Assembly (NCBI GenBank): GCA_903844735.1 | Contig: CAIMUX010000079.1 | Coordinates: 1-64,000 of the forward strand | DNA length: 64,000 nucleotides | Source: Candidatus Eiseniibacteriota bacterium | Lineage (GTDB): Bacteria; Eisenbacteria; RBG-16-71-46; CAIMUX01 | Direction of reading: 5' to 3' | Shown: positions 1-64,000 of the stretch, in pieces | How positions within the stretch are numbered: position 1 is the stretch's first letter | How the letters are laid out: every line of letters begins with the position of its first letter | Notes under the pieces: generated by a model | Databases searched by the model: none | What the model was told of the DNA's origin: nothing | What the model saw: only the letters and a program-made list of their open reading frames with translations | Program-made: the position numbers and the translations under genes

Positions 1-235
1 AACGTCCACTGCCACTGCATCTTACCCGATGGTCTCTTCGTCCCGGTCTCCGATGACGCGAGCACACCGCTGCGGTTCGTGCCGCTGCCTCCACCCACCA
101 CCGCCGAGGTGGAGGAGCTCACCCGGACGGTCGCGGGTCGCCTCACCGGGCACGCGCGACACCCCGCTGCTGCCGGGGCTCGAGGGCGGACGGGACGAGG
201 ATGGCCTGCAGGGAAAGCCGTTCTGCGCTTCCGTA
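1..235 (+). pseudogene. IS91-like (Y2) transposase fragment, decayed
   Basis: The first frame from base 1 reads a HUH/Y2 transposase core: NVHCHCILPDG, then FVPLPPPTTAEVEEL, as in the conserved block of IS91-type transposases (H-x-H next to LDG/PDG, then PLPPPT). The N-terminus lies outside the window. After about base 165 the family-like residues continue in another frame (GLEGGRDEDGLQ), so the gene is frameshifted. No catalytic Tyr pair or IS end is visible. It is most simply the remnant of a dead insertion element. The family call rests on remembered motif patterns. Confidence 0.55.
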
Positions 236-555
236 GCCCCCCTGAGGGCACGGCGGGTCGAAGGGGCGGAGTCTACCCCGGTCGAGCCCAAAGCCAGGGA
301 TTTCGCGGAAACGGCGGCCACCTTCCCGCGCCGGGGCGGGGATTCGCACCCGTGACGGTCCACCCCTACAATGGCGGCACGGCGAGTGGCCGGCCGTGTC
401 CCCGTGAGGAAAAGAGATGTTGCCTCGCCCCCGAAGGTCGGCCATGGTCCTGCTTGACGGTTCGGAGTCGGGCGAAGGGAGCCCAGTGGCGATAGATCGA
501 CTTTCTATCGGTCGGCACTCCGCCGTGGGCCGAAAACCAAAGGGGGAGGAAGATG
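236..555. other. Gene-free stretch upstream of the cytochrome gene
   Basis: No reading frame here shows a recognisable family. It may hold more decayed transposase sequence and the cytochrome promoter, but I see no convincing -35/-10 pair. The only clear signal is the purine-rich ribosome-binding site GGAGG at 545-549. Confidence 0.4.
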
Positions 556-1935
556 ATGAACCGAAACCGAGCTGGTCTACTCGCACTCGTGGGTGTTCTG
601 GCCCTGTCGGGGCTGGGCACCTCGACTGTCCACGCCCAGGCCAAGAAGGTCGTCTCGAGCTATGGACCGACCAACCAGGACGTGACGTTCGCTCAGATCA
701 AGGCGGAACGCCTGGCCGTGAAGGCCGAGCGCGCCAAGGCCCATGCCGCGCTCCTGGCTTCGAGGTACGAGCTGATGCCGGCAGTGGGAGACGCCCTGAT
801 GTCCGGAGGGAAGGCGGTCCCGGTGGGGCCCACGGCCCGCTTGACCGGCACGTCATGGGACGGGCTCGACAAGCTGACTCCCGAGCAGATTAAGGAGAAG
901 GGGCTCTTTCCGTATCCTCCTCTTCCGTTCCCAGACCACGCCGAAGGGGGAATGCTCTTCCCAAAGATGACGATCGACGTGCTTCCTCGTCTCGTTCGCT
1001 TCGACCTGGACTTCGACCTCCCGGAGCACGTGCTGCCCGAGAAAGCCCCTCCGATCTACCTGACCACGCGCCCGGACCTGGGCGACGTCTCCAAAGGCAA
1101 GGTCGTCACGCTCGAGAATTACTACGAGATCTTCAACGGCGTGCTGAACCCGAAGCAGCTCGAAGGCCTGCGCCTCCTGGTCACGCAGTTCCCCCAGCAG
1201 CAGTTCAACGCCACCGAGGACCGCCGCACGGACCGTGCCGACGGGATGATCGGCGTGGCCTGCTTCGACTGCCACGTGAACGGGCACACCAACAAGGCCA
1301 CGCACCTGGTGGGCGACATCCGACCCCAGGAGTTCCGCCACCGGATCAACACTCCGTCTCTCCGCGGCGTAAACGTCCAGCGCCTCTTCGGATCGCAGCG
1401 CGCGCTCAAGACGGTGGAGGACTTCACCGAATTCGAGCAGCGCGCCGCCTATTTCGACGGCGACCACGCCATGGCGGCCAAGAAGGGGGTCAACGTCCTG
1501 GAGCGCGGCTCCCAGGTCCACTTCATGTCCGAGTTCATGTCCATCCTCGACTTCCCGCCCGCGGCCAAGCTGAACATCTACGGCGAGCTGGATTCGGCGA
1601 AGGCAGCTCCCGCCGAGGTGCGGGGCCAGGCCCTCTTCTTCGGGAAGGCCCGTTGCTCCGCCTGCCACCCGGCTCCCAACTACACCGACAACGACATGCA
1701 CAACCTCAAGGCGGAGCGGTTCTACAAGCAGACCCTGGCGGGCGGCATGGTGATGGGGCACGACGGGCCCATCAAGACCTTCCCCCTTCGCGGCATCAAG
1801 GACTCGCCCCCCTACCTCCACGACGGGCGCTGCCTGACGCTCGAGGACACCGTGGAGTACTTCAACCTGATCCAGCAACTCCACCTGAAGGCCACCGAGA
1901 AGAAGGACCTGGTGGCCTTCCTGCACATCCTGTAA
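556..1935 (+). CDS. Di-heme c-type cytochrome, cytochrome c peroxidase/MauG-like
   Basis: A 459-residue exported protein. The N-terminal segment MNRNRAGLLALVGVLALSG leading to an AQA-type site looks like a Sec signal peptide. Two CxxCH heme-attachment motifs are present: CFDCH near residue 236 and CSACH near residue 367. The C-terminal part carries KTFPLRGIKDSPPYLHDGR and a TLEDTVEYFN segment, which is the typical ending of the di-heme cytochrome c peroxidase/MauG superfamily. It would act in the periplasm in peroxide reduction or a related oxidation. ATG 556 is chosen over ATG 553 because GGAGG at 545-549 then has six bases of spacing. It stands alone, followed by a strong hairpin. The physiological substrate cannot be told. 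Confidence 0.8.
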   Translation: MNRNRAGLLALVGVLALSGLGTSTVHAQAKKVVSSYGPTNQDVTFAQIKAERLAVKAERAKAHAALLASRYELMPAVGDALMSGGKAVPVGPTARLTGTSWDGLDKLTPEQIKEKGLFPYPPLPFPDHAEGGMLFPKMTIDVLPRLVRFDLDFDLPEHVLPEKAPPIYLTTRPDLGDVSKGKVVTLENYYEIFNGVLNPKQLEGLRLLVTQFPQQQFNATEDRRTDRADGMIGVACFDCHVNGHTNKATHLVGDIRPQEFRHRINTPSLRGVNVQRLFGSQRALKTVEDFTEFEQRAAYFDGDHAMAAKKGVNVLERGSQVHFMSEFMSILDFPPAAKLNIYGELDSAKAAPAEVRGQALFFGKARCSACHPAPNYTDNDMHNLKAERFYKQTLAGGMVMGHDGPIKTFPLRGIKDSPPYLHDGRCLTLEDTVEYFNLIQQLHLKATEKKDLVAFLHIL

Positions 1936-1952
1936 GCGGAGGACGACAGGAC

Positions 1953-1978
1953 CCCCGGGGCGCGCCCGTGCCCCGGGG
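1953..1978 (+). terminator. GC-rich hairpin after the cytochrome gene
   Basis: A perfect 9-bp inverted repeat, CCCCGGGGC at 1953-1961 and GCCCCGGGG at 1970-1978, encloses an 8-base loop and begins 17 bases after the cytochrome stop. Only a weak T-run (GTAGGTTTT, just downstream) follows. It is probably an intrinsic terminator or 3'-end stabilising hairpin. Confidence 0.6.
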
Positions 1979-2444
1979 ATCATCGAGCCGTAGGTTTTGG
2001 GGCCAGGCAGCGACCTGCGTGCGCGCACCGTTCCCTTTCTCGGCCCAGAAGTCGTTCGCCCCAGTGCCGCAAACGCCGCGCAGCCCGCCCCTCGCGGCAC
2101 TCGACCAGGCCGATCACTCGCTGCCATTCCAGTGCAGCATCGTTCACCCAAAGCCAACCGCCCACGCCTCGCCTGTTCCACCGGACCAGACTCCGCAGAC
2201 GGCGTGGAGGTTCTCGCCGTGCGGCCGGACCTCCTCAGCCTGGAGTCCTACGGCAGCCCGATGACGCGCGGCTCCGGCCACGACGCGCTGGGCACCTGCA
2301 CCCTCGACGTAGTTTCAGACCAGACCGTGGTCACCGGGCTGTAGCCCGTTCTATCCGAATATTCGAACGACATGTTGCGATGCAGGTTACGCATCCCGCT
2401 TTGCAGTCTGATATCCTTCTGAAACGGTCGAAGCGATTCATCTC
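1979..2444. other. Gene-free stretch between cytochrome and integrase remnant
   Basis: A plus-strand frame stays open from 1997 to a stop at 2341-2343. Its last 50 residues (from VEVLAVRPDLLSLESYG) look protein-like, but I recognise no family and see no start signal. Probably decayed coding sequence. Confidence 0.35.
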
Positions 2445-2888
2445 CAGCTGCTCCTCGCAACCTTCGCGGGGTGGGTGACTCGCCAACAGGCCCGGGCCGT
2501 GGTCTATCTGATCGAGGAGAACCGAGTCTTGAAAGAGCAGCTCGCGGCCCACGGCCGGTCCTTGCGACTCACAGACGACCAACGCCGGCGCCTGGCTGCC
2601 AAGGGTAGGCCGCTCGGCCGCGAGCTTCTCGGCAGGGTTGCGACGATCGTCACTCCGGACACCATAGTGGCTTGGTACCGTCGGCTGATCGCCTCAAAGT
2701 GGACGTATCCCCGGGCCAAGGTTGGCCGGCCGGGCGTGATGAAGGAAATCCGCGCGCTCGCGGCTTGGTCACGTACTACACGCTGTTTGTGATCGATATC
2801 GCCACGCGCAAGGTGAACATCGTCGGCACGACGGTGAACCCAACCTCCGCCTGTATGGGGTTGCTGAAGTGCTACTACCGGCAGGCGG
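2445..2888 (+). pseudogene. Integrase/transposase (rve, IS481/IS3-like) remnant with internal deletions
   Basis: Three collinear pieces of one integrase family occur in order. Piece 1 (about 2448-2760) is the N-terminus: LLLATFAGWVTRQQ, YLIEENRVLKEQL, TPDTIVAWYRRLIASKW and GRPGVMKEIRAL. Piece 2 (about 2764-2845), in another frame, is LVTYYTLFVIDIATRKVNIVG, the start of the RNase H-like catalytic core. Piece 3 (about 2850-2888) is GLLKCYYRQAA, resembling the usual extreme C-terminus. The HTH-to-core linker and most of the DDE core are missing. The product cannot be active. No terminal inverted repeats were found. Confidence 0.7.
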
Positions 2889-2973
2889 CGTGGTATGTTC
2901 GCATCCGATCGGATTCTCGGACAGGACGGGATCGCCGATCCAGCCGAGCTTCTTCGCATGAGGGACGATCGCC

Positions 2974-4953
2974 ATGACTAGGTTCTTCATCCTTGCGGCT
3001 GCCGGCTTGGCGGCGGCCCTACTGACCTTCGCTGCGACCGCCGGCGCGCAGGCCGGTTCTCATCCGCCGATGTTGGGGAGCTTCCCGGAGGCCCTGCTGG
3101 CCGAGGCGGTGTCCGGTCGCGCCGCCCGACTCCCGGCTGAAGGAGGGCTCGCCGATCGCGGGTGCGTGATCCCGGACCCCGTCTCTCGGTCGCGTGCGGA
3201 ACTGGCCCGGGTCCCCATGCTCAATGGCGACAACCTGGGGACGCATTACGCGCGCGGGAACACGCTCGTGATCATCGTCTTCGTTAACGACAGCCAGTTC
3301 ACCTGGACCCCTGCGGAGATGGCGGCCAAGGGGGCCCTGGCCAGGCAGGCGAAGGACTACTACCTGGCCAACGCGCCGGTGGCGGCCAACCTATCCTTCG
3401 ACAACCAGGGCACGACAAGCTACTACTTCTACGAGGTCAGCTCACCCCGCATCGTCGGCTACCGGGGGATGACGACCGCGCTGACCGATAGCCTGCTGGT
3501 CCTCCTCGGGTTCGATGACGACGACGGGGATGGCGGCAGCGGGGATGAAGCGACGCTGTACCTCCAGACCTGGAATGGAGGCTGGGACAACGTCATCCTG
3601 GCCTTCGCACCTCACTCCGACAGCAACGGGCGCAATTGGGCGCGCCAGAAGTACTCCGTGTGCTCCCTCTATTTCGACGCCCCTTACGCGACCTGGGCGC
3701 ACGAGTGGGGTCATCTGTTCGGAGCGTGCGACGAAGACAACACCGCATGCGGCTCCGGTGCCTGCAACGTCGTGTGTCCGTTCGCCGACGAGTATCGGGA
3801 TGCCGCGGTGCTAAACGGCAACTGCCCCGATCCCTGCGGACCGGGACTTCCGTGTCTTATGGCGGACCCACACAGCGTTACGGATATCTGTGCGTTCACG
3901 CTCGACGGTTGGGGCTGGAACGACGAAGACGCCAACGGCGTTCTCGATACCCACCAGCGGCGGGTATCGGGCAGCACCTTCGTGGATATCATTGAGCTCT
4001 GCCCCGGCACCCCGGTTACGGTCAATCAAGTCACGGATGGCTACGTGTGCTCGCAGAAGTGGACGAGTTGGGCGGTGGCCGGCGTGCGCAGTCCGGCCAC
4101 CGCAGACTACAATCTGAAGCTCTACGCCGACAGCAACCACAACTTTCCCTACGCCTCGTCGGAATTCCCGGGGACCACGGTGGACTTCGTGGTCGGCGAC
4201 TATAACCACGGCCGGTTGGGCAACGAGCACATCCAGATCACCAGAGCCTCGGGTACCACTTCCGATTACCGGCTGCAGTGGGAGAGCGGCTCCGAGGCGC
4301 TGCAGTACAGCGTAGGTTCCTCCCACACCTACGACCTGACTTGGCCCTCGGCCGATGTCGTACATGCACACGACATCCTCATCGATGGCGGCGTGGCGGA
4401 CGGACGGGACGTCACAGTAGAGGTCATCGACCTGAGCGGAGCAATGGATCTGGGTGTGGCGCTCTTCAAGTCAGATGACGCGGAGTACTATGCCGCCCGC
4501 GCGAATGCGGTTGCCAAGGCCGACGCGCAGGGCGTGGGCGGCACGGAGACCATCGCATATCGCGCGCGCAGCACCGATGACTATGGACTGGTGGTGTTCA
4601 ACCAGAACGACAGCGGCGGTGATTACCGAATCACGGTCCGCGATGCCGGGATCGTCGGGATCGGCGACGAGGAAACTCCGTCACTGTCCCTGTTCTTATC
4701 CCCAAGTCCGTCTTCCGGGGCATCATCGATCCGCTACAACCTGCCGAGGGCCGGGCCGGCGGAGGTGGCGATCTACGACATCCAGGGTCGAGTGGTGCGC
4801 CTGCTCGTTAACGAGGAGCGTCCGGCAGGTGAGAACACGGCGACCTGGGAAGGCCGCGACAACGGGGGCCGACCGGTAGGGGGCGGTGTCTACATTGCTC
4901 GGCTGCGGTTCGGTGGCGAGGTGCGGCCGTTGAAGTTCGCGCGCACGCGGTGA
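2974..4953 (+). CDS. Secreted metzincin-like metalloprotease with FlgD-type C-terminal domain
   Basis: 659 residues. A clear signal peptide (MTRFFILAAAGLAAALLTF to AGAQA) opens the protein. The zinc site is HEWGHLFGACDE at residues 243-254, an HExxHxxGxxD pattern. A possible Met-turn (CLMAD) about 40 residues later supports a metzincin-type fold with Asp as third ligand. The region around the site is Cys-rich, suggesting disulfides outside the cytoplasm. Residues about 570-659 form a FlgD-like Ig domain (IRYNLPRAGPAEVAIYD, then WEGRDNGGRPVGGGVYIARL), the tail that recurs on secreted proteins of this genome. It is probably exported and cell-surface associated or released. ATG 2974 follows a weak GAGGGA site. 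The exact peptidase family is uncertain. Confidence 0.75.
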   Translation: MTRFFILAAAGLAAALLTFAATAGAQAGSHPPMLGSFPEALLAEAVSGRAARLPAEGGLADRGCVIPDPVSRSRAELARVPMLNGDNLGTHYARGNTLVIIVFVNDSQFTWTPAEMAAKGALARQAKDYYLANAPVAANLSFDNQGTTSYYFYEVSSPRIVGYRGMTTALTDSLLVLLGFDDDDGDGGSGDEATLYLQTWNGGWDNVILAFAPHSDSNGRNWARQKYSVCSLYFDAPYATWAHEWGHLFGACDEDNTACGSGACNVVCPFADEYRDAAVLNGNCPDPCGPGLPCLMADPHSVTDICAFTLDGWGWNDEDANGVLDTHQRRVSGSTFVDIIELCPGTPVTVNQVTDGYVCSQKWTSWAVAGVRSPATADYNLKLYADSNHNFPYASSEFPGTTVDFVVGDYNHGRLGNEHIQITRASGTTSDYRLQWESGSEALQYSVGSSHTYDLTWPSADVVHAHDILIDGGVADGRDVTVEVIDLSGAMDLGVALFKSDDAEYYAARANAVAKADAQGVGGTETIAYRARSTDDYGLVVFNQNDSGGDYRITVRDAGIVGIGDEETPSLSLFLSPSPSSGASSIRYNLPRAGPAEVAIYDIQGRVVRLLVNEERPAGENTATWEGRDNGGRPVGGGVYIARLRFGGEVRPLKFARTR

Positions 4954-5460
4954 GGCCCAAGCCCCGGGAGAGTCCCAAGCTACCGACCGAGGCCGCGTGG
5001 TTAAGTTCCCAGAGATCGGTGGGCTGCATCATCACTACCAACGCGTCGCGGCCTGACCCGCCTCCCGTCTTCGCACCGCCGAAATCCCGAGGAGTAGGTC
5101 CGCCCGACGCGCAACTCGGCGCCCCGTCAGCCAAACCCAACCACCTTCCCAGCCGCCCCGGCACGGCTCCCGCGTCTGCGACCGACCGAAATGGTCACTC
5201 CGGGAACCGTTCACTCGCCGGGAAGTGCGCCGTTCGGATATTCGGGACGGACAGGATATCGATGTTTCCATGAGGTCTCGATGGGTATCATTATAGACGG
5301 CAAGTTGGTGTTGGAGGTGACCTACGGAGTCTTTGCGGAGTGCGGGGTTAGCCGGACCTGGCTCGCCTCAAGTTCATGACCCGGTCGGGGACGACAATCG
5401 GCGGCGCCCTCCATCGCCCCCACACGTCACAGTACTGGTGATCTCACCAGCCGCGACACG
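4954..5460. other. Gene-free stretch, nothing recognised
   Basis: 507 bases between the metalloprotease and the MFS gene. Short frames on both strands show no recognisable motifs, and no convincing hairpin, promoter or repeat was seen. It should contain the promoter for the MFS gene. No good ribosome-binding site precedes ATG 5461. Confidence 0.4.
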
Positions 5461-6808
5461 ATGACTTCCGTGGAGCCTTCCGCCAATCCGCCCACGAGGC
5501 CGGCGATTCCGCGCGGCTATGCCGCCTACGCGCTTGGCCTGCTCACGGCCATCAACCTCCTCAACTACCTCGACCGTAACGTCATCTTTGCGCTTTTCGA
5601 GCCCCTCAAGCGCGACCTGGGCTTCTCCGACACTCAGCTTGGCTGGCTCGGCTCTGCCTACATCCTCGTCTATTCGCTCGCGGCTTTGCCTTCCGGCGTG
5701 CTGAGCGACCTGCAGTCCCGGAGAGCGGTCATCGCCGGCGGGGTGACAATCTGGAGCGCCTTCACGTTTCTGGGCGGCTTCGTGCGGAGTTTCTGGCAAC
5801 TTTTCGCGTGCCGCGCAGTGGTCGGTATCGGCGAGGCCGCATTCGCACCGGCGGCCAGTTCGCTCGTGGCCGACTACTACCCCTGGCCGGAGCCGCGCGG
5901 CCGCGATGGGAGTGCTTTCGGCCGGCCTCGCCATCGGCGGCGTGCTCGGACTCCTGCTGGGGGGAACCATCGAGCAGCACTATGGGTGGCGCGTCGCCTT
6001 CATGATGGTCGGCCTGCCTGGATTCCTGTTGGCGATCCTCGCATCACGCCTGATCAACCCCTCGAAACGTGGTGCGGGGCCCGGCGACCGGGTCCGCTCG
6101 TTCCGGATGGGCCGGCCTGGACCTACCCCGATCGGCCGCGAGGCGGACACAGCGTTCGAGGGCCTGATCGAGGCGCTGCGGCGCGTGCTCCGCACGCCGA
6201 CGCTCGTCTACGTGTTCATAGCGGGAGCGATGATTTCGTTCGGCATGAATGGACTGGTGGGGTGGGGGCCGACGTTCATTACGCGAACACTCGGCCTGTC
6301 TTCGGGCAACGCCGCCCGGCTGCTCGGGATCACGGGCCTGATCGCCGGCATCAGCGGCACGATCGCCGGTGGCCTCATCGCTGACTGGTGGCTCAAGCGA
6401 AATCCACGCGCGCGCGTGCTGACCGTCGCCCTTGGAATGCTGCTGGGCGGGCCGCTGACAATCTGGCTCATGACGGTGCGCGATCCGTGCGCGTTCCGGG
6501 TTATCTTCGGGTTCGCCTTCTTCTTCCTGTCCTGGTACAACGGTCCGCTCACCGCGACCGTCTTCGATGTAGTGCCCGGCCGCATCAGCGCCACCGTGGC
6601 CGGGGCGTTCTTCCTGTTCATTCATCTGGCGGGAGATGCCATCGCGTTTCCGCTGGTGGGCACGCTCTCGGATCGCTTTGGGCTTGAGCGGGCGGTGTTT
6701 GTGCTACCGGTAGTCGCCATGGCGGGTGGGATCTTGGTGCTTGGCGCCGCGCGGAGGGTGATGCGGGATATGGCGCGTGTGGAGGCAGATGCGGCAAAAG
6801 GCACTTGA
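5461..6808 (+). pseudogene. MFS transporter (spinster-like), frameshifted
   Basis: One MFS protein is split over two frames. The first frame covers residues from MTSVEP through LLTAINLLNYLDRNVIFAL, the loop GVLSDLQSRR, and TM4-5 (VVGIGEAAFAPAASSLVADYY). The second resumes at PGRSRAAAMGVLSAGLAIGG, followed by the central loop and the C-terminal six helices, ending at 6808. The natural joint falls at the run of four Cs at 5880-5883: with three Cs the frame reads YYPGRSRAAAMG, the usual MFS sequence. So this is a +1 frameshift in a homopolymer, either a real lesion or an assembly error. If intact it would be about 448 residues with 12 helices, probably exporting small organic molecules. Confidence 0.75.
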
Positions 6809-7621
6809 CCCGCACTCCGGTCGACAGGCTTCAGTGGTTCCTATGCGGCTTCCTTGCACCGGCTGCGTCTCCGGAGCGCCGCCCAGTCGGGATGCAGTTC
6901 GACCCCTCGACCCGTGGCCCTGGCGGGAAAGTCCCGACGTCTTTGCGCTGGCCATCCGGGAGCCGGGGGACCACGCGGGCTCCGAGTGCTCGCTGCACCG
7001 CGACCGGCCGACCGGCAAGCAGGTCCACGTACGCACCATGGGCTTCGGCGCCTCGGAGATCAGCGTCGGCTTCGCGGCCCGGCCACAGGGCCTCTGGTCG
7101 TGCACCACCAGCGTCTTCAGCCCGCCGGGGTCGGATCGCAAGGATGCCTTTGTCTAGGCCGCCAAGGGAGGCTCGGAGTTGGCGGGCGCCGACCTGATCA
7201 TGACCTACGTGGCGAATACGTTCGCCCCGTTCGAGGTTCTGGTCACGGGCACCACGCTCGACTGGCCGCGGTTCGTGCGCGTGCGTATCGGCGCAGCGGC
7301 GCGCTGAGAAAATCGCCTTCATGACCCTCGACCCCGCGCTTCGGCCTACCGCGACCACGACCAGCTTCTCGACATGGGGCCGACCACCGCAGGGTGCGGC
7401 TTGACGAGTGGGCATCCAGCCCGACATACTTGTCCCCGGGCGTTCTTCCTTCTTGTTGGTGGTGAAGGTCCGGCCGTTTTCATCAGATTCCTGCTGCCAT
7501 CCAGAGACGAACGCCATGGTTCTGTTCGGGGCCCGCCCCAAGAGAGCACGGCAGGCGACGGATTGCGGGCCCGGTTCTGCGGACGCCAACCATCATGATG
7601 CTTATCCGCAAGGAGGTTGTC
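6809..7621. other. Gene-poor stretch with an interrupted, unidentified reading frame
   Basis: One plus-strand frame reads protein-like sequence (from DVFALAIREPGDHAG to SPPGSDRKDAFV), hits TAG at 7155-7157, then continues in the same frame (ELAGADLIMTYVANTF, TTLDWPRFVRVRIG) to TGA at about 7305. This looks like a gene broken by a nonsense mutation. I do not recognise the family. The rest holds nothing I can identify except the ribosome-binding site AAGGAGG at 7610-7616 serving the next gene. Confidence 0.35.
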
Positions 7622-8443
7622 ATGTCACGTCCCATCACGCGCCTCGCGCCCGCCGCATTCCTTCTGCTCACCTGTATCCCCATTCTCGCGGTTCCGCCGG
7701 CCGACGCACTCCCCAAGCCGGCCGGTCCCCTCGGTATTTGGAGCTCGAGCGACGGTCTGGTCTACCAGGCACCGGACATCCCGGAGAGCACGAACGTCCA
7801 GACCGCCTTCGCTTTCGGGGACTTCTGGGACCTGAACGATCTCAGCTACGAAGGACTTACCTTCCGGCAAAGGATCGAGACGACGTGCAACGAATGGAAC
7901 GTCGAGCGCTTCACCGGCGTGATCCGGCCACCCAGCGAGGGAGGGGTGCTCAATGTGCCGGCTGACTCTGACCTCGCCGCCTGGGCAGGGAATCGAACGA
8001 CCGATTCGACGCTCTACTACGCCGTGGCCGAGCAGGGCGGCCGGGTGAGCGCACCGGTTTCGGTCTGGATCAAGCGGGGCGGCGAGAAGGTCTTTCCGGA
8101 CATCCTCCTGCCGGGGCCGGCGGGCGTGGGCCACGAAACCGCCTCGGGACCGGCGGCCCGAAGACTGCCCCAGATCGACACCTCACCCGACCCATTCCGC
8201 GAGACGACCGTGATCCGGTACTCGGTGACGCACACGGAGCACCTCAGGGTGCGGGTGCTCGACATCGGCGGCCGCGAAATCGTCCCGCTGGCCGACACCT
8301 GGTGCTCACCGGGCGAACATCACACGATCTGGAATGGGCAGGATCGATCGGGGGAAAAGGCACCCGCGGGGATGTACTTTCTGCGGCTGGAGGACAGGCG
8401 CGGGAGCCCGCGTGCATCGGGGCGCGTCCTCCTTCTGCGCTGA
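7622..8443 (+). CDS. Secreted protein of unknown function with FlgD-type C-terminal domain
   Basis: 273 residues from ATG 7622, which follows a perfect AAGGAGG (7610-7616) with five bases of spacing; ATGs further upstream (7595, 7598) have no such site. A signal peptide (LAPAAFLLLTCIPILAVPPADA) is followed by a central region without recognisable motifs (residues about 35-180). Residues about 190-273 are a FlgD-like Ig fold: TTVIRYSVTHTEHLRVRVLD, then IWNGQDRSGEKAPAGMYFLRL, ending GRVLLLR. The protein is probably exported by the route used by the other FlgD-tailed proteins. No catalytic residues could be proposed. Confidence 0.65.
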   Translation: MSRPITRLAPAAFLLLTCIPILAVPPADALPKPAGPLGIWSSSDGLVYQAPDIPESTNVQTAFAFGDFWDLNDLSYEGLTFRQRIETTCNEWNVERFTGVIRPPSEGGVLNVPADSDLAAWAGNRTTDSTLYYAVAEQGGRVSAPVSVWIKRGGEKVFPDILLPGPAGVGHETASGPAARRLPQIDTSPDPFRETTVIRYSVTHTEHLRVRVLDIGGREIVPLADTWCSPGEHHTIWNGQDRSGEKAPAGMYFLRLEDRRGSPRASGRVLLLR

Positions 8444-8460
8444 CGCAGGAGGGCACCGCC

Positions 8461-8484
8461 GGGAAGGTGGATCACCAGCTTCCC
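8461..8484. terminator. Hairpin between convergent genes
   Basis: GGGAAGGTG and CACC..TTCCC arms form an imperfect stem (outer GGGAA/TTCCC, inner GGTG/CACC, AGC bulge). It lies between the stop of the FlgD-tailed gene (8443) and the stop of the acyl-CoA dehydrogenase (8491), where a bidirectional terminator would be expected. No U-tract is evident. Confidence 0.35.
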
Positions 8485-8490
8485 GAGCTT

Positions 8491-9614
8491 CTACTTCAGG
8501 ATTTCCCGCGCGATGACGGTGCGCTGGATCTCCGAGGTCCCTTCGCCGATTTCCATGAGCTTGGCATCGCGGAAGAACCGCTCCACCGGGTATTCGCGGC
8601 TGTAGCCGTTGCCGCCGTGCACCTGAATCGCCTTGGTCGTGACCCACATGGCGGCCTCCGAGGCGAAGAGCTTGGCCATGGCCGCTTCTTTCTTGTAGGG
8701 CAAGCCGGCGTCGCGACGGCGAGCCGCATTCCACACCAGTTGCCGCGCCGCCTCGATCTGCACCGCCATGTCCGAGAGGATCCAGGAAAGCCCCTGGAAC
8801 TCGGCGATGGGCCGCCCGAACTGCTGCCGCTCCTTCGCGTAGGCGACGCTCATCTCGTAGGCTCCCTGAGCCAGACCGACCGAGAGGGCGCCGATGCCGA
8901 TTCGCCCGCCGTCCAAGGTGTCGAGGAAGATGGCGAATCCGCCGTCGACCTCGCCGAGAAGCGCGTCGGCAGGCACACGGACATCGCGCAGGCTGAGCTC
9001 CACGGTTTGGGAGCCGCGCACGCCGAGCTTGTGCTCGTCCTTGGAAACGGTGAACCCGGGGGTCGGGTGCTCGACGATGAAGGCCGAGATCCCTTTCACA
9101 CCCTTCTCCTTCGAGGTCCGCGCCGCCAGGATGACGGTGCGGGCGCTCCCGCCGCTCGTGATCCAGTTCTTCGTTCCGTTCAACACCCAGTGGTCACCGT
9201 CGCGCACGGCGGTGGTGCGAGTGCCGCCCGCGTCGGAGCCCGCGCCCGCCTCGGTGAGGCCGAAGGCGCCGAGGTGTTGCCCGCTGATGTGCCCACGCAG
9301 GTACTTCTCCTTCTGCGCCGGCGTGCCGAACTTGAAGATCGGGTAGGTCCCGAGGGAGATGTGCGCCGCCACGGTCAGTGCCGTCGAGCCGCAGACGCGC
9401 GCGATCTCCTCCACCGCCAGCGCCTGCGAGAGGGTATCGAGGCCGGCGCCGCCCCACTCTTCGGGAAACGGAATGCCCAGGAAGCCGAGCTCCCCCATCT
9501 TCTTCAGAATCTCGGGTGGAATGCGCTCATCGGCGTCGATCTTCGCCGCGATCGGTTTGAGCTCGCACCGCACGAAGTCACGGACGGCGTCCCGGATCAT
9601 TTCCTGTTCGGGCG

Positions 9615-9621
<7 letters not shown>
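8491..9621 (-). CDS. Acyl-CoA dehydrogenase
   Basis: 376 residues, a normal length for the family. FAD-dependent alpha,beta-dehydrogenation of an acyl-CoA. Visible signatures are [16 protein letters not shown] (FAD/substrate contact), [44 protein letters not shown], and EGTSEIQR, whose first Glu is the usual catalytic base. The start ATG at 9621 is chosen because AAGGAG lies seven bases upstream; open frame continues upstream but overlaps the CoA-transferase gene. It is the last gene of a five-gene minus-strand operon and overlaps the CoA-transferase B stop by seven bases. Electrons would pass to ETF. The chain-length or aromatic specificity is not evident. Confidence 0.9.
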
Positions 9622-10276
<655 letters not shown>

Positions 10277-10280
<4 letters not shown>

Positions 10281-11008
10281 CGCTCTCCCCCGCCCGCGCC
10301 CGCCATCCGAGGGCGCGTCGTGCGCTGCTCGATCCGCTTCTCGTGGCTTCCGGCGAAGAGCATGTCTGTGTAGATCGATGGCGTGTGCACCTGGTCGGGA
10401 TCGAGAGCACCCAGCGCGACCAGCTCCTCGACTTCGGCGATCACCACCCGCGCGGCGGTGGCCATCATCGGATTGAAGTTCCTCGCCGTCTCCCGATAGA
10501 CAAGATTGCCCCAGAAATCCCCTCGCCACGCCTTGATGAAGGCGAAATCAGCGACCAGGCCGCGTTCGAGGATGAACTCACGGCCGTCGAAGAGACGGGT
10601 CTCTTTGCCCTCGGCCACCACGGTGCCTACGCCGGTGGGGGTGTAGAAACCCGGAATGCCCGCACCCCCGGCGCGGATGCGCTCGGAAAAGGTCCCCTGG
10701 GGCACGAACTCCAGCTCCAGCTCGCCGGTGAGGTAGAGCCGCTCGAAAAGGGCGTTCTCGCCGACATAGCTGCTCACCATCTTGCGAACCTGCCGGGACT
10801 GAAGCAGCAGGCCGATCCCGAATTCGTCGACTCCGGCGTTGTTGCTGATGACGGTGAGATCCTTGGTGCCCCGTCGCTTCAGCTCACGGATCAGGTTTTC
10901 GGGGATCCCACACAGACCGAAGCCGCCCATCATGATGGTCGCCCCATCGGGGATGTTGACCCGGTCCAGCGCCTCGCCGGCCGAGGCGACAACTTTGTTC
11001 ACCGCCAT
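10277..11008 (-). CDS. scoA: 3-oxoacid CoA-transferase subunit A
   Basis: 243 residues. It has the CoA-binding glycine-rich region [15 protein letters not shown], then [28 protein letters not shown] and [15 protein letters not shown], all typical of SCOT/AtoD-like alpha subunits. It overlaps the B subunit by four bases (ATGA), indicating translational coupling and a heteromeric enzyme. The DUF35-type gene lies 63 bases upstream. The partner genes suggest the complex activates or recycles CoA within a beta-oxidation-like route. Confidence 0.88.
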
Positions 11009-11071
11009 CTGGTCATGCTCCTCTCTCCTGCCCCGCGCTTGGCCTTCGGCTTGATCTCGTTCCCGACGAAC

Positions 11072-11545
11072 CTAAACCGGGACCCAAGCCAGATCGAGGA
11101 TCGTGTTGGTCGGATCCTCCGTATTGAAGACCGCCTTGATCTTCATCCCGATTCGAGGCTGACCCTCCTTCAGGTAGGACATCAGCTTCGTACCCACCCC
11201 CTCAAGGGAAACCGAGATGAGCGGACAGGGTGTGGTGAGCTTGAAGCCTGCGCCGGGGTAGAGAACCTCCGTATGGGTGTAGATTTCCCCGACCGTAGGA
11301 GCTTCAACCCACACCGACTGGCCCAGGCAGTCGGGACAGTGGGTGCGCGGAGGCAGGAAGATTCGCTTCTCCTCGCAGGAGGCACTCCCGCAACGGGTGC
11401 CCAGGAGTCTTCCTTCGCGAAGGCCTTGAAAGAAGGGTGATAGGCCTCCGTAGGTGTGAATGTGAGAGTAGTCCTTGACGTTCTTGATCACCATGGGCCG
11501 TTCGCTCAAGAGCTCACAGCCGGGCTGGGTCAATTCGATGTTCAT
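11072..11545 (-). CDS. DUF35-type Zn-ribbon/OB-fold protein, thiolase partner
   Basis: 157 residues. Four cysteines at 52, 57, 70 and 73 (C-x4-C-x12-CPDC) form a rubredoxin-like zinc ribbon. The C-terminal half (VGEIYTHTEVLYPG, SLEGVGTKLMSYL, GMKIKAVF) matches the OB fold of DUF35 proteins, which bind acyl-CoA and sit on SCP2-type thiolases. It is directly downstream of a thiolase gene on the same strand (70-base gap), as expected for a two-subunit thiolase. The start ATG 11545 has GGGAGAG upstream. The N-terminal 17 residues before MVIKNVKDY are less certain. Confidence 0.82.
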   Translation of the reverse strand: MNIELTQPGCELLSERPMVIKNVKDYSHIHTYGGLSPFFQGLREGRLLGTRCGSASCEEKRIFLPPRTHCPDCLGQSVWVEAPTVGEIYTHTEVLYPGAGFKLTTPCPLISVSLEGVGTKLMSYLKEGQPRIGMKIKAVFNTEDPTNTILDLAWVPV

Positions 11546-11615
11546 CGCTCTGGCTCTCCCTCAAAGGCGGTGACCGCCGGATATTGACTACTGGAACTCC
11601 CCAGAATCGTGTCTC

Positions 11616-12974
11616 TCAGGCTTTCTCCAGGATGGCCATGGTCACATGACTTCCCGTCCCCGCGTGGCTGATGGCGGCTCCGCGCTTGGCGTCCTTCACC
11701 TGGAGATTCTCGAAGTCAGCCGGCTTGGTCTTGCCGTAACGCTCCCACATCTTGGGATCGGCATGGAACTTGGCCCACTTCTGCTGCAACTGCCAGAAGA
11801 TCTCGTTGATCTGAAAGATTCCGGTGGCGCCCACGGCGTGCATCGATCCGATCAACCCGCCGGAGAGGTTCGCCGGCAGCTTTCCACCGTAATAGCCCTC
11901 GCCGCTGTCGATGAACTCTCTCCCCCGTCCGTAGGGACGCAAGCCGATGTCCTCATAGGTCTGGATATCGCTGATGGTAAAGGCATCGTGCGTCTCCAGG
12001 ATGTCCAGGTCCTCGACTGGATCCGTGATGCCGGCCATGTGATAGGCCAAGTAGGCGGCCATGCGTGCCGCGAGAAAGGAGCTGAAGCCGGGCCAGTCGT
12101 GCGGGTAGTTCTTGTACAAGTCTTCCGGCTCGTGGGGCAAACGCAAGACCTCCATCGGTCTGCGGTCCGCGGTCCGCAGGGTGTGAGTGCCGGAGCAAAT
12201 GGCCGTCAGCCGGATCGGCTGGTCGGTGATCTTATATGCCGTCTCCTCGTCGGCGAGAATGAGGGTGGCGGCACCGGTGGACATGACACAGCACTCCAGG
12301 AAACTGAGCGGATCGGAAACGAGTTTGTTCTTGAGCACGTCCTCCACGGTGATGCGCATCGGATTCTGGGCGAAAGGGGAGGAGACGGCATACCCATGGT
12401 TCTTGACCGCGATCTTGGCCAGGGTCTCCCGCGGCACCTTATGCTCATGCTGATATCGCTGGGCCATGAGGGCGTAGTAGGCGGTGTACATCCAGCCCAG
12501 CTCGGACTCGAAGTTCTTGCATGCGGCGCTGGCGATGTAGGCGTTCCCCTGCTTGGTCGGCACCTCGTCCATCCGCTCCCAGCCGATCACCGGGACGCAG
12601 TTGGCGTACCCCGAGGCCACGGCCAGGGCTCCGGCGAGAACGCTGTGACCGCCGGTGGCGCCTCCGGTCTTGACCTCGATGTTGCCCAGCGGGTCGAATC
12701 CGAGGGCGTCGTGCATCTTGGACGCGGCGAGAAGCTGATCTCCAAAATGGTCGGCGAACTGGGAGTATACGCAGAAGTTGACCATGCGCTTGAGTTCAGC
12801 CAAAGAGACCTTGAGGTCGTTTTCCAAGGCGGCCATGGTGAACGCCTCAACGCAGAGTTCCTCGGTCGTCTTCTCGGGGTACTTCTTGCGGAAATCGGTC
12901 TGACCCGCGGCAACGATGTAGACCGGTTTTTCGAACTTGGGAATGCGCAGATTCCCGGGACCAAATTTGATCAT
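11616..12974 (-). CDS. Thiolase-family protein (SCP2/DUF35-associated type), nucleophile position not Cys
   Basis: 452 residues, first gene of the CoA operon. The thiolase fold is supported by GALAVASGYAN, the conserved HAVGATG segment near the C-terminus and the closing SHAGTGSHVTMAILE. By hand alignment, the place where most thiolases have the acylated Cys (CASG) reads GATG within EVKTGGATGGHSV. The second catalytic Cys motif (CGGGxG) is also not recognisable. SCP2-type members with a DUF35 partner are known to differ from classical thiolases, so this could still be an active thiolase using another residue, or a different condensing or cleaving enzyme. It was probably recruited for cleavage of a branched or aromatic 3-oxoacyl-CoA. 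Confidence 0.78.
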   Translation of the reverse strand: MIKFGPGNLRIPKFEKPVYIVAAGQTDFRKKYPEKTTEELCVEAFTMAALENDLKVSLAELKRMVNFCVYSQFADHFGDQLLAASKMHDALGFDPLGNIEVKTGGATGGHSVLAGALAVASGYANCVPVIGWERMDEVPTKQGNAYIASAACKNFESELGWMYTAYYALMAQRYQHEHKVPRETLAKIAVKNHGYAVSSPFAQNPMRITVEDVLKNKLVSDPLSFLECCVMSTGAATLILADEETAYKITDQPIRLTAICSGTHTLRTADRRPMEVLRLPHEPEDLYKNYPHDWPGFSSFLAARMAAYLAYHMAGITDPVEDLDILETHDAFTISDIQTYEDIGLRPYGRGREFIDSGEGYYGGKLPANLSGGLIGSMHAVGATGIFQINEIFWQLQQKWAKFHADPKMWERYGKTKPADFENLQVKDAKRGAAISHAGTGSHVTMAILEKA

Positions 12975-13435
12975 GCTCGCCTCGCCTCTCTGGGTCTCGT
13001 AGTTTGGACTGTGAGCTAACGGAACACGGAAGAGTATCAGCGTTGTCCGTCTCAGGAAACGGAAAGAGAAGCACTATTGTGTGAGATGTGCCGTGTCAAT
13101 GTCGGTGATGCGACATCGGAAGCTCCGGTACCCAACAGGCCCTGCGACATCCGGTCTTCCTCGGCCGAAAGGAGTATCCTTCCTGGTCGTTCCCCCCCGT
13201 GTACGGTATTGGCTTCCGCTTGACCCCGACCACGAGAGCCTCGAGTGAGCGCCGACCGGTAGAGCGCCCAGTAGCGAAAGATCCGCCCGGTCGAAGGGCA
13301 TTTCCATGCCGCGAGTGGGCAAGCGACTGCCGTTATCGAGGCAACGGTTCGAGCCGGCCATCAAAGCGTCCCGGGTTATCTCCATGGCGGACATGCTTGC
13401 GACCTCGGACATGCTTGTGACGGACGGTGCGCTAG
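12975..13435. other. Gene-free stretch upstream of the thiolase operon
   Basis: 461 bases. It should contain the promoter of the minus-strand CoA operon near 12980-13080. The part next to 13435 probably holds more of the decayed gene whose FlgD tail survives at 13436-13678. No motifs were identified in it. Confidence 0.4.
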
Positions 13436-13678
13436 GGACCGAGGAGCGCCGTCCGATACGGTGTTCCACGGAGTGACGACGTCCGCCTGGCATTATACAG
13501 TCGCGACGAACGTTTGGCGCGTATCGTCGTCGAGGTGGCAAGCAAGGATGCGGGCTACTACGTGACCACCTGGGATAAACGGGATGATCGCGGTCACCAT
13601 GTCGCCGCAAATGTCTATCTCGTCATGCTGGACACATCACGGGAGCGGCGGGCCGAGAATGTGCTCTTGCTGCGATAG
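13436..13678 (+). pseudogene. Orphan FlgD-type C-terminal domain fragment
   Basis: After an in-frame TAG (13433-13435), the plus frame reads AVRYGVPRSDDVRLALYS, then AGYYVTTWDKRDDRGHHV and AANVYLVML, ending ENVLLLR and TAG at 13676-13678. This lines up end to end, without gaps, with the tail of the large protease encoded 275 bases downstream (TVRYGLPRLEKVRLTLYS, AGYYVATWNGRDDRGRPV, AAGVYLVRL). There is no start, signal peptide or upstream domain. It is the surviving 3' end of an older secreted-protein gene, possibly a tandem relative of the downstream protease. Confidence 0.72.
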
Positions 13679-13952
13679 ATCCTTGGGATGAGGGGCACTG
13701 GCTGAAGGCGTGCGTCCGGCCGGATCGCGCGCCCCTCGGTGTCTCTGGCATGCTGCCGAGAGAAGTCGTTGCTGGCGAGGAAAGTCGTTGCCACCGCGGG
13801 CAAAGGCCGTTAGAATGCGGGTCGGGGTGACCAGGGAAACGGCTCCGAGCCCGTATGTTTCATGAAGCTCGTAGCGGAGCGTGTTGAATCATGCGGGCCG
13901 ACGCTGCCTGATCGGCGGCGCGATCGGGATGCAAGTCCCGGGGAGTGTGGCC

Positions 13953-16900
13953 ATGCGGTTCCCATCTTGTTTCGTCAGCTACGGCCTACCCGCGATTCTC
14001 TTGGGCTTGCTCATCGTTGATCTGGCCGCCCCGACAGCGGCCGAGGCGGTCCAGCCTACTTCGGAGGCCGCCGGCTATGAGGTCGATCGGCGCGGGGAAG
14101 AGTCATCGTCAGTACGTTCCCCCAATGGACCGGCTCTGATGTCCACCCTCTCGCGATCTCGGGCTTGGAGCGATTTCGTCGCCCGTCATCCGGGATGGGT
14201 GGCCCGCTGGGACGTGGCCTCACGGGTGCCTGAGCGCCTGCAGGGCCCACCGGTGCCGATCCCGGGGTTCGTCTCGGTGGACGCAACGAACGCCGAGGCC
14301 GCGGCTCGTACGTTCCTGCGCGATGCCATGTCCTGGGTCCCGGTGGATGAGCTGATTTGGGTGCGAACGAACGCCGACCGCGGCGGCCTCTGGGTTCACT
14401 TCCAGCAGATACACCAGGGAGTCCCGGTTTGGGGCAGTCGGGTGAGCACGCGCATCAGCAAGCACGGCCAAGCGCTCCTGGTGACCAATCGCACCGCGTC
14501 CGGATTGCCCTCGCCGAGTGCCGGCCGCATGGCGCCTCAGGCCGCCATGGAAGCGGCACGAGAAGCAATTCCAAGCTCGCCTGCTTTCTTGGGTGAGCCG
14601 ATTCTCACCTTCCTGCCGATCCGCAGGCCCACTCACTACGAGCAGCGCCTGACCTGGCGGTATGAGTTTCGCACGCAGGATCCGCCGGGCACCTGGGTCA
14701 GCTTCGTGGATGTCGCCGATGGCACTCTCCTGTGGAGATTCAGCAACATCAAGTACGGTGAGGTTCATGGGCAGGTCTTGGGATCGGTGGAACCGGTCAC
14801 GGCCGACAATGCGTTCCAGGATCGCCCTTTTCCGCACCTGACGGTCACGTGCTCCTCCACCGGTGTCGATTCGGTGGTGACCGTGACGGGCACCGATGGG
14901 ACCTACTCCCTGATCACCCAGGGTGACGTCGGACGCACCGCGAAGGTCGGCTTGCGCGGTCCCTACGGCGTAGTGTTCGACGCGAGCACCGGACAAGTCG
15001 CATCCTTCAGCCGTCCTGTGCTTGATGGCGATCCGGAGCGAGCGGATCTGCTCTTCGATGGTTCGAATGCCCAGACCTCCGAGCGAGATGCGTACTACCA
15101 TGTCATGGTCGCCCACGACTACATCCGATTGATCGATCCCGGATTCGACCTCCTGGACTATCCCATGCCGATCACGGTGAACGTCAACCACACCTGCAAT
15201 GCTATATGGGACGGCGAAGGAGTCAGCTTCTATGCTGCCGGGGGTGGATGCGTCAACACCGCGCGGATCGCCGACGTGGTCTACCACGAGTACGGTCACG
15301 GGATCACCGACCTGCTCTACCGTCCCTTCAGCGCTTCCGGAGCCATGGCGGAGGGGTTTTCGGACTATTTCGCCGCCACCATCGGGAATGACCCGAGGAT
15401 CGGAATTGGTTTCCGTCCGAGCACGATCCTACGCCGCATCGACGTGAACCGTGTATTTCCGCAAGATTGGGTGGGAGAGTCCCACACAGACGGACTCATC
15501 ATCGGTTCCGCCCTTTGGGATCTGCGGGAGGCCCTGGACGCCCCCCTGGCGGACTCCCTCTTCCATTTCGCCCGGTACGGGTACGCGGACAACTTCGACG
15601 ACTACTTCTTCGACCTACTCATGGTCGACGACGACAACGGCAACGTTTATGACGGAACGCCGAACCTGAGCACCATCGCCGCAACCTTCCGGACGCACGG
15701 GATCGGGGACTACGGTATCCATGTCTCTCATGCTCCGCATCCGGATACGGAAGACACGACCCGCACACTGCCCCTGACCGCGTCGTTCCTGAGTGTCTTC
15801 TCCCTCGATCCGACACTCGTCCGGGCCCACGCCACCATCAGCAACGCCGGCGCGACTGCCACGATGGACTCCGTCATGACGCCCACCGGGGGTATTCGCG
15901 AGTACACCACGGTTCTCCCGGCGCAGTCGCCGGAAACGATCATCAAGTACTACTTCACGGCCCGCGACGCGGTCGGGACCACCGTGACCTGTCCGGAGAA
16001 CGGGGAGGCCGACCCGTTCGTATTCCAGGTCGGAACGGACACGGCGCCGCCGACCATCGTGCATGAGCGGTTGCTCGACCAGCCGGTGGAGATCGCCGCC
16101 ATCCGCGTCCGAGCCACGGTGATCGACAACCTGGACCAGCCACTGCGACCGGTTCTTCTCGCGCAGCGGCACAACGATGGTCCACCCATCGTCGAGTCCA
16201 TGTCTTGTCCCGGTGACTCGTCCGACTATGTCGCCGAGATTTCCTCCGACGGGCTCGTCTTGGGAGACACCGTGGAGTACCGGATTTCGGCGGAGGATGG
16301 GGCCACCGTGGCCAACACGGCCGCAGACCCTCCGAACGGATGGCATGCCTTCCGGATCGTACGAGGTTTCGAACGGGACCTCGAAGCCGATGACGGCGGT
16401 CTTGTGGGTGATGGCGACTGGGTGTGGGGACATCCCGCCCTGGTGGGCGCCTATTCCGGCGAGCACGTCTGGGCCACCAATCTGAGCAACAACGGCTACC
16501 GAAATATGACGACGTCGGTTCTCGTGTCCACGCCGATCGACCTGTCCGGCTTTTCGGCGGCAGGCCTGGTGTTCCGCCATTTCCTCCGCTCTGAGCAGGA
16601 CTATGACGGAGGATTTGTGGAAGTGTCACGGAGTGGCGCCTACGGACCGTGGATCCTTGTGCATCCCGACGGTGGCTATCCGGCCGACTTCGGGACACCT
16701 CCGAATGAGCGGTTGGGGTACTCCGGCGGCACCGGCGGTTGGGTGCCCGCCGTCTTTGACCTGTCGTCCTACATCGGGCAGGCCGACGTCCGTATTCGCT
16801 TCACCTTTGCCTCCGACGCGGGAATCACCGGGCTCGGCTGGTATCTCGATGATATCTCGGTGGTCGAGCGGCAGGTTACCGGGCGGCCGATCAACCTGCA

Positions 16901-18644
16901 GGCGCACGGCGGAAAGAACGGCTGGATTCCGCTGCTTTGGGACCCTCCGGCAGGGGCGGCCACGGGCGGACCCGGCCCTGTCACCGGGTACAACGTCTAC
17001 CGATGCGCGGGGAAGGATGGCCAGCCCGGGCTGCTGAACACCGAGTCCGTCACGCTTTCGCAGTACAGCGACACGACCGCGGTGAACGGGGAGCTGTACC
17101 AGTACAACGTGAGCACGCTCTACGGAGACAGGGAGAGCCCACTCAGCGCACCGGTCTACGCTATGGCCTACGCGGCGGTGTATGCGGCGGATTTGGAATC
17201 CATCACCGCTGCCATCGACTCGATCGGCATCGTGGACACCACCCTGGTTCTTCGCAACGGCGGCACCGGATACCTGGAAGTGAGTGCGTACCTGGCCGAC
17301 GCGGCGCAGACAATCGATGACATTCGCATCGCGATTCCCCTGCAGTATGCCGGCCATGCATCACGAACCCATGGTCTCCTCGCTCCGCCGATTTGGGCGA
17401 GCGATGCCATGTCCACCCGGTCGGAATGGGACACTCTGGCCACCGACGTGGATGACTCGCCCGGGATCGCGCCTGATCTGGCCGCTATGTTGGTTCGGCA
17501 GTCAGGCGACACTCTCTCCCTGCGTGTCACGGCACACCACGGTTCGATGCTTCCCTCGCTGCGGTTCGCTTCGATCCTGCTCCCTTTGGACACAGACCAG
17601 AACGCCGCGACCGGATTCAGCGGTGGGGAGTTCGTCATCCTGGGCGGGGCGGCTGCGCTCGAGCGCTTTGAACGCATGGCTGTGCTGCTGGACGACAGGA
17701 TGAACCCGGTGGCCGGATTGATCGGATTCAATGATCAGGTCGGATGGATCGACTTCAATTTGGACAAGAAGGCTCTGGGGAGGCCCGAATGGATCAGAAC
17801 GTCCGTGCTCGTCTTCGCGGGGCCTCACGATGAGCCGGTCGATCTGATGCCGGATGGATTCCAGGCTCCCTGGTTGGATATCAGCCCGCGTCATCTCACG
17901 GTCGATAGCGGGCTTGCCGGTGGTTTTTCCCTTGAACTGGACAGCCAGGTCGTGCCGGCCGGTGAGTATCGGGCCAAGGTGATTCTGGAGACGAATGACG
18001 CGACGCAAGCAGTGGTCGAGATCCCCATCACGTTCCTGGTGCAGACGGTGACGCCGATTATGCTGTCCGGCTTGACGGCGGAGGCCGGGGACGAGGGCGT
18101 TGTCCTTTCCTGGCGGGCTCCGGCGGACCTTCACTACTCCGGCTTCGATGTCTATCGGAAGCGGGTTTCGCCGGTCGAAGAGGAAGAGACGCGGATCACC
18201 GCGGAGCCGCTCGCGCCGGCCGCGAACGGCTGGTACCGATTCGTGGACTCCGACATCCTCGCCGGTGGGGAATACGAATACCGAGTGGCGAGTCTGGCAC
18301 CCAACGGGGAACGGGAGTTCTTCGGGCCGCTCACGGTGACGACCCGTGGCGCGGAACCGCCGCGTGCGCTCTGGCTGGCACCCTGCTCCCCCAACCCCGC
18401 GCGGCAAGCTACGACCGTACGGTACGGCCTGCCACGGCTGGAGAAGGTGCGACTGACATTGTACAGTCCCGAAGGTCGGTTGGTGCGGACAGTGGTGGAG
18501 AACGCCGGCCAGGCCGCCGGCTACTACGTCGCTACCTGGAACGGGCGGGATGATCGAGGTCGCCCCGTCGCTGCCGGGGTGTATCTGGTTCGTCTGGAAA
18601 GCGGACGGCAACAGCGGACGCAGAAGGTTCTGTGGGTGCGTTGA
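13953..18644 (+). CDS. Giant secreted metallopeptidase (M4/M36-like) with MAM-like, FN3 and FlgD domains
   Basis: 1563 residues from ATG 13953, which follows GGGGAG with seven bases of spacing; ATG 13929 is possible. Order: signal peptide (residues 1-33); FTP-like propeptide (about 60-270) with a YEFRTQDPPGTW-type segment; catalytic domain with HEYGH at 445-449 and third ligand Glu 467 in AEGFSDYFAAT, the gluzincin spacing of fungalysin/thermolysin peptidases; Ig-like linker; MAM/immune-inhibitor-A-like jelly roll (about 805-972, GLGWYLDDISVVE); FN3 repeat (about 975-1070); long beta-rich region; second FN3-like repeat (about 1366-1464); FlgD-like tail (about 1476-1562). It probably degrades extracellular protein and is retained at the surface through its tail. 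Confidence 0.82.
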   Translation: MRFPSCFVSYGLPAILLGLLIVDLAAPTAAEAVQPTSEAAGYEVDRRGEESSSVRSPNGPALMSTLSRSRAWSDFVARHPGWVARWDVASRVPERLQGPPVPIPGFVSVDATNAEAAARTFLRDAMSWVPVDELIWVRTNADRGGLWVHFQQIHQGVPVWGSRVSTRISKHGQALLVTNRTASGLPSPSAGRMAPQAAMEAAREAIPSSPAFLGEPILTFLPIRRPTHYEQRLTWRYEFRTQDPPGTWVSFVDVADGTLLWRFSNIKYGEVHGQVLGSVEPVTADNAFQDRPFPHLTVTCSSTGVDSVVTVTGTDGTYSLITQGDVGRTAKVGLRGPYGVVFDASTGQVASFSRPVLDGDPERADLLFDGSNAQTSERDAYYHVMVAHDYIRLIDPGFDLLDYPMPITVNVNHTCNAIWDGEGVSFYAAGGGCVNTARIADVVYHEYGHGITDLLYRPFSASGAMAEGFSDYFAATIGNDPRIGIGFRPSTILRRIDVNRVFPQDWVGESHTDGLIIGSALWDLREALDAPLADSLFHFARYGYADNFDDYFFDLLMVDDDNGNVYDGTPNLSTIAATFRTHGIGDYGIHVSHAPHPDTEDTTRTLPLTASFLSVFSLDPTLVRAHATISNAGATATMDSVMTPTGGIREYTTVLPAQSPETIIKYYFTARDAVGTTVTCPENGEADPFVFQVGTDTAPPTIVHERLLDQPVEIAAIRVRATVIDNLDQPLRPVLLAQRHNDGPPIVESMSCPGDSSDYVAEISSDGLVLGDTVEYRISAEDGATVANTAADPPNGWHAFRIVRGFERDLEADDGGLVGDGDWVWGHPALVGAYSGEHVWATNLSNNGYRNMTTSVLVSTPIDLSGFSAAGLVFRHFLRSEQDYDGGFVEVSRSGAYGPWILVHPDGGYPADFGTPPNERLGYSGGTGGWVPAVFDLSSYIGQADVRIRFTFASDAGITGLGWYLDDISVVERQVTGRPINLQAHGGKNGWIPLLWDPPAGAATGGPGPVTGYNVYRCAGKDGQPGLLNTESVTLSQYSDTTAVNGELYQYNVSTLYGDRESPLSAPVYAMAYAAVYAADLESITAAIDSIGIVDTTLVLRNGGTGYLEVSAYLADAAQTIDDIRIAIPLQYAGHASRTHGLLAPPIWASDAMSTRSEWDTLATDVDDSPGIAPDLAAMLVRQSGDTLSLRVTAHHGSMLPSLRFASILLPLDTDQNAATGFSGGEFVILGGAAALERFERMAVLLDDRMNPVAGLIGFNDQVGWIDFNLDKKALGRPEWIRTSVLVFAGPHDEPVDLMPDGFQAPWLDISPRHLTVDSGLAGGFSLELDSQVVPAGEYRAKVILETNDATQAVVEIPITFLVQTVTPIMLSGLTAEAGDEGVVLSWRAPADLHYSGFDVYRKRVSPVEEEETRITAEPLAPAANGWYRFVDSDILAGGEYEYRVASLAPNGEREFFGPLTVTTRGAEPPRALWLAPCSPNPARQATTVRYGLPRLEKVRLTLYSPEGRLVRTVVENAGQAAGYYVATWNGRDDRGRPVAAGVYLVRLESGRQQRTQKVLWVR

Positions 18645-18649
18645 CCCAT

Positions 18650-18675
18650 CCGGCGTCGATGCGACCGACCGCCGG
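18650..18675 (+). terminator. Possible hairpin after the protease gene
   Basis: CCGGCG (18650-18655) and CGCCGG (18670-18675) can pair around a 14-base loop a few bases after the protease stop. Flanking GAC/GTC can extend the stem with a bulge. There is no T-run, so the call is weak. Confidence 0.3.
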
Positions 18676-18817
18676 GTCCGTTCCGTGAGCTACGGCTCGG
18701 ACATGCACGACTCCCTTGATCCCCCTCCCCCACTGGCCTCATGATCGCGGTGGCCCGGCTTGGGACATCGGCCGCCCGGAACTGATGACCGGGGACTGTC
18801 GGAGAAGGGAGACCGCC

Positions 18818-19969
18818 GTGAAGCGTTGGGCGAGAAGGCTCCTGGTCCCGGCGGGAGTCATTCTCATCATCATGGTGCTCCGGCTCACCGTCTTTCGCGC
18901 TGCGCCAGTCCCGGTCACCGTCTATCGGGTGCAGGAAGGACGCGTCGAAGACACGGTGGTGAACTCGCGAGCCGGCACCGTCAACTCTCGCCACCGCGCC
19001 AAGATGAGTCCCGGGGTATCCGGTCTGGTCCTGGAGATTCCCGTCCGTAAGGGCGAGGCGGTGAAGCAGGGGCAGATCCTCCTCCGCCTGGATGCCGGTG
19101 AATACCGAGCTCAGGTGACCCTGGCCTCGCGGTCCCTCGATGCCGCCAAGGCCGCGGCGGATGAGGCCGCCTTGTTGGCCGACCAGGCGATGCGCGACCG
19201 CAGACGAGCGGAGGCACTCGCCGTTCAGGCCCTTCTCTCGAACCAGGCGCTGGAGGAAGCGGGCACTCGGGCCGAGACCGCACAGGCGTCCCGTCAGGCG
19301 GCCCGGGAGCGCGTGAGGCAGGCGGAGGCCGCGCTGGCGGCGGCACAAGCGACTCTGGATAAGACCACGATGACAGCACCGTTCGCGGGGATGGTCCTCG
19401 ATGTGACCACCGAGGTGGGAGAGTGGATCAGCCCGTCGCCGCCAGGCGTGTTCATCCCTCCGGTCGTGGATCTGATCGATCCCGATTCGCTCTACGTGAG
19501 CGCACCGCTCGACGAGGCGGACGTCGCGCGCGTGCGCAGCGGCCTGCCTGTCCGCATCACCCTGGACGCGTTCCGAGGACGGTCGTTCCCCGGGACGATC
19601 ACCTACGTCTCGTCGTATGTGGAGACGCGCCAGGAACAGAACCGAACGCTCACGGTTGAGGCCGATTTTTCGGAACGCAACCTTCCAACGAACATCCTGG
19701 CCGGCCTTTCCGCCGATGTCGAAGTGATTCTGGACGTCCGGGAGAGTGTTCTGCGCCTTCCGACCTATGCGCTTCTGGAGGGACGGCGGGTTCTCGTGGT
19801 ACACCAACGCAAGCTCGTGGCGACGGACGTGCAAGCCGGTCTGCGCAACTGGGAGTTTACCGAGATTACGTCCGGGCTCACCCGGGGTGACCTCGTCGTG
19901 GTTTCGCTGGATCGACCGGAGGTGAAAGCGGGGGCGAGGGTCAGCGTGACCGCGGAGGTCGAACGGTGA
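18818..19969 (+). CDS. HlyD/MacA-like periplasmic adaptor of an ABC efflux pump
   Basis: 383 residues from GTG 18818, chosen because AAGGGAGA lies six bases upstream and the translation then opens with a basic stretch and one membrane anchor (LLVPAGVILIIMVLRL). Domains in order: anchor (6-25), barrel/lipoyl half (GVSGLVLEIPVRKGEAVKQGQILLRLD), alpha-hairpin coiled coil rich in Ala/Arg/Glu (about 95-190), second lipoyl half (TMTAPFAGMVLDV), beta-barrel and membrane-proximal domain. It would join the inner-membrane ABC permeases encoded next to an outer-membrane channel not present here. Its stop overlaps the ATPase start (GTGA). Confidence 0.85.
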   Translation: MKRWARRLLVPAGVILIIMVLRLTVFRAAPVPVTVYRVQEGRVEDTVVNSRAGTVNSRHRAKMSPGVSGLVLEIPVRKGEAVKQGQILLRLDAGEYRAQVTLASRSLDAAKAAADEAALLADQAMRDRRRAEALAVQALLSNQALEEAGTRAETAQASRQAARERVRQAEAALAAAQATLDKTTMTAPFAGMVLDVTTEVGEWISPSPPGVFIPPVVDLIDPDSLYVSAPLDEADVARVRSGLPVRITLDAFRGRSFPGTITYVSSYVETRQEQNRTLTVEADFSERNLPTNILAGLSADVEVILDVRESVLRLPTYALLEGRRVLVVHQRKLVATDVQAGLRNWEFTEITSGLTRGDLVVVSLDRPEVKAGARVSVTAEVER

Positions 19970-20673
19970 TCACCCTGGCCGGCGTGAGTCGCACGTTCAT
20001 GGTCGGCGGCCGCCCGGTCCACGCCCTACGCGGGATCGACATGGTCATCGCCCGCGGCGAGTACGTCTCGATCATGGGCCCGTCCGGTTCGGGGAAGTCC
20101 ACCCTCCTCAATGTTCTCGGCTGCCTCGACCGTCCCGACGCGGGATCCTACCTGCTTCAAGATCAGGAAACGGCGAGGATGACCGAAATCGAGTTGTCGC
20201 TTGTTCGTCGATTCCAGATCGGTTTCGTCTTCCAATCGTTCCATCTGATTCCGAGGCTGACGGCCGCGGAAAATGTTGAGCTGCCGATGGTCTTCGCCGG
20301 CATCGAACCGGAAGATCGCCGTAGCCGGATCGCCCGCTCCCTGGATGCGGTCGGTTTGACCTCCCGGGCGGACCACCGTCCCGATCAGCTTTCCGGCGGG
20401 GAACGCCAGAGGGTCGCCATCGCCCGGGCCGTCGTGATGGAGCCGGCGATCCTTCTGGCCGACGAGCCGACGGGAAACCTCGACAGCCTTTCCGGCAGCG
20501 AGATCGTGCAGTTGATCGAGCAGATGAACGCGAGCGGGCTCACCCTGATCGTGGTGACGCATGATACCGGCATCGGGGGACGAGCCCGCCGGAGGATCCG
20601 TCTGGCCGATGGCAAGGTCGTGGCGGACGAGGCCGCGGATGAGGCTGCGGATGATCCGGTGGGCCGCGTATGA
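19966..20673 (+). CDS. ABC transporter ATP-binding protein, MacB/LolD type
   Basis: 235 residues. Walker A GPSGSGKST, Q-loop GFVFQSFHLIPRLTA, signature LSGGERQRVAIARA, Walker B ILLADEPTGNLDS and H-loop VTHD are intact. The FQSFHL and PTGNLDS forms are those of the MacB/LolD/FtsE group that pairs with FtsX-type permeases. The GTG start overlaps the adaptor stop, and its stop overlaps the first permease start (ATGA), so the three are translationally coupled. The last 20 residues carry a short DEAADEAAD acidic repeat. Confidence 0.92.
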   Translation: MITLAGVSRTFMVGGRPVHALRGIDMVIARGEYVSIMGPSGSGKSTLLNVLGCLDRPDAGSYLLQDQETARMTEIELSLVRRFQIGFVFQSFHLIPRLTAAENVELPMVFAGIEPEDRRSRIARSLDAVGLTSRADHRPDQLSGGERQRVAIARAVVMEPAILLADEPTGNLDSLSGSEIVQLIEQMNASGLTLIVVTHDTGIGGRARRRIRLADGKVVADEAADEAADDPVGRV

Positions 20674-21875
20674 AGACCCGCGACCTCCTCGGGTTCTCGC
20701 TGGGGGCACTCCGCGGCCACCGTCTGCGTACCTGGCTCTCGCTGATCGGCGTGGCCATCGGCGTGGCGTCGGTCATCATGCTGACCAGCCTCGGCGAGGG
20801 GGCTCGCCTCTATGTCACCGGTGAGTTCTCCTCGCTGGGATCGAACCTACTGATCATTCTGCCGGGAAAGACCGAAACACGTGGGGCCATGCCGGTCATC
20901 GGCGGGGCGGCCCACGATCTGACTGTGGAGGACGGGGAGGCTCTCCGGCGGCGCGTTCCGCAGATCGAACGAGTCGCGCCCGTTTCCATCGGCACCGCGA
21001 CCGTGGCGTACGGAGATCGGCGGCGCGATGTCACTGTCATCGGAACCACGCACGACATCCTGGAGGTGCGAGAGCTTCGCATGGGAGCCGGCCGCTTCAT
21101 CCCCGAGGGAGAGCGCGACGCTCCGGTCTGTGTGCTCGGGGCCGTCGTGCAACGCGAGCTGTTTGGGAATCAGAATCCGCTCGGAGAGATGGTCCGCCTG
21201 GGCGATGTGCGCCTCCGGGTCATCGGCACTCTGGCGCCGCGCGGGACTTCCATCGGAATGAATCTGGACGAGGTGGTGGAAGTCCCGGTGGACACGGGGA
21301 TGCGGATGTTCAACCGCACCGGCCTGTTTCGCGTGCTGGCCCAGGTTCGTTCTCACACCGCGATGGAGGCCGCCCGCAGGGGTGTTCTCGCAGCCCTGAA
21401 GGAGCGCCACGACAACGAGGAAGACGTGACGGTCCTGACGCAAGATGCGGTCCTCGCCACGTTCAACAAGATCCTTGGGCTACTGACGGCGGTCCTGACC
21501 GGGATCGCGGCCATCTCGCTCACCGTGGCTGGCATCGGAATCATGAACGTCATGCTCGTGTCGGTCTCGGAACGCACCACGGAGATCGGACTCCTGAAGG
21601 CGGTGGGAGTCACGACGCGGCAGATTGTACACGTGTTCCTCATCGAGGCGGCACTGCTGTCCACGTCCGGCGGCTTGCTGGGGCTGGCCATCGGTATCGG
21701 CGCGGGGAGGTTCCTGCAGCACCTGTATCCCGAGTTCCCGGTGCAGCCGCCTTGGTGGGCGGTGGTGGCGGCCGTGGGGGTCTCCCTGGCCGTGGGCCTT
21801 CTTTTCGGAAGTATGCCGGCGCGCCGGGCCGCGCGGCTGGATCCGGTTGAGGCGCTGATGCGGAAGAGGGCATGA
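20670..21875 (+). CDS. ABC transporter permease, MacB/FtsX type (first)
   Basis: 401 residues. It has an N-terminal helix (RTWLSLIGVAIGVASVIMLTS), a large periplasmic MacB_PCD-like domain (about 45-265), then three C-terminal helices including LTAVLTGIAAISLTVAGIGI, the cytoplasmic coupling segment RTTEIGLLKAVGVT, and the ending PARRAARLDPVEALM. This is the usual topology of MacB-type mechanotransmission permeases without a fused ATPase. It works with the ATPase just upstream. The ATGA overlap with that gene is visible. Confidence 0.9.
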   Translation: MKTRDLLGFSLGALRGHRLRTWLSLIGVAIGVASVIMLTSLGEGARLYVTGEFSSLGSNLLIILPGKTETRGAMPVIGGAAHDLTVEDGEALRRRVPQIERVAPVSIGTATVAYGDRRRDVTVIGTTHDILEVRELRMGAGRFIPEGERDAPVCVLGAVVQRELFGNQNPLGEMVRLGDVRLRVIGTLAPRGTSIGMNLDEVVEVPVDTGMRMFNRTGLFRVLAQVRSHTAMEAARRGVLAALKERHDNEEDVTVLTQDAVLATFNKILGLLTAVLTGIAAISLTVAGIGIMNVMLVSVSERTTEIGLLKAVGVTTRQIVHVFLIEAALLSTSGGLLGLAIGIGAGRFLQHLYPEFPVQPPWWAVVAAVGVSLAVGLLFGSMPARRAARLDPVEALMRKRA

Positions 21876-22053
21876 TTCCGGGTATCCACTCATGTAGACA
21901 CCGCACGGACCCGGCGCACGGACCCGCGACGCGACGGTGCCAGGGTCGAGGCCCATTCCGCCGACGAGTCCTGCCGGCCCGAGGGGCAGAGGTTCGGTTT
22001 CGACGTGATCCGCCCGGGGTGGGGGTTGCGCGAGTAGGGCAACTGGAGCGGCC

Positions 22054-23256
22054 ATGATCCTGGAAGACATACTACGTCAGGCTTTCCGGGCGATTCTGGG
22101 CCACCGACAGCGTTCAGGTCTCACCATGCTCGGGATCGTGATCGGCATCGCTTCGGTAATCCTGCTCACCTCGCTGGGCGAAGGGGCGCGGCTGTACATC
22201 CTGACGCAGTTCACACAGTTCGGCACGAACCTGGTGGCGGTCTCGCCCGGAAAAGCCACCACGACCGGCATGCCGGGCGCCGTGGGCGGCACGATCCATC
22301 CCTTGACGCTGAGCGATGTCGAGGCGTTGGAACGCGTCCGCGGTGTGGAGAAAACCGCACCGCTCGTCATGGGAGCGGCCCCGATCCGGTACGAGGGCAA
22401 GGAGCGGTCCTCCTATGTCTACGGGGTGACCGCGGCTGTGCCGGATGTGTGGCGCATGGGAGTGCGCGTCGGGCGCTTTCTTCCACAGGGCGATGTTCGC
22501 ACAGGCTCCGCCATGACAGTGCTGGGACCGACCCTGAAGCGGGAGCTCTTCGGCGAACGCAACGCTCTCGGCGAGCATGTACGGATCGCCGGGCAGCGCT
22601 TCTTGGTCATCGGAATCACGCAGTCGAAAGGCCAGTTCCTCGGCTTTGACGTCGATGATGCAGCGTACCTCCCCGTTTCTGTGGCGATGCCGATGTTCAA
22701 CCGGGACGATCTGCTCGAGATCGATGTCTTGGTGTCCAACGCTTCCGTGGTCGACTCGGTCGTGTCCCGGATGCGGCGTACCCTGGTCGCGCGGCACAGC
22801 GGGGAAGAAGACTTCACCATCACCACCCAAACCGGGATGCTGGAGACTCTCGGCCGCATCATCCGCATCATCAGCCTCGCCGTGGCCGGGATCGGCGCGA
22901 TCTCGCTGCTCGTGGGAGCCATCGGCATCCTGACCATGATGTGGATCTCCGTCCATGAGAGGACGAGCGAGATCGGTTTGGCCAAGGCAATCGGAGCCAC
23001 GCCGCGGCAGATTCTGTGGCTGTTTCTGTGTGAGGCGGTCATGCTGTCCACCGCCGGAGGCGTGGTGGGTCTGCTGGCCGGGATGGGGTTGGCGCGGGTG
23101 ATTCACCTGCTCATTCCGGCGCTTCCGGTTCACACACCGCTGGGGTTCGTACTGCTGGCGTTGGCCGTGAGCCTAGTGGTGGGACTGGCGAGCGGCATTC
23201 TCCCGGCGCGGCGCGCGGCGGCGCTGGACCCGGTCGTGGCGTTGGGAGCGGAGTGA
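22054..23256 (+). CDS. ABC transporter permease, MacB/FtsX type (second)
   Basis: 400 residues, clearly paralogous to the permease just upstream: QRSGLTMLGIVIGIASVILLTSLGEGARLY parallels its N-terminal helix, and RTSEIGLAKAIGAT and PARRAAALDPVVAL parallel its coupling segment and tail. The two probably form a heterodimer served by the single ATPase. A 178-base spacer (21876-22053) separates the permeases; apart from a short direct repeat (CGCACGGACCCG-like, twice) I see nothing in it. No outer-membrane TolC-type gene follows. Confidence 0.88.
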   Translation: MILEDILRQAFRAILGHRQRSGLTMLGIVIGIASVILLTSLGEGARLYILTQFTQFGTNLVAVSPGKATTTGMPGAVGGTIHPLTLSDVEALERVRGVEKTAPLVMGAAPIRYEGKERSSYVYGVTAAVPDVWRMGVRVGRFLPQGDVRTGSAMTVLGPTLKRELFGERNALGEHVRIAGQRFLVIGITQSKGQFLGFDVDDAAYLPVSVAMPMFNRDDLLEIDVLVSNASVVDSVVSRMRRTLVARHSGEEDFTITTQTGMLETLGRIIRIISLAVAGIGAISLLVGAIGILTMMWISVHERTSEIGLAKAIGATPRQILWLFLCEAVMLSTAGGVVGLLAGMGLARVIHLLIPALPVHTPLGFVLLALAVSLVVGLASGILPARRAAALDPVVALGAE

Positions 23257-23300
23257 CGGCCGGGCCGGGCGCGCCACTCCTCGCATCGCTGTCCCGTGGA

Positions 23301-25001
23301 TCAGAAGATGAAGTCGGTCGACAGAAACGTCGACGATCTCCGCCGCAGGATCTCCCCTAAGATCCGTCTGTTCACCGCCTCGTCTTTCGCCGCTACCAGC
23401 GTTCGAATGGAAAAGACGCGCAGCGCGTCGGACATGGACAGGGTCCCCTCCGCCGAGTCCTTGCGCCCGGTGAAAGGAAGCGAGTCAGGCCCGCGCTGGC
23501 ATTGGCTATTCAGATTGACGCGGCAGACCTGGTTCACTAGCGGGTCGATGAGCTGGGAAAGGGTGGCCGGGTTGCCGCCGAAGAGGCTCACCTGCTGCCC
23601 GAACGGCGATTCCACGATGTAGCGCACCGGTTCCTCGATATCACGGAAGGTGGCTACCGGGATGACCGGCCCGAACTGCTCCTCGCGCCATGCCCGCATC
23701 CGCGCATCGACGGGGAAGATGACGGCGGGATGGAAGTAGGTGGCCACGGCCTGTCCGCCGCCGGGGTTTGTCACCCGCGCGCCGAGAGCCACCGCGTCAG
23801 CGACGAGTTCCCGGAGGTAGGCGACCTTGCCGGGCTCGGGGAGCGGAGTGAGCGTCGCGTCCGACTCCCAGGGCATTCCCGGTTGTAGAGCATCAATGCC
23901 GGCTTCCAGACGCGTCAGGAACGACGCTGCCACCGATTCGTGGACGAAGAGGATCTTGAGCGCTGTGCAGCGCTGTCCGTTGAAGGAGAGGGCGCCGAGG
24001 AGGCACTCGCGTGCCGCTAAGTCGAGATCGGCGTCCGGCAGGATGATCGCAGGGTTCTTAGCGTCGAGGCCCAAGACGCAGCGCAGTCGGTGCGGCCGGG
24101 GATGTTGTTTCTTGAGGAGATCGGCCACGCGGTGAGAGCCGATGAAGGCCAGGCAGTCGACCTTCCCGGAGGCCATGAGGGGCCCCAGGATCTGTTTTCC
24201 CTCGCCGTAGACGGTGTTGACCACGCCGGGCGGAAAGCTGTCTCGAAACGCATCGAGGAGCGGCCGGTGGAGGAGAACGCCCAGCTTGGGTGGCTTCATG
24301 ACGACCGTGTTTCCCATGATGAGCGCCGGGATAAGGGTGGTGAACGTCTCGTTCAGCGGGTAATTGTACGGTCCCAAGCAGAGCACGACCCCGAGCGGCG
24401 CGCGACGAACCTGTGCCAAAATTCCTTCTTCGACGAGAAAGCGGCTGGAGGAGCGGTCAAGATCCTTGAGAGCGTTCACCGTCCCGGCGATATATTCGAG
24501 CGTGCGACCGAACTCTCGCTCCGCGTCGCGGCGCGTCTTGCCGATCTCCCAGACAAGGAGGCGCACGACCTCCTCGCGGCGCGCCGTCATGCGAAAGGCG
24601 AACTCTTCCACGCAACGAATGCGCTCTGTCACCGAGAGCGTGGGCCAGGGGCCGCGTCCCTGCCCCCACGCCACGACGGCTGCCTCGATCACCTCCAGCG
24701 CCGCCGCCGCCGTCATGTCGGGAAAGCTGCCGATCCGCACCGGGAACAGCCCGGCGGAGACTGCGGCACCGGGCATGCCGTCGACCTCGGTGGCTGGCGC
24801 CACGATGGTCTCCTGCGCGCCGCTTGCGTTTGCCCCTGGCTGCCTGACACACACCGGGGAAAAGACCTCGCGGCGCGGCCCGTCCCATCGGCGCAGAGCC
24901 CCTCCAAGAAGGTACTCGTCCTGTTCCACGGGTGCCACCAGGCGCGCGTCCGGCGGGATTTCGGCGTCGAGCGGAAATAGCGTGTCATCGATCGGTTTCA
25001 T
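23301..25001 (-). CDS. gapN: Aldehyde dehydrogenase, probable NADP-dependent non-phosphorylating GAPDH (GapN-type)
   Basis: 566 residues. ALDH signatures: GVVLCLGPYNYPLNETFTTL, GNTVVMKPPKLG, AFIGSHRVADLL, and the catalytic Cys in FNGQRCTALK. The segment GLDAKNPAIILPDADLDLA with SFNGQRCTALKILFVHES closely resembles the plant-type GapN branch, which oxidises glyceraldehyde-3-phosphate to 3-phosphoglycerate with NADP. The usual ELGGK general-base motif reads GLDAK. The N-terminus is about 60-80 residues longer than a minimal ALDH. It is last in a minus-strand operon with an SGNH protein and ABC exporters (ATGA overlap), an unusual setting for a central-carbon enzyme. Substrate assignment is by resemblance only. 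Confidence 0.75.
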   Translation of the reverse strand: MKPIDDTLFPLDAEIPPDARLVAPVEQDEYLLGGALRRWDGPRREVFSPVCVRQPGANASGAQETIVAPATEVDGMPGAAVSAGLFPVRIGSFPDMTAAAALEVIEAAVVAWGQGRGPWPTLSVTERIRCVEEFAFRMTARREEVVRLLVWEIGKTRRDAEREFGRTLEYIAGTVNALKDLDRSSSRFLVEEGILAQVRRAPLGVVLCLGPYNYPLNETFTTLIPALIMGNTVVMKPPKLGVLLHRPLLDAFRDSFPPGVVNTVYGEGKQILGPLMASGKVDCLAFIGSHRVADLLKKQHPRPHRLRCVLGLDAKNPAIILPDADLDLAARECLLGALSFNGQRCTALKILFVHESVAASFLTRLEAGIDALQPGMPWESDATLTPLPEPGKVAYLRELVADAVALGARVTNPGGGQAVATYFHPAVIFPVDARMRAWREEQFGPVIPVATFRDIEEPVRYIVESPFGQQVSLFGGNPATLSQLIDPLVNQVCRVNLNSQCQRGPDSLPFTGRKDSAEGTLSMSDALRVFSIRTLVAAKDEAVNRRILGEILRRRSSTFLSTDFIF

Positions 25002-26269
25002 GGCGTGGCTCCTTCCATCCGGTCCGCCTCGTGCGTAACCGGGTCACCGGCGCGGCGCGGCCGCCACCCGGGTAAGCTGTCCGCGAAGCGGGCGAGCGCT
25101 TCGCCCGCGAGATGGTTTCCGGCCTCGTTCCAATGGGTGTCGCTTGGGATGTAGAGCGGACCCAGCCGGGCCCGCTCCTCGCGGAAGAGGGGTAGCAGAT
25201 CGAGAATGGGGATCTGGGCGTCGGATGCCCAGCGCGCCAATCGGCGTGACGGTGCGTCGAGGTCCAGGTCGTCCTCACGCGCGCCGAGCCGGCGGATCGC
25301 CTCCTCCCGCACCGCCGGGTCGACCTGAAACTCGTCCGGGATGATCACAAGAGCCCAAGGAACCGCTGATTCCCGGCAGGTGCGATTGAAGGCGTCGAGA
25401 TAGCCTTCCGCCTCGGTCCAGAGACGCTCGATGGGTACAGGAGGGCTCGCCGCGTAGAAGTGAAGCCTGTTGCGGAGGACCTCGAGGTAGAGGCGGGTCA
25501 GCGGTGCCGGGGTGGTCGGCACCTCGGTCGACATCTCGGCCGGCGTACCGGCCGTCTCTGTCGCACGACGATCCCGCACTCGCTCGCGTCGAAGCCGGAA
25601 AAAGAGCCGCTTCTCCAGCCAGGCAAACAGGTGCGACCGGCGCAGGATGTCCAGGCGTCGACTGGATGAACTGGTGCTGTATAACTCGCCGCGCCGGACC
25701 TCGTGACGCGTGGAGATCCCGGTGACATCGTTGCCTGTGTAGAAGCACAGCAGAACCAGGTCGGGGTCGCTGGCCAGCCCCACGGAGCGGAGTGTTCCGA
25801 GATACTGTTGTGGCCCGTACCCTCCGAGCCCCATGAGGATCACTTCCACGGAGTCGGGGGGCGAGGTCAGCCGTCCCGAGGCTGTCCCGTTCCCGTTCCG
25901 TTCCGCCGGCGGCGGTGACGCCTTGTTCCAAGACCGTTCGGCCACGCGCAGGAAGTTGTCGCCCAGTCGCACTTCACCGGCCACGAACGAGTCGCCGATG
26001 CCGAGTACGCGGCGGATCCCCACCGGCTTGGAGATCGCGTGATCATGGTCACGGAATCCCAGGGCGTTGACATAGTACGGGTTCCCCACAGTATCGCCGC
26101 GCGCCGGCTGGGGGCGCAGCCGGTAGCCGATTCTCGCGTCGCGAAGGTACGTGCCGTTCTCAGGCTGCGGCAGCCATTCCAGCCAGGCCCGCGCTCCCAA
26201 CTCGGCCAGGGCAAGGCCAAGCGCCACGCCAAGGAGCACGCGCAGCGCGTTTCCGGCGACCTCTCTCAA
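24998..26269 (-). CDS. Membrane-anchored SGNH/GDSL hydrolase-like protein
   Basis: 423 residues. The N-terminal helix (NALRVLLGVALGLALAELGARAW) is a membrane anchor or uncleaved signal. GIGDSFVAGE supplies the block I Ser, GLGGYGPQQYL resembles block II, GND the block III Asn, and SDTHWNEAGNHLAGE the block V Asp/His, so an SGNH active site is complete. Such proteins are often O-acetyltransferases or deacetylases acting on exported glycans (AlgX/AlgJ-like). It overlaps the gapN start and the ABC exporter stop by four bases each, so it is co-translated with the exporter. A role in modifying what the exporter moves is an inference. Confidence 0.75.
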   Translation of the reverse strand: MREVAGNALRVLLGVALGLALAELGARAWLEWLPQPENGTYLRDARIGYRLRPQPARGDTVGNPYYVNALGFRDHDHAISKPVGIRRVLGIGDSFVAGEVRLGDNFLRVAERSWNKASPPPAERNGNGTASGRLTSPPDSVEVILMGLGGYGPQQYLGTLRSVGLASDPDLVLLCFYTGNDVTGISTRHEVRRGELYSTSSSSRRLDILRRSHLFAWLEKRLFFRLRRERVRDRRATETAGTPAEMSTEVPTTPAPLTRLYLEVLRNRLHFYAASPPVPIERLWTEAEGYLDAFNRTCRESAVPWALVIIPDEFQVDPAVREEAIRRLGAREDDLDLDAPSRRLARWASDAQIPILDLLPLFREERARLGPLYIPSDTHWNEAGNHLAGEALARFADSLPGWRPRRAGDPVTHEADRMEGATP

Positions 26270-28215
26270 GGCGCCGCCTCCTGCCCACGGTACTCAAGCT
26301 CGTAATAGCGTGCGTAGATTCCACCGCGGCGAAGAAGCTCGTCGTGTGTCCCATCCTCCACAAGCAAGCCGTGGTGAAGAACCAGAATTCGGTTCACGAA
26401 GCGAATCGTGGACAGACGGTGGGCGATGACAAGGCTGGTGCGTCCGCGCAGAAGCTCGCGGAGTGCCGCGCGGATCCGCTGCTCCGTCTCGGTGTCGACA
26501 TTGCTTGTGGCTTCGTCGAGGACGAGGATCGGCGGATCGGCGGCGAGGGCCCGCGCGATGGAGACGAGCTGGCGCTCTCCCGATGATAGCTGTGAGCCTC
26601 GTTCGCCGACGCCATCCGGGCGGCTGCCGTCGCTCTCGCGGCCGTCACCGGCGTGATCGTTGCCGGGGACGGCGGCGAAGCGACCGGCCAGCGTCTCCAG
26701 GCCGGTGAGCCGGATCGCCTCCGCCACCATGGCCTCGGGTCGGCCGGCCCGCAGCGCGACATTCAGCCTGATGTCGCCCGTCCAGAGGAACGCCTCCTGC
26801 GGCACCAAGGCGACGCGGCGCCGAAGTGAAGGGATGTCCCAGTCGCGGACATCGCGTCCATCCACCAGCACGGCCCCGTCGTCGACGTCGCGGAACCGGC
26901 TGAGCAGTGTGGAAACGGTCGTCTTGCCCGCGCCCGTCTGCCCGACCAGCGCTACCGACTCGCCGCGGCGCACCGCGAAGGAGAGACCCTTCAGGACCTC
27001 TTCACCGGAGACATAGGAAAAACGGACGTTCTGGAATTCGACGGCGGGGGCGGGCCAGGCACCCCGCGATCCGTCGCGATCCCTCGGCGCGGTCGCCGCG
27101 ATCTCCGGCTTGGTGTCGAGTAGGTCGAAGATCCGCTCCGAGGACGCCATGGCTCCCTGGAGGATGTTGTACCTCTCGGAAAGGTCGCGGATCGGCCGAA
27201 AGAAACGCTCGGCGTACTGGATGAAGGCGACCAGCGACCCGAGGGTGAGGGCTCCCCGCAGCGAGACGATCCCGCCGTACCAGAGAATGAGCGCCAGCGC
27301 CAATGACTCCAGGAGTTCCACGACCGGGAAGTAAACCGAGTAATAGAAGACCGATTTGAGGAACGCGTCCCGGTGGGCGGCGTTCAGACCTGCGAATTTC
27401 GCCTCGTGAATCTCCTCGCGGTGGAAGAGCTGGACAAGCGAAACGCCGGCGATCGACTCCTGAAGGTAGGCGTTGATGGCGGCGATCCGCACGCGAATGA
27501 GGGCGTAGGCGGTGCGCACGCGGGCGCGAAAGAGCAGGGTCACCGTCAGCAGGAGCGGGACCACGGTCAAAGCGACCAGCGCCAACCGCGGATTCAGCCA
27601 GAAGAGCACGCCGGCAATGCCGAACAGCGTCACGACGTCGCCGAAGATCGAGACGAGTCCGGACGTGAACAGATCGTTCAGAGCCTCCACGTCTCCGGTG
27701 AGCCGGGTCATGATCCGTCCCACGGGATTCTTCTCGAACCAGGCCTGGTCGAGCCCCTGGATGTGGGCGAAGAGCGAGTCACGCAGATCGGTCGTGATGC
27801 GCTGGCCCGTCGCCTGGGTGAGGACAAGCTGCAGGTAGCGCAGCGCGAAGATGACGACGAGTAGCCCCAGGTAAAACAGAGAGAGAACCCCCAGCCCATG
27901 GAGATCGCGTCCCGTGATGTACGTGTCGATGGCCCGTCGCGTGAGGAGCGGAAAGAGCAGCTCGAGGCCGGCGACCAGGAGGAGCAACAGGATGGCGCCG
28001 GCGATCCGCCCACGGTAGGGACGTGCATAACCGAGGAGTCGCGCCAGGACCACGCGGTCCAGCCGCGGCTGGTAGAGGCGTTCGGTCTCGGAGGCGGCGG
28101 GGTTGGTATCCGTGGCGTCGGCCCGCGTCGTTGCGCTCGCCTTCTTCGTGGCGCTCGCCTTCTCTCCGGCGCCGCCGGACAGGCCTGCAGGGCTGCGCCG
28201 CTCAGCCGAGGACAT
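26266..28215 (-). CDS. ABC exporter half-transporter (heterodimer partner, canonical Walker B)
   Basis: 649 residues: an Ala/Thr-rich N-terminal leader with a KASAT repeat (about 50 residues), a six-helix exporter domain (from RLLGYARPYRGRIAGAILLL), then the nucleotide-binding domain with Walker A GQTGAGKTTV, signature LSSGERQLVSIARAL and Walker B ILVLDEATSNVDTETE. Walker B has the catalytic Glu, but the signature is LSSGE rather than LSGGQ. In heterodimeric exporters of the BmrCD/TM287-288 kind, such a signature faces the partner's degenerate Walker B. Its start overlaps the partner's stop by 14 bases. Substrate unknown: lipid, glycolipid, peptide or drug. Confidence 0.88.
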   Translation of the reverse strand: MSSAERRSPAGLSGGAGEKASATKKASATTRADATDTNPAASETERLYQPRLDRVVLARLLGYARPYRGRIAGAILLLLLVAGLELLFPLLTRRAIDTYITGRDLHGLGVLSLFYLGLLVVIFALRYLQLVLTQATGQRITTDLRDSLFAHIQGLDQAWFEKNPVGRIMTRLTGDVEALNDLFTSGLVSIFGDVVTLFGIAGVLFWLNPRLALVALTVVPLLLTVTLLFRARVRTAYALIRVRIAAINAYLQESIAGVSLVQLFHREEIHEAKFAGLNAAHRDAFLKSVFYYSVYFPVVELLESLALALILWYGGIVSLRGALTLGSLVAFIQYAERFFRPIRDLSERYNILQGAMASSERIFDLLDTKPEIAATAPRDRDGSRGAWPAPAVEFQNVRFSYVSGEEVLKGLSFAVRRGESVALVGQTGAGKTTVSTLLSRFRDVDDGAVLVDGRDVRDWDIPSLRRRVALVPQEAFLWTGDIRLNVALRAGRPEAMVAEAIRLTGLETLAGRFAAVPGNDHAGDGRESDGSRPDGVGERGSQLSSGERQLVSIARALAADPPILVLDEATSNVDTETEQRIRAALRELLRGRTSLVIAHRLSTIRFVNRILVLHHGLLVEDGTHDELLRRGGIYARYYELEYRGQEAAP

Positions 28216-29959
28216 CCGACTCCTTCAGTTCCTCGGCCAAAGCCTGGCGCCGCGCCAGTTCGGCATAGAGACCGCCCGCCGCGATCAACTCATCGTGGGT
28301 GCCGGTCTCGGCGATCCGTCCCGCGTCCAGCACGACGATCCGATCGGCGGTGCGCACCGTGGAGACGCGGTGAGCAACAATGATCACAGTCCGTCCCGCC
28401 GCTACATCGCGGAGGGTGCGCAGCAATGCCTCCTCGGTGCTCTTGTCCACGGAAGAAAGCGGATCGTCGAGGAGCAGCACCGGCGGGTCCTTGAGCAGAG
28501 CCCGGGCCAGCGCCGCCCGCTGCCGCTGCCCGCCCGAGAGCGTCACTCCACGCTCGCCCACGCGTGTCTCGATCCCCTGTTGGAAGCCCGCCAGGTCGTC
28601 GTCCAACTGCGCCCGGTGCGCCGCACGGAGCACATCCTCACACGGGGCGTCGGCGCGGCCGAAACGGATGTTTTCGGAGAGTGTGTCGGAAAAGAGAAAT
28701 GGTTCTTGCGGCACGACCCCGATGGCCTGGCGAAGGCCGCCGAGATCCAACTCGCGGAGATCGATCCCGTCGAGAAGGACGCGCCCGGCCGACGGGTCGT
28801 ACAGCCGGGGAAGCAAGTTCAGCAGGGTGCTCTTGCCACAGCCGGTCCGGCCGGTGATCGCCAGGACGGTTCCCGCCGGGACGACCAGGTCGATCGCGTG
28901 CAGGACCTCGGCCCCGGTGCCGTAGCGGAACGAGACCCCCTCGAAGCGGATTTCCCCTCGCACCGGATCGAGCAATGTCCCGGGACCGCTGTGGATCTCC
29001 GGCACCTCGTCCCGGATGCGCTGGATCCGCTGCATCGCCGCCTCCCCTCGTTGGACCAACGAGATCACCCAGCCCACGGCGATGAACGGCCAGGTCAATT
29101 GCGAGAGATAGGCCGTGAACGCGACCAGTTCGCCCAGAGTCACCCCGCCGTGGATCACGCGTATCCCGCCGATCCAGAGGAGCAGCAAAGAACCGCCGCC
29201 GAGCAGGAAGGCGATCGATCCCTGGAAGAGCGCGCGGAAGCGGATCAGATCCAGGCTGCGGTTCATGTAGGTGCGGTTTTCGCGGGCGAAGTGCTCGCCT
29301 TCCGCTTCTTCCTGGCAGTATCCCTGGACCACTCGGATGCCCGCGATGTTCTCCTGGGCGGCATTGGAGAGGACGCCGTACTGGTCCTGCACCTTCACGG
29401 AGCGGCGGTGTACCTCCTGGGCGAAGCGTGATACCACCACCGCCATCAGCGGGAACGGAACCAGGGTCGCCGCGGCCAGCACCGGGTCGATCCGGAGCAT
29501 GAGCACGAGGGAGACGGCGACCGTGGTCAGGGTCGTCATGCCGTACATGAGTCCTGGGCCGACCACATCCCGGACCGCGTTGAGATCGTTGGTTGCCCTG
29601 GCCATCAAGTCACCCGTCCGGTGCCTGCCGTAGAACGACAGGGACAGTCTCTGCAGATGCGCGAAAAAGTCCTGCCGTAGGTCGTATTCCACCAACCGGG
29701 AAGCGCCGATCAGCACCCAGCGCTTGAGGAACAGGAAGACGCCGGAAAACGCGCTGATGGCGAGGATCGTGGCCGCCGTTTGGAGGAGAAAGGACGGAGG
29801 AGCCCCGCGCTGTATTCCATCCACGCCGCGCTTGAGAAGCCAGGGGATGGTCAGGGCGGAGCCACTCTGAAGGACGACAAAGAGATAGCCCAGCGCAACC
29901 TGCCCGCGATAGCGGACCAGGTACGGCCTGAGATTACCCAGGTGGGGGAATAGGGGCAC
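28202..29959 (-). CDS. ABC exporter half-transporter (heterodimer partner, degenerate Walker B)
   Basis: 585 residues from GTG 29959. The exporter domain starts NLRPYLVRYRGQVALGYLFV. The nucleotide-binding domain has Walker A GRTGCGKSTLLNLL, signature LSGGQRQRAALARALL and Walker B VLLLDDPLSSVDKSTEE, where Asp replaces the catalytic Glu; H-loop IIVAHRVSTV. This Asp and the partner's LSSGE would lie in the same composite ATP site, giving one active and one degenerate site, as in known asymmetric exporters. First gene of the minus-strand operon that continues through the partner, the SGNH protein and gapN. The ribosome-binding site is weak. Confidence 0.88.
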   Translation of the reverse strand: MPLFPHLGNLRPYLVRYRGQVALGYLFVVLQSGSALTIPWLLKRGVDGIQRGAPPSFLLQTAATILAISAFSGVFLFLKRWVLIGASRLVEYDLRQDFFAHLQRLSLSFYGRHRTGDLMARATNDLNAVRDVVGPGLMYGMTTLTTVAVSLVLMLRIDPVLAAATLVPFPLMAVVVSRFAQEVHRRSVKVQDQYGVLSNAAQENIAGIRVVQGYCQEEAEGEHFARENRTYMNRSLDLIRFRALFQGSIAFLLGGGSLLLLWIGGIRVIHGGVTLGELVAFTAYLSQLTWPFIAVGWVISLVQRGEAAMQRIQRIRDEVPEIHSGPGTLLDPVRGEIRFEGVSFRYGTGAEVLHAIDLVVPAGTVLAITGRTGCGKSTLLNLLPRLYDPSAGRVLLDGIDLRELDLGGLRQAIGVVPQEPFLFSDTLSENIRFGRADAPCEDVLRAAHRAQLDDDLAGFQQGIETRVGERGVTLSGGQRQRAALARALLKDPPVLLLDDPLSSVDKSTEEALLRTLRDVAAGRTVIIVAHRVSTVRTADRIVVLDAGRIAETGTHDELIAAGGLYAELARRQALAEELKESDVLG

Positions 29960-30268
29960 GGTGGCCTGCCGGTTCTTCTGGCCGGTCGCGTGATTACGGC
30001 CGGGAGGGGGAGAATACGCCGCGGCTTGTGGCCGGACAAGCAGGCGTGGGCTCCTCGCGATTCTTCGCCAAGCAGCTTCGGGCTTCGGACTTCGGGCTTC
30101 GAGCTTCGGACCGGAGGGCGTCGAGCAGTCCCTGCCGGCGACGAATCAGCTCCCCGTACGGGGGCCACGAGTTCGGCCGCGGCCCCGGAGCGATGGTTCG
30201 ATGCTGCAGAAATGGCCCGGCCCGGCCGACAACGTGAGCAAGCCGGCAACCCCCGACGAAGGAGGACC
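29960..30268. other. Divergent intergenic region (ABC exporter / HDOD gene)
   Basis: 309 bases between divergently transcribed genes. It should hold both promoters, but no convincing boxes are seen. It contains a five-unit 7-bp tandem repeat (separate entry) and the ribosome-binding site AAGGAGG (30259-30265) for the HDOD gene. Confidence 0.45.
30076..30110. repeat. Tandem 7-bp repeat, CTTCGGR x5
   Basis: Five consecutive heptamers read CTTCGGG, CTTCGGA, CTTCGGG, CTTCGAG, CTTCGGA. One unit (CTTCGAG) deviates. This microsatellite sits between divergent genes and could vary in length by slippage. Confidence 0.8.
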
Positions 30269-31462
30269 ATGGCCGCTTGGTGGATCTTGCTGCTCATGGC
30301 GATCGCTGTCATGGTAGCCGTGATGGCCCGCGTTCTGCGCGGGTCCCGGCTCTGGCCCGGACGCCGGTCCGCCCGCCCGTCTACCCGCCGGTCGGTACGC
30401 CGACTCGTTCGCGGAACGTCGACCGGCCCGGCCGACCGGCCGATGCCGGGAGCACCCGCCGCCACCATCGTGAGTCCCAAGAAGGAATCAGCCGCGCGGG
30501 CTGTGGCTGTGGACGCCATCGTCGAGTTGTCCGGGCTTACGCCCACACCTGAGCCGCACGAGCGTCCCTGGGACGACTCGTCCGACCCGGCGGTCTTGTC
30601 GGCGATCCTGGGGCGTGCCTCTGAGGTGCTCGAACGTGTGGCAACCAGGCGCGCCCTGCTGGCTGCCATCTCCGACCCCGCCGTGGATCCGCGGCGGTTG
30701 ACCGACATCGTGGTCAGCGACCCGGCTTTGAGTGTTCGGATCCTGCGCTCCGTCAATTCGCCGTTCTACGCCCTGCGTCAGCCGATGGCCTCCATCTTTC
30801 GGGCGGTCCTCTACCTCGGCCACAACGAGGTGCGCAGCCTGGTCTGGAAGGCCTGTTTTTCAGAGGCGACAAACGATCTCCCCGGCGCCGGGGGGGAGAT
30901 GCTGGACGCGATCTGGCGGCATTCCTTCGCGGTCTCACGCGTCGCCTACGCGCTGGGACGGTCCCTCGGGATTCCGCAGCCGGACGCCATCGCCACCGCC
31001 GCCCTCCTGCACGACGCAGGCAAGCTGGTGATCATTGCGGTGGAGCCCGAGAAGGCTGAGATGATCTATCGTCCCCCTCGTTTCGGATCCGCGCCGCAGT
31101 TGCGCCGCGAGTGGGAGGTGGTCGGCGTCGGGCACGGCCTGCTCGGCGGGGACGTCGTCCGGGCATGGGGATTGCCTGCGGAGGTTGCAGTCGGCGTCGA
31201 ACAACACCATCTGCCGACCTTCCTCTCGCCGGATCACGCCAAGGGGAACGCTCGCCTTGTGGGGATCGTCCACCTTGCCGATCTGCTCTGCCACGCCTTC
31301 GCCCGCGCCGATGAGGAAGAAGTCGTGCACCTCCCGGCTGACGGTTGGCTGGCGGACCTCGGGATCAAGGGAGACCTTTCCACGGCGTGCGATGCCACGG
31401 TTCTGCACGCCTTGCGAACCGGGGCCGCGGGATTGGGCGAAAGGAAAGATCGGGCCGCCTGA
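30269..31462 (+). CDS. HDOD-domain signalling protein with N-terminal membrane anchor
   Basis: 397 residues from ATG 30269, preceded by AAGGAGG. The N-terminus is one hydrophobic segment (AAWWILLLMAIAVMVAVMA) followed by an Arg-rich linker (residues 25-60). The HDOD domain spans about 110-320: DPALSVRILRSVNSPFYALRQ, AVLYLGHNEVRSL, ATAALLHDAGKLV and the VGVEQHHLP segment. HDOD proteins are non-catalytic HD relatives linked to signalling and stress regulation. No GGDEF, EAL or receiver domain is present. The short N-terminal helix suggests localisation at the inner membrane. No neighbour indicates its partner. Confidence 0.82.
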   Translation: MAAWWILLLMAIAVMVAVMARVLRGSRLWPGRRSARPSTRRSVRRLVRGTSTGPADRPMPGAPAATIVSPKKESAARAVAVDAIVELSGLTPTPEPHERPWDDSSDPAVLSAILGRASEVLERVATRRALLAAISDPAVDPRRLTDIVVSDPALSVRILRSVNSPFYALRQPMASIFRAVLYLGHNEVRSLVWKACFSEATNDLPGAGGEMLDAIWRHSFAVSRVAYALGRSLGIPQPDAIATAALLHDAGKLVIIAVEPEKAEMIYRPPRFGSAPQLRREWEVVGVGHGLLGGDVVRAWGLPAEVAVGVEQHHLPTFLSPDHAKGNARLVGIVHLADLLCHAFARADEEEVVHLPADGWLADLGIKGDLSTACDATVLHALRTGAAGLGERKDRAA

Positions 31463-31788
31463 GCCGGGATGGGCCGCCTCACCCGAACGGGAACGCGTGG
31501 AGCCCCGGCCTCGGGCGTCCATGACCGCGCCGGCCGCAGTCGCATCCCCCGGCCACTCCCTGTGCAGTTTCGATTGCGCCGCCGATCCGATCTCACGAGA
31601 CTGCATCGAGCCCGAAGGAGAGGGACGCAGACCGCTCGTGCGGGCCGGGTGTCCTGCGACCTACCGGGGCCTCGATACCCGTGGCAGCGAAACACGCCGG
31701 GGTCCATCCCGGGCAGGGACGCTCTAACAGGTTGGTCCTTCCATCGCGGGCTACGCGCCAGGCGGCGAGAGGACGGAGGAGGATGGCC
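31463..31788. other. Gene-free stretch before the aquaporin gene
   Basis: 326 bases with no recognisable coding sequence, repeat or hairpin. It should carry the aquaporin promoter. The ribosome-binding site GGAGGAGG is at 31775-31782. Confidence 0.4.
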
Positions 31789-32490
31789 ATGTCGCTTTCA
31801 CGCCGTTCGCTGGCGGAGTTCATCGGTACCTTCTGGTTAGTCTTCGGAGGTTGCGGGAGCGCAGTGCTGGCCGCCGGCGTACCCAACGTGGGCATCGGCT
31901 ACCTCGGGGTGGCGCTCGCGTTCGGGCTCACAGTCCTGACCATGGCCTTTGCCATCGGGCACATTTCCGGCTGCCACCTCAATCCCGCGGTCTCCCTTGG
32001 CCTCTGGACGGCGAAGCGGTTCCCCGGGTCCGAGCTCCTGCCCTACATCGCCGCACAGGTTCTCGGTGGGATCGTCGCGGCGGGAGTGCTCTACTTCATT
32101 GCCAGCGGGACTCCGGAGTTCCGGATTGCGGGCGGACTCGCCTCCAACGGCTACGGTGCGCACTCGCCGGGCGGCTATTCGCTGGGTGCGGGCTTTGTAG
32201 CCGAGCTGGTGCTGACCTTCATGTTCCTCCTGGTGATCCTGGGTGCCACCGATCGCCGGGCACCGGCGGGGTTCGCGCCGATCGCCATCGGCCTCGCGCT
32301 GACGCTGATCCATCTCATCGGAATCCCCGTGACCAATGTCTCGGTGAACCCGGCGCGGAGCACCGGCCCCGCGATCTTTGTCGGCGGGTGGGCGATCGCG
32401 CAACTGTGGATGTTCTGGGTTTCGCCGATCCTCGGCGCGATGCTCGCCGGTGCCGCTTGGCGCGGGCTCTTCACCGAAAAGCGAGCTTAG
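31789..32490 (+). CDS. aqpZ: Aquaporin Z-like water channel
   Basis: 233 residues, matching AqpZ length. Six helices with both NPA motifs: HLNPAVSLG and [12 protein letters not shown]. The selectivity-filter residues appear to be Phe (in AFAIGHISG), His (in LIHLIGIP), Thr (in PVTN) and Arg (NPAR), the water-selective rather than glycerol pattern. ATG 31789 is preferred to ATG 31783 because GGAGGAGG abuts 31783 with no spacer but leaves six bases before 31789. Inner-membrane osmotic water flux. It seems to be a single-gene unit. Confidence 0.92.
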
Positions 32491-32570
32491 GTGTTGGAGA
32501 GGAGGTTTCGGCTGAGTAGCGGAGGAGTTGAGAGCGGGACACGGGCGTTGTTGGCCGGGCAGCTCAAGCC

Positions 32571-33314
32571 ATGTTGACTGACTTCCCGAAACTCTACTGC
32601 CCGTTCCTTCGGCAGACATTCCGGGTGGACCGCGACCAGTGGAAGACCTTCGGCCCGAAACTCGGCCTGCGCCAACCGGAGGCCTACCTGGTGGTGGATC
32701 GGGTCAATCCCGGATATGAGTGGGTGATCGACGACCCCGACACGTTTGCAGTCGAGAAGCTCAACGGCACGAACGTGAAGATCCTGACGGAGGGCGGGCG
32801 GCTCTTGTGCGTCCAGAACCGCCTGAACCCGATTGACCCGCTCCAGATCATGAAGGGGAAGACGTTTCTCATCGAAGGCGTCCTGCGGGCCGTGGGAAAG
32901 GGTTATGTCCAGGAGAACGGAGAGCAGGCCGGCGAGGTCATCGGCCCCAAGCTTCAGGGCAACCCCTACCGCCTGGAGATGCACGAGTGGTATCCGTTTG
33001 ACCTCGCCATGGAGCGCCTGCGCTATCGCTCCTTCCACGAGCACGCCCGCACTTTCGATAACTGGAGCGCGTGGTTCAGGGATCACCTGGACTCACGCTT
33101 GTACGCCAAGCGGGCCGGCAAGACCGGCGCCACGGACAAGGTCATGGCCGAGGGGGTCGTCTTCTACAATCTCAAGCGGAGGGACGCGAAGCAGACCTGG
33201 CGGGCCAAGCTGCGCCGGGACATGTTCGAGTGGTACTACTCCGACCAGGTTCAGGTCCTGGACTACGATCCGCGGGGTCGGGACGAGGCCGAGGACCAGG
33301 AGCGTCTTGATTAA
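32571..33314 (+). CDS. RNA ligase-family protein (covalent nucleotidyltransferase)
   Basis: 247 residues. The nucleotidyltransferase motifs appear in order: motif I FAVEKLNGTNVKI, whose Lys would be adenylylated; a motif III-like FLIEGVL; GEVIGPKLQGNPY, characteristic of RNA_ligase-family proteins; motif IV MAEGVVFYN; and motif V TWRAKLRRDMFEW with its Lys. No extra C-terminal OB domain is evident and the length suits a minimal ligase. The reaction would be ATP-dependent sealing of nicked or broken RNA through ligase-AMP and RNA-AMP. No kinase-phosphatase, RtcB or nuclease gene adjoins it, so the biological substrate is unknown. Start ATG 32571 lacks a strong ribosome-binding site. Confidence 0.78.
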   Translation: MLTDFPKLYCPFLRQTFRVDRDQWKTFGPKLGLRQPEAYLVVDRVNPGYEWVIDDPDTFAVEKLNGTNVKILTEGGRLLCVQNRLNPIDPLQIMKGKTFLIEGVLRAVGKGYVQENGEQAGEVIGPKLQGNPYRLEMHEWYPFDLAMERLRYRSFHEHARTFDNWSAWFRDHLDSRLYAKRAGKTGATDKVMAEGVVFYNLKRRDAKQTWRAKLRRDMFEWYYSDQVQVLDYDPRGRDEAEDQERLD

Positions 33315-33853
33315 CCCGGGTGGCCGCTTTTCCTGCACGTGGCGGAGGCTCGGCACCTGCCACCGGCCGAATTGCCTGCGCACATGAAGGTCAAGGCCGC
33401 GGAAGAACTCGACGTGGCGCCACACCGACCCGTCCGAACCCCGGCACGGGTTCGAGGGAGAGTGCATCGAGGTGGTCGAGGACTTGGTAGAAGGGCCGCC
33501 ACCGAAGCGGAAGGCGTGACCGAAGGCCGCCACGTGGAAACCGGCAGCCCCAGTGGAGGTGCCCGCATGGCGCCAGCGATCGCGCAGCGGGTGGGTGCGC
33601 TCGGGGACACGGCCACCGTCAGCTTCAAACCTCATCATGAGAATCGTGAAGGGAACGCCATGAGCATCCGACCGTTCCCCGGCGATGTCCCGGAGCGGTT
33701 CATCGGCGGCGCAGAAGAGCGCAGGACACCGGCGGAAGGCGACAACGGAATCGTCTACGCCCCATGGGAGCAGGCGGGCTTGTGATCGCCGGGGGCTCGG
33801 CAGTCGGATAACTTTCTTGACGATACAGGGAACGCGCCGCGGACCCGTGCACG
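33315..33853. other. Stretch with decayed coding sequence and one small frame
   Basis: No family was recognised. A plus-strand frame ending at about 33519 (RHGFEGECIEVVEDLVEG then PPPKRKA) looks protein-like but lacks a start and follows a stop at 33385. A preceding frame (VAEARHLPPAELPAHMKVKA) may be its shifted upstream half. A 41-codon frame with a good ribosome-binding site is listed separately. Probably mostly remnants. Confidence 0.35.
33661..33785 (+). CDS. Small hypothetical protein
   Basis: 41 codons from ATG 33661. GAAGGGA lies about seven bases upstream, which is the main reason to list it. The product (MSIRPFPGDVPERFIGG to APWEQAGL) is hydrophilic, without signal peptide or membrane segment, and is not recognised. 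It lies in a region of apparent gene debris, so it could equally be a fragment of a lost gene. Confidence 0.25.
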
Positions 33854-34114
33854 TCAGACCGGCAGTTCGTCCAGGAACTCACGCAGCGGGATCACCTCCG
33901 CACCGCCCAGCTTCATGCGGCGCGGACCGAGGTAGACTACGATCCTGCGCTTGAGCGTCGGCGAATGTTCGGCCAGAGCCTCGAAGCCGCGAAGACGGCG
34001 GCGGTCCAGCGCGCGGCGCAGAAGCGCATTGCGCACGCCGAGATCGAAGAGGTAGATCTTCGGGTGGGCCAGAAGAGAACCGCGCACGGAGCCGCTCCAC
34101 GCCGGCCAAAGTCG
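33854..34114 (-). pseudogene. AAA-ATPase/DUF4143 protein remnant (5' truncated, internally deleted)
   Basis: Read on the minus strand from about 34111: LWPAWSGSVRGSLLAHPKIYLFDLGVRNALL, then directly RRLRGFEALAEHSPTLKRRIVVYLGPRR and PLREFLDELPV to the stop at 33854. This is the C-terminal DUF4143 part of the ATP-binding proteins related to COG1373. The PKIYLFDLGVRNAL block and the final IVVYLG..PLREFL block are normally separated by the nuclease-like core, which is missing here. The N-terminal AAA domain is absent because homology stops at about 34112, where a truncated regulator begins on the other strand. Confidence 0.65.
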
Positions 34115-34126
34115 TGGCGAATCGGA

Positions 34127-34849
34127 CTCGCCACCGCGACGCGGGAAGGGTTTTTCGCCGCGGCCGACGGCGGCACCCTCCTGCTGGACGAGATCGGAGA
34201 CATGAGCCTCACCGCGCAGGCCAAGGTTCTGCGCGTCCTGGAGGATGGGCAGTACCAGCCGGTGGGCAGCACGGCCACGACCAAGGTCGACGTGCGGATC
34301 CTCGCCGCCACGAACCAGGACCTGGAGCGGCGGGTAGCTGACGGCAAGTTTCGCGGAGACCTGTTCTTCCGTTTGAGCGTCATCCCGTTGACGGTGCCGC
34401 CCCTGCGCGAGCGGGCCGGTGACGTGCGATTCCTCGGCGAATATTTTCTCCCCCGCTTTGCCGCGCTCAATGACCTGCCGGTGCCGCGGCTGCAGGAGGA
34501 AAGCTGGCGTCTCTTCGAGGCCTATGCCTGGCCGGGGAAGATCAGGGAGTTGAAGAACCTCATCGAGCGGCTCGTGATTCTCCGGCGTGACGCGGAGATT
34601 CGACCTGATGGCTTGCCGATGGAGGTGACCCGCGGGGTTCCGAACGCTTCCGGTTCATCGCCCGTTGCGGGGGTGAATCCATACCAGGGATTACTCCTGC
34701 GTGAAGCCAGGGATGCACTCTACCGCGATCTCATCCAGGCGGCCCTGGGCCGGCACAAAGGGAACGTCAGTCGGGCAGCGGCCGTGTTGGGACTCGACCG
34801 GGGGCAGCTCCACAGGCGGATCAGCGCCTTGGGGCTAAGCGAGGAGTGA
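34127..34849 (+). pseudogene. Sigma-54-dependent transcriptional activator, 5' truncated
   Basis: The frame resumes family sequence at ATREGFFAAADGGTLLLDEIGDM (Walker B region) and continues through LRVLEDGQYQPVG, ILAATNQDLE, FRGDLFFRLSVIPLTVPPLR, the Arg-finger region and WPGKIRELKNLIERLV. A Fis-type HTH follows (GNVSRAAAVLGLDRGQLHRR) to the stop at 34847-34849. The receiver domain, Walker A and the GAFTGA loop that contacts sigma-54 are missing, so activation is impossible. Internal ATG 34204 could still give a DNA-binding fragment. The missing end coincides with the missing end of the DUF4143 gene on the other strand. Confidence 0.72.
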
Positions 34850-35793
34850 TGATCAAGAGATCGATATCAGTTCTGCTGACCGCAGGCATCCTCGCCATGG
34901 TGGCGATCGTACCGGCGAGCCACTCCGCGTCTCTCACCTTGACCAGCGGCCAGAGCGTCAATCGCACGACACCGGCGAACCTGATCACGAACGGGAGCTT
35001 CGAGACCGGCGGCCCGGGTGTCTTCTGGGCTACCGGAACGCTCAATGTCCCGTACTCCGCGCTCCCCGGGTGGGCCTCGGGAGGCGGAGTCAGCAACTAC
35101 GCGCAGTGGGACAACACGGCCACGAACCACAACAGCGATCCGCTGCCTGACGGCACTCAGGGCCTCTATTTCGGCAATGCCTTCGTGACCGTCGTACCAG
35201 CCCCGACATATCTTCCCAGCGGGGAGGTCACGTTCTCTTCGACGCCGGCAATCATTCACATCTCGCCTCCGCCCGCCAACTTCATGCCGGACGTCACTCT
35301 CTCCCAGACCATCAGCGGCCTGAACGTGAACCAGGTTTACGTCTTCAGCTTCTGGGCCTCGGGTGAGTCGCCGGGCAGCCCGAACGGGTACGCCACGGAC
35401 GGGGTCTTCGCTTTCGACGTCACGGGGTTCCCGACGACTTACCTCGCGGTGCCTCACGGCGGGACCGGAGGCATCGGATCGTCCAAGGTGTACCAGTTCC
35501 TGGTGCAGCCCGCGAACGCCACCACCACCTTCACCTTCACGAACTGGGGTCACCTCATCGACGCGGCGGGAGTCGGCAGCACGGAGCTGGTTTTGGACGA
35601 TGTGGTCCTGAACGCGGTGGCCGCCGAAGCCTGCTGCATCCCGGGGGCGATTTGCCAGATCCTTTCCGGCCCGGATTGCCTCGCCCGAGGAGGCCTGTAC
35701 GCGGGAGACGGAACGGCGTGCGGTCCCAATGGATGTGGGCCGACGCCGACGGAGTCTCAGAGCTGGGGCCAGATCAAGGCCCGGTTCAAGTAA
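34849..35793 (+). CDS. Secreted DUF642-like protein with Cys-rich tail
   Basis: 314 residues from ATG 34849, which overlaps the regulator's stop (TGATG); GTG 34846 is an alternative. Signal peptide ISVLLTAGILAMVAIVPASHSA. ANLITNGSFETG starts a DUF642/galactose-binding-like jelly roll (residues about 40-255). The C-terminus has a CCIPGAICQ, GPDCLARGG, GDGTACGPNGC block and ends SQSWGQIKARFK. I have seen similar CC-rich plus W-G-x-I-K endings on exported proteins of Eisenbacteria-like genomes; a sorting role is inference. Likely an extracellular carbohydrate-binding or structural protein. Its link to the truncated regulator is positional only. Confidence 0.65.
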   Translation: MIKRSISVLLTAGILAMVAIVPASHSASLTLTSGQSVNRTTPANLITNGSFETGGPGVFWATGTLNVPYSALPGWASGGGVSNYAQWDNTATNHNSDPLPDGTQGLYFGNAFVTVVPAPTYLPSGEVTFSSTPAIIHISPPPANFMPDVTLSQTISGLNVNQVYVFSFWASGESPGSPNGYATDGVFAFDVTGFPTTYLAVPHGGTGGIGSSKVYQFLVQPANATTTFTFTNWGHLIDAAGVGSTELVLDDVVLNAVAAEACCIPGAICQILSGPDCLARGGLYAGDGTACGPNGCGPTPTESQSWGQIKARFK

Positions 35794-36117
35794 GCCATCG
35801 GGTTCCGAGAACGCTGCCACCAATTGACGCGTCCGGCGGTCCGTCCGCTGAGTGCGAGACGGACTCGCCGGAGCGCGTGGGGCCGGAGCACTGTGCACCG
35901 TGTCCTATGTGCAGGAGATCCCCGGCTGGTCATGCTCAAGCGGAGCGTCCGGTGACCGCCCCGACTCGCTGCTGGGAATGTTCCTCGGATTCTCGAGATC
36001 CACAAGCGCCCGGCCGCAAGGACGACATGTCCATCGCCGTCAGCCCGCTCGGCCACTCGTGAAGATGGCTCCCGAAGCCCCCCCGTGCTACTCTCCGCCC
36101 CAGAGAAAGGACCCGTC
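35794..36117. other. Gene-free stretch before ruvB
   Basis: 324 bases without a recognisable gene, repeat or strong hairpin. It marks the change from accessory to housekeeping genes and should carry the promoter for ruvB-queA-tgt. AGAGAAAGGA just before GTG 36118 is the ribosome-binding site. Confidence 0.4.
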
Positions 36118-37209
36118 GTGACCAGCACCTCCGGCAACAGCAACGGCCCCCCGGCCTCCGACCCACAGCGCCCGGGACGCTCCCCCTGGACCGACCCGAA
36201 CCCCCAGGACGCCGAACGCTCCTGGGAGGTCGGCATACGCCCGCAATCCCTGACCGAGTTTGTCGGCCAGGACCGGCTGCGGGAGAACCTCTCGATCCTG
36301 CTCGAGGCAACCCGGCTGCGCGGCGAGCCGCTGGAGCATGTCCTCCTCACCGGTCCGCCCGGACTTGGGAAGACCACCATGGCGTTGCTCCTCGCCCACG
36401 AGATGGGAGCGGAGATCCGGCCCACAAGCGGCCCGGCCCTGGAACGCGCCGGGGACCTGGCCGGCCTACTCACGACGCTGCCCCCCGGCGGGTTCCTCTT
36501 CATCGACGAGATTCACCGGCTGAACCGGACCGTGGAGGAGTATCTCTACCCCGCGATGGAGGACTTCCGGCTCGACATCCTCCTCGACCGCGGGCCGAGT
36601 GCGCGCAGCGTACAACTGAAGCTGGAGCGGTTCACTCTCGTGGGGGCAACCACACGGGCGGGGCTGCTGACCGCACCCCTGCGCTCGCGCTTCGGCTTCG
36701 TCGGGCGCCTCGATTTCTACGAAGGCGACGATCTCACGCGCATTCTCACGCGCACCGCGCGCATCCTCGGCGTGGAGGCGCAAGAGGATGCGCTCCGCGA
36801 GTTGTCAACGCGGAGCCGCGGCACCCCACGCATCGCCAATCGTCTCCTGCGCCGCGTGCGCGATTTTGCCCAGGTGCGAGCTGACGGACGGGTTACTCTC
36901 GATCTAGCGCGCGAGGCGCTCAAGCTGCTCGATGTCGACGAACAGGGGCTCGATGACATGGATCGGCGCATCCTGGAGGCCGTGGTGACACGCTTCGGGG
37001 GCGGGCCGGTGGGACTGAATTCCTTGGCTGCCACGGTGGGGGAGGAGTCCGACACTCTTGAGGAGGTTCACGAGCCGTACCTCGTCATGCAAGGACTGCT
37101 TCAGCGGACGCGCAATGGTCGCATCGCCACCGCCGGGACGTACCGGGTCCTGGGATTACCACCGCCGGAGCGGCCAGCGAGCCAGGGTCCGCAGGACACG
37201 CTCTTCTAG
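36118..37209 (+). CDS. ruvB: Holliday junction branch-migration helicase RuvB
   Basis: 363 residues from GTG 36118, with AGAAAGGA about seven bases upstream. Family blocks: RPQSLTEFVGQDRLRENL, Walker A GPPGLGKTT (residue 79 onward), SGPALERAGDLAGLLT, Walker B FLFIDEIHRL, sensor I GATTRAG, LRSRFGFVGRL with the Arg finger, and the winged-helix end RTRNGRIATAGTYRVLG. It forms the hexameric motor that drives RuvA-bound junctions. ruvA and ruvC are not in the window. The N-terminal 35 residues are a non-conserved Pro/Ser-rich extension. queA follows after eight bases. Confidence 0.97.
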   Translation: MTSTSGNSNGPPASDPQRPGRSPWTDPNPQDAERSWEVGIRPQSLTEFVGQDRLRENLSILLEATRLRGEPLEHVLLTGPPGLGKTTMALLLAHEMGAEIRPTSGPALERAGDLAGLLTTLPPGGFLFIDEIHRLNRTVEEYLYPAMEDFRLDILLDRGPSARSVQLKLERFTLVGATTRAGLLTAPLRSRFGFVGRLDFYEGDDLTRILTRTARILGVEAQEDALRELSTRSRGTPRIANRLLRRVRDFAQVRADGRVTLDLAREALKLLDVDEQGLDDMDRRILEAVVTRFGGGPVGLNSLAATVGEESDTLEEVHEPYLVMQGLLQRTRNGRIATAGTYRVLGLPPPERPASQGPQDTLF

Positions 37210-37217
37210 CCCGCGCC

Positions 37218-38486
37218 ATGAACCACGATGCCATGCCGGATCGCCCCGTCCAGGACGACGGATATGACGGCATTCCCGCCCTAGGCCACCGCGCGCGCGC
37301 CGATGGCGGGAACCGGGCCGCCGCCGTCGATGCGGCCGCCGGCGCGGCAGCCACCCCCGACTGGCTCGCCGATTTCGACTACGACCTTCCCGACGCTTCC
37401 ATCGCCCGCCATCCCGCGCAGCCGCGTGACACCTCGCGGTTGTTGGTTCTCGACCGCGCCAGTGGGGCTCGCACCCAGGCCTCGTTTCGCCATCTGCCGC
37501 GATTCCTGCGCGCGGGCGACCTCCTCGTCGTGAACGAAACACGGGTCTTGAGGGCGAGAGTCTTCACGCACCTCGCGCGGACGGGGCGGCCGGTGGAGGT
37601 CCTCTTCTCGCACCCGGATGGAGATGCGTGGGTGGCGTTGCTCGGCCCGGGCCGACGGCTCAGGTCGGGGGACCGGTTGCTGCCCCAAGGGAGAAGTGAA
37701 TGCGGCGAAAGAGATGGTGATCCTCTTCCCGACCTCGTTCTTGATTGCCCGGTGGGAAACGGTCTTTGGCGCCTGCGTCCCGAGGGCTGTGCGGTGGAAG
37801 CCCTGATGGAGCGTGCGGGGCACCTTCCGCTTCCGCCTTACCTGCGACGCATGGACCGCCCCGAGGATGACGACTGGTACCAGACGGTGTACGCGCGAAC
37901 GGACGGAGCGGTGGCCGCCCCCACGGCCGGGCTTCACTTCACGGAAGCCGTTTTCGCAGCACTGGCCGCGGCTGGCGTGGGGGTGGCAAGCGTGCTGCTC
38001 CATGTCGGCCCAGGGACTTTCCTGCCGGTTCGGGCCGCCCGGTCTGCGGAGCATCGGGTTCTCCCTGAGCGGTACGAGGTGACCGAGGAGACGGTGGCCG
38101 CGATCGCGGCGACGCGCTCGGGCGGAGGCCGGGTTGTTGCGGTGGGGACAACCACGGTGCGGGCGCTGGAGACGGCCTCCGCGTTGCCCGGAACGGTCGG
38201 AACGACCACGGTGCGGGCGCCGGAGACGGAGGCGGCGTTGACAGGAGCGGTCGGGACGTCCTCAGGCCTGACGGCGGGATCCGGCTGGACCGACTGCACC
38301 ATTCTTCCCGGGCACCGCTTCCGCGCCGTCGATGCCATGATCACGAACTTCCACCTGCCGCGGTCGAGTCTGCTGCTCCTGGTGGCGGCCTTTGCGGGAC
38401 GCGAGAGGGTCCTCTCGGCCTACGCTGAGGCGCGGGATGCGGGGTTTCGATTCTACAGCTTCGGCGATGCGATGCTCATCGTGTGA
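37218..38486 (+). CDS. queA: S-adenosylmethionine:tRNA ribosyltransferase-isomerase QueA
   Basis: 422 residues against roughly 340-360 usual. It makes epoxyqueuosine in tRNA anticodons, directly before Tgt in the pathway's gene order. Conserved blocks: FDYDLPDASIARHPA, LLVVNETRVLRARVF, HLPLPPYLRR, QTVYARTDGAVAAPTAGLHF, HVGPGTFLPVR, and the final ITNFHLPRSSLLLLVAAF. The excess length comes from a 50-residue Ala/Asp-rich N-terminal extension and an in-frame duplication of VGTTTVRALE plus flank near residues 309-344 (separate entry). ATG 37218 is used; ATG 37233 is possible. The duplication lies in a loop-like stretch, so activity is likely retained. Confidence 0.93.
   Translation: MNHDAMPDRPVQDDGYDGIPALGHRARADGGNRAAAVDAAAGAAATPDWLADFDYDLPDASIARHPAQPRDTSRLLVLDRASGARTQASFRHLPRFLRAGDLLVVNETRVLRARVFTHLARTGRPVEVLFSHPDGDAWVALLGPGRRLRSGDRLLPQGRSECGERDGDPLPDLVLDCPVGNGLWRLRPEGCAVEALMERAGHLPLPPYLRRMDRPEDDDWYQTVYARTDGAVAAPTAGLHFTEAVFAALAAAGVGVASVLLHVGPGTFLPVRAARSAEHRVLPERYEVTEETVAAIAATRSGGGRVVAVGTTTVRALETASALPGTVGTTTVRAPETEAALTGAVGTSSGLTAGSGWTDCTILPGHRFRAVDAMITNFHLPRSSLLLLVAAFAGRERVLSAYAEARDAGFRFYSFGDAMLIV
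38142..38249 (+). repeat. 54-bp tandem duplication inside queA
   Basis: Two adjacent 54-base units (38142-38195 and 38196-38249) encode VGTTTVRALETASALPGT and VGTTTVRAPETEAALTGA, 43 of 54 bases identical by hand count. A third, weaker start (VGTSSG) follows. The conserved QueA motif GTTTVRALE is thus present twice. Confidence 0.85.
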
Positions 38487-38580
38487 GCGGGATATCGGCG
38501 CGAGATAATGCGGTAGCTCGAATCGATCGAGACTCTGCAGGAAGCGGTGTGGAAGAATCGTGGGAGAGGAGTCTACAAGC

Positions 38581-39783
38581 GTGAACGAGACCGCTCACGA
38601 CGGCGTTGGGACCAACCGGAGCACGGCCGACGTTCGTTTCGATCTCCTCCACGAGGCGCCTTCGGGACGCGGCCGCCGAGGCCGCATTCAATTCCCGCAA
38701 CGCGAGGCCTCGCCGGGCTTCCGGCTGCCGGAGCGGTCGGTGGAGACACCAGCCTTCATGCCCGTGGGCACGCAGGCCACGGTGAAGACGCTTACGCCGG
38801 ACGAAGTCAGTGCCTCCGGCGCGCGCATGCTTCTCGCCAATACCTACCACCTCTACCTGCGTCCGGGGCATGAACGGGTGCGGCGCCTCGGCGGCTTGCA
38901 CAAGTTCATGGGCTGGAATGGCCCGATCCTGACTGATTCGGGCGGGTACCAGGTTCACTCGCTGGCGCGGTTGAACAAGATCCGCGACGACGGCGTGGAG
39001 TTTCAGTCCCACATCGATGGATCGCGGCATCGCTTCACGCCCGAGCTGGCGACGCGCGTGCAGGTGGCCCTCGGTTCGGATGTCCTGATGGCTTTCGACA
39101 CGATGACGCCCTACCCGTCGGAGTGGGACCGCGCCCGCGCAGACATGGAGCGGACGTCCCGCTGGGCTGCCGCCTGTGCCGAGACCTGGCGGGGCGAGGG
39201 GTGGCCCGGCACCGCGCTTTTCGGGATCCAGCAGGGTGGGCTCTATGCCGACCTGCGCCGCGAGTCGACGGAACGGCTCGTCGCCCTCGACCTGCCCGGC
39301 TACGCGGTCGGCGGCTTGGCCGTGGGGGAGCCGATCGAGGAGATGTACGATGTGCTGGCCGAGTGCGCGCCCTTGTTGCCGGAAGCGAAGCCCCGCTACC
39401 TGATGGGCGTCGGTCGTCCAGAGGATATCCTCGAGGCGGTGGACCGCGGCATCGACCTGTTTGACTGTGTTCTTCCGACCCGCAATGCGCGCAAGGGGAG
39501 CGTGTTCACCTCGCGAGGGAAACTGGTCGTGAAGAACGCCGCCTACCAAGAGGACGAACGCCCCCTCGACCCGGACTGCCGCTGTCCGACCTGTCGCACC
39601 TTTTCCCGGGCGTATCTCCGCCACCTTTTCGCCGCGGGCGAGATCCTCGCCATGCGTCTGGCGACGCTACACTCACTCCAGTTCTACCAGGATCTCATGG
39701 AAGGGATCCGTTCCGCCCTTTCGGAGGGGAGGTTCGCCGCCTTCAAGACGGAGACCCTCGCTCGGCTGGCCGAGGGAGCCTGA
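38581..39783 (+). CDS. tgt: tRNA-guanine transglycosylase
   Basis: 400 residues from GTG 38581, with GAGAGGAG about ten bases upstream; GTG 38560 is also possible. It exchanges guanine-34 for preQ1. Key features: TPAFMPVGTQATVKTLTP, NTYHLYLRPG, the catalytic-Asp segment LTDSGGYQVHSL, AFDTMTPYP, FGIQQGG, GYAVGGLAVGEP, the second catalytic Asp in LFDCVLPTRNARKG, and the zinc site CRCPTCRTFSRAYLRHLF. Its last 132 bases are repeated at 41775-41906, and its last 100 bases are overlapped antisense by a lipoprotein gene. In many bacteria yajC follows tgt directly; here the lipoprotein gene separates them. Confidence 0.95.
   Translation: MNETAHDGVGTNRSTADVRFDLLHEAPSGRGRRGRIQFPQREASPGFRLPERSVETPAFMPVGTQATVKTLTPDEVSASGARMLLANTYHLYLRPGHERVRRLGGLHKFMGWNGPILTDSGGYQVHSLARLNKIRDDGVEFQSHIDGSRHRFTPELATRVQVALGSDVLMAFDTMTPYPSEWDRARADMERTSRWAAACAETWRGEGWPGTALFGIQQGGLYADLRRESTERLVALDLPGYAVGGLAVGEPIEEMYDVLAECAPLLPEAKPRYLMGVGRPEDILEAVDRGIDLFDCVLPTRNARKGSVFTSRGKLVVKNAAYQEDERPLDPDCRCPTCRTFSRAYLRHLFAAGEILAMRLATLHSLQFYQDLMEGIRSALSEGRFAAFKTETLARLAEGA
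39652..39783 (+). repeat. Direct repeat, copy 1: 3' end of tgt
   Basis: These 132 bases, from the Met codon of AMRLATLHSL to the tgt stop, recur without indels at 41775-41906 (109 of 132 identical by hand count). The repeat ends exactly at the stop codon in both copies. The reversed lipoprotein gene lies between them. Confidence 0.85.
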
Positions 39784-41684
39784 ACCCGAATCGGAACGTC
39801 GATGGTCACCGTGATGCCGGATGCGCTGGTCGCCGTTGCGGTCAGCGTCCCCGTTCCACCGGGGTTGTTCGCGAGAAAGTACCCGTACGCCACACCAAAC
39901 GGGCCTCCCGGAATCGGCGGATCCGTCGGGTCACCCCCCCTGGGCGGCACGGCGGGCTGGCCGGGATCGCCGCCCGTGCCGGTGGAGTCTCTATCGTCGG
40001 GGCGCTGGCCGTCGAACGGGACAAAGACGCCAGCGTTCCCATCGTAGGACCAGAGGATCGGGGCGCTCCAGTCGACATCGTTCCATGTGTTCAGGGCGAT
40101 GGCTTCGACAAGGACCGAATCGCCGACGGTTGCCTCAATCGGGTTCGGTCGAACTTCGATGCGGTCGAGAACCGGTGCGGGCGCCACGCGCACCATCGCG
40201 GTCTTCTCGATCGACACGCCGGTCAGCGAGTCGGTCACGACGCAGCGCACCGTCCCCTCACCCTCCTCCGAGGCGCGGAACATCACGCCCCCCCTCCCGT
40301 TCGAGAACCGCCCGTCGGGCGGCATGGGGGGCCAGGGCCCGTCCGATCCGACCCCGCCGCTGCCATCCTGGCCAGGCGGGCCGTTCGGGTCTATCCACGG
40401 CCCTTCCGTCTCTTCGATGGTGCCGAGAGATGCGGGCTCGACCGACCACGCGTACGCGAGACCACCGATGGGGCGGTCCCACTCGTTCAGGCCACACGCG
40501 TAGAAGAAGGCCTCGCCTCCGGACGCAAGCCTGACCTCTTCCGGATAGAGATACACGGTGGTCAGCGTTCCGCGCGCGAGGACGGAAACCCCGACGGTCT
40601 CGGTCCAGCTCGCCCCCGCGACGCTCACGTTGATCTCGCCGCGTGCCTCTCCCTGTACTCCCGCCGCCGCGGTGAACCGGACAAGGCTTATGGCTGAGGG
40701 ATCGATGTCCGGAGGAAGCGGTCCCCCGGGCCCGGTGCTGTCGGGGGGCACTGTGATCGTGCTGTCTTTCCCTTCTGTCCGCGAACCGTCCCCCGGGAGG
40801 GCCATCGGTCCGACCCATCCGTCGTCCATTCCGTACCAGATCCTGGCCAGAATCTCCGAACGCTCCGCGGGCGTGAGGTCGGTGACCGGCTCGATTGTTC
40901 CGAGCGTCGCGGCATCGACGCTCCATACGAACGGAACGCCGCGCGCAACGTCGCCGGTGCCGTTGATTGCGTACGCCGCGAGATAGCGGGAGTCGCCCGC
41001 GAGCAGCTCCACCATGTACGGCGGCTTCACGATGATCCGCACGACATCGCCGTCGGCGACGACCTCGATATCCGCAACCGCGTTCACGCTATCGCTCAAA
41101 GACGCGACGATCTGCCCGCTTCCGACTGCGGTGCCGATGAAGATCCCCTCGCGCGAAAGCACGCCGATCGTGTGCAGAGAGCGGATCGACCAGGTCGGGC
41201 GGTACGCGCCGCCCTGCCCGCTGTCGACCCCGGTCCAGGGGTCGGCACGCCCCCCGATGTAGAACTGCACGCTTTCCAGCACACCGACGCGCGCCGACTG
41301 CGGATAGATCGCGATCGGTCCCGGGACCGCGCCGTCCGGAAGGACGGTGCAATCCATGGCCACGGTGTCGCCAGGGTGGACGCTGACCTCGATCCGGTTC
41401 GACTGGTAGGGCACGCCCTCGGGCGGCTCAACCACGACGGTGAAGTTGCCGCCGGGGAGACCTGTGAACTCGAAAGAGCCGTCCGCGGCCGTGACGGCGG
41501 TCTGATCCGTACCCTCGATACGAACCACCACACCGCCGAGTGTGCCCCCCCCGGAAGAATCGACCACGCGCCCCTTCAGGACGCCGTTGTTGTCGCGCGG
41601 TTCAATCGGGTTGTCGCTCTTGGAGCAAGCGATGGGCAGGAGAGTGACAAGAACGAGAAGAGCGATGAGATACCATGAGCGCAT
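39684..41684 (-). CDS. Lipoprotein with carboxypeptidase-regulatory-like and Ig-like domains
   Basis: 666 residues. Lipoprotein signal MRSWYLIALLVLVTLLPIAC with lipobox LPIA-C at Cys 20. Residues about 35-115 form a carboxypeptidase-regulatory-like sandwich (GVLKGRVVDSSGGGTLGG, DGSFEFTGLPGGNFTV). Three bacterial-Ig-like repeats follow, each with a SVDAATLGTIE or SVEPASLGTIEE-type core, separated by Gly/Pro/Asp-rich linkers such as DSTGPGGPLPPDIDPS. Probably an outer-membrane-anchored surface protein. The reading frame runs about 32 residues into the antisense of tgt before stopping at 39684, so its natural C-terminus may have been lost. It is reversed relative to the operon around it and flanked by repeats of the tgt end. 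Confidence 0.75.
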   Translation of the reverse strand: MRSWYLIALLVLVTLLPIACSKSDNPIEPRDNNGVLKGRVVDSSGGGTLGGVVVRIEGTDQTAVTAADGSFEFTGLPGGNFTVVVEPPEGVPYQSNRIEVSVHPGDTVAMDCTVLPDGAVPGPIAIYPQSARVGVLESVQFYIGGRADPWTGVDSGQGGAYRPTWSIRSLHTIGVLSREGIFIGTAVGSGQIVASLSDSVNAVADIEVVADGDVVRIIVKPPYMVELLAGDSRYLAAYAINGTGDVARGVPFVWSVDAATLGTIEPVTDLTPAERSEILARIWYGMDDGWVGPMALPGDGSRTEGKDSTITVPPDSTGPGGPLPPDIDPSAISLVRFTAAAGVQGEARGEINVSVAGASWTETVGVSVLARGTLTTVYLYPEEVRLASGGEAFFYACGLNEWDRPIGGLAYAWSVEPASLGTIEETEGPWIDPNGPPGQDGSGGVGSDGPWPPMPPDGRFSNGRGGVMFRASEEGEGTVRCVVTDSLTGVSIEKTAMVRVAPAPVLDRIEVRPNPIEATVGDSVLVEAIALNTWNDVDWSAPILWSYDGNAGVFVPFDGQRPDDRDSTGTGGDPGQPAVPPRGGDPTDPPIPGGPFGVAYGYFLANNPGGTGTLTATATSASGITVTIDVPIRVQAPSASRARVSVLKAANLPSERAERIPSMRSW

Positions 41685-41774
41685 GATCGACTCCTCCTCT
41701 GGTACGTACCACGACTCTCAGCATGCCGCCTGCGCGCAGGATCGTCAAGGGTAGATTGGGTAGCGAGTTAGCCT

Positions 41775-41906
41775 ATGCAACTGGCCACGCTGCACTCGCT
41801 CCGGTACTATCAGAACCTCATGGAAGGGTTCCGCTCTGCCCTCGCGGTGGGGTGGTTTACCGCTTTCAGGACGGAGACCCTCGCGCGGCTGGCCGAGGGA
41901 GCATGA
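41775..41906 (+). pseudogene. Second copy of the tgt 3' end (direct repeat, copy 2)
   Basis: Reads MQLATLHSLRYYQNLMEG, FRSALAVGWFTAFRTE and TLARLAEGA then TGA, collinear with the end of tgt. 23 of 132 bases differ from tgt by hand count; 11 differences are synonymous codons and many others conservative, so both versions evolved under selection before or after separation. No start, active site or zinc site is present. It lies just upstream of yajC, where an intact tgt would be expected to end, so it is probably the original resident end. Confidence 0.82.
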
Positions 41907-41953
41907 TCGCCGCCGGCGGTTCCGGCGAAGGAACGAAGGGAGAGACCGATCCG

Positions 41954-42298
41954 ATGCACGATTTCTTCTGGCCGACCGTGGCCATGGCCCAGGCCGGCGC
42001 GCCCGGTGGTGGCGGGATGAACCCGGGCGCCGCACGGAGCAGCATGCTGCCGAGTTTCGTCCTCATGCTGGTGCTCATCCTGATCATGTACTTCATGATC
42101 ATGCGGCCCCAGATGAAGAAGCAGAAGCAGGTGCAGGAGATGCTGAAGGCACTGAAGGTGGGAGACCGCGTGGTGACTTCCGGCGGGATCTACGGGAATG
42201 TCGTAGGCCTGAAGGACGACACCGTGGTTCTGAAGATCGACGATAACGTCAAGGTCGAGCTGGCCCGCCATGCCGTGGCCGGGGTTGTCACCAAGTAG
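41954..42298 (+). CDS. yajC: Preprotein translocase accessory subunit YajC
   Basis: 114 residues from ATG 41954, with GGGAGAG eight bases upstream. One transmembrane helix (MLPSFVLMLVLILIMYFMI) is followed by RPQMKKQKQVQEMLKALKVGDRVVTSGGIYGNVVGL, the family hallmark, and KVELARHAVAGVV. It joins SecDF at the inner membrane. The usual secD and secF do not follow; fmt does. An 18-residue Gly/Ala-rich N-terminus precedes the helix. Confidence 0.95.
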   Translation: MHDFFWPTVAMAQAGAPGGGGMNPGAARSSMLPSFVLMLVLILIMYFMIMRPQMKKQKQVQEMLKALKVGDRVVTSGGIYGNVVGLKDDTVVLKIDDNVKVELARHAVAGVVTK

Positions 42299-42369
42299 CG
42301 GCTGATCCCCCGGAATCCCGCCTGGGGAGACCCGTTCGGATCGGTTCGAGGGGGGTGACCACCCGGTCC

Positions 42370-43398
42370 ATGCGCGTCTTGTTTTTCGGCACGCCTGACT
42401 TCGCCGCCCGGGTGCTGGAGGCTCTTCTTCCTTCGCCTGCGGGGGATGTGCGCTCCGGCCACGAGGTCGTGGCGCTGGTGAGTCAGCCCTCTCGCCCGCA
42501 AGGACGCGGGCTTCGCGTGGAGGATCCCGCGGCCGTGCAGGTGGCGCGCGCCGCGGGGATCCAGGTGCTCCAGCCTGCGAAACTCCACGCGCCGGAGACT
42601 CTTGCGTCGTTCCGCGCATTGGCGCCGGATCTCTGCGTGACGGCCGCCTTTGGCCGCCTTCTGCGCCCGTCCATCCTGGGCATAGCACCGCGCGGCTGCT
42701 GGAACGTCCATGCCAGCCTGCTCCCGCGCCACCGCGGCGCCTCGCCGGTGAGTGCCGCCATCCTAGCCGGCGATGCGTGGACCGGCATCACGATCTTCCA
42801 GCTCGACACCGGGCTCGATACCGGCCCGCTACTGCTTCAGGAGATGACCCCCATCGGTTCCGAAGAGACGGCGGGCGAGCTGACCGACCGGCTGGCGCGG
42901 ATCGGGGGACGCTTGCTCGCGCGGGCGTGCGCCATCGAGGAACGCGGCGGGCTCATCGCCCAGGCGCAGCCCGCGTGGGGCGCCACCTATGCCTCGCTCG
43001 TGGACAAGGAAGATGGCCTCCTCGATTGGAACCGTCCGGTGGAGCAGGTTGACCGTGCCATCCGGGCCTTCTCGCCTTGGCCGGGGGCGTTCACCTTCGC
43101 GGCGGGAAAACGGTTGCGCGTACATCGCTCGCGCCCATGGCACCGGTTGCAGGTGTCCGGGGCCGAGCCCACCCCGCTGGTTCCGGCGCTCGATACCGCG
43201 CCCGGCCCTCTGGTTCCGGTGCCCGAGGCCTCGCCCGGCACGCTGGTCCCAGCACCCGAAGGGATCGGTGTGGTCTGCAATCCAGGTGTGCTCCTTCTCC
43301 TCGAAGTGCAGGGGGAGGGGCGGAAACGACAGGAGGCCACCGAGTGGCTGCGGGGAAGCCGCCTGCCCGCGGGCGCGCGGTTGCGCGCGAGCGCGTAG
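42370..43398 (+). CDS. fmt: Methionyl-tRNA formyltransferase
   Basis: 342 residues from ATG 42370 (MRVLFFGTPDFAARVLEAL). GTG 42355 lies just after a GAGGGG run and is less likely by homology. Formyl-THF binding and catalytic region: VTAAFGRLLRPSIL, NVHASLLPRHRGASPVSAAIL, GITIFQLDTGLDTGPLL. The C-terminal OB-like domain starts at FSPWPGAFTF. It formylates initiator Met-tRNA. The C-terminal domain contains a Pro-rich repeat insertion (about residues 269-298, separate entry). Its 3' end overlaps the rsmB start by 55 bases. The def gene that often precedes fmt is not here. Confidence 0.94.
   Translation: MRVLFFGTPDFAARVLEALLPSPAGDVRSGHEVVALVSQPSRPQGRGLRVEDPAAVQVARAAGIQVLQPAKLHAPETLASFRALAPDLCVTAAFGRLLRPSILGIAPRGCWNVHASLLPRHRGASPVSAAILAGDAWTGITIFQLDTGLDTGPLLLQEMTPIGSEETAGELTDRLARIGGRLLARACAIEERGGLIAQAQPAWGATYASLVDKEDGLLDWNRPVEQVDRAIRAFSPWPGAFTFAAGKRLRVHRSRPWHRLQVSGAEPTPLVPALDTAPGPLVPVPEASPGTLVPAPEGIGVVCNPGVLLLLEVQGEGRKRQEATEWLRGSRLPAGARLRASA
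43174..43263 (+). repeat. 33-bp repeat insertion inside fmt
   Basis: Units encode PLVPALDTAPG, PLVPVPEASPG and a partial TLVPAPEG, 11 residues each, in frame. They fall in a loop of the Fmt C-terminal domain and have no counterpart I know in other Fmt proteins. Confidence 0.7.
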
Positions 43399-44744
43399 TT
43401 GACCCGGTGCGCGAGGCAGCCCTCGCGGTGCTGGCCGGCCTCGACGAAGAGGCCGTGCCGGCCGGGGGCTTGATCGAGCACGCGGAGTCGTCCTTCGGCC
43501 GTCGCGAGGACCGCGCCCTTTTCCGCGCCCTCGTCGGAGCAGTGCTGCGCCATCGATCGCGGCTCGACGCCGTCATCAATGCGCTGCTCGATCGCTTGCC
43601 GGTGGCCGAACTGCCGCCGCCGATCCGGGCTGCGTTGCGTCTGGGCGCCGCCCAACTGATCGTCCTTGATGGGATCCCGGCCCACGCCGCCGTCGACACA
43701 TCCGTGGAGTTGGCCGCGCGACACGGGCATCGCGGCACCGCCGGGCTCGTCAACGCCGTGTTGCGACGACTGGGGCGTGAAGGACGTGCCCGGTGGGAGG
43801 AATGGGACCGCCTCGAAGCAGACGACCCCGTGGAGACCCTCGCCGTGCGTCACTCGCACCCCGTCTGGCTGGTCCGTCGTTGGGCGATCCGCTGGGGCCT
43901 CGCAGAAACCGAGCGCGTCCTGCGCTGGAACAATGCGATCCCCGACTACTGGCTGCGGCTCAAGCCCGGTGCAACCGGGCCGCCCGGCGCCGCGGAGGGG
44001 TGGATCCCCGGCACCGCGCGTCTTCCGGCCGGTTCCCATCCCGCCGAGCAGCCCGGTTTTTCCGCGGGAGAGTGGACGATCCAAGACGGCAGCGGGATCC
44101 TTGTCGGCCTGTTGCTGCCTGATGTGCGTGGACTGGTGCTCGATCTGTGCGCCGCGCCGGGGACCAAGACCGGCCACCTCGCGGAACGCGCCATAGCGGG
44201 GGCGCGCATCCTCGCCCTCGACCCTTCACCAGGCCGCCTGCGCCGACTCGCGCGGGGGCTGGCGAGGCAGGGAGGCGCAGCGCGCAGGGCCGGCCCGGCA
44301 GAAGATGGATCCGTCCGCACTCTACTCGCGGCCGCGGACGGTCGTCGGACTCCCGTCCGCCCGCCGTGGGATTCGGTCCTCGTCGATGCACCGTGCAGCA
44401 ACCTTGGCGTTCTCCGCCGCCGCGTCGACTTGAAGTGGCGGGCGCGGGAAGACGAGATTCTTCGCCTGGCCACGCTCCAATCGGAGTTAGTGATGGCCGC
44501 AGCAGCCGGGTGCGCCGTGGGCGGGCATCTGGTCTATAGTGTTTGCACCATGGAGCCGGAGGAAACCTTGGAGCAACGGGATCGCTTCTTTGCCACGCAC
44601 CCGCAATGGATGGCGGCGCCACTGCCCGAGGCTGTACCCATGGAGGCACGCGGACGCGAGGGAGAGATGCTCCTTCCGCCCGGCAGGTTTGAAACCGATG
44701 GCGGCTACGCCTTCCTCGCGCGGAGGGGGGAGTCGGGAGCGTGA
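43344..44744 (+). CDS. rsmB: 16S rRNA (cytosine-967-C5)-methyltransferase RsmB-like
   Basis: 466 residues from GTG 43344, chosen because AGGAGG (43331-43336) is seven bases upstream inside fmt. The N-terminal NusB-like RNA-binding domain (about 20-155) includes REDRALFRALVGAVLRHRSRLD and GIPAHAAVDTSVELAARH. The C-terminal Rossmann methyltransferase has motif I LDLCAAPGTKTGHLAE, motif IV DAPCSNLGVLRR with one catalytic Cys, and motif VI VYSVCTMEPEE with the other. It would methylate 16S rRNA. The NusB domain distinguishes it from RsmF-type enzymes. It overlaps fmt and abuts the PASTA gene (TGATG). Confidence 0.92.
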   Translation: MAAGKPPARGRAVARERVVDPVREAALAVLAGLDEEAVPAGGLIEHAESSFGRREDRALFRALVGAVLRHRSRLDAVINALLDRLPVAELPPPIRAALRLGAAQLIVLDGIPAHAAVDTSVELAARHGHRGTAGLVNAVLRRLGREGRARWEEWDRLEADDPVETLAVRHSHPVWLVRRWAIRWGLAETERVLRWNNAIPDYWLRLKPGATGPPGAAEGWIPGTARLPAGSHPAEQPGFSAGEWTIQDGSGILVGLLLPDVRGLVLDLCAAPGTKTGHLAERAIAGARILALDPSPGRLRRLARGLARQGGAARRAGPAEDGSVRTLLAAADGRRTPVRPPWDSVLVDAPCSNLGVLRRRVDLKWRAREDEILRLATLQSELVMAAAAGCAVGGHLVYSVCTMEPEETLEQRDRFFATHPQWMAAPLPEAVPMEARGREGEMLLPPGRFETDGGYAFLARRGESGA

Positions 44745-45538
44745 TGGGCAGGCTCGACGGAACGACGGCGAGAGTGCGCAGGAAGGTGCAGCGCGGTGCG
44801 AGGTTGCCACGCTTTGTACGCTCTCTGCTGGCCTTGGTCCTCGGGGTGCTGGTCGGGGCTTTCCTGTTTGACCGGATTCTGATGCCGCTGTTGGTCCGCC
44901 ACGGGGACGAGGTCAGGGTCCCGTCGGTCGGCGGGAGCGAGTTGGCGCAGGCGGAGAGCGCGCTGCGGACGGTCGGGCTTCGACCGCTGGTGGGGCCGGG
45001 TCGCCATCACACGGTAGTTCCGCGCGGGCAAGTGCTGGAGGTGTCGCCGCCACCCGGGCTTTCGGTGAAGCGCGGACGGCAGGTAATTCTCACGCCGAGC
45101 CTGGGGACCTTTCACCGCCCCGTGCCGGATCTGGTGGGTCAAAGCATGCGTCTGGCCAGGATGCGGCTCGGCGATGCCGGGCTCTCGGTGGGCCGGCTCA
45201 TGTACGCCGCCAACGAACTCGTGGGGGCGGACCTCGTGATGGCGATGGAGCCGGAAGGAGGTACGCCGGCGCCGGAAGACGGCGTGATCTCGCTTCTTGT
45301 GAGTCGTGCCCGCCCCTCGGTCCCCTTCTGGCTGCCGGATCTGCGCGGGCTCCCGGGCGCCGCGTCCGAGATTCTGCTCGAGCAGGGAGGGTTTTCCGTC
45401 ACGGTACAGACTGAGGATGGTGATGAGCCGGGGACGGTGGTGCGGCAGGACCCGCCGCCGGGAGCGCCGCTCTGGCCCGGCACGCGCGTGGTGCTGGGCG
45501 TGGCGCCGGGTTACGGCCGTGGCCGGGGTAGGGGCTGA
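44744..45538 (+). CDS. Membrane-anchored protein with three PASTA domains
   Basis: 264 residues from ATG 44744 (GTG 44741 possible). A basic cytoplasmic N-terminus and one helix (SLLALVLGVLVGAFLFDRIL) are followed by three PASTA repeats outside the membrane: VPSVGGSELAQAESALRTVGL, VPDLVGQSMRLARMRLGDAG, and LPDLRGLPGAASEILLEQGG. There is no kinase or penicillin-binding domain, so it is a stand-alone PASTA protein. It may bind peptidoglycan or muropeptides. In many genomes rsmB-PASTA(kinase)-rpe is the order; here the kinase part is missing. The C-terminus ends in a GRGRGRG tail. Confidence 0.88.
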   Translation: MGRLDGTTARVRRKVQRGARLPRFVRSLLALVLGVLVGAFLFDRILMPLLVRHGDEVRVPSVGGSELAQAESALRTVGLRPLVGPGRHHTVVPRGQVLEVSPPPGLSVKRGRQVILTPSLGTFHRPVPDLVGQSMRLARMRLGDAGLSVGRLMYAANELVGADLVMAMEPEGGTPAPEDGVISLLVSRARPSVPFWLPDLRGLPGAASEILLEQGGFSVTVQTEDGDEPGTVVRQDPPPGAPLWPGTRVVLGVAPGYGRGRGRG

Positions 45539-45543
45539 CCGGG

Positions 45544-46275
45544 ATGGATGCCGGGAATGATGCGAGGGTGGATGCTCGCGAGCGGCTCCGCCTTCTTGGC
45601 ACACGACCGCGCGTGCTCCCCTCCATCCTCTCCGCCGACTTTGCAGTGCTGGCAGCCTCGTTCCTGCCTCTGGAAGACGCCGGCGCAGAGGTTCTCCACC
45701 TCGATGTGATGGACGGACACTTCGTCGAGAACATCACCTTCGGCCCGCCGCTCGTGCGCTCCGTGCGCGCCGCCTCGCGGGCGTTTCTCGACGTGCATCT
45801 GATGATCACCGAGCCGTTGCGCTACATCGAGCCGTTCGCCACAGCCGGGGCCGATCTTTGCTGCGTGCACGCCGAGGTTCCGATCGAACCGGAGGCCTGT
45901 GCGGCGGAGGCTGCTCGCCTGGGGATCGCCCTGGGAGTGGCGGTCCGCCCATCCACGGAACTCGACCCGGTGATCGCACGCTGGGCACGACACGTGGCGC
46001 TTGTCCTCGTGATGAGCGTCGAGCCGGGGTTCGGTGGCCAGGGCTTCATTCCATCGGCGTTCGACCGCTTGCGGCGGACTCGGGAGATCTGTGATCGCCA
46101 GGGTAGTGCGCCTCTCATCGAGGTCGATGGCGGGATCGGAGCCGGGAACGCTGCCGAGATCGCGGCTGCCGGAGCGCAATGGCTGGTGGCCGGCAACGCC
46201 GTGTTCAAGGCGACGGATCCGGTCGCGGCGTGGCGGAAGATGAGCTTGAGCGCTGTGGCCGGTGCGGAGCGATGA
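45544..46275 (+). CDS. rpe: Ribulose-phosphate 3-epimerase
   Basis: 243 residues. TIM-barrel epimerase interconverting ribulose-5-P and xylulose-5-P. All active-site segments are intact: PSILSADFAVL, HLDVMDGHFVENITFGPPLV, FLDVHLMI, VLVMSVEPGFGGQGF (catalytic-loop Met/Ser) and IEVDGGIG with the catalytic Asp. The N-terminal 20 residues are a non-conserved extension. It ends the housekeeping block. The 220 bases to the next gene hold nothing I recognise. Confidence 0.95.
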   Translation: MDAGNDARVDARERLRLLGTRPRVLPSILSADFAVLAASFLPLEDAGAEVLHLDVMDGHFVENITFGPPLVRSVRAASRAFLDVHLMITEPLRYIEPFATAGADLCCVHAEVPIEPEACAAEAARLGIALGVAVRPSTELDPVIARWARHVALVLVMSVEPGFGGQGFIPSAFDRLRRTREICDRQGSAPLIEVDGGIGAGNAAEIAAAGAQWLVAGNAVFKATDPVAAWRKMSLSAVAGAER

Positions 46276-46495
46276 TTCGCACTCCCCACATCCTGGGGGC
46301 TTCTGAGGACGATCCGGCTCGGCGCACACCCCCGGATCATCTCGGAGACATGAGCCGCGGAGTGACGATGCCGAATATGGCGCGGCAGTTCGGCGTATGG
46401 CCGCCCGCCGATTTTCTGCTTCCGCTCAACCGCATGACCCACGCCGCCGCACCGACCGGAGGCGGTCAACAGACCTTGGCCGGCGGAGGAGCAAC

Positions 46496-47614
46496 ATGAC
46501 CCGTCGTCTCTATCTATCCCCCCCGCACGTGGGCGAGGACGAGCGCCGGCTTATCCTCGACGCGTTCGACTCGAACTGGATCGCCCCCCTGGGACCACAG
46601 GTCGATGCCTTTGAACAGGAGATGTGCGATCGTCTCGGCTGTGGTCACGCCGTAGCCTTGAGTAGCGGGACCGCGGCCCTGCATCTGGCCCTGCTGATAC
46701 TGGGGGTGAAGCCACGGGACAAGGTTTTAGTCTCCACTCTCACATTTTCCGCCACCGCCAACGCGGTGACCTACTGCGACGCCGTGCCCGTTTTCGTCGA
46801 CTGTCATCCCGACTCCTGGTGCATCGACCCGTCTCTGGTGGCGGAGGAATTGGAGCGCGCGGCCAGGGCCGGAGAGTCGTACGCCGCGGTCGTCACCGTC
46901 GACCTATACGGCCAGTGCGCCGATTACGACCGGATTCGCGAAGTGTGCTCCCGACACGGCGTGCCCCTGGTGCAGGACGCGGCCGAAGCACTCGGGGCGA
47001 ATTACCGGGGCATCCCGGCCGGCCGGCAGGGGGACTTGAGCATTCTCTCCTTCAACGGAAACAAGATCATCACCACCTCCGGCGGCGGCATGCTGCTGAC
47101 CGATCGAAAGGATCGGGCTGATCAGGCCCGGTTTCTGGCCACCCAGGCCCGCGATCCGGCGCCTCACTACCAGCACTCGCACATCGGCTACAACTATCGG
47201 ATGTCGAATCTCCTGGCCGCCCTGGGACGAGGACAGCTCTTGCACCTCGCCGAGAAGGTCGAAGCGCGCCGGCGAAATTACCGCACCTATGAAGCGGCCC
47301 TGGGCAAGCATCCAGGCATTCACTTCATGCCCGAGGCACCCTACGGCAGATCCACCCGCTGGCTGACCTGCCTGACCATCGACCCAGCGGCCTTTGGAGC
47401 CACGCGGGAGGAGATCCGGCTCACCCTGGAGGCCGAGAACATCGAGTCCCGGCCGGTGTGGAAGCCGATGCACCTGCAGCCGGTCTTCGCGGACTGCCGC
47501 TATGTCGGCCGCGGTATCTCGGACGCCATCTTCGCTGACGGTCTGTGTCTTCCGAGCGGTTCGGGCATGACGGACGGCGACCTTGCCCGGGTTGTCGGGC
47601 TGATCTTGGGATAA
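46496..47614 (+). CDS. DegT/DnrJ/EryC1/StrS-family sugar aminotransferase (PglE/LegC-like)
   Basis: 372 residues from ATG 46496 with CGGAGGA upstream. PLP-dependent transfer of an amino group to a keto-sugar nucleotide. It starts RLYLSPPHVGEDERRLILDAF, then SNWIAPLGP, SSGTAALHLALL (phosphate cup), LVQDAAEALGANYRG, and SFNGNKIITTSGGGML with Lys 190 as the Schiff-base residue. LYGQCADY and SRPVWKPMH are typical of the UDP-4-amino-sugar branch such as PglE. It opens the polysaccharide locus and faces the acyl carrier protein gene, sharing a terminator hairpin. The matching 4,6-dehydratase is not in the window. Confidence 0.9.
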   Translation: MTRRLYLSPPHVGEDERRLILDAFDSNWIAPLGPQVDAFEQEMCDRLGCGHAVALSSGTAALHLALLILGVKPRDKVLVSTLTFSATANAVTYCDAVPVFVDCHPDSWCIDPSLVAEELERAARAGESYAAVVTVDLYGQCADYDRIREVCSRHGVPLVQDAAEALGANYRGIPAGRQGDLSILSFNGNKIITTSGGGMLLTDRKDRADQARFLATQARDPAPHYQHSHIGYNYRMSNLLAALGRGQLLHLAEKVEARRRNYRTYEAALGKHPGIHFMPEAPYGRSTRWLTCLTIDPAAFGATREEIRLTLEAENIESRPVWKPMHLQPVFADCRYVGRGISDAIFADGLCLPSGSGMTDGDLARVVGLILG

Positions 47615-47633
47615 GCGCGGCTAACCGCGCTTA
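47612..47633. terminator. Bidirectional hairpin spanning both stop codons of convergent genes
   Basis: TAAGCGCGG (47612-47620) and CCGCGCTTA (47625-47633) form a perfect 9-bp stem with a CTAA loop. The TAA of the aminotransferase is the first arm's start, and the TAG of the acyl carrier protein gene (complement of 47621-47623) lies in the loop. No T-run follows on either side. Confidence 0.7.
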
Positions 47634-47860
47634 CTCTCGACGAGGCGGGCGACGTCGGCGAAGGTCTCGAAGTTCTCCGGAAGGACGTCGGCGTCCCCGA
47701 TTCGAATCGAGAAGCTTCGCTCCAGAAAGGCGATGAAGTCCATCATCGCGATCGAGTCGAGCGTCTTGTAGACGGGCAGGGCGGAGACATCGGATGCCTG
47801 CGCGGTCCGCGGTGCGTGACCGCGGACGTAGTCGACGATGATCTCGAGGGTTCTTTCCAT
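47621..47860 (-). CDS. Acyl carrier protein
   Basis: 79 residues, the usual size. The phosphopantetheine site is LDSIAMMDFIAFLE with Ser 36. The four-helix pattern is intact and the C-terminus is FADVARLVESKRG. It differs from a fatty-acid AcpP (no DSLDxVE motif), consistent with a dedicated carrier. It is the last gene of a minus-strand operon, two bases after an AMP-dependent acyl ligase, whose product would most likely load it. A phosphopantetheinyl transferase is not in the window. Confidence 0.88.
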   Translation of the reverse strand: MERTLEIIVDYVRGHAPRTAQASDVSALPVYKTLDSIAMMDFIAFLERSFSIRIGDADVLPENFETFADVARLVESKRG

Positions 47861-47862
47861 TC

Positions 47863-49347
47863 CTAGGATTCCTTGAGCTTCGCTCTGTCGAGCTTGCCGT
47901 AGAGAGTCCGAGGCAGGGCATCCACGACCCGGACCTCGCGTGGGACCTTGTAACCCGAGACCATCAGCCGGCAGTGCTGGAGCATCGTCTCCGGGTCGAC
48001 GGCAGCACCCGGCTCCACCACCACCTGTGCCCGGACCGATTCGCCCGTCACCGGATCGGGGACGCCGTAGACCCCTGCCTCCGCCACGCCCCGAACCTCA
48101 AGAAGCACGCGCTCGACATCCTCCGGCGAGACCTTCTCGTTGCCGACGTTGATCACGTTGCTCGCGCGGCCGGTCAGGACGAGGCTGCCCGCTTCATCGA
48201 GAAATCCCAGGTCGCCGGTGTGCAGCCAACCGTTCCGCAGCTTCGCGGCCGTTGCCTCCGGATCGCGCCAGTAGCCTCGCATCATGCTCGTGCCGCTCAC
48301 GACCACTTCCCCCACCTCGCGGGCCGCCAAGGGCCGGTCGTCGTCGGAGCGGATTTCCACGCGGGTGTCCCGGACCGGTATCCCGACCGGATAGAAGCGG
48401 GCGGGATCATCGCTTCCCCGATCCTCCACCCAGTGATAGCTGATCCGCGGGGAATTCTCGGAGGCGCCGTACATATTGACAATCCGTGTGTTCGGAAAGC
48501 GCTCGCCGAGCCGCCTGACCAAACGTCTGTCGAGGAACTGCCCGCCGGACATGACATAGCGCACGCTGCGAAGATCCCATTCCGGGGGAATATCCAAACC
48601 CAGGACAATTCGCAGAGACGTGGGGTTCGCCGCCAGCCCCGTCAGTCGATGAATCGAGCAGGCCTGCGGAACGACCATGGGAAGACGCAGGTACGACGGG
48701 ACGGGGAAGATTCCCGCCCCCGCCAGGGCGTGCGTCAGGAACTGGGATACGGCATACGCATAGCATGTCGGTGTGAATACCGCGGTGGAATCGGACTTGG
48801 ACAGTTCCAGATAGGCCGCCACGGCCCGGACGTTCGCCGAGATCGCGGACTCGGACAGGACGACACCCTTCGGGGCTCCGGTCGTGCCGCTGGTGTAGAT
48901 GATGATCGCGTCGTCCGGATCGGAGGCGACCGGGACCGGCGAGTACCGAAAGCTGTAGAGACGGCCATCCGCCTCTTCACACGCCACGACAGCCTCGGCC
49001 GTCTCGCCGACGGCCGGTTCGGCTCCCGTGAGCATCCACGTGGGCTGGGCTTGAAGAAAGCACCGCCGTTGCTCAAAGGGCGTCCAGGAAGTGCCAAAGA
49101 GAACCGCGGTAGCGCCGGCCGCGCGGATGCCGAGCAAGCTCACCAGATAGCCGATCCCGGGATCGAGGGCGAGTCCGATGCGCACACCCGGGCCCGCCCC
49201 CGCGTCGGAAAGTCTCCGGACGAGCCGATCCACCCTCCGGCGCAGCTCGCCGTAGCTAGTCGGATCCCTTCCCAGGATCGCGGGCCGTTCTCCGTCGTCC
49301 GTCCGACCGAGGATCTCCTGATAGATGCTCACGACGGAGACGCTCAT
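47863..49347 (-). CDS. AMP-dependent acyl ligase (acyl-ACP/acyl-CoA synthetase)
   Basis: 494 residues from ATG 49347. ANL-superfamily motifs: P-loop IIYTSGTTGAPKGVVLSE, MYGASENSPRISY, hinge region HTGDLGFLDEAGSLVLTGR, and the catalytic Lys in RTLYGKLDRAKL. It forms an acyl-adenylate and passes the acyl group to a thiol, probably the adjacent ACP Ser-pantetheine (genes two bases apart). The acyl specificity is unknown; the upstream citramalate-synthase-like gene suggests a hydroxy-acid. The start overlaps the acetyltransferase stop (ATGA). A longer open frame upstream is an overlap artefact. Confidence 0.88.
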   Translation of the reverse strand: MSVSVVSIYQEILGRTDDGERPAILGRDPTSYGELRRRVDRLVRRLSDAGAGPGVRIGLALDPGIGYLVSLLGIRAAGATAVLFGTSWTPFEQRRCFLQAQPTWMLTGAEPAVGETAEAVVACEEADGRLYSFRYSPVPVASDPDDAIIIYTSGTTGAPKGVVLSESAISANVRAVAAYLELSKSDSTAVFTPTCYAYAVSQFLTHALAGAGIFPVPSYLRLPMVVPQACSIHRLTGLAANPTSLRIVLGLDIPPEWDLRSVRYVMSGGQFLDRRLVRRLGERFPNTRIVNMYGASENSPRISYHWVEDRGSDDPARFYPVGIPVRDTRVEIRSDDDRPLAAREVGEVVVSGTSMMRGYWRDPEATAAKLRNGWLHTGDLGFLDEAGSLVLTGRASNVINVGNEKVSPEDVERVLLEVRGVAEAGVYGVPDPVTGESVRAQVVVEPGAAVDPETMLQHCRLMVSGYKVPREVRVVDALPRTLYGKLDRAKLKES

Positions 49348-50015
49348 GGGAAGCGCACCTCCACAGGGTCCTGGTACCGGATCACCCGTCCAGGGTTTCC
49401 GATGACGAAGGCGTTGTCCGGAATGTCCCGCAACACCACCGTTCCCGCGGCGAGTTGCACATTCCGTCCGATCCGGACACCTCCCGAGCGGATCACGCAC
49501 CCCACGCCGCACGCGAAGTCCTCCCCGATCGTCGAAGTCGAGCCGATGATCGAACCGCCACCGACCACGCAATTACGCCCGATCGTCACGTCGTGAAGGA
49601 TCTTCACGCCGCTGCCGATGAAGGCATACGGCGCTATCGTTACCTTGTTCAGGACAATCGTCCCGAAGGAGATCAGGCAGCCATCCCCGATCACGAGATC
49701 CGAGGCAGTGACGACGGACGGCTCGATCGCCGTGATCGCCTCCAGCCCGCTCTTCTCGAGAAGTGTGAACATTCCGAGCCGCAGGCCCAGATCGCCCAAG
49801 ACCGGGATCCCGCCCACGACTCCCCGCTCCTTCAGTCGCGGCAGGAGATCGAGTCCCCCAAGGACTGGGATATCGTAGTAGGTCTCCCCCTGCTTCGCCG
49901 GATCGTCGTCGAGATAACCGACACAATCGAAGGCGGGCAGTCGGCGGAGGATTTCGCCGAGCAACCGGGCCGACTGCCCGGCACAGAGGATGACGATCTT
50001 CTTGCGGCCGGTCAT
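49344..50015 (-). CDS. Left-handed beta-helix acyltransferase, PglD/NeuD family
   Basis: 223 residues. The N-terminal Rossmann-like nucleotide-sugar domain (KIVILCAGQSARLLGEILRR, GYLDDDP) and the C-terminal hexapeptide-repeat helix (VTIAPYAFIGSGVKILHDVTIG, GRNCVVGGGSIIGSTSTIG, ending DIPDNAFVIGNPGRVIR) are those of the PglD/NeuD sialic-acid/bacillosamine acetyltransferases. His in ILHD is a candidate catalytic base. It would N- or O-acylate an amino sugar, plausibly the product of the DegT aminotransferase, using acetyl-CoA or an unusual acyl thioester. Overlaps neighbours by four bases on both sides. Confidence 0.85.
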   Translation of the reverse strand: MTGRKKIVILCAGQSARLLGEILRRLPAFDCVGYLDDDPAKQGETYYDIPVLGGLDLLPRLKERGVVGGIPVLGDLGLRLGMFTLLEKSGLEAITAIEPSVVTASDLVIGDGCLISFGTIVLNKVTIAPYAFIGSGVKILHDVTIGRNCVVGGGSIIGSTSTIGEDFACGVGCVIRSGGVRIGRNVQLAAGTVVLRDIPDNAFVIGNPGRVIRYQDPVEVRFP

Positions 50016-51661
50016 CGGATCGAGGATCCCTCCTTGTTATCCGCACGGGCCATCACCTCATCGAGCGTTCCCTCGCGGAAGAGGATCGCGTATTCCATCC
50101 CTTCGATCAGGCACTGCCAGATCGCTCGGTCGAGATCGGTCGAGACGGCCACGGTCCCCCACCGATGCTCACCCTCCTGGAATTGTAGAGTGACGCGCAC
50201 CCGCTTGCCCTTCTCGTTGCGTGAGTGGACGAAGTAGGCGTGAAAATCCGCGATCGCGATCGAACCGATCCACGGGTAGTCAGTCGCCAGTGCATCTGTC
50301 AGAGCGCGGAAATGGGTCTCAACGGGACCACGGACCTCCGCGACCCCTTGACGCGTCTGTTCTCCGATCGCGATCTCGACGGTGGCGCGCGTCTCGCCGC
50401 CGTTGTCGGGCTTGCCTTTGCTTATGGTCTCGCAACGGCGGATCGTAAACGGCGCGCGGTAGATCCCGAGGTGCCGGCGGACAATCAGCTCGAAGCTCGC
50501 CTCGGCACTCTCGAAGACGTACCCCTCGTTCTCCAGATCCATCACCCGATCGAGAATCCGCCTGAGCAGAGCCTTGTCCGAACTGAGTTGCCCGATCATC
50601 TTCGCCAGCTTGTCCTGGACGTTGCTCGTGCCCGACAGCTCGCTGATCAGCATGTGGCGATTGTTTCCGACACTCTCGGGAGGTACGTGCTCATACGTCG
50701 AGACGTTCTTCAGAACCGCGTGAACATGCATCCCACCCTTGTGCGTGAAGGCGGCGGGACCGACGTACGGCTGGTGAACCAGGGGCGGCAGGTTGGCCAA
50801 CCCGTCGACGAAGCGGCTCACCAAGACCAGGCGTTTCAGGCTCTCGGGTCCCTGGAGCACGTCGTAGCCGAGCTTCAGCGAGAGATTGGCGACCACCGGG
50901 ATCAGGTCGACATTCCCGCAACGCTCGCCGACCCCGTTGATCGTCCCCTGAACCTGCACGGCGCCGTGCCGGACCGCCATGAGCGCGTTGGCAACCGCCA
51001 CGCCGGAATCGTTGTGAAGATGAACACCGATACGCGCCTCGGGCATCGCCGCGCGGATCGCCGCGAAGATCTCGGCGATCTCATCAGGCATCGTCCCACC
51101 GTTCGTGTCGCACAGGCAGAGGAGTCGCGCGCCGTTCGTCGCCGCGGCCTGGAGGGTAGCCAGCGCGTAGGCGGAATTGCGCTTGAAGCCGTCGAAAAAC
51201 TGCTCGGCATCGTAGATCACTTCACGCCGGTTCGCGGTGAGAAAGGCAACGCTCTCGCCGATCATCTTCAGGTTTTCTTCCAGGGAAACCTGAAGGACTT
51301 CGCGCACGTGGAAGTCGGAAGTCTTGCCGACGAGGGCGATCGCGGGGGCCTGCGACTCGACGAGGGCGACCATACCCGGATCCTCGGAAGCGAGAGTCCC
51401 CTTGCGGCGCGTCATCCCGAACGCGGCGAGCTTCGCGTGGCGGAGGGGCTGGACCCGCATCTCCCGAAAGAACGCGACGTCCTTCGGATTCGACAGCGGA
51501 TACCCCCCCTCGACGTAGTCGACGCCGAGGAGATCCAACTCACGGGCGATCGCAAGCTTGTCATCGAGAGACAGGTTGAAACCCAACCCCTGCGTGCCGT
51601 CCCGCAATGTTGTGTCGTAGATCTCGATGCGGCGTCCCGTAACCGGCGTTCCCTCCGACAT
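50012..51661 (-). CDS. cimA: Citramalate synthase-like enzyme (CimA/LeuA family)
   Basis: 549 residues from ATG 51661, with GGGAGGT upstream. The HMGL-like TIM barrel starts RIEIYDTTLRDGTQGLGFNL and includes HLHNDSGVAVANALMAV and GTINGVGERCGNVDLIPVVA, the form typical of CimA. The C-terminal LeuA-type regulatory domain (about 400-540) contains GPVETHFRALTDAL and HRWGTVAVSTDLDRAIWQ. It would condense acetyl-CoA with pyruvate to (R)-citramalate, or use a related 2-oxo acid. No leuCDB follows; instead it is first in an operon with an acyltransferase, acyl ligase and ACP inside a glycan locus. Housekeeping isoleucine synthesis remains the alternative. Confidence 0.85.
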   Translation of the reverse strand: MSEGTPVTGRRIEIYDTTLRDGTQGLGFNLSLDDKLAIARELDLLGVDYVEGGYPLSNPKDVAFFREMRVQPLRHAKLAAFGMTRRKGTLASEDPGMVALVESQAPAIALVGKTSDFHVREVLQVSLEENLKMIGESVAFLTANRREVIYDAEQFFDGFKRNSAYALATLQAAATNGARLLCLCDTNGGTMPDEIAEIFAAIRAAMPEARIGVHLHNDSGVAVANALMAVRHGAVQVQGTINGVGERCGNVDLIPVVANLSLKLGYDVLQGPESLKRLVLVSRFVDGLANLPPLVHQPYVGPAAFTHKGGMHVHAVLKNVSTYEHVPPESVGNNRHMLISELSGTSNVQDKLAKMIGQLSSDKALLRRILDRVMDLENEGYVFESAEASFELIVRRHLGIYRAPFTIRRCETISKGKPDNGGETRATVEIAIGEQTRQGVAEVRGPVETHFRALTDALATDYPWIGSIAIADFHAYFVHSRNEKGKRVRVTLQFQEGEHRWGTVAVSTDLDRAIWQCLIEGMEYAILFREGTLDEVMARADNKEGSSIR

Positions 51662-52149
51662 TTCTGACCTCCCTGGATCGGCTGCCCTATCAGAAATCGG
51701 CACGGACGCGGGCCGCCTGAAGCCATTGGTTCCCCGACCCGAACCGGTGAGGATAGCCGCCCCGGGGGGGCGGGACAACCGCACGTTGGCCTCCGGGGTT
51801 CGGTCCTTCCGCTGGCTCGGCCCCGGGACCGCTCGACGGCCCCGCGAAAAAGCGGCATGGCACGGACGAGCGACCCGAGGTCGCCCCGGAGTTGAAACGT
51901 ACTCAGCCGAGAAATTGCTCTGCGGAGAAGGTTTCCTTGCCGCAAACGACAAAGACAGGGCACTCTTGCGGCTGACAGCGTTGTCCGGCCATGCGGACCG
52001 GACCGGAGAGGGGACCGGGGTAGGAGACATCAGGGCTCCGCTGGATCTTTTCCGCCGTCGGCCCCCGACGGGAGGCTCGCTGCCGGCGTTCCCCACCGCT
52101 TCCCTGGCCCTCCCGGGCGCGGTCAGCGGAGAAACGGAGCCAGGGCTAC
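51662..52149. other. Divergent intergenic region (cimA-like operon / sugar transferase)
   Basis: 488 bases between divergent genes, so both operon promoters should lie here. An AT-richer patch at about 51890-51960 is the best place for one. No riboswitch, operator palindrome or coding sequence could be recognised. Confidence 0.4.
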
Positions 52150-52842
52150 ATGCCAGCTCGTCCAGGCCGGTCCGACTCAACCTATGCCCGATGGGGCAAG
52201 CGCGGGCTCGACCTGACCGCCGGCCTGGCAATCCTTCTCGTCTTCGGCCTTGGGATGCTCATCATCGCCCTGCTCATCCGGTTGGAAGACGGGGGACCCG
52301 TATTCTATCGCCAGGAACGCATCGGCCGGGACGGTCATGCGTTCCGCCTGACAAAGTTCCGATCGATGGTCTGCGGCGCGGAGCACCAGGGAGCGGGTAT
52401 CCGCGTCGAGAGAAACGACTCGCGCATCACCCGCATCGGACGGATTCTCCGCAAGCTGAGCTTGGACGAACTGGCACAGGTCTTCGATGTTCTGCGAGGC
52501 GATATGAGCCTGGTCGGACCCCGCCCTGGGCTGCGCTACCAGACTGAGCTCTATGATGCCGAACAGATGGGCCGGCTCGCCGTCCGGCCCGGGATCACGG
52601 GCTGGGCACAGATCAACGGTCGAAACTCCATCGCGTGGCCACAGCGTATCCGTCTCGATCTTGCCTACATCGACCAGCTGAGCCTCGGGATGGACATCCG
52701 GATCTTGGTTCGCACGATTCCGGCGATCCTGGCCGGATCGGATCAGATCGCGGATGCGGACTACTGGAAGCAGCGCCGCGCGCAGGTGGAAGCGCATACA
52801 CCGGAACCGTCCCCCTCGCAGGCTCCGGATGGCCACGCCTGA
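52150..52842 (+). CDS. Initiating phosphoglycosyltransferase (bacterial sugar transferase, PglC/WcaJ-like)
   Basis: 230 residues. Small monotopic type: a re-entrant N-terminal helix ([19 protein letters not shown]), then [22 protein letters not shown], the catalytic Asp-Glu dyad in [19 protein letters not shown], and [14 protein letters not shown]. It transfers a sugar phosphate from UDP-sugar to undecaprenyl phosphate and so starts repeat-unit assembly. The lack of the extra N-terminal membrane domain makes it PglC-like. Next to a PglE-like and a PglD-like gene, its substrate may be a UDP-amino sugar. Overlaps the next gene by 14 bases. Confidence 0.92.
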
Positions 52843-54502
52843 CGCTCGGCAGAAGCTGCGCGTGGGCATCCTCCTGGACTCCTGCCGGGTGCCTGCCTGG
52901 GCCTATGCCATGCTGGAGCAGATCCACCGATCCGACTACGCCGAGATCACCCTGATTGTCCTCAATGACACACCCGAGCGTCCGCAGAGCCCACTCTCGT
53001 CCTTTCTCGCCCACCGCCACCTCCTGCTGTACGGCGTCTATCAGAAGCTGGACGATCGGCTCTTCCGACCACGACCCGATGCTTTCGCCCGCCGAGATCT
53101 GCGCGACTTTCTGGCCGGCGTCCCCTGTATGCCGGTCGTTCCCGAGCGATCGGCTCACGCGGACCGCTTTACTCCCGAAGATCTCCGCCGGATCAACGAG
53201 CAAGACCTTGACGTCCTCATCCGACTCGGATTTCGCATCCTGGGCGGGGACATCCTCCGCAGCGCCAAGCTGGGAGTCTGGTCTTACCATCATGGAGACA
53301 GCCGCAACGAACGGGAGGGTCCGCCCGGATTCTGGGAGGTCTTGGAGAACCGCCCCGTAACCGGGTCCGTTGTACAGATCCTGAACGAGGACGCAGGCGC
53401 TGGACTGGTGCTGTGCGACTCCTTCTCCGCCACCGACCCGTGGTCCGTGAAGCAAAGCTGCAACAGCGCCTTCTGGAAAAGCAGCACGATGCTTCCCCGG
53501 GCTCTGCGCACGCTGCACCGGCAGGGAGCCGAGCGCTACCTGGCCGAAACACGCACGAGGAACAGCGCTCCTCCCCTCTATGCCCGCATCATCCGCGAGA
53601 CGCCCACCAATCGGGAGCTCGCCCCGCTCCTCTGTCGTCATCTGACCAGGTTCTTAGGCCATCGACTGCGGCACCGCTTCTCCTTCAACCAGTGGAACCT
53701 CCTCTACGATCTGCACGACGGCGTTTCCAGGCCCTTCTCGCAGTACCAACGGATCACGCCGCCCAAAGACCGCTTCTGGGCCGATCCCAACGTCGTCTTC
53801 CGGGACGACTCCTACTATGTCTTCTTCGAGGAGGTGTTCTACAGGAAGAGGAGGGGTCGGATCGCGGTCCTGACCTTCGACCGGGCCGGGCGACCCGGCA
53901 AACCCATTACGGTTCTGGAACCCGACTACCATGTGTCCTATCCGTTCGTCTTCGACTGGCAGAACCGTACCTATATGCTGCTGGAATCGTCCGCCGCGGG
54001 CCGGATTCAGGTCTTTCGGTGCGAGGAGTTCCCCCACCGGTGGGTCTTCCACCGCAACCTGATCGAGGACATCGCTGCCGTGGACGGAACCCTTTTCCAG
54101 CACCAAGACAAGTGGTGGCTCTTCGCCAACGTCAGGGAGCGGGAGGGCGCCTCGATCTGTGACGAGTTGTTTCTCTTCTCCGCCGACAGCCCGCTATCCG
54201 GCTCGTGGGCCCCACACCCGATGAACCCGATCGTCTCGGACGCTCGCCGGGCGAGGCCGGCGGGCCCGCTCTTCCTTCATTCCGATGCCGTCTACCGGCC
54301 GTCGCAGGACTGCTCTCTCGGTTATGGTCACAGTCTGGTTCTGAATCGGGTCACGGTGCTGAGCGAAGCCGATTACCGGGAAGAAGAGGTGCTGCGGCTG
54401 GGACCGGATTGGGACAAGAAGGTCCGCGGCTTGCACACGTTGTCCCGGGCTGGGCGTCTCACCGTCATCGATGCCAAGTTCCGGCGATCCAGGCTGTTCT
54501 GA
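52829..54502 (+). CDS. Formyltransferase-like domain fused to a GINT1/GH43-like beta-propeller
   Basis: 557 residues from ATG 52829. The N-terminal part (about 1-230) resembles formyltransferase folds: LRVGILLDSCRVPAWAY, DLDVLIRLGFRILGGDIL, and VWSYHHGDSRNEREGPPGFWE, where the HHGD and PPGFWE segments mirror the Fmt/ArnA folate site. The C-terminal part (about 300-550) is a five-bladed propeller-like domain (KDRFWADPNVVFRDDSYYVFFEE, AVDGTLFQHQDKWWLFAN) like that at the N-terminus of glucosamine inositolphosphorylceramide transferases. It may N-formylate an amino sugar or transfer a sugar. Coupled to both neighbours by overlaps. Function uncertain. Confidence 0.7.
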   Translation: MATPDARQKLRVGILLDSCRVPAWAYAMLEQIHRSDYAEITLIVLNDTPERPQSPLSSFLAHRHLLLYGVYQKLDDRLFRPRPDAFARRDLRDFLAGVPCMPVVPERSAHADRFTPEDLRRINEQDLDVLIRLGFRILGGDILRSAKLGVWSYHHGDSRNEREGPPGFWEVLENRPVTGSVVQILNEDAGAGLVLCDSFSATDPWSVKQSCNSAFWKSSTMLPRALRTLHRQGAERYLAETRTRNSAPPLYARIIRETPTNRELAPLLCRHLTRFLGHRLRHRFSFNQWNLLYDLHDGVSRPFSQYQRITPPKDRFWADPNVVFRDDSYYVFFEEVFYRKRRGRIAVLTFDRAGRPGKPITVLEPDYHVSYPFVFDWQNRTYMLLESSAAGRIQVFRCEEFPHRWVFHRNLIEDIAAVDGTLFQHQDKWWLFANVREREGASICDELFLFSADSPLSGSWAPHPMNPIVSDARRARPAGPLFLHSDAVYRPSQDCSLGYGHSLVLNRVTVLSEADYREEEVLRLGPDWDKKVRGLHTLSRAGRLTVIDAKFRRSRLF

Positions 54503-55590
54503 TGAGGATTCTTCAACTCATTACCCAGACCAAGGTGGGCGGCGCAGAGAGCTTCGCGCTCAACCTTGCCGTGGCCCTGCAGGCCCGCGGTCATGAGGTG
54601 CGGATTCTGGCGCATCGCGACAACGGACCGCTATTCGCGCGCGCACCGCACGGGCTCTCGTACGGCGCCTGTCCGCGCCGCTCACGGCTGGATCTTCGCC
54701 TTTTCCCATTCCTGCAGCGGCACGTGCGGGATTTCCAGCCCGACGTCATCCACGCGCACAATTTCCCCGCGAACACCTGGGCCCGCGTGCTCGGCCATCT
54801 CCACCCGCGGGTCAAGATCGTCTGTCACGAGCACAGCGGCACGATCCGCCAACGGCCGCTTCGCCGTTTCCTCATCGACCGCCTGCTGAACGGCCGCACG
54901 GCGCTCTATCTCGCCGTTTCCGGCGAGATCGTGACGGCCCTGCACCGCGCGCGCGTGATTGCCCCGGACAAAGTCCACGAGCTCGCCGTGGGGATCGACA
55001 TCGCGCGGTTCGCGAGCGCACAGGCCGACGAAGCACGGCTGCCTGAGGGAGCTCGGGGTAGGCCCCGCGCACTGCAACTGGCAAGCCTGATCCGGGTCAA
55101 GAATCACCGCATGGTGCTCGAGGCTTTCGCGCCGGTCGCCGCCGCCACCGAGGCCGTGCTGCTTCTCGCGGGCGATGGCCCTTTGCGCGGCGAGATCGAA
55201 GCCCGCATCGCCCAGCCTGATCTGCAAGGACGCGTCTTTCCACTCGGTCTTCGCTCGGATGTGCCCGAACTGCTCTCTCTGTCGACCGCCTTCGTTCTTT
55301 CTTCTCGCACCGAGGGAATGCCACTGGCGCTGCTCGAGTCGATGGCGGCCGGAGTCTGTCCGGTGGTTCCCGCGGTGGGTGCCATTCCCCAGCTCGTGCA
55401 ATCCGGCGAGAACGGCCTTCTTTACCCCGCCGGCGATCAAGCCGCACTGTCCGCCGCGCTGCTGGAGACTTTTCGTGATCCGGCGACGGCCCACGCCCGC
55501 GGCGAGCGCGGTCGCGCAATCGTGGCCGAACGCTACTCCATCACCACCATCGCCGCGCTCGTGGAGGCCCACTACCGGAGCGTTCTTTGA
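54502..55590 (+). CDS. Glycosyltransferase family 4
   Basis: 362 residues from ATG 54502, which overlaps the previous stop (TGATG). GT-B fold: QLITQTKVGGAESFALNLAVAL at the N-terminus, HAHNFPANTWARVLG, LASLIRVKNHRMVLEAF, and the nucleotide-sugar E-x7-E segment EGMPLALLESMAAG. Adds a hexose-type sugar to the lipid-linked glycan in the cytoplasm. Last of a three-gene plus-strand unit. The 94 bases to the convergent glycosyltransferase contain no clear terminator. Confidence 0.9.
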   Translation: MRILQLITQTKVGGAESFALNLAVALQARGHEVRILAHRDNGPLFARAPHGLSYGACPRRSRLDLRLFPFLQRHVRDFQPDVIHAHNFPANTWARVLGHLHPRVKIVCHEHSGTIRQRPLRRFLIDRLLNGRTALYLAVSGEIVTALHRARVIAPDKVHELAVGIDIARFASAQADEARLPEGARGRPRALQLASLIRVKNHRMVLEAFAPVAAATEAVLLLAGDGPLRGEIEARIAQPDLQGRVFPLGLRSDVPELLSLSTAFVLSSRTEGMPLALLESMAAGVCPVVPAVGAIPQLVQSGENGLLYPAGDQAALSAALLETFRDPATAHARGERGRAIVAERYSITTIAALVEAHYRSVL

Positions 55591-55684
55591 ATTCTGACTC
55601 CTGAATTTCGGCTTCCGGCTGCCTGCGTAGCTACTCGAAATGCTCCTGAAGCCCCGGCGGTCATCGGCGTCGACGAAGGCGTAC

Positions 55685-56998
55685 TCACTGGATTTCCCCC
55701 GCCAGACGGCGGTAGAGGTCCACGTGCCGGTCGACCATGCGGGCCACCGAGAACTCATCGCCCATGCGCGCTCGCGCCCGCTCGCCCATGAGCGCCCGCG
55801 CGCCCGGATCAGTGGCCAGCTCCACGAGCCGCCGCGCGGCGCTCTCGGCATCTCCCGGGTCCACCAGCCACCCCTCCACGCCGTCGCGCATCAGCTCCGC
55901 GGCACCGCCGGTGCGGGTCGCCACCACGGGAACTCCGTGGGCCATCGACTCCATGATCGAGTTGCTCATCCCCTCGAAGTCGGAAAGGTTCAAGGTAGCG
56001 TCGGAGGCCGCCATGAGGGCCCGCATGTCGCTCACGACACCAGCCCAGCGCACCCGTTCGCTCAGGCCGCTGGCCTCCAACGCCTCGCGGAGCCGACGCG
56101 CCGTCACCCGATACGCCGCGTTGGTCTCCGTGGCTCCCGCCAGAACCAACACGGCGGAGGGCACGGCTCCCATCCAGGCGCACAGCGCCGCCGGCAGATG
56201 GTCGTGGCCCTTACCCCGGCGAAAGTGGGCCGGGTAGGACACCACGAAAGCCTCTGACGGCAGGTCGTAGGCGGCCCGCGCAGCCGCCCGTTCGCCCGGG
56301 GTGACGGCCGGCGGCAGATGGAGACCGTTCGGGATGCAGTGCATGCGCGCCTCGGCCGGCCCTTCCAGCCGAAGCACGCTCTCGACGACGGCCCGAGAGT
56401 TGCCCACCACCGCATTCGCCCACCGTCCCGTCACGCGCAGCAACGTCACGTCCCGCCTCGACAGTTGTTCGTCGATGTTGCGGCGGCTGGTCACCACCCG
56501 CAGCGACGGTCGTCGCAGGCGCAGGCACGGGGCCAGAATGTCGAAGGCCGGCAGGAACGCCTGGACAAGACCGATCCGCCGTCGCCGCACGATCCCCTCG
56601 AGCGCACCAAGCATGGCGAGCGGCCAGAAACGTCCACCTCGCGGGTAGAGGAACTCGATCGGCACCCCGGCCCGCGCGACGCGCCGCAGGTCATTCTCGC
56701 AGCCGCCATAGCAGGCTAGACAGGCCGCGATCCCACGGGAAGGGAGATGCTCGAGAAGATGAACCGCCTGCCGTTCGGCTCCACCAGGCCCCACTCCACC
56801 GATGAGGAAGAGGAGTCGGATCCTCGCCGCGCTCGCTGCAAACCCGGCCTCCGCGGACGCGATCTCCTCGCGCAGCTCCGCCGAGGCCCGGTTCCCGTTC
56901 GCGACCTCCAGCACGGATCCCCGACTGCCGACCGAGTCGCTCACGATCCGGGCGCCTCTCGGGACGCCCGCCATCTGTTCTTTGCTCGACCCACTCAC
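55685..56998 (-). CDS. Glycosyltransferase family 4
   Basis: 437 residues from GTG 56998, overlapping the upstream glycosyltransferase stop by four bases. GT4 features: LFLIGGVGPGGAERQAVHLL, YPAHFRRGKGHDHL, DFEGMSNSIMESMAHGVPVVAT containing the E-x7-E, and GGAAELMRDGVEGWL. About 60 non-conserved residues precede the fold, so the true start could be nearer residue 55. Unlike its upstream neighbour it has the high GC of the genome. Sugar specificity unknown. Confidence 0.88.
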   Translation of the reverse strand: MSGSSKEQMAGVPRGARIVSDSVGSRGSVLEVANGNRASAELREEIASAEAGFAASAARIRLLFLIGGVGPGGAERQAVHLLEHLPSRGIAACLACYGGCENDLRRVARAGVPIEFLYPRGGRFWPLAMLGALEGIVRRRRIGLVQAFLPAFDILAPCLRLRRPSLRVVTSRRNIDEQLSRRDVTLLRVTGRWANAVVGNSRAVVESVLRLEGPAEARMHCIPNGLHLPPAVTPGERAAARAAYDLPSEAFVVSYPAHFRRGKGHDHLPAALCAWMGAVPSAVLVLAGATETNAAYRVTARRLREALEASGLSERVRWAGVVSDMRALMAASDATLNLSDFEGMSNSIMESMAHGVPVVATRTGGAAELMRDGVEGWLVDPGDAESAARRLVELATDPGARALMGERARARMGDEFSVARMVDRHVDLYRRLAGEIQ

Positions 56999-58050
56999 TG
57001 TGCTCCGCCGATCATTACATCAAGCATGATCTTTATGACAGCTTGCGGCTCCAACATGCGTGCCCGTTCGAGGCACTTGATCTTCATGCCGGTCACTACT
57101 TCCGGATTCGCATAAATGCGCTCCAGTTTGTCCTTCATATCCTCGAAGTCATTGAAATCAAATGTCAGCCCCGTAACACCATCATCGATTACGTCTTCGC
57201 ACGAATCCCATCTCGACGCGAGAACGGGAACTCCGGCAGAAAACGAATCCAATATCGAACCGGGAAAACCCTCCGTCGGGAACTTTGTCGGGAACAGCTG
57301 AATGAAGTAATCCTTTATGACCTCACTGGCCTTCCATCCGTCGACAACCCCCATGTACCTAACAAACGGCGGGAAATGCTTTTGCATCTCGCCGAAAGCT
57401 CCGGCATAGTCGGCCGACACTTGACCGTAAATGTCGAGCGTATACTTCACACCGTTGCTGTTTATCTCTTTGACAACTTCGATCATTTCAGCCACGCCCT
57501 TCTTCTCTTTGACTCTGGAGAAGAAACAAGCTTTCAATGGTTTCGTTTGCGCCAGAGAGATCTCGGACTCGGCGAGCATCTTCACCCTCTTGAAGTTTGG
57601 AAACACATGCACTTTCCCTATCCCCAGAACGGCCAGGTCTCTTTTCAGACGAGGAGTCTGGACAAACAAACCATCCAACTCCTTGACATATCGCACCAAC
57701 CACTTGTTTCTTGTCAAGTGACTCGGAAGCCAGCCGCCGATGACATTATAGTATACTCTTGCGCCACACAGCCTTTTCAGAGTCACAGTCACCGGAATCA
57801 GCACATTGACCGCACTCTGGGCCGGAAACAGCAGCAGGTTCTTGCACTCACACTCCAACATGACGAGTCTGAAGAGAAGCGATAGTGGGCGCTTCTTCCA
57901 ATCACGATAGCTGACCCTCTTTACGCTTTCGCGTCCAAGTGCCAGCTCAAGCTCGTTTGTAACAGACAACGTCCTGATCGTCTGTCCATCACCTAACGCT
58001 CCTTTGTCGTCAAAGAAGCCACAGACGCCGACTCGTACTCGTTTCATCAT
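56995..58050 (-). CDS. Glycosyltransferase family 4-like, atypical low-GC gene
   Basis: 351 residues from ATG 58050 (ATG 58047 and GTG 58065 possible). The second half has a GT4 Rossmann domain: CFFSRVKEKKGVAEMIEVV, VDGWKASEVIKDYFIQLFPT, and FPTEGFPGSILDSFSAGVPVLA with the E-x7-D variant of the donor site. The N-terminal half (GDGQTIRTLSV, VYYNVIGGWL) fits capsule or exopolysaccharide transferases that act on a galactose or glucose donor. GC drops to roughly half or less and many A/T-ending codons and Lys/Ile/Phe residues appear, unlike every neighbour. This suggests recent transfer. Overlaps the next gene by four bases. Confidence 0.8.
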   Translation of the reverse strand: MMKRVRVGVCGFFDDKGALGDGQTIRTLSVTNELELALGRESVKRVSYRDWKKRPLSLLFRLVMLECECKNLLLFPAQSAVNVLIPVTVTLKRLCGARVYYNVIGGWLPSHLTRNKWLVRYVKELDGLFVQTPRLKRDLAVLGIGKVHVFPNFKRVKMLAESEISLAQTKPLKACFFSRVKEKKGVAEMIEVVKEINSNGVKYTLDIYGQVSADYAGAFGEMQKHFPPFVRYMGVVDGWKASEVIKDYFIQLFPTKFPTEGFPGSILDSFSAGVPVLASRWDSCEDVIDDGVTGLTFDFNDFEDMKDKLERIYANPEVVTGMKIKCLERARMLEPQAVIKIMLDVMIGGAQ

Positions 58051-58088
58051 CTGTCGCTTACACACTCCTCAGTTGCATTTGCGGGCAT

Positions 58089-60458
58089 CTACCGGCCCAC
58101 GCCCGTCGCCGGCTCAACGCGCACCCTCGCCGGCCCCGCCACTTCATAGTAAAGCCCGCCGGCGTCGGTCGACTCCACAACAAACGGGAGTGCATCGTTC
58201 ACGCGCACGGAGTAGGCCGTCCGGGGGACAAGCCCTTCGATGATGTTGGGCACGGGAGAAGTCTGCTCGCCCGAGAGACGATACTCCATGGATGGTACCA
58301 TCACCCCCGTCCGACTGAAGACGAACGCGCCGACCCCGGTGATTGAGGCTCCGACCGCGGTGGAATCGTCGATCGCGGTGGCCGCGGCCATCCCTTGGGA
58401 TGGCCGCCCGACCCAAAGCGTGTGCACAAAGTCGGTCTCGAGACCGATCGGCGCGATGGTCTCCAGGCGCCAGCGTCCCACCTCATGCTCGCCTTCGTAC
58501 ATGGCATCCGGACTCGTGTAGTTCACGCCGGCACCATCGCCGTCGTCAACCCAACACTCGAAACCCGTCCCTCCCACTTTGCGCATGGTCGCATCGGCCG
58601 GGAGCAGTGCCTGGACGGTGATCTTGCCGTCGTACTGCACGCCGGAAACCAACTCCGTGCGGGTCGCGCTGTACCGACCACGGCTATAGGTCATGATGTG
58701 CCCGGGCACGGTCTGGGCGAGAAGCGACCCTTCTTCGATGGAAGGCTCCTTGATCGTGTGAAGAAGCCAGCGCACGCTGTTGTCGCCGCCCGACAGGACG
58801 ACCTTGTCACGCACCACGAAGTAGTGCCCGTAGGCCACGACCTCACGTTCCTGGCGCGCTACTTGCCTGGTCGAGTTCGTGTAGTAGTAGGCATTGGCAG
58901 GGTTGACCTTGGCTTTCATGTAGTAGTACGGACCGGTATCCGCTTCTCCAGGCTCAAAGGTGAGAAAGTCCGATGTGTCGTAGGTCGAATTGTCGGCCAC
59001 ATCGTAGATATGCTGCGGCCGGCCCGGGGCCGTGTAGAGGAAGTCCTGTCCCCAGATGTCCCCCTTCGCGCGCCTGAGGTCGAGGACAGTGACGACATTG
59101 GCCGACACCGCCCGATTATAGTGCTGCGTCGAGGTCTCGGAGTCGGTGTATTGTCCGCCGTGGATCGCCAGAGCGCCGCGATAGTAGATCTCAAAAGCGG
59201 TCTGGTAGTAATTGAAGTAGTCACCGAAATAGTCGCCCGCGTGCATCGAGAAGTAGACATCGTCGTTGTTGCCGTTGAGATTCCACCCGCTACGGAGAAA
59301 CACCTTTTCGGACCAGCTTTTTCCCGGGGAGACCGCATCGCCGGGACCACCGTAGAAGCGGTAGAGCGGGAGCGTCTGCGCCGGCGCCTCCATCGGCAAA
59401 GTCGGATCCCAGAGTACGCAGATGGTGTGCCAGGTCTCGCCGTTCGTCTGCGAGAAGAACCATCCGTTCTGCTCCACCAGCCACGCGGCGAGGCCGTTGT
59501 GCCGGTACTTCGCGATCAAGGCGAGCCCGATGAGGCCGCGTGTGTCGATGCCGTACGACGACCCGGACATGAGCCGCTGCGCCAGGTTGTCGGGCCTCTT
59601 GGTCCACAGGATGTACTCGGCCCATCCATCGAGATACGATCCGCACAGATCCCAGTAGTCGCCGAGGCCCAACTCACGGAAGAGCGTCAGGTAGATGGTC
59701 AGCGTTTCGATGTCCTTGTGAGCGTAGTGATTGCCCTTGTAGTAGCCGCCATCGGGAAAGTAGTACTGCCGCGCGGGAAGGACGCCACCGCGCGAGGCTG
59801 CGGTGCCCCCCGGCTGGCGAAACTGGCGCACCCCGCGCATGCGACCGTCCCACTCGTCGACGAGGTTCCGGCAGAGCCTGTTCTGCGCCTCCGTGCCTTC
59901 GCCGGCGAAGGTCAGGCCGGGCAGACCATTGAAGGTCGCCTCGTTGCACTCCAGGTTGTAATACACGGTGCGTTGGTTACCGAGCTCCAGGCCGGACAGA
60001 GCCAAGTTGCGGACCTGCTCGCGCTCCGCGGGCGTGAGGTCGTTGTAGAGCCAGTCGTAGCAGAAGCTCCAGGACATATCCCTCCCCACCCAATTGCCGT
60101 TAACGATGTTCTGGATATAGAGCTGCTTCCCCTTGTTGAGGTAGGTCGCATCGTTGTCCACGAGACCGATCAGCACGAGACACATGATCTTTCCGATGCT
60201 CGGGGTTGATTCCATGCCGAGAGCACCGTCGGCGCGACGCTTGATCTCGCGGTACATGTTGTGCTTCCGCTGTCCTGGCGCCAGCTCCGAGCGGAGCGTG
60301 ATCAGTCGGCCGGGCGTGAGAAAGAATCGAGGGTGCGGCCGCAGGTTCGCGAGGTTCACACCCTGCGCACATGCGATGGTCGCCCCGATGGTGGAAGCGA
60401 TCAAGAGAGCGCCGACGCAGGCCCAGGCTCCATCAACGAATCGACTGTGCCGCGACAA
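58089..60458 (-). CDS. Secreted heparinase II/III-like polysaccharide lyase
   Basis: 789 residues from TTG 60458, which has GGAAGGGA eight bases upstream. Signal peptide ending ATIACAQG. An (alpha/alpha) toroid domain (about 35-380) with PRFFLTPGRLITLRSEL, SWSFCYDWLYNDLTPAER and FPDGGYYKGNHYAHKDIE, then a beta-sandwich domain with MHAGDYFGDYFNYYQTAFEIYY and RAVSANVVTVLDL, as in heparinase II/III-type lyases of uronate polysaccharides. Candidate catalytic residues are the Tyr/His in GNHYAHKD and YFGDYFN. Located inside a glycan locus it may trim or release the polymer made there, as lyases do in alginate-type loci. Confidence 0.75.
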   Translation of the reverse strand: MSRHSRFVDGAWACVGALLIASTIGATIACAQGVNLANLRPHPRFFLTPGRLITLRSELAPGQRKHNMYREIKRRADGALGMESTPSIGKIMCLVLIGLVDNDATYLNKGKQLYIQNIVNGNWVGRDMSWSFCYDWLYNDLTPAEREQVRNLALSGLELGNQRTVYYNLECNEATFNGLPGLTFAGEGTEAQNRLCRNLVDEWDGRMRGVRQFRQPGGTAASRGGVLPARQYYFPDGGYYKGNHYAHKDIETLTIYLTLFRELGLGDYWDLCGSYLDGWAEYILWTKRPDNLAQRLMSGSSYGIDTRGLIGLALIAKYRHNGLAAWLVEQNGWFFSQTNGETWHTICVLWDPTLPMEAPAQTLPLYRFYGGPGDAVSPGKSWSEKVFLRSGWNLNGNNDDVYFSMHAGDYFGDYFNYYQTAFEIYYRGALAIHGGQYTDSETSTQHYNRAVSANVVTVLDLRRAKGDIWGQDFLYTAPGRPQHIYDVADNSTYDTSDFLTFEPGEADTGPYYYMKAKVNPANAYYYTNSTRQVARQEREVVAYGHYFVVRDKVVLSGGDNSVRWLLHTIKEPSIEEGSLLAQTVPGHIMTYSRGRYSATRTELVSGVQYDGKITVQALLPADATMRKVGGTGFECWVDDGDGAGVNYTSPDAMYEGEHEVGRWRLETIAPIGLETDFVHTLWVGRPSQGMAAATAIDDSTAVGASITGVGAFVFSRTGVMVPSMEYRLSGEQTSPVPNIIEGLVPRTAYSVRVNDALPFVVESTDAGGLYYEVAGPARVRVEPATGVGR

Positions 60459-60485
60459 GGTTCGTTTCCCTTCCGATTGTTGTGT

Positions 60486-61709
60486 TCAGTGCCCGGAATC
60501 GGCCGCCGCGAGCAGACACTCCTGAAGCCGGGAGAACTGCCGGTCCCGATCGAACTCAACCTCGGCCAGGCGACGCGCCTGGCGTCCCATCGCCTCAAGT
60601 GCGGCCGAATCCTTCGCCAGCGCCACCACAGCCGCGCCGAAGACCTCGGGGTCATCGCTCTCCACGGAGACGCCTGCCCCGTACTTCCGAAGAAGCTCCG
60701 CCTTCCAGCCTCCATAGTTCATCAGACACGGCAAGCCCGCCGCCGCATAATCAAAGAACTTGTTCGCCGAGTTCATTTCCAAGATGGGCAGCCGGCGGAT
60801 GAGCATGATACCCACATCCGCTGCCGCCAGCCACTGGGGCACATCTCCCTTCGGAACCGGACCGTAGAAACGGAGATTGGTCAGTCGCAAGCTTCCGGCC
60901 TGAGCTTCCAGGCGCGCTCTCTGCCCCCCTTCCCCCACGAGACAGATCACCGCGCTCGGCAGGCGCTTTTCCAGGACCTGACAGACAGGCAACAGGAAGT
61001 CCAGTCCGTTCACGAGTCCCATCGCGCCGGTGTGTACAAGGAGAAACGCTTTCTCCAGTCCGTGGGTCCGACGCAAAGGCGCCCCATCCATGCCGGGCCG
61101 AAAGAGATCCAGGTCTGATCCATTGGGTATCACCATAATCCGTTCCCGCGGGATGCCGTACTTCAGGATTCCATCCCGCATGCCGGGAGAGAGGGCAACA
61201 ATGTTCGCACTGCAACGGTACGTGAGGCCCGCCAACCCCTTGGCCGCGGAGAGGAGCAGGCGGTTACGTAGAATGCCCATACCCTCGGGCACCTCCGGCC
61301 AGAGGTCGCGCACCTCGAAGACGAGGGGAATCCGCCGGAGCAAGCGCCCGACGAGCGCGGGAATCGCCACGGTGAGGGGAGTGCTGCTGGCAAAGATGAC
61401 GTCCGGACGACGGGTGCGCAGGACCGCGAGCGAGGACAACCAGGCGAAACGCAGAAAATCCAGGACTCGCGACACGTACCCCATTCGGTTGCTGTAGGTC
61501 GAGGGAACCGCCCAAACCGTGACCCCGTCGACGTCGCCCTCGACAACCCCCGAACGCCTACGCCCCACGAAGTCGACCAGCCGGGCCGAGGAGGTGATGA
61601 CCAAGACTTCGTGTCCCGCCGCGCGGAGCCGGCGCACGAACTCGTAAGCCCTGGTGCTGCCGGATCCCTGCAGAGACTTGTAGTACTGGTAGAGATAGAC
61701 GACTCTCAT
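60486..61709 (-). CDS. Glycosyltransferase family 4 (WcaI-like)
   Basis: 407 residues. VVYLYQYYKSLQGSGSTRAYEFVRRLRAAGHEV, VFEVRDLWPEV, LSPGMRDGILKYGI, VIPNGSDLDLFRP and LPILEMNSANKFFDYAAAGLP are characteristic of WcaI/capsule GT4 enzymes that use an ADIDLWP-type N-terminal acceptor domain. The E-x7-E donor site appears as EMNSANKFFDYAA (variant). First gene of the minus-strand polysaccharide unit (ATG 61709). The promoter would be in the debris region to its right. Confidence 0.88.
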   Translation of the reverse strand: MRVVYLYQYYKSLQGSGSTRAYEFVRRLRAAGHEVLVITSSARLVDFVGRRRSGVVEGDVDGVTVWAVPSTYSNRMGYVSRVLDFLRFAWLSSLAVLRTRRPDVIFASSTPLTVAIPALVGRLLRRIPLVFEVRDLWPEVPEGMGILRNRLLLSAAKGLAGLTYRCSANIVALSPGMRDGILKYGIPRERIMVIPNGSDLDLFRPGMDGAPLRRTHGLEKAFLLVHTGAMGLVNGLDFLLPVCQVLEKRLPSAVICLVGEGGQRARLEAQAGSLRLTNLRFYGPVPKGDVPQWLAAADVGIMLIRRLPILEMNSANKFFDYAAAGLPCLMNYGGWKAELLRKYGAGVSVESDDPEVFGAAVVALAKDSAALEAMGRQARRLAEVEFDRDRQFSRLQECLLAAADSGH

Positions 61710-61749
61710 CGCTCCTGTGGTCCCGGACTACCGACGGTTCGTCCGCGGC

Positions 61750-62090
61750 GTGGTCATCGGTCGAGCACCGACATGCCGGACGTCGCGCGGACCACGGGCG
61801 GATCGCCCGATGCATCTCACCAAGGACCGGAAGCACATCGTACTTTCCGACGTGCTCGAGGGCGGCCACACTGAACGTGACGTCGAGGATGAAGCCGTGA
61901 GCGTCAGTTTCCACATTGACCACCCGCCAAGTTCCCACGACCCGCAGGAGCACGCCCGACCCGAGCTCGCTGCCCGGCCCCGATATCGAAGAACTCCGCA
62001 CCCTTGATCCGGGCGTAGCCCAGGAACCGACGACGCACTTCGAGCCTCTCCTGGGTGTAGTGAACGGTTACCCCGAGGCCCACGGGATCC
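61750..62090 (-). pseudogene. SAM-dependent methyltransferase remnant
   Basis: On the minus strand from about 62089, one frame reads VHYTQERLEVRRRFLGYARIK then GAEFFDIGAG (motif I-like). The match then continues in a second frame: VNVETDAHGF (acidic end of beta-2), VTFSVAALEHVGKYDVL and GEMHRAIRP, the usual motif IV-V of Methyltransf_11-type enzymes. Its C-terminus is lost. The frameshift lies near 61955-61990. It sits just upstream of the WcaI-like gene and was probably a glycan or lipid methyltransferase. The remaining sequence from 61710 to 62347 holds nothing else I recognise. Confidence 0.6.
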
Positions 62091-62347
62091 TACCCATCCT
62101 GCAGGCGACGGGGCGAGGCCCGCCGGCCAGTTCAGGGCCGCCTCCCTTGCTTCCAGTCTCTCGAATCCGAAATCTCCCGGCGAGCAACCCTTGGACGCCG
62201 GGGTCACCCGCCCCCGGTGCCGGACGGCGACAACGATGTCCCCCCCATGACACCGGAGAATACGCGATCCGGAACAAATCCGGCGCGGGGATTCGACCCG
62301 GCGCCCGGAATCTCACCTTCGACATCCGCGTCTCCGGGAACGGCGGG

Positions 62348-64000
62348 CTAGAACGCCGCCCCCGTCGCCAGGTATACCTGCGCGCCATCCTGGAAGCGCG
62401 GCGTTATGGGAAACGCCAGATACGCCCGCACGCGCCCGACCGGAGAATCGACGAGCAGCCCGGTCCCGGCCCCGATGCTGATGCGTTGCCAGGCCAGGGC
62501 ATCTGCATGATCGACGACGTCGCCCGCGTCGAGAAAAACGGCGGCGCCAAGTCTCCAGAACAGTTCGATGCGCGTCTCCATGGTCCCGGTCGCGAGGAGG
62601 CGGCCGCCCCTGGGATCGCCGTAGCCGTCTCTAGGCCCCACCGCATCCTCGGGAAAGCCGCGGACCGTGCGCAGGCCGCCGGCGAAGTACCGCTCGTTCA
62701 GCGGCACGGAACTCCCGGAGGACTGAGGCGCGATCCAGCCCAGGTGCGTGCGGAACGAGAAGGTGAGCGGGCCCAGCGCGCGATGGCGGACCCGCTCCAA
62801 ATCTGTGCGCGCAAACTGATGGAGGCTGCCGAGCCAAGGGGTGGACCAAGCCTGCTCCAGACGAAGATACGAGCCGCTCCGCGGCCGGCGCAGGTCGTCG
62901 CGGGTGTCCCGGATAAAGTCCAGCGAGAGTGTGCCGACTCGCGTGCGTCCAGGGGTCCCCGACTCGGTGCGCACTTTGATCAGTTGTTGTCGCTCGAGGC
63001 GGTACCCGAGATCTGCGCGAATCTGCGGTCCCACTTGCCTGACCAGGTGGAGCGAGCCCCGCGTCATCTCCGCCGTCCAGGCCCGAGGCGAAGTCCGTTC
63101 GTGACCACCGCCGAGCGCCAGGGTAAGGCGGCGACCCAAGAACCAGGGGTAGGCGAGTTCCGCCTCCCCTCCACGCCGCCGCTCCCCGTAAACACCGCGG
63201 GCGGAGAAACGCAGCCCGCGTCCGTCGAGGTTGCGGTGCTCGAACGAGGCGAGAACCCGCGCGCGGTCGGAGGTGCCGTAACCGAATCCTGCTCCCACCG
63301 AGCCGCCGGATCGCTCGCGCACGAGGATCACAAGGTGCTTCTCCACAAGACCCGAGTCGCGCGGCGCGGCAATGACCTCAACACTCGGGAAAAGGCCGGT
63401 GCGGAGGAGATTCCGCCGGGTCAGTTCGAGGTCAAAGGCCCGCAGCAGATGCCCCGGGCGCACCGCCACTTCGCGTATCACCGCGGATTCGTGCACATGC
63501 TCAAGTCCATAGACCCGCACGCCCGCGTAGCGCGCACGGGGGCCGGTATCGATGGACCAGCGCAAACGGACGAGGCCGCAGGAGTCGTCGCGGGAGACCA
63601 GGGAACGTACGCGCGCGTCGAGCAGACCACGGGAGCCAAGCAATTGCTCCAGCCGCTCGCGGTCGGTGCCGAGAACGCGCAGCCGGTAGGGCCCGGGCCC
63701 TGACGTTTCCAGCCGACGCCGGAGAGAGTCGCCCAATGCCGGTGTCGCTCCCGAACCCTCCAGGCGAAGCTCGCAGTCCGTCACCATCCAACGCGGCCCT
63801 TCGTCGATGCTAACGAGGAGGCGGGCGCCCCCGCCCTCGCTCTCCTCCACCGTCCCATCCATGCGCACCGCGAGAAACCCCTCGCCGCGGTAGAGGCGCC
63901 GAAGACGCTCGAGGTCGGAAAGGAACTCGGCTGACGAAAAGTGGGAAGAGTTGCAGAGACCCGGCGGCCGCAGTGCCATCCAACGGAGCAAGGCGCGGTC
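62348..64000 (-). CDS. Omp85/BamA-TamA-like outer-membrane protein (partial, 5' end beyond window)
   Basis: About 550 residues visible; the frame stays open to base 64000. Several POTRA-like repeats: YRGEGFLAVRMDG, GLLDARVRSL, VRVYGLEHVHESAVIREVAV and RRNLLRTGLFPSVEV. The C-terminal barrel (from GAGFGYGTSDRARVLASFEH) includes the conserved LRTVRGFPED lock motif with GGRLL, and ends in Phe, the usual barrel-insertion signal. It would insert or translocate outer-membrane proteins or secrete a passenger. Stand-alone location suggests a BamA paralogue or TamA-like protein rather than BamA itself; without the N-terminus this cannot be settled. Confidence 0.85.
   Translation of the reverse strand, partial: DRALLRWMALRPPGLCNSSHFSSAEFLSDLERLRRLYRGEGFLAVRMDGTVEESEGGGARLLVSIDEGPRWMVTDCELRLEGSGATPALGDSLRRRLETSGPGPYRLRVLGTDRERLEQLLGSRGLLDARVRSLVSRDDSCGLVRLRWSIDTGPRARYAGVRVYGLEHVHESAVIREVAVRPGHLLRAFDLELTRRNLLRTGLFPSVEVIAAPRDSGLVEKHLVILVRERSGGSVGAGFGYGTSDRARVLASFEHRNLDGRGLRFSARGVYGERRRGGEAELAYPWFLGRRLTLALGGGHERTSPRAWTAEMTRGSLHLVRQVGPQIRADLGYRLERQQLIKVRTESGTPGRTRVGTLSLDFIRDTRDDLRRPRSGSYLRLEQAWSTPWLGSLHQFARTDLERVRHRALGPLTFSFRTHLGWIAPQSSGSSVPLNERYFAGGLRTVRGFPEDAVGPRDGYGDPRGGRLLATGTMETRIELFWRLGAAVFLDAGDVVDHADALAWQRISIGAGTGLLVDSPVGRVRAYLAFPITPRFQDGAQVYLATGAAF

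Follow-up and report, generated by a model that had tools for sequence, protein, structure and literature searches.

How did an antisense lipoprotein gene come to lie between tgt and yajC, bracketed by two copies of the tgt 3′ end? The locus belongs to a stretch of 64,000 nucleotides, here called the window, and its features are collected in Table 1 together with those of comparable loci elsewhere in the genome (G000). A preliminary description had counted 109 identical bases of 132 without indels between the two copies, and both a repeat search and self-BLAST recovered this direct repeat at exactly the same coordinates (132 nt, 82.6% identical, 0 gaps, E = 1.1e-31). The 23 mismatches are scattered along the 132 bp, leave a longest exact run of 17 bp and fall on the three codon positions as 5/5/13. 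The upstream, attached copy forms the final 43 codons and the stop (39781-39783) of an intact tgt, and the downstream copy ends 47 bp before the ATG of yajC (41954). Chance similarity is ruled out by an E value of about 1e-31, and tandem paralogy was rejected, the genome containing neither a second tgt nor a second lipoprotein gene of the same kind. Beyond the two copies, no third match to the tail repeat was found anywhere in the 5.4-Mb genome, and a search of the genome contigs returned no close relative of this tgt.

Table 1. Features of the tgt-yajC interval (positions in the window) and of the other loci with duplicated gene ends (contig:positions).
Feature	Position	Strand	Basis or remarks
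tgt, queuine tRNA-ribosyltransferase, intact	38560..39783	+	Pfam TGT, E=6e-151
Attached copy of tgt 3′ end, in frame, stop included	39652..39783	+	Repeat
Lipoprotein gene, antisense to tgt-yajC operon	39684..41684	-	ORF; Pfam CarboxypepD_reg; 81% aa to G004
GAGCC overlap, left junction, common to tgt end and G004 lipoprotein flank	39776..39780		Alignments to G004
Insert, 1991 bp, missing from all class relatives read	39784..41774		Homologous to G004 contig C134
Right junction zone, similarity to G004 leader fades	41766..41774		Alignment to G004
Relic copy of tgt 3′ end at native place of tgt, decaying yet open frame	41775..41906	+	Repeat, alignment
yajC, usual downstream neighbour of tgt	41954..42298	+	Pfam YajC
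ispG tail duplication	C14:51222-51354 and 52587-52719		133 bp, 95.5%; insert is a single outer-membrane beta-barrel gene
Aminotransferase class V gene	C79:115625-115766 and 119799-119940		142 bp, 91.5%; same contig as the window, outside it
pglX-like methylase gene	C27:49728-49850 and 52788-52910		123 bp, 92%; insert is an antisense AlbA_2 gene
livF	C30		Relic in two pieces, 93-95%
Nucleotidyltransferase gene	C130		107 bp, 94%; relic extends into start of next gene
thrC	C3:55781-56160 and 61401-64300		82.5%; 5.3-kb insert, apgM beyond

Comparison with relatives indicates that the insertion is genuine, as is the duplication of the gene end. The tgt locus could be read in 25 cases among class relatives, and in all of them yajC is the next gene after tgt, in the same orientation and with a single tail; the gap between the two genes is mostly about 0-120 bp and nowhere exceeds about 260 bp. 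The site was therefore empty before the insertion, as the preliminary description had supposed. The 47-bp spacing between the downstream copy and yajC is normal by the same measure. The downstream copy therefore sits at the native position of the tgt end, with the insert and its attached tail upstream of it, in agreement with the earlier proposal that a tail had been left beside yajC.

The only plausible gene between the tail copies is a minus-strand ORF encoding a signal peptide with the lipobox LPIAC and a Pfam CarboxypepD_reg domain. The earlier picture of a lone antisense lipoprotein gene enclosed by the repeats holds in this respect but not in its extent, since the frame has no stop inside the insert, crosses the first tail copy in antisense and ends at 39684, overlapping the end of tgt by 100 bp. 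This gene is single-copy in the genome and missing from both family relatives (G001 and G002). A close relative occurs in only 1 of 47 phylum genomes, G004, which represents another family of the same order and does not carry the gene near tgt. The two lipoproteins share 81% of their amino acids (80% of their DNA) versus 59% for tgt of the same two genomes; this difference, along with the lack of a close relative elsewhere in the 47 genomes, argues that the lipoprotein gene was most likely acquired horizontally from another lineage. Its dN/dS against G004, about 0.2-0.35, says that the gene is being maintained. In G004, it adjoins an ORF fragment that by eye resembles a broken transposase and to which Pfam gave no match. 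Viral contigs and plasmids held no relatives of the lipoprotein, and a mobile cassette was rejected. As for a promoter of yajC, no sigma-70 consensus match was found in 39600-42100, a scan that says little for this phylum.

At the left junction, homology to G004 begins at GAGCC, within the end of tgt, and the G004-homologous part of the lipoprotein gene spans 39776-41684, the last about 34 codons being antisense tgt. The G004 protein ends in IRVLAR followed by a stop codon, whereas here IRVQA is followed by about 34 more codons; the last codons and the stop of the lipoprotein gene were thus lost at the 5-bp overlap. The match at this junction amounts to 5 bp (GAGCC), or 7/8 over GAGCCNGA, in a comparison with one donor-like sequence. 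On the right, resemblance to the G004 leader dies away around 41766-41772, a few bases short of the relic, which starts at 41775. At tgt, the captured gene is without its own stop codon, and its frame now extends into the adjacent gene.

The two tails have since followed different courses. Nonsynonymous differences make up 10/21 changed codons in the tail pair versus 8/71 in a functional control, a tgt pair from two genomes within one genus (Fisher P = 7e-4). In the homologue alignment, the downstream copy is altered at conserved or common residues (R to Q, I to F, E to V, R to W, A to T), and the attached tail retains most of the conserved ones. Judged by these substitutions, the downstream copy is a redundant, decaying relic under relaxed constraint. 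At about three positions, the relic carries the residue of the relatives, which is probably the older one, and the attached tail is the one altered; the relic is so not a recent copy of today's tgt. With a dS of about 0.5 between the tails, these data are compatible with an old duplication and also with the meeting of two alleles, two histories that the synonymous and nonsynonymous counts of the tgt tail alone cannot separate.

The locus is not a singular recombinase-less cassette of the sort that the preliminary description had implied. A census of diverged local direct repeats over 2.1 Mb (39% of the genome), akin to the search which that description had recommended for other lipoprotein genes bounded by repeated gene ends, recovered six further loci in which a gene is followed by an insert of 1.2-5.3 kb and, beyond it, by a piece of the gene's 3′ part. 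Several such footprints are thus present, and the recurrence points to a general recombination route rather than to a special cassette. Domain repeats within one gene and tandem paralogues (C80, C33, C24 and C87) were left out of the cases. So was a stretch of C2 (8000-24000) that is rich in toxin-antitoxin and defence genes and holds many nested local repeats of 90-99% identity.

The six loci differ in cargo and in the state of their relics. For the beta-barrel gene at ispG, no match was found among relatives at E 1e-5 except a 38% one in G002. The aminotransferase relic covers part of the 3′ region, stops 90 bp before the gene end and is changed at conserved motif residues (H to Y, C to G); its insert consists of 4 kb with toxin-antitoxin-like and broken genes. 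The pglX-like locus lies in a BREX-type operon, where the relic abuts the next operon gene in the same layout as tgt-lipoprotein-yajC. Relics of livF and thrC have been reduced by internal deletions. That of thrC, next to an insert with secreted and outer-membrane-type genes, consists of three colinear pieces that together reach from the preceding gene's end to the stop of thrC; the original duplication, part of which was later lost, therefore measured about 1.5 kb and took in portions of two genes. The thrC-apgM gap measures 5.6 kb here versus about 150 bp in G004 and 116 bp in G008, which confirms a second site that is empty in both of these genomes. When the seven tail pairs were pooled, 45/85 changed codons were nonsynonymous (P = 3e-8 versus the functional tgt pair). 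Repeat pairs not within one gene numbered 34 in 1.92 Mb of G000 versus 3 in 0.75 Mb of two control sets; the first figure is inflated by clustering and the control sets are small, and the contrast is suggestive of an enrichment of gene-end repeats in this genome.

Taken as a class, illegitimate capture of foreign DNA with duplication of the gene end, whether by a single crossover or by template switching, is very probably what happened. Two features that this class predicts were found: the end of the target gene is directly duplicated around the insert (132 bp, 83%, and six further loci), and the site is empty in relatives (25 class relatives; thrC-apgM). We rank the single-crossover type first, and our best explanation, held with evenly balanced confidence, is that foreign DNA was captured illegitimately at tgt-yajC with duplication of the tgt end by this route. 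A foreign chromosomal fragment comprising little more than the lipoprotein gene would have been joined at the tgt-yajC junction by microhomology-assisted illegitimate joining. The incoming fragment, with a bit of the target gene, would have been trimmed and recircularised by end joining, and the circle would then have integrated by one homologous crossover, giving the order gene, tail, insert, tail copy, next gene. The intact tgt would keep the upstream copy, and the downstream copy beside yajC would become redundant and decay. The recircularisation, the crossover, this order of events and the putative donor are what we infer. In E. coli, recircularised fragments that integrate by a single crossover produce target-gene-end duplications of 109-950 bp (Amarir-Bouhram et al. 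2011, PMC3240628). As in those integrants, a direct duplication of the target gene end flanks the insert and no site-specific recombinase is involved; unlike them, laboratory plasmid products one generation old, the present cases are natural and old, with relics diverged by up to 17%. Against the single-crossover route stands its need for a donor in which tgt sequence was already joined to the lipoprotein gene; none is known, and in G004 the two lie apart. The genome encodes ComEC, a common protein. Ku (PF02735) was not found in G000, which is 95.8% complete, and was found in both family relatives, G001 and G002; Ku-type end joining was rejected on the lack of a detectable Ku.

One-step capture would explain the GAGCC overlap at the tgt-lipoprotein junction just as well. 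Replication or repair would then have left tgt at its stop via GAGCC, copied lipoprotein DNA and returned 132 bp upstream by template switching; in a variant, a staggered break would have been filled in around a captured fragment. In either case, both tails would have been identical at the start. Such a start agrees with the pooled nonsynonymous share, which lies near the value of about 0.6 roughly expected when one copy is free and the other constrained. The original thrC duplicate of about 1.5 kb with parts of two genes is, however, long for a template return, the missing Ku weighs against an end-joining version, and the genome holds no source copy of the lipoprotein gene, so the template had to be foreign DNA. 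We consider one-step capture, the two variants taken together, possible but not probable.

A version developed from the preliminary description starts with a segment from a related strain that carried both the lipoprotein gene and a tgt tail of its own. Homologous exchange at one end and illegitimate joining at the opposite end would have put this tail in the place of the local one, and the old tail would have stayed next to yajC. Such a course would account for a relic at its native place, for the roughly three positions at which the relic and not the attached tail agrees with the relatives, and for the high synonymous divergence of the tails. Yet a loss of recipient DNA, not the retention of an old tail, is the usual outcome of classical homology-facilitated illegitimate recombination (PMC3240628), and no such deletion was found next to the insert, where recipient DNA is duplicated and yajC and its spacing are intact. 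At the other loci, moreover, identity within the pairs is 92-95% and many of the changes are nonsynonymous, a pattern that younger duplications would be expected to show. Replacement by a related strain's segment thus appears quite unlikely.

An assembly artefact, with two strain haplotypes stitched into one contig, might be suspected in a genome that resembles a draft or metagenome assembly (142 contigs, 4.99% contamination). It is very improbable: the relics do not behave as functional variants, given the nonsynonymous excess over seven loci (P = 3e-8), their changes fall on conserved residues, those of livF and thrC bear internal deletions, and the junctions contain no N and join inexact tails, which are so not a repeated k-mer.

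Phage and island integration at gene 3′ ends can supply a replacement tail, as with icd and e14, and the displacement of the native gene end beyond the insert is common to that system and to ours, which differs in having no integrase, no identical core and no site shared by the loci. Site-specific integration at the tgt 3′ end was also raised by the preliminary description; with a recombinase gene since lost or acting in trans, it would explain why the duplication reaches precisely to the stop codon, as it would at att sites in gene ends, but it is extremely improbable for an insert holding only a lipoprotein gene and, as that description rightly noted, no integrase, with a longest identical run of 17 bp (an old att core could have diverged), no shared insert ends or inverted repeats over the seven loci, unrelated target genes and differing duplicated lengths. 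An insertion sequence is likewise disfavoured, there being no transposase and no inverted match longer than 5 bp between the insert ends. Direct repeats of up to several hundred base pairs do surround IS1549 and IS1634, which are able to make long target duplications (PMC2266710); unlike these elements, the inserts described here have neither transposase nor terminal repeats.

Illegitimate capture with a duplicated gene end also resembles the origin proposed for orphan 3′ ends in Vibrio T6SS loci, for which homology-facilitated illegitimate recombination was invoked (Kirchberger et al. 2017, PMC5361080). There and at Rhs loci, a newcomer at the 3′ side of a gene displaces the old 3′ end downstream and needs no integrase. 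The old end, however, encodes a different toxin tip or immunity gene in those systems and a redundant copy of the same tail in ours, where housekeeping genes are concerned and the recipient shows a duplication in place of a deletion. The mechanism at tgt is, to all appearances, an ordinary one, and the locus belongs to a recurrent set through which such acquisitions become visible. A broader reading, which we put forward tentatively and with some doubt, is that this lineage repeatedly gains genes, singly or in small groups, at the downstream ends of resident ones, duplicating the 3′ end of the upstream gene without a recombinase. It is just as doubtful a suggestion that the cargo consists of outer-membrane, secreted and defence-type genes and that the decaying tails serve as dated insertion scars.

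Gene-end duplications beside inserts were already known from laboratory recombination, and here they can be read as natural scars. Each scar shows the point at which foreign DNA came in between resident genes, identifies the newcomer and, through the decay of the relic, gives a rough age for the event. In uncultured bacteria, recombinase-free gene acquisition could in this way be mapped by simply scanning for gene-end repeats that have diverged. As a separate observation, the window also contains in-frame tandem duplications within core genes, at 38140-38247 in queA (54 bp, two copies) and at 43163-43261 in fmt (33 bp, three copies).
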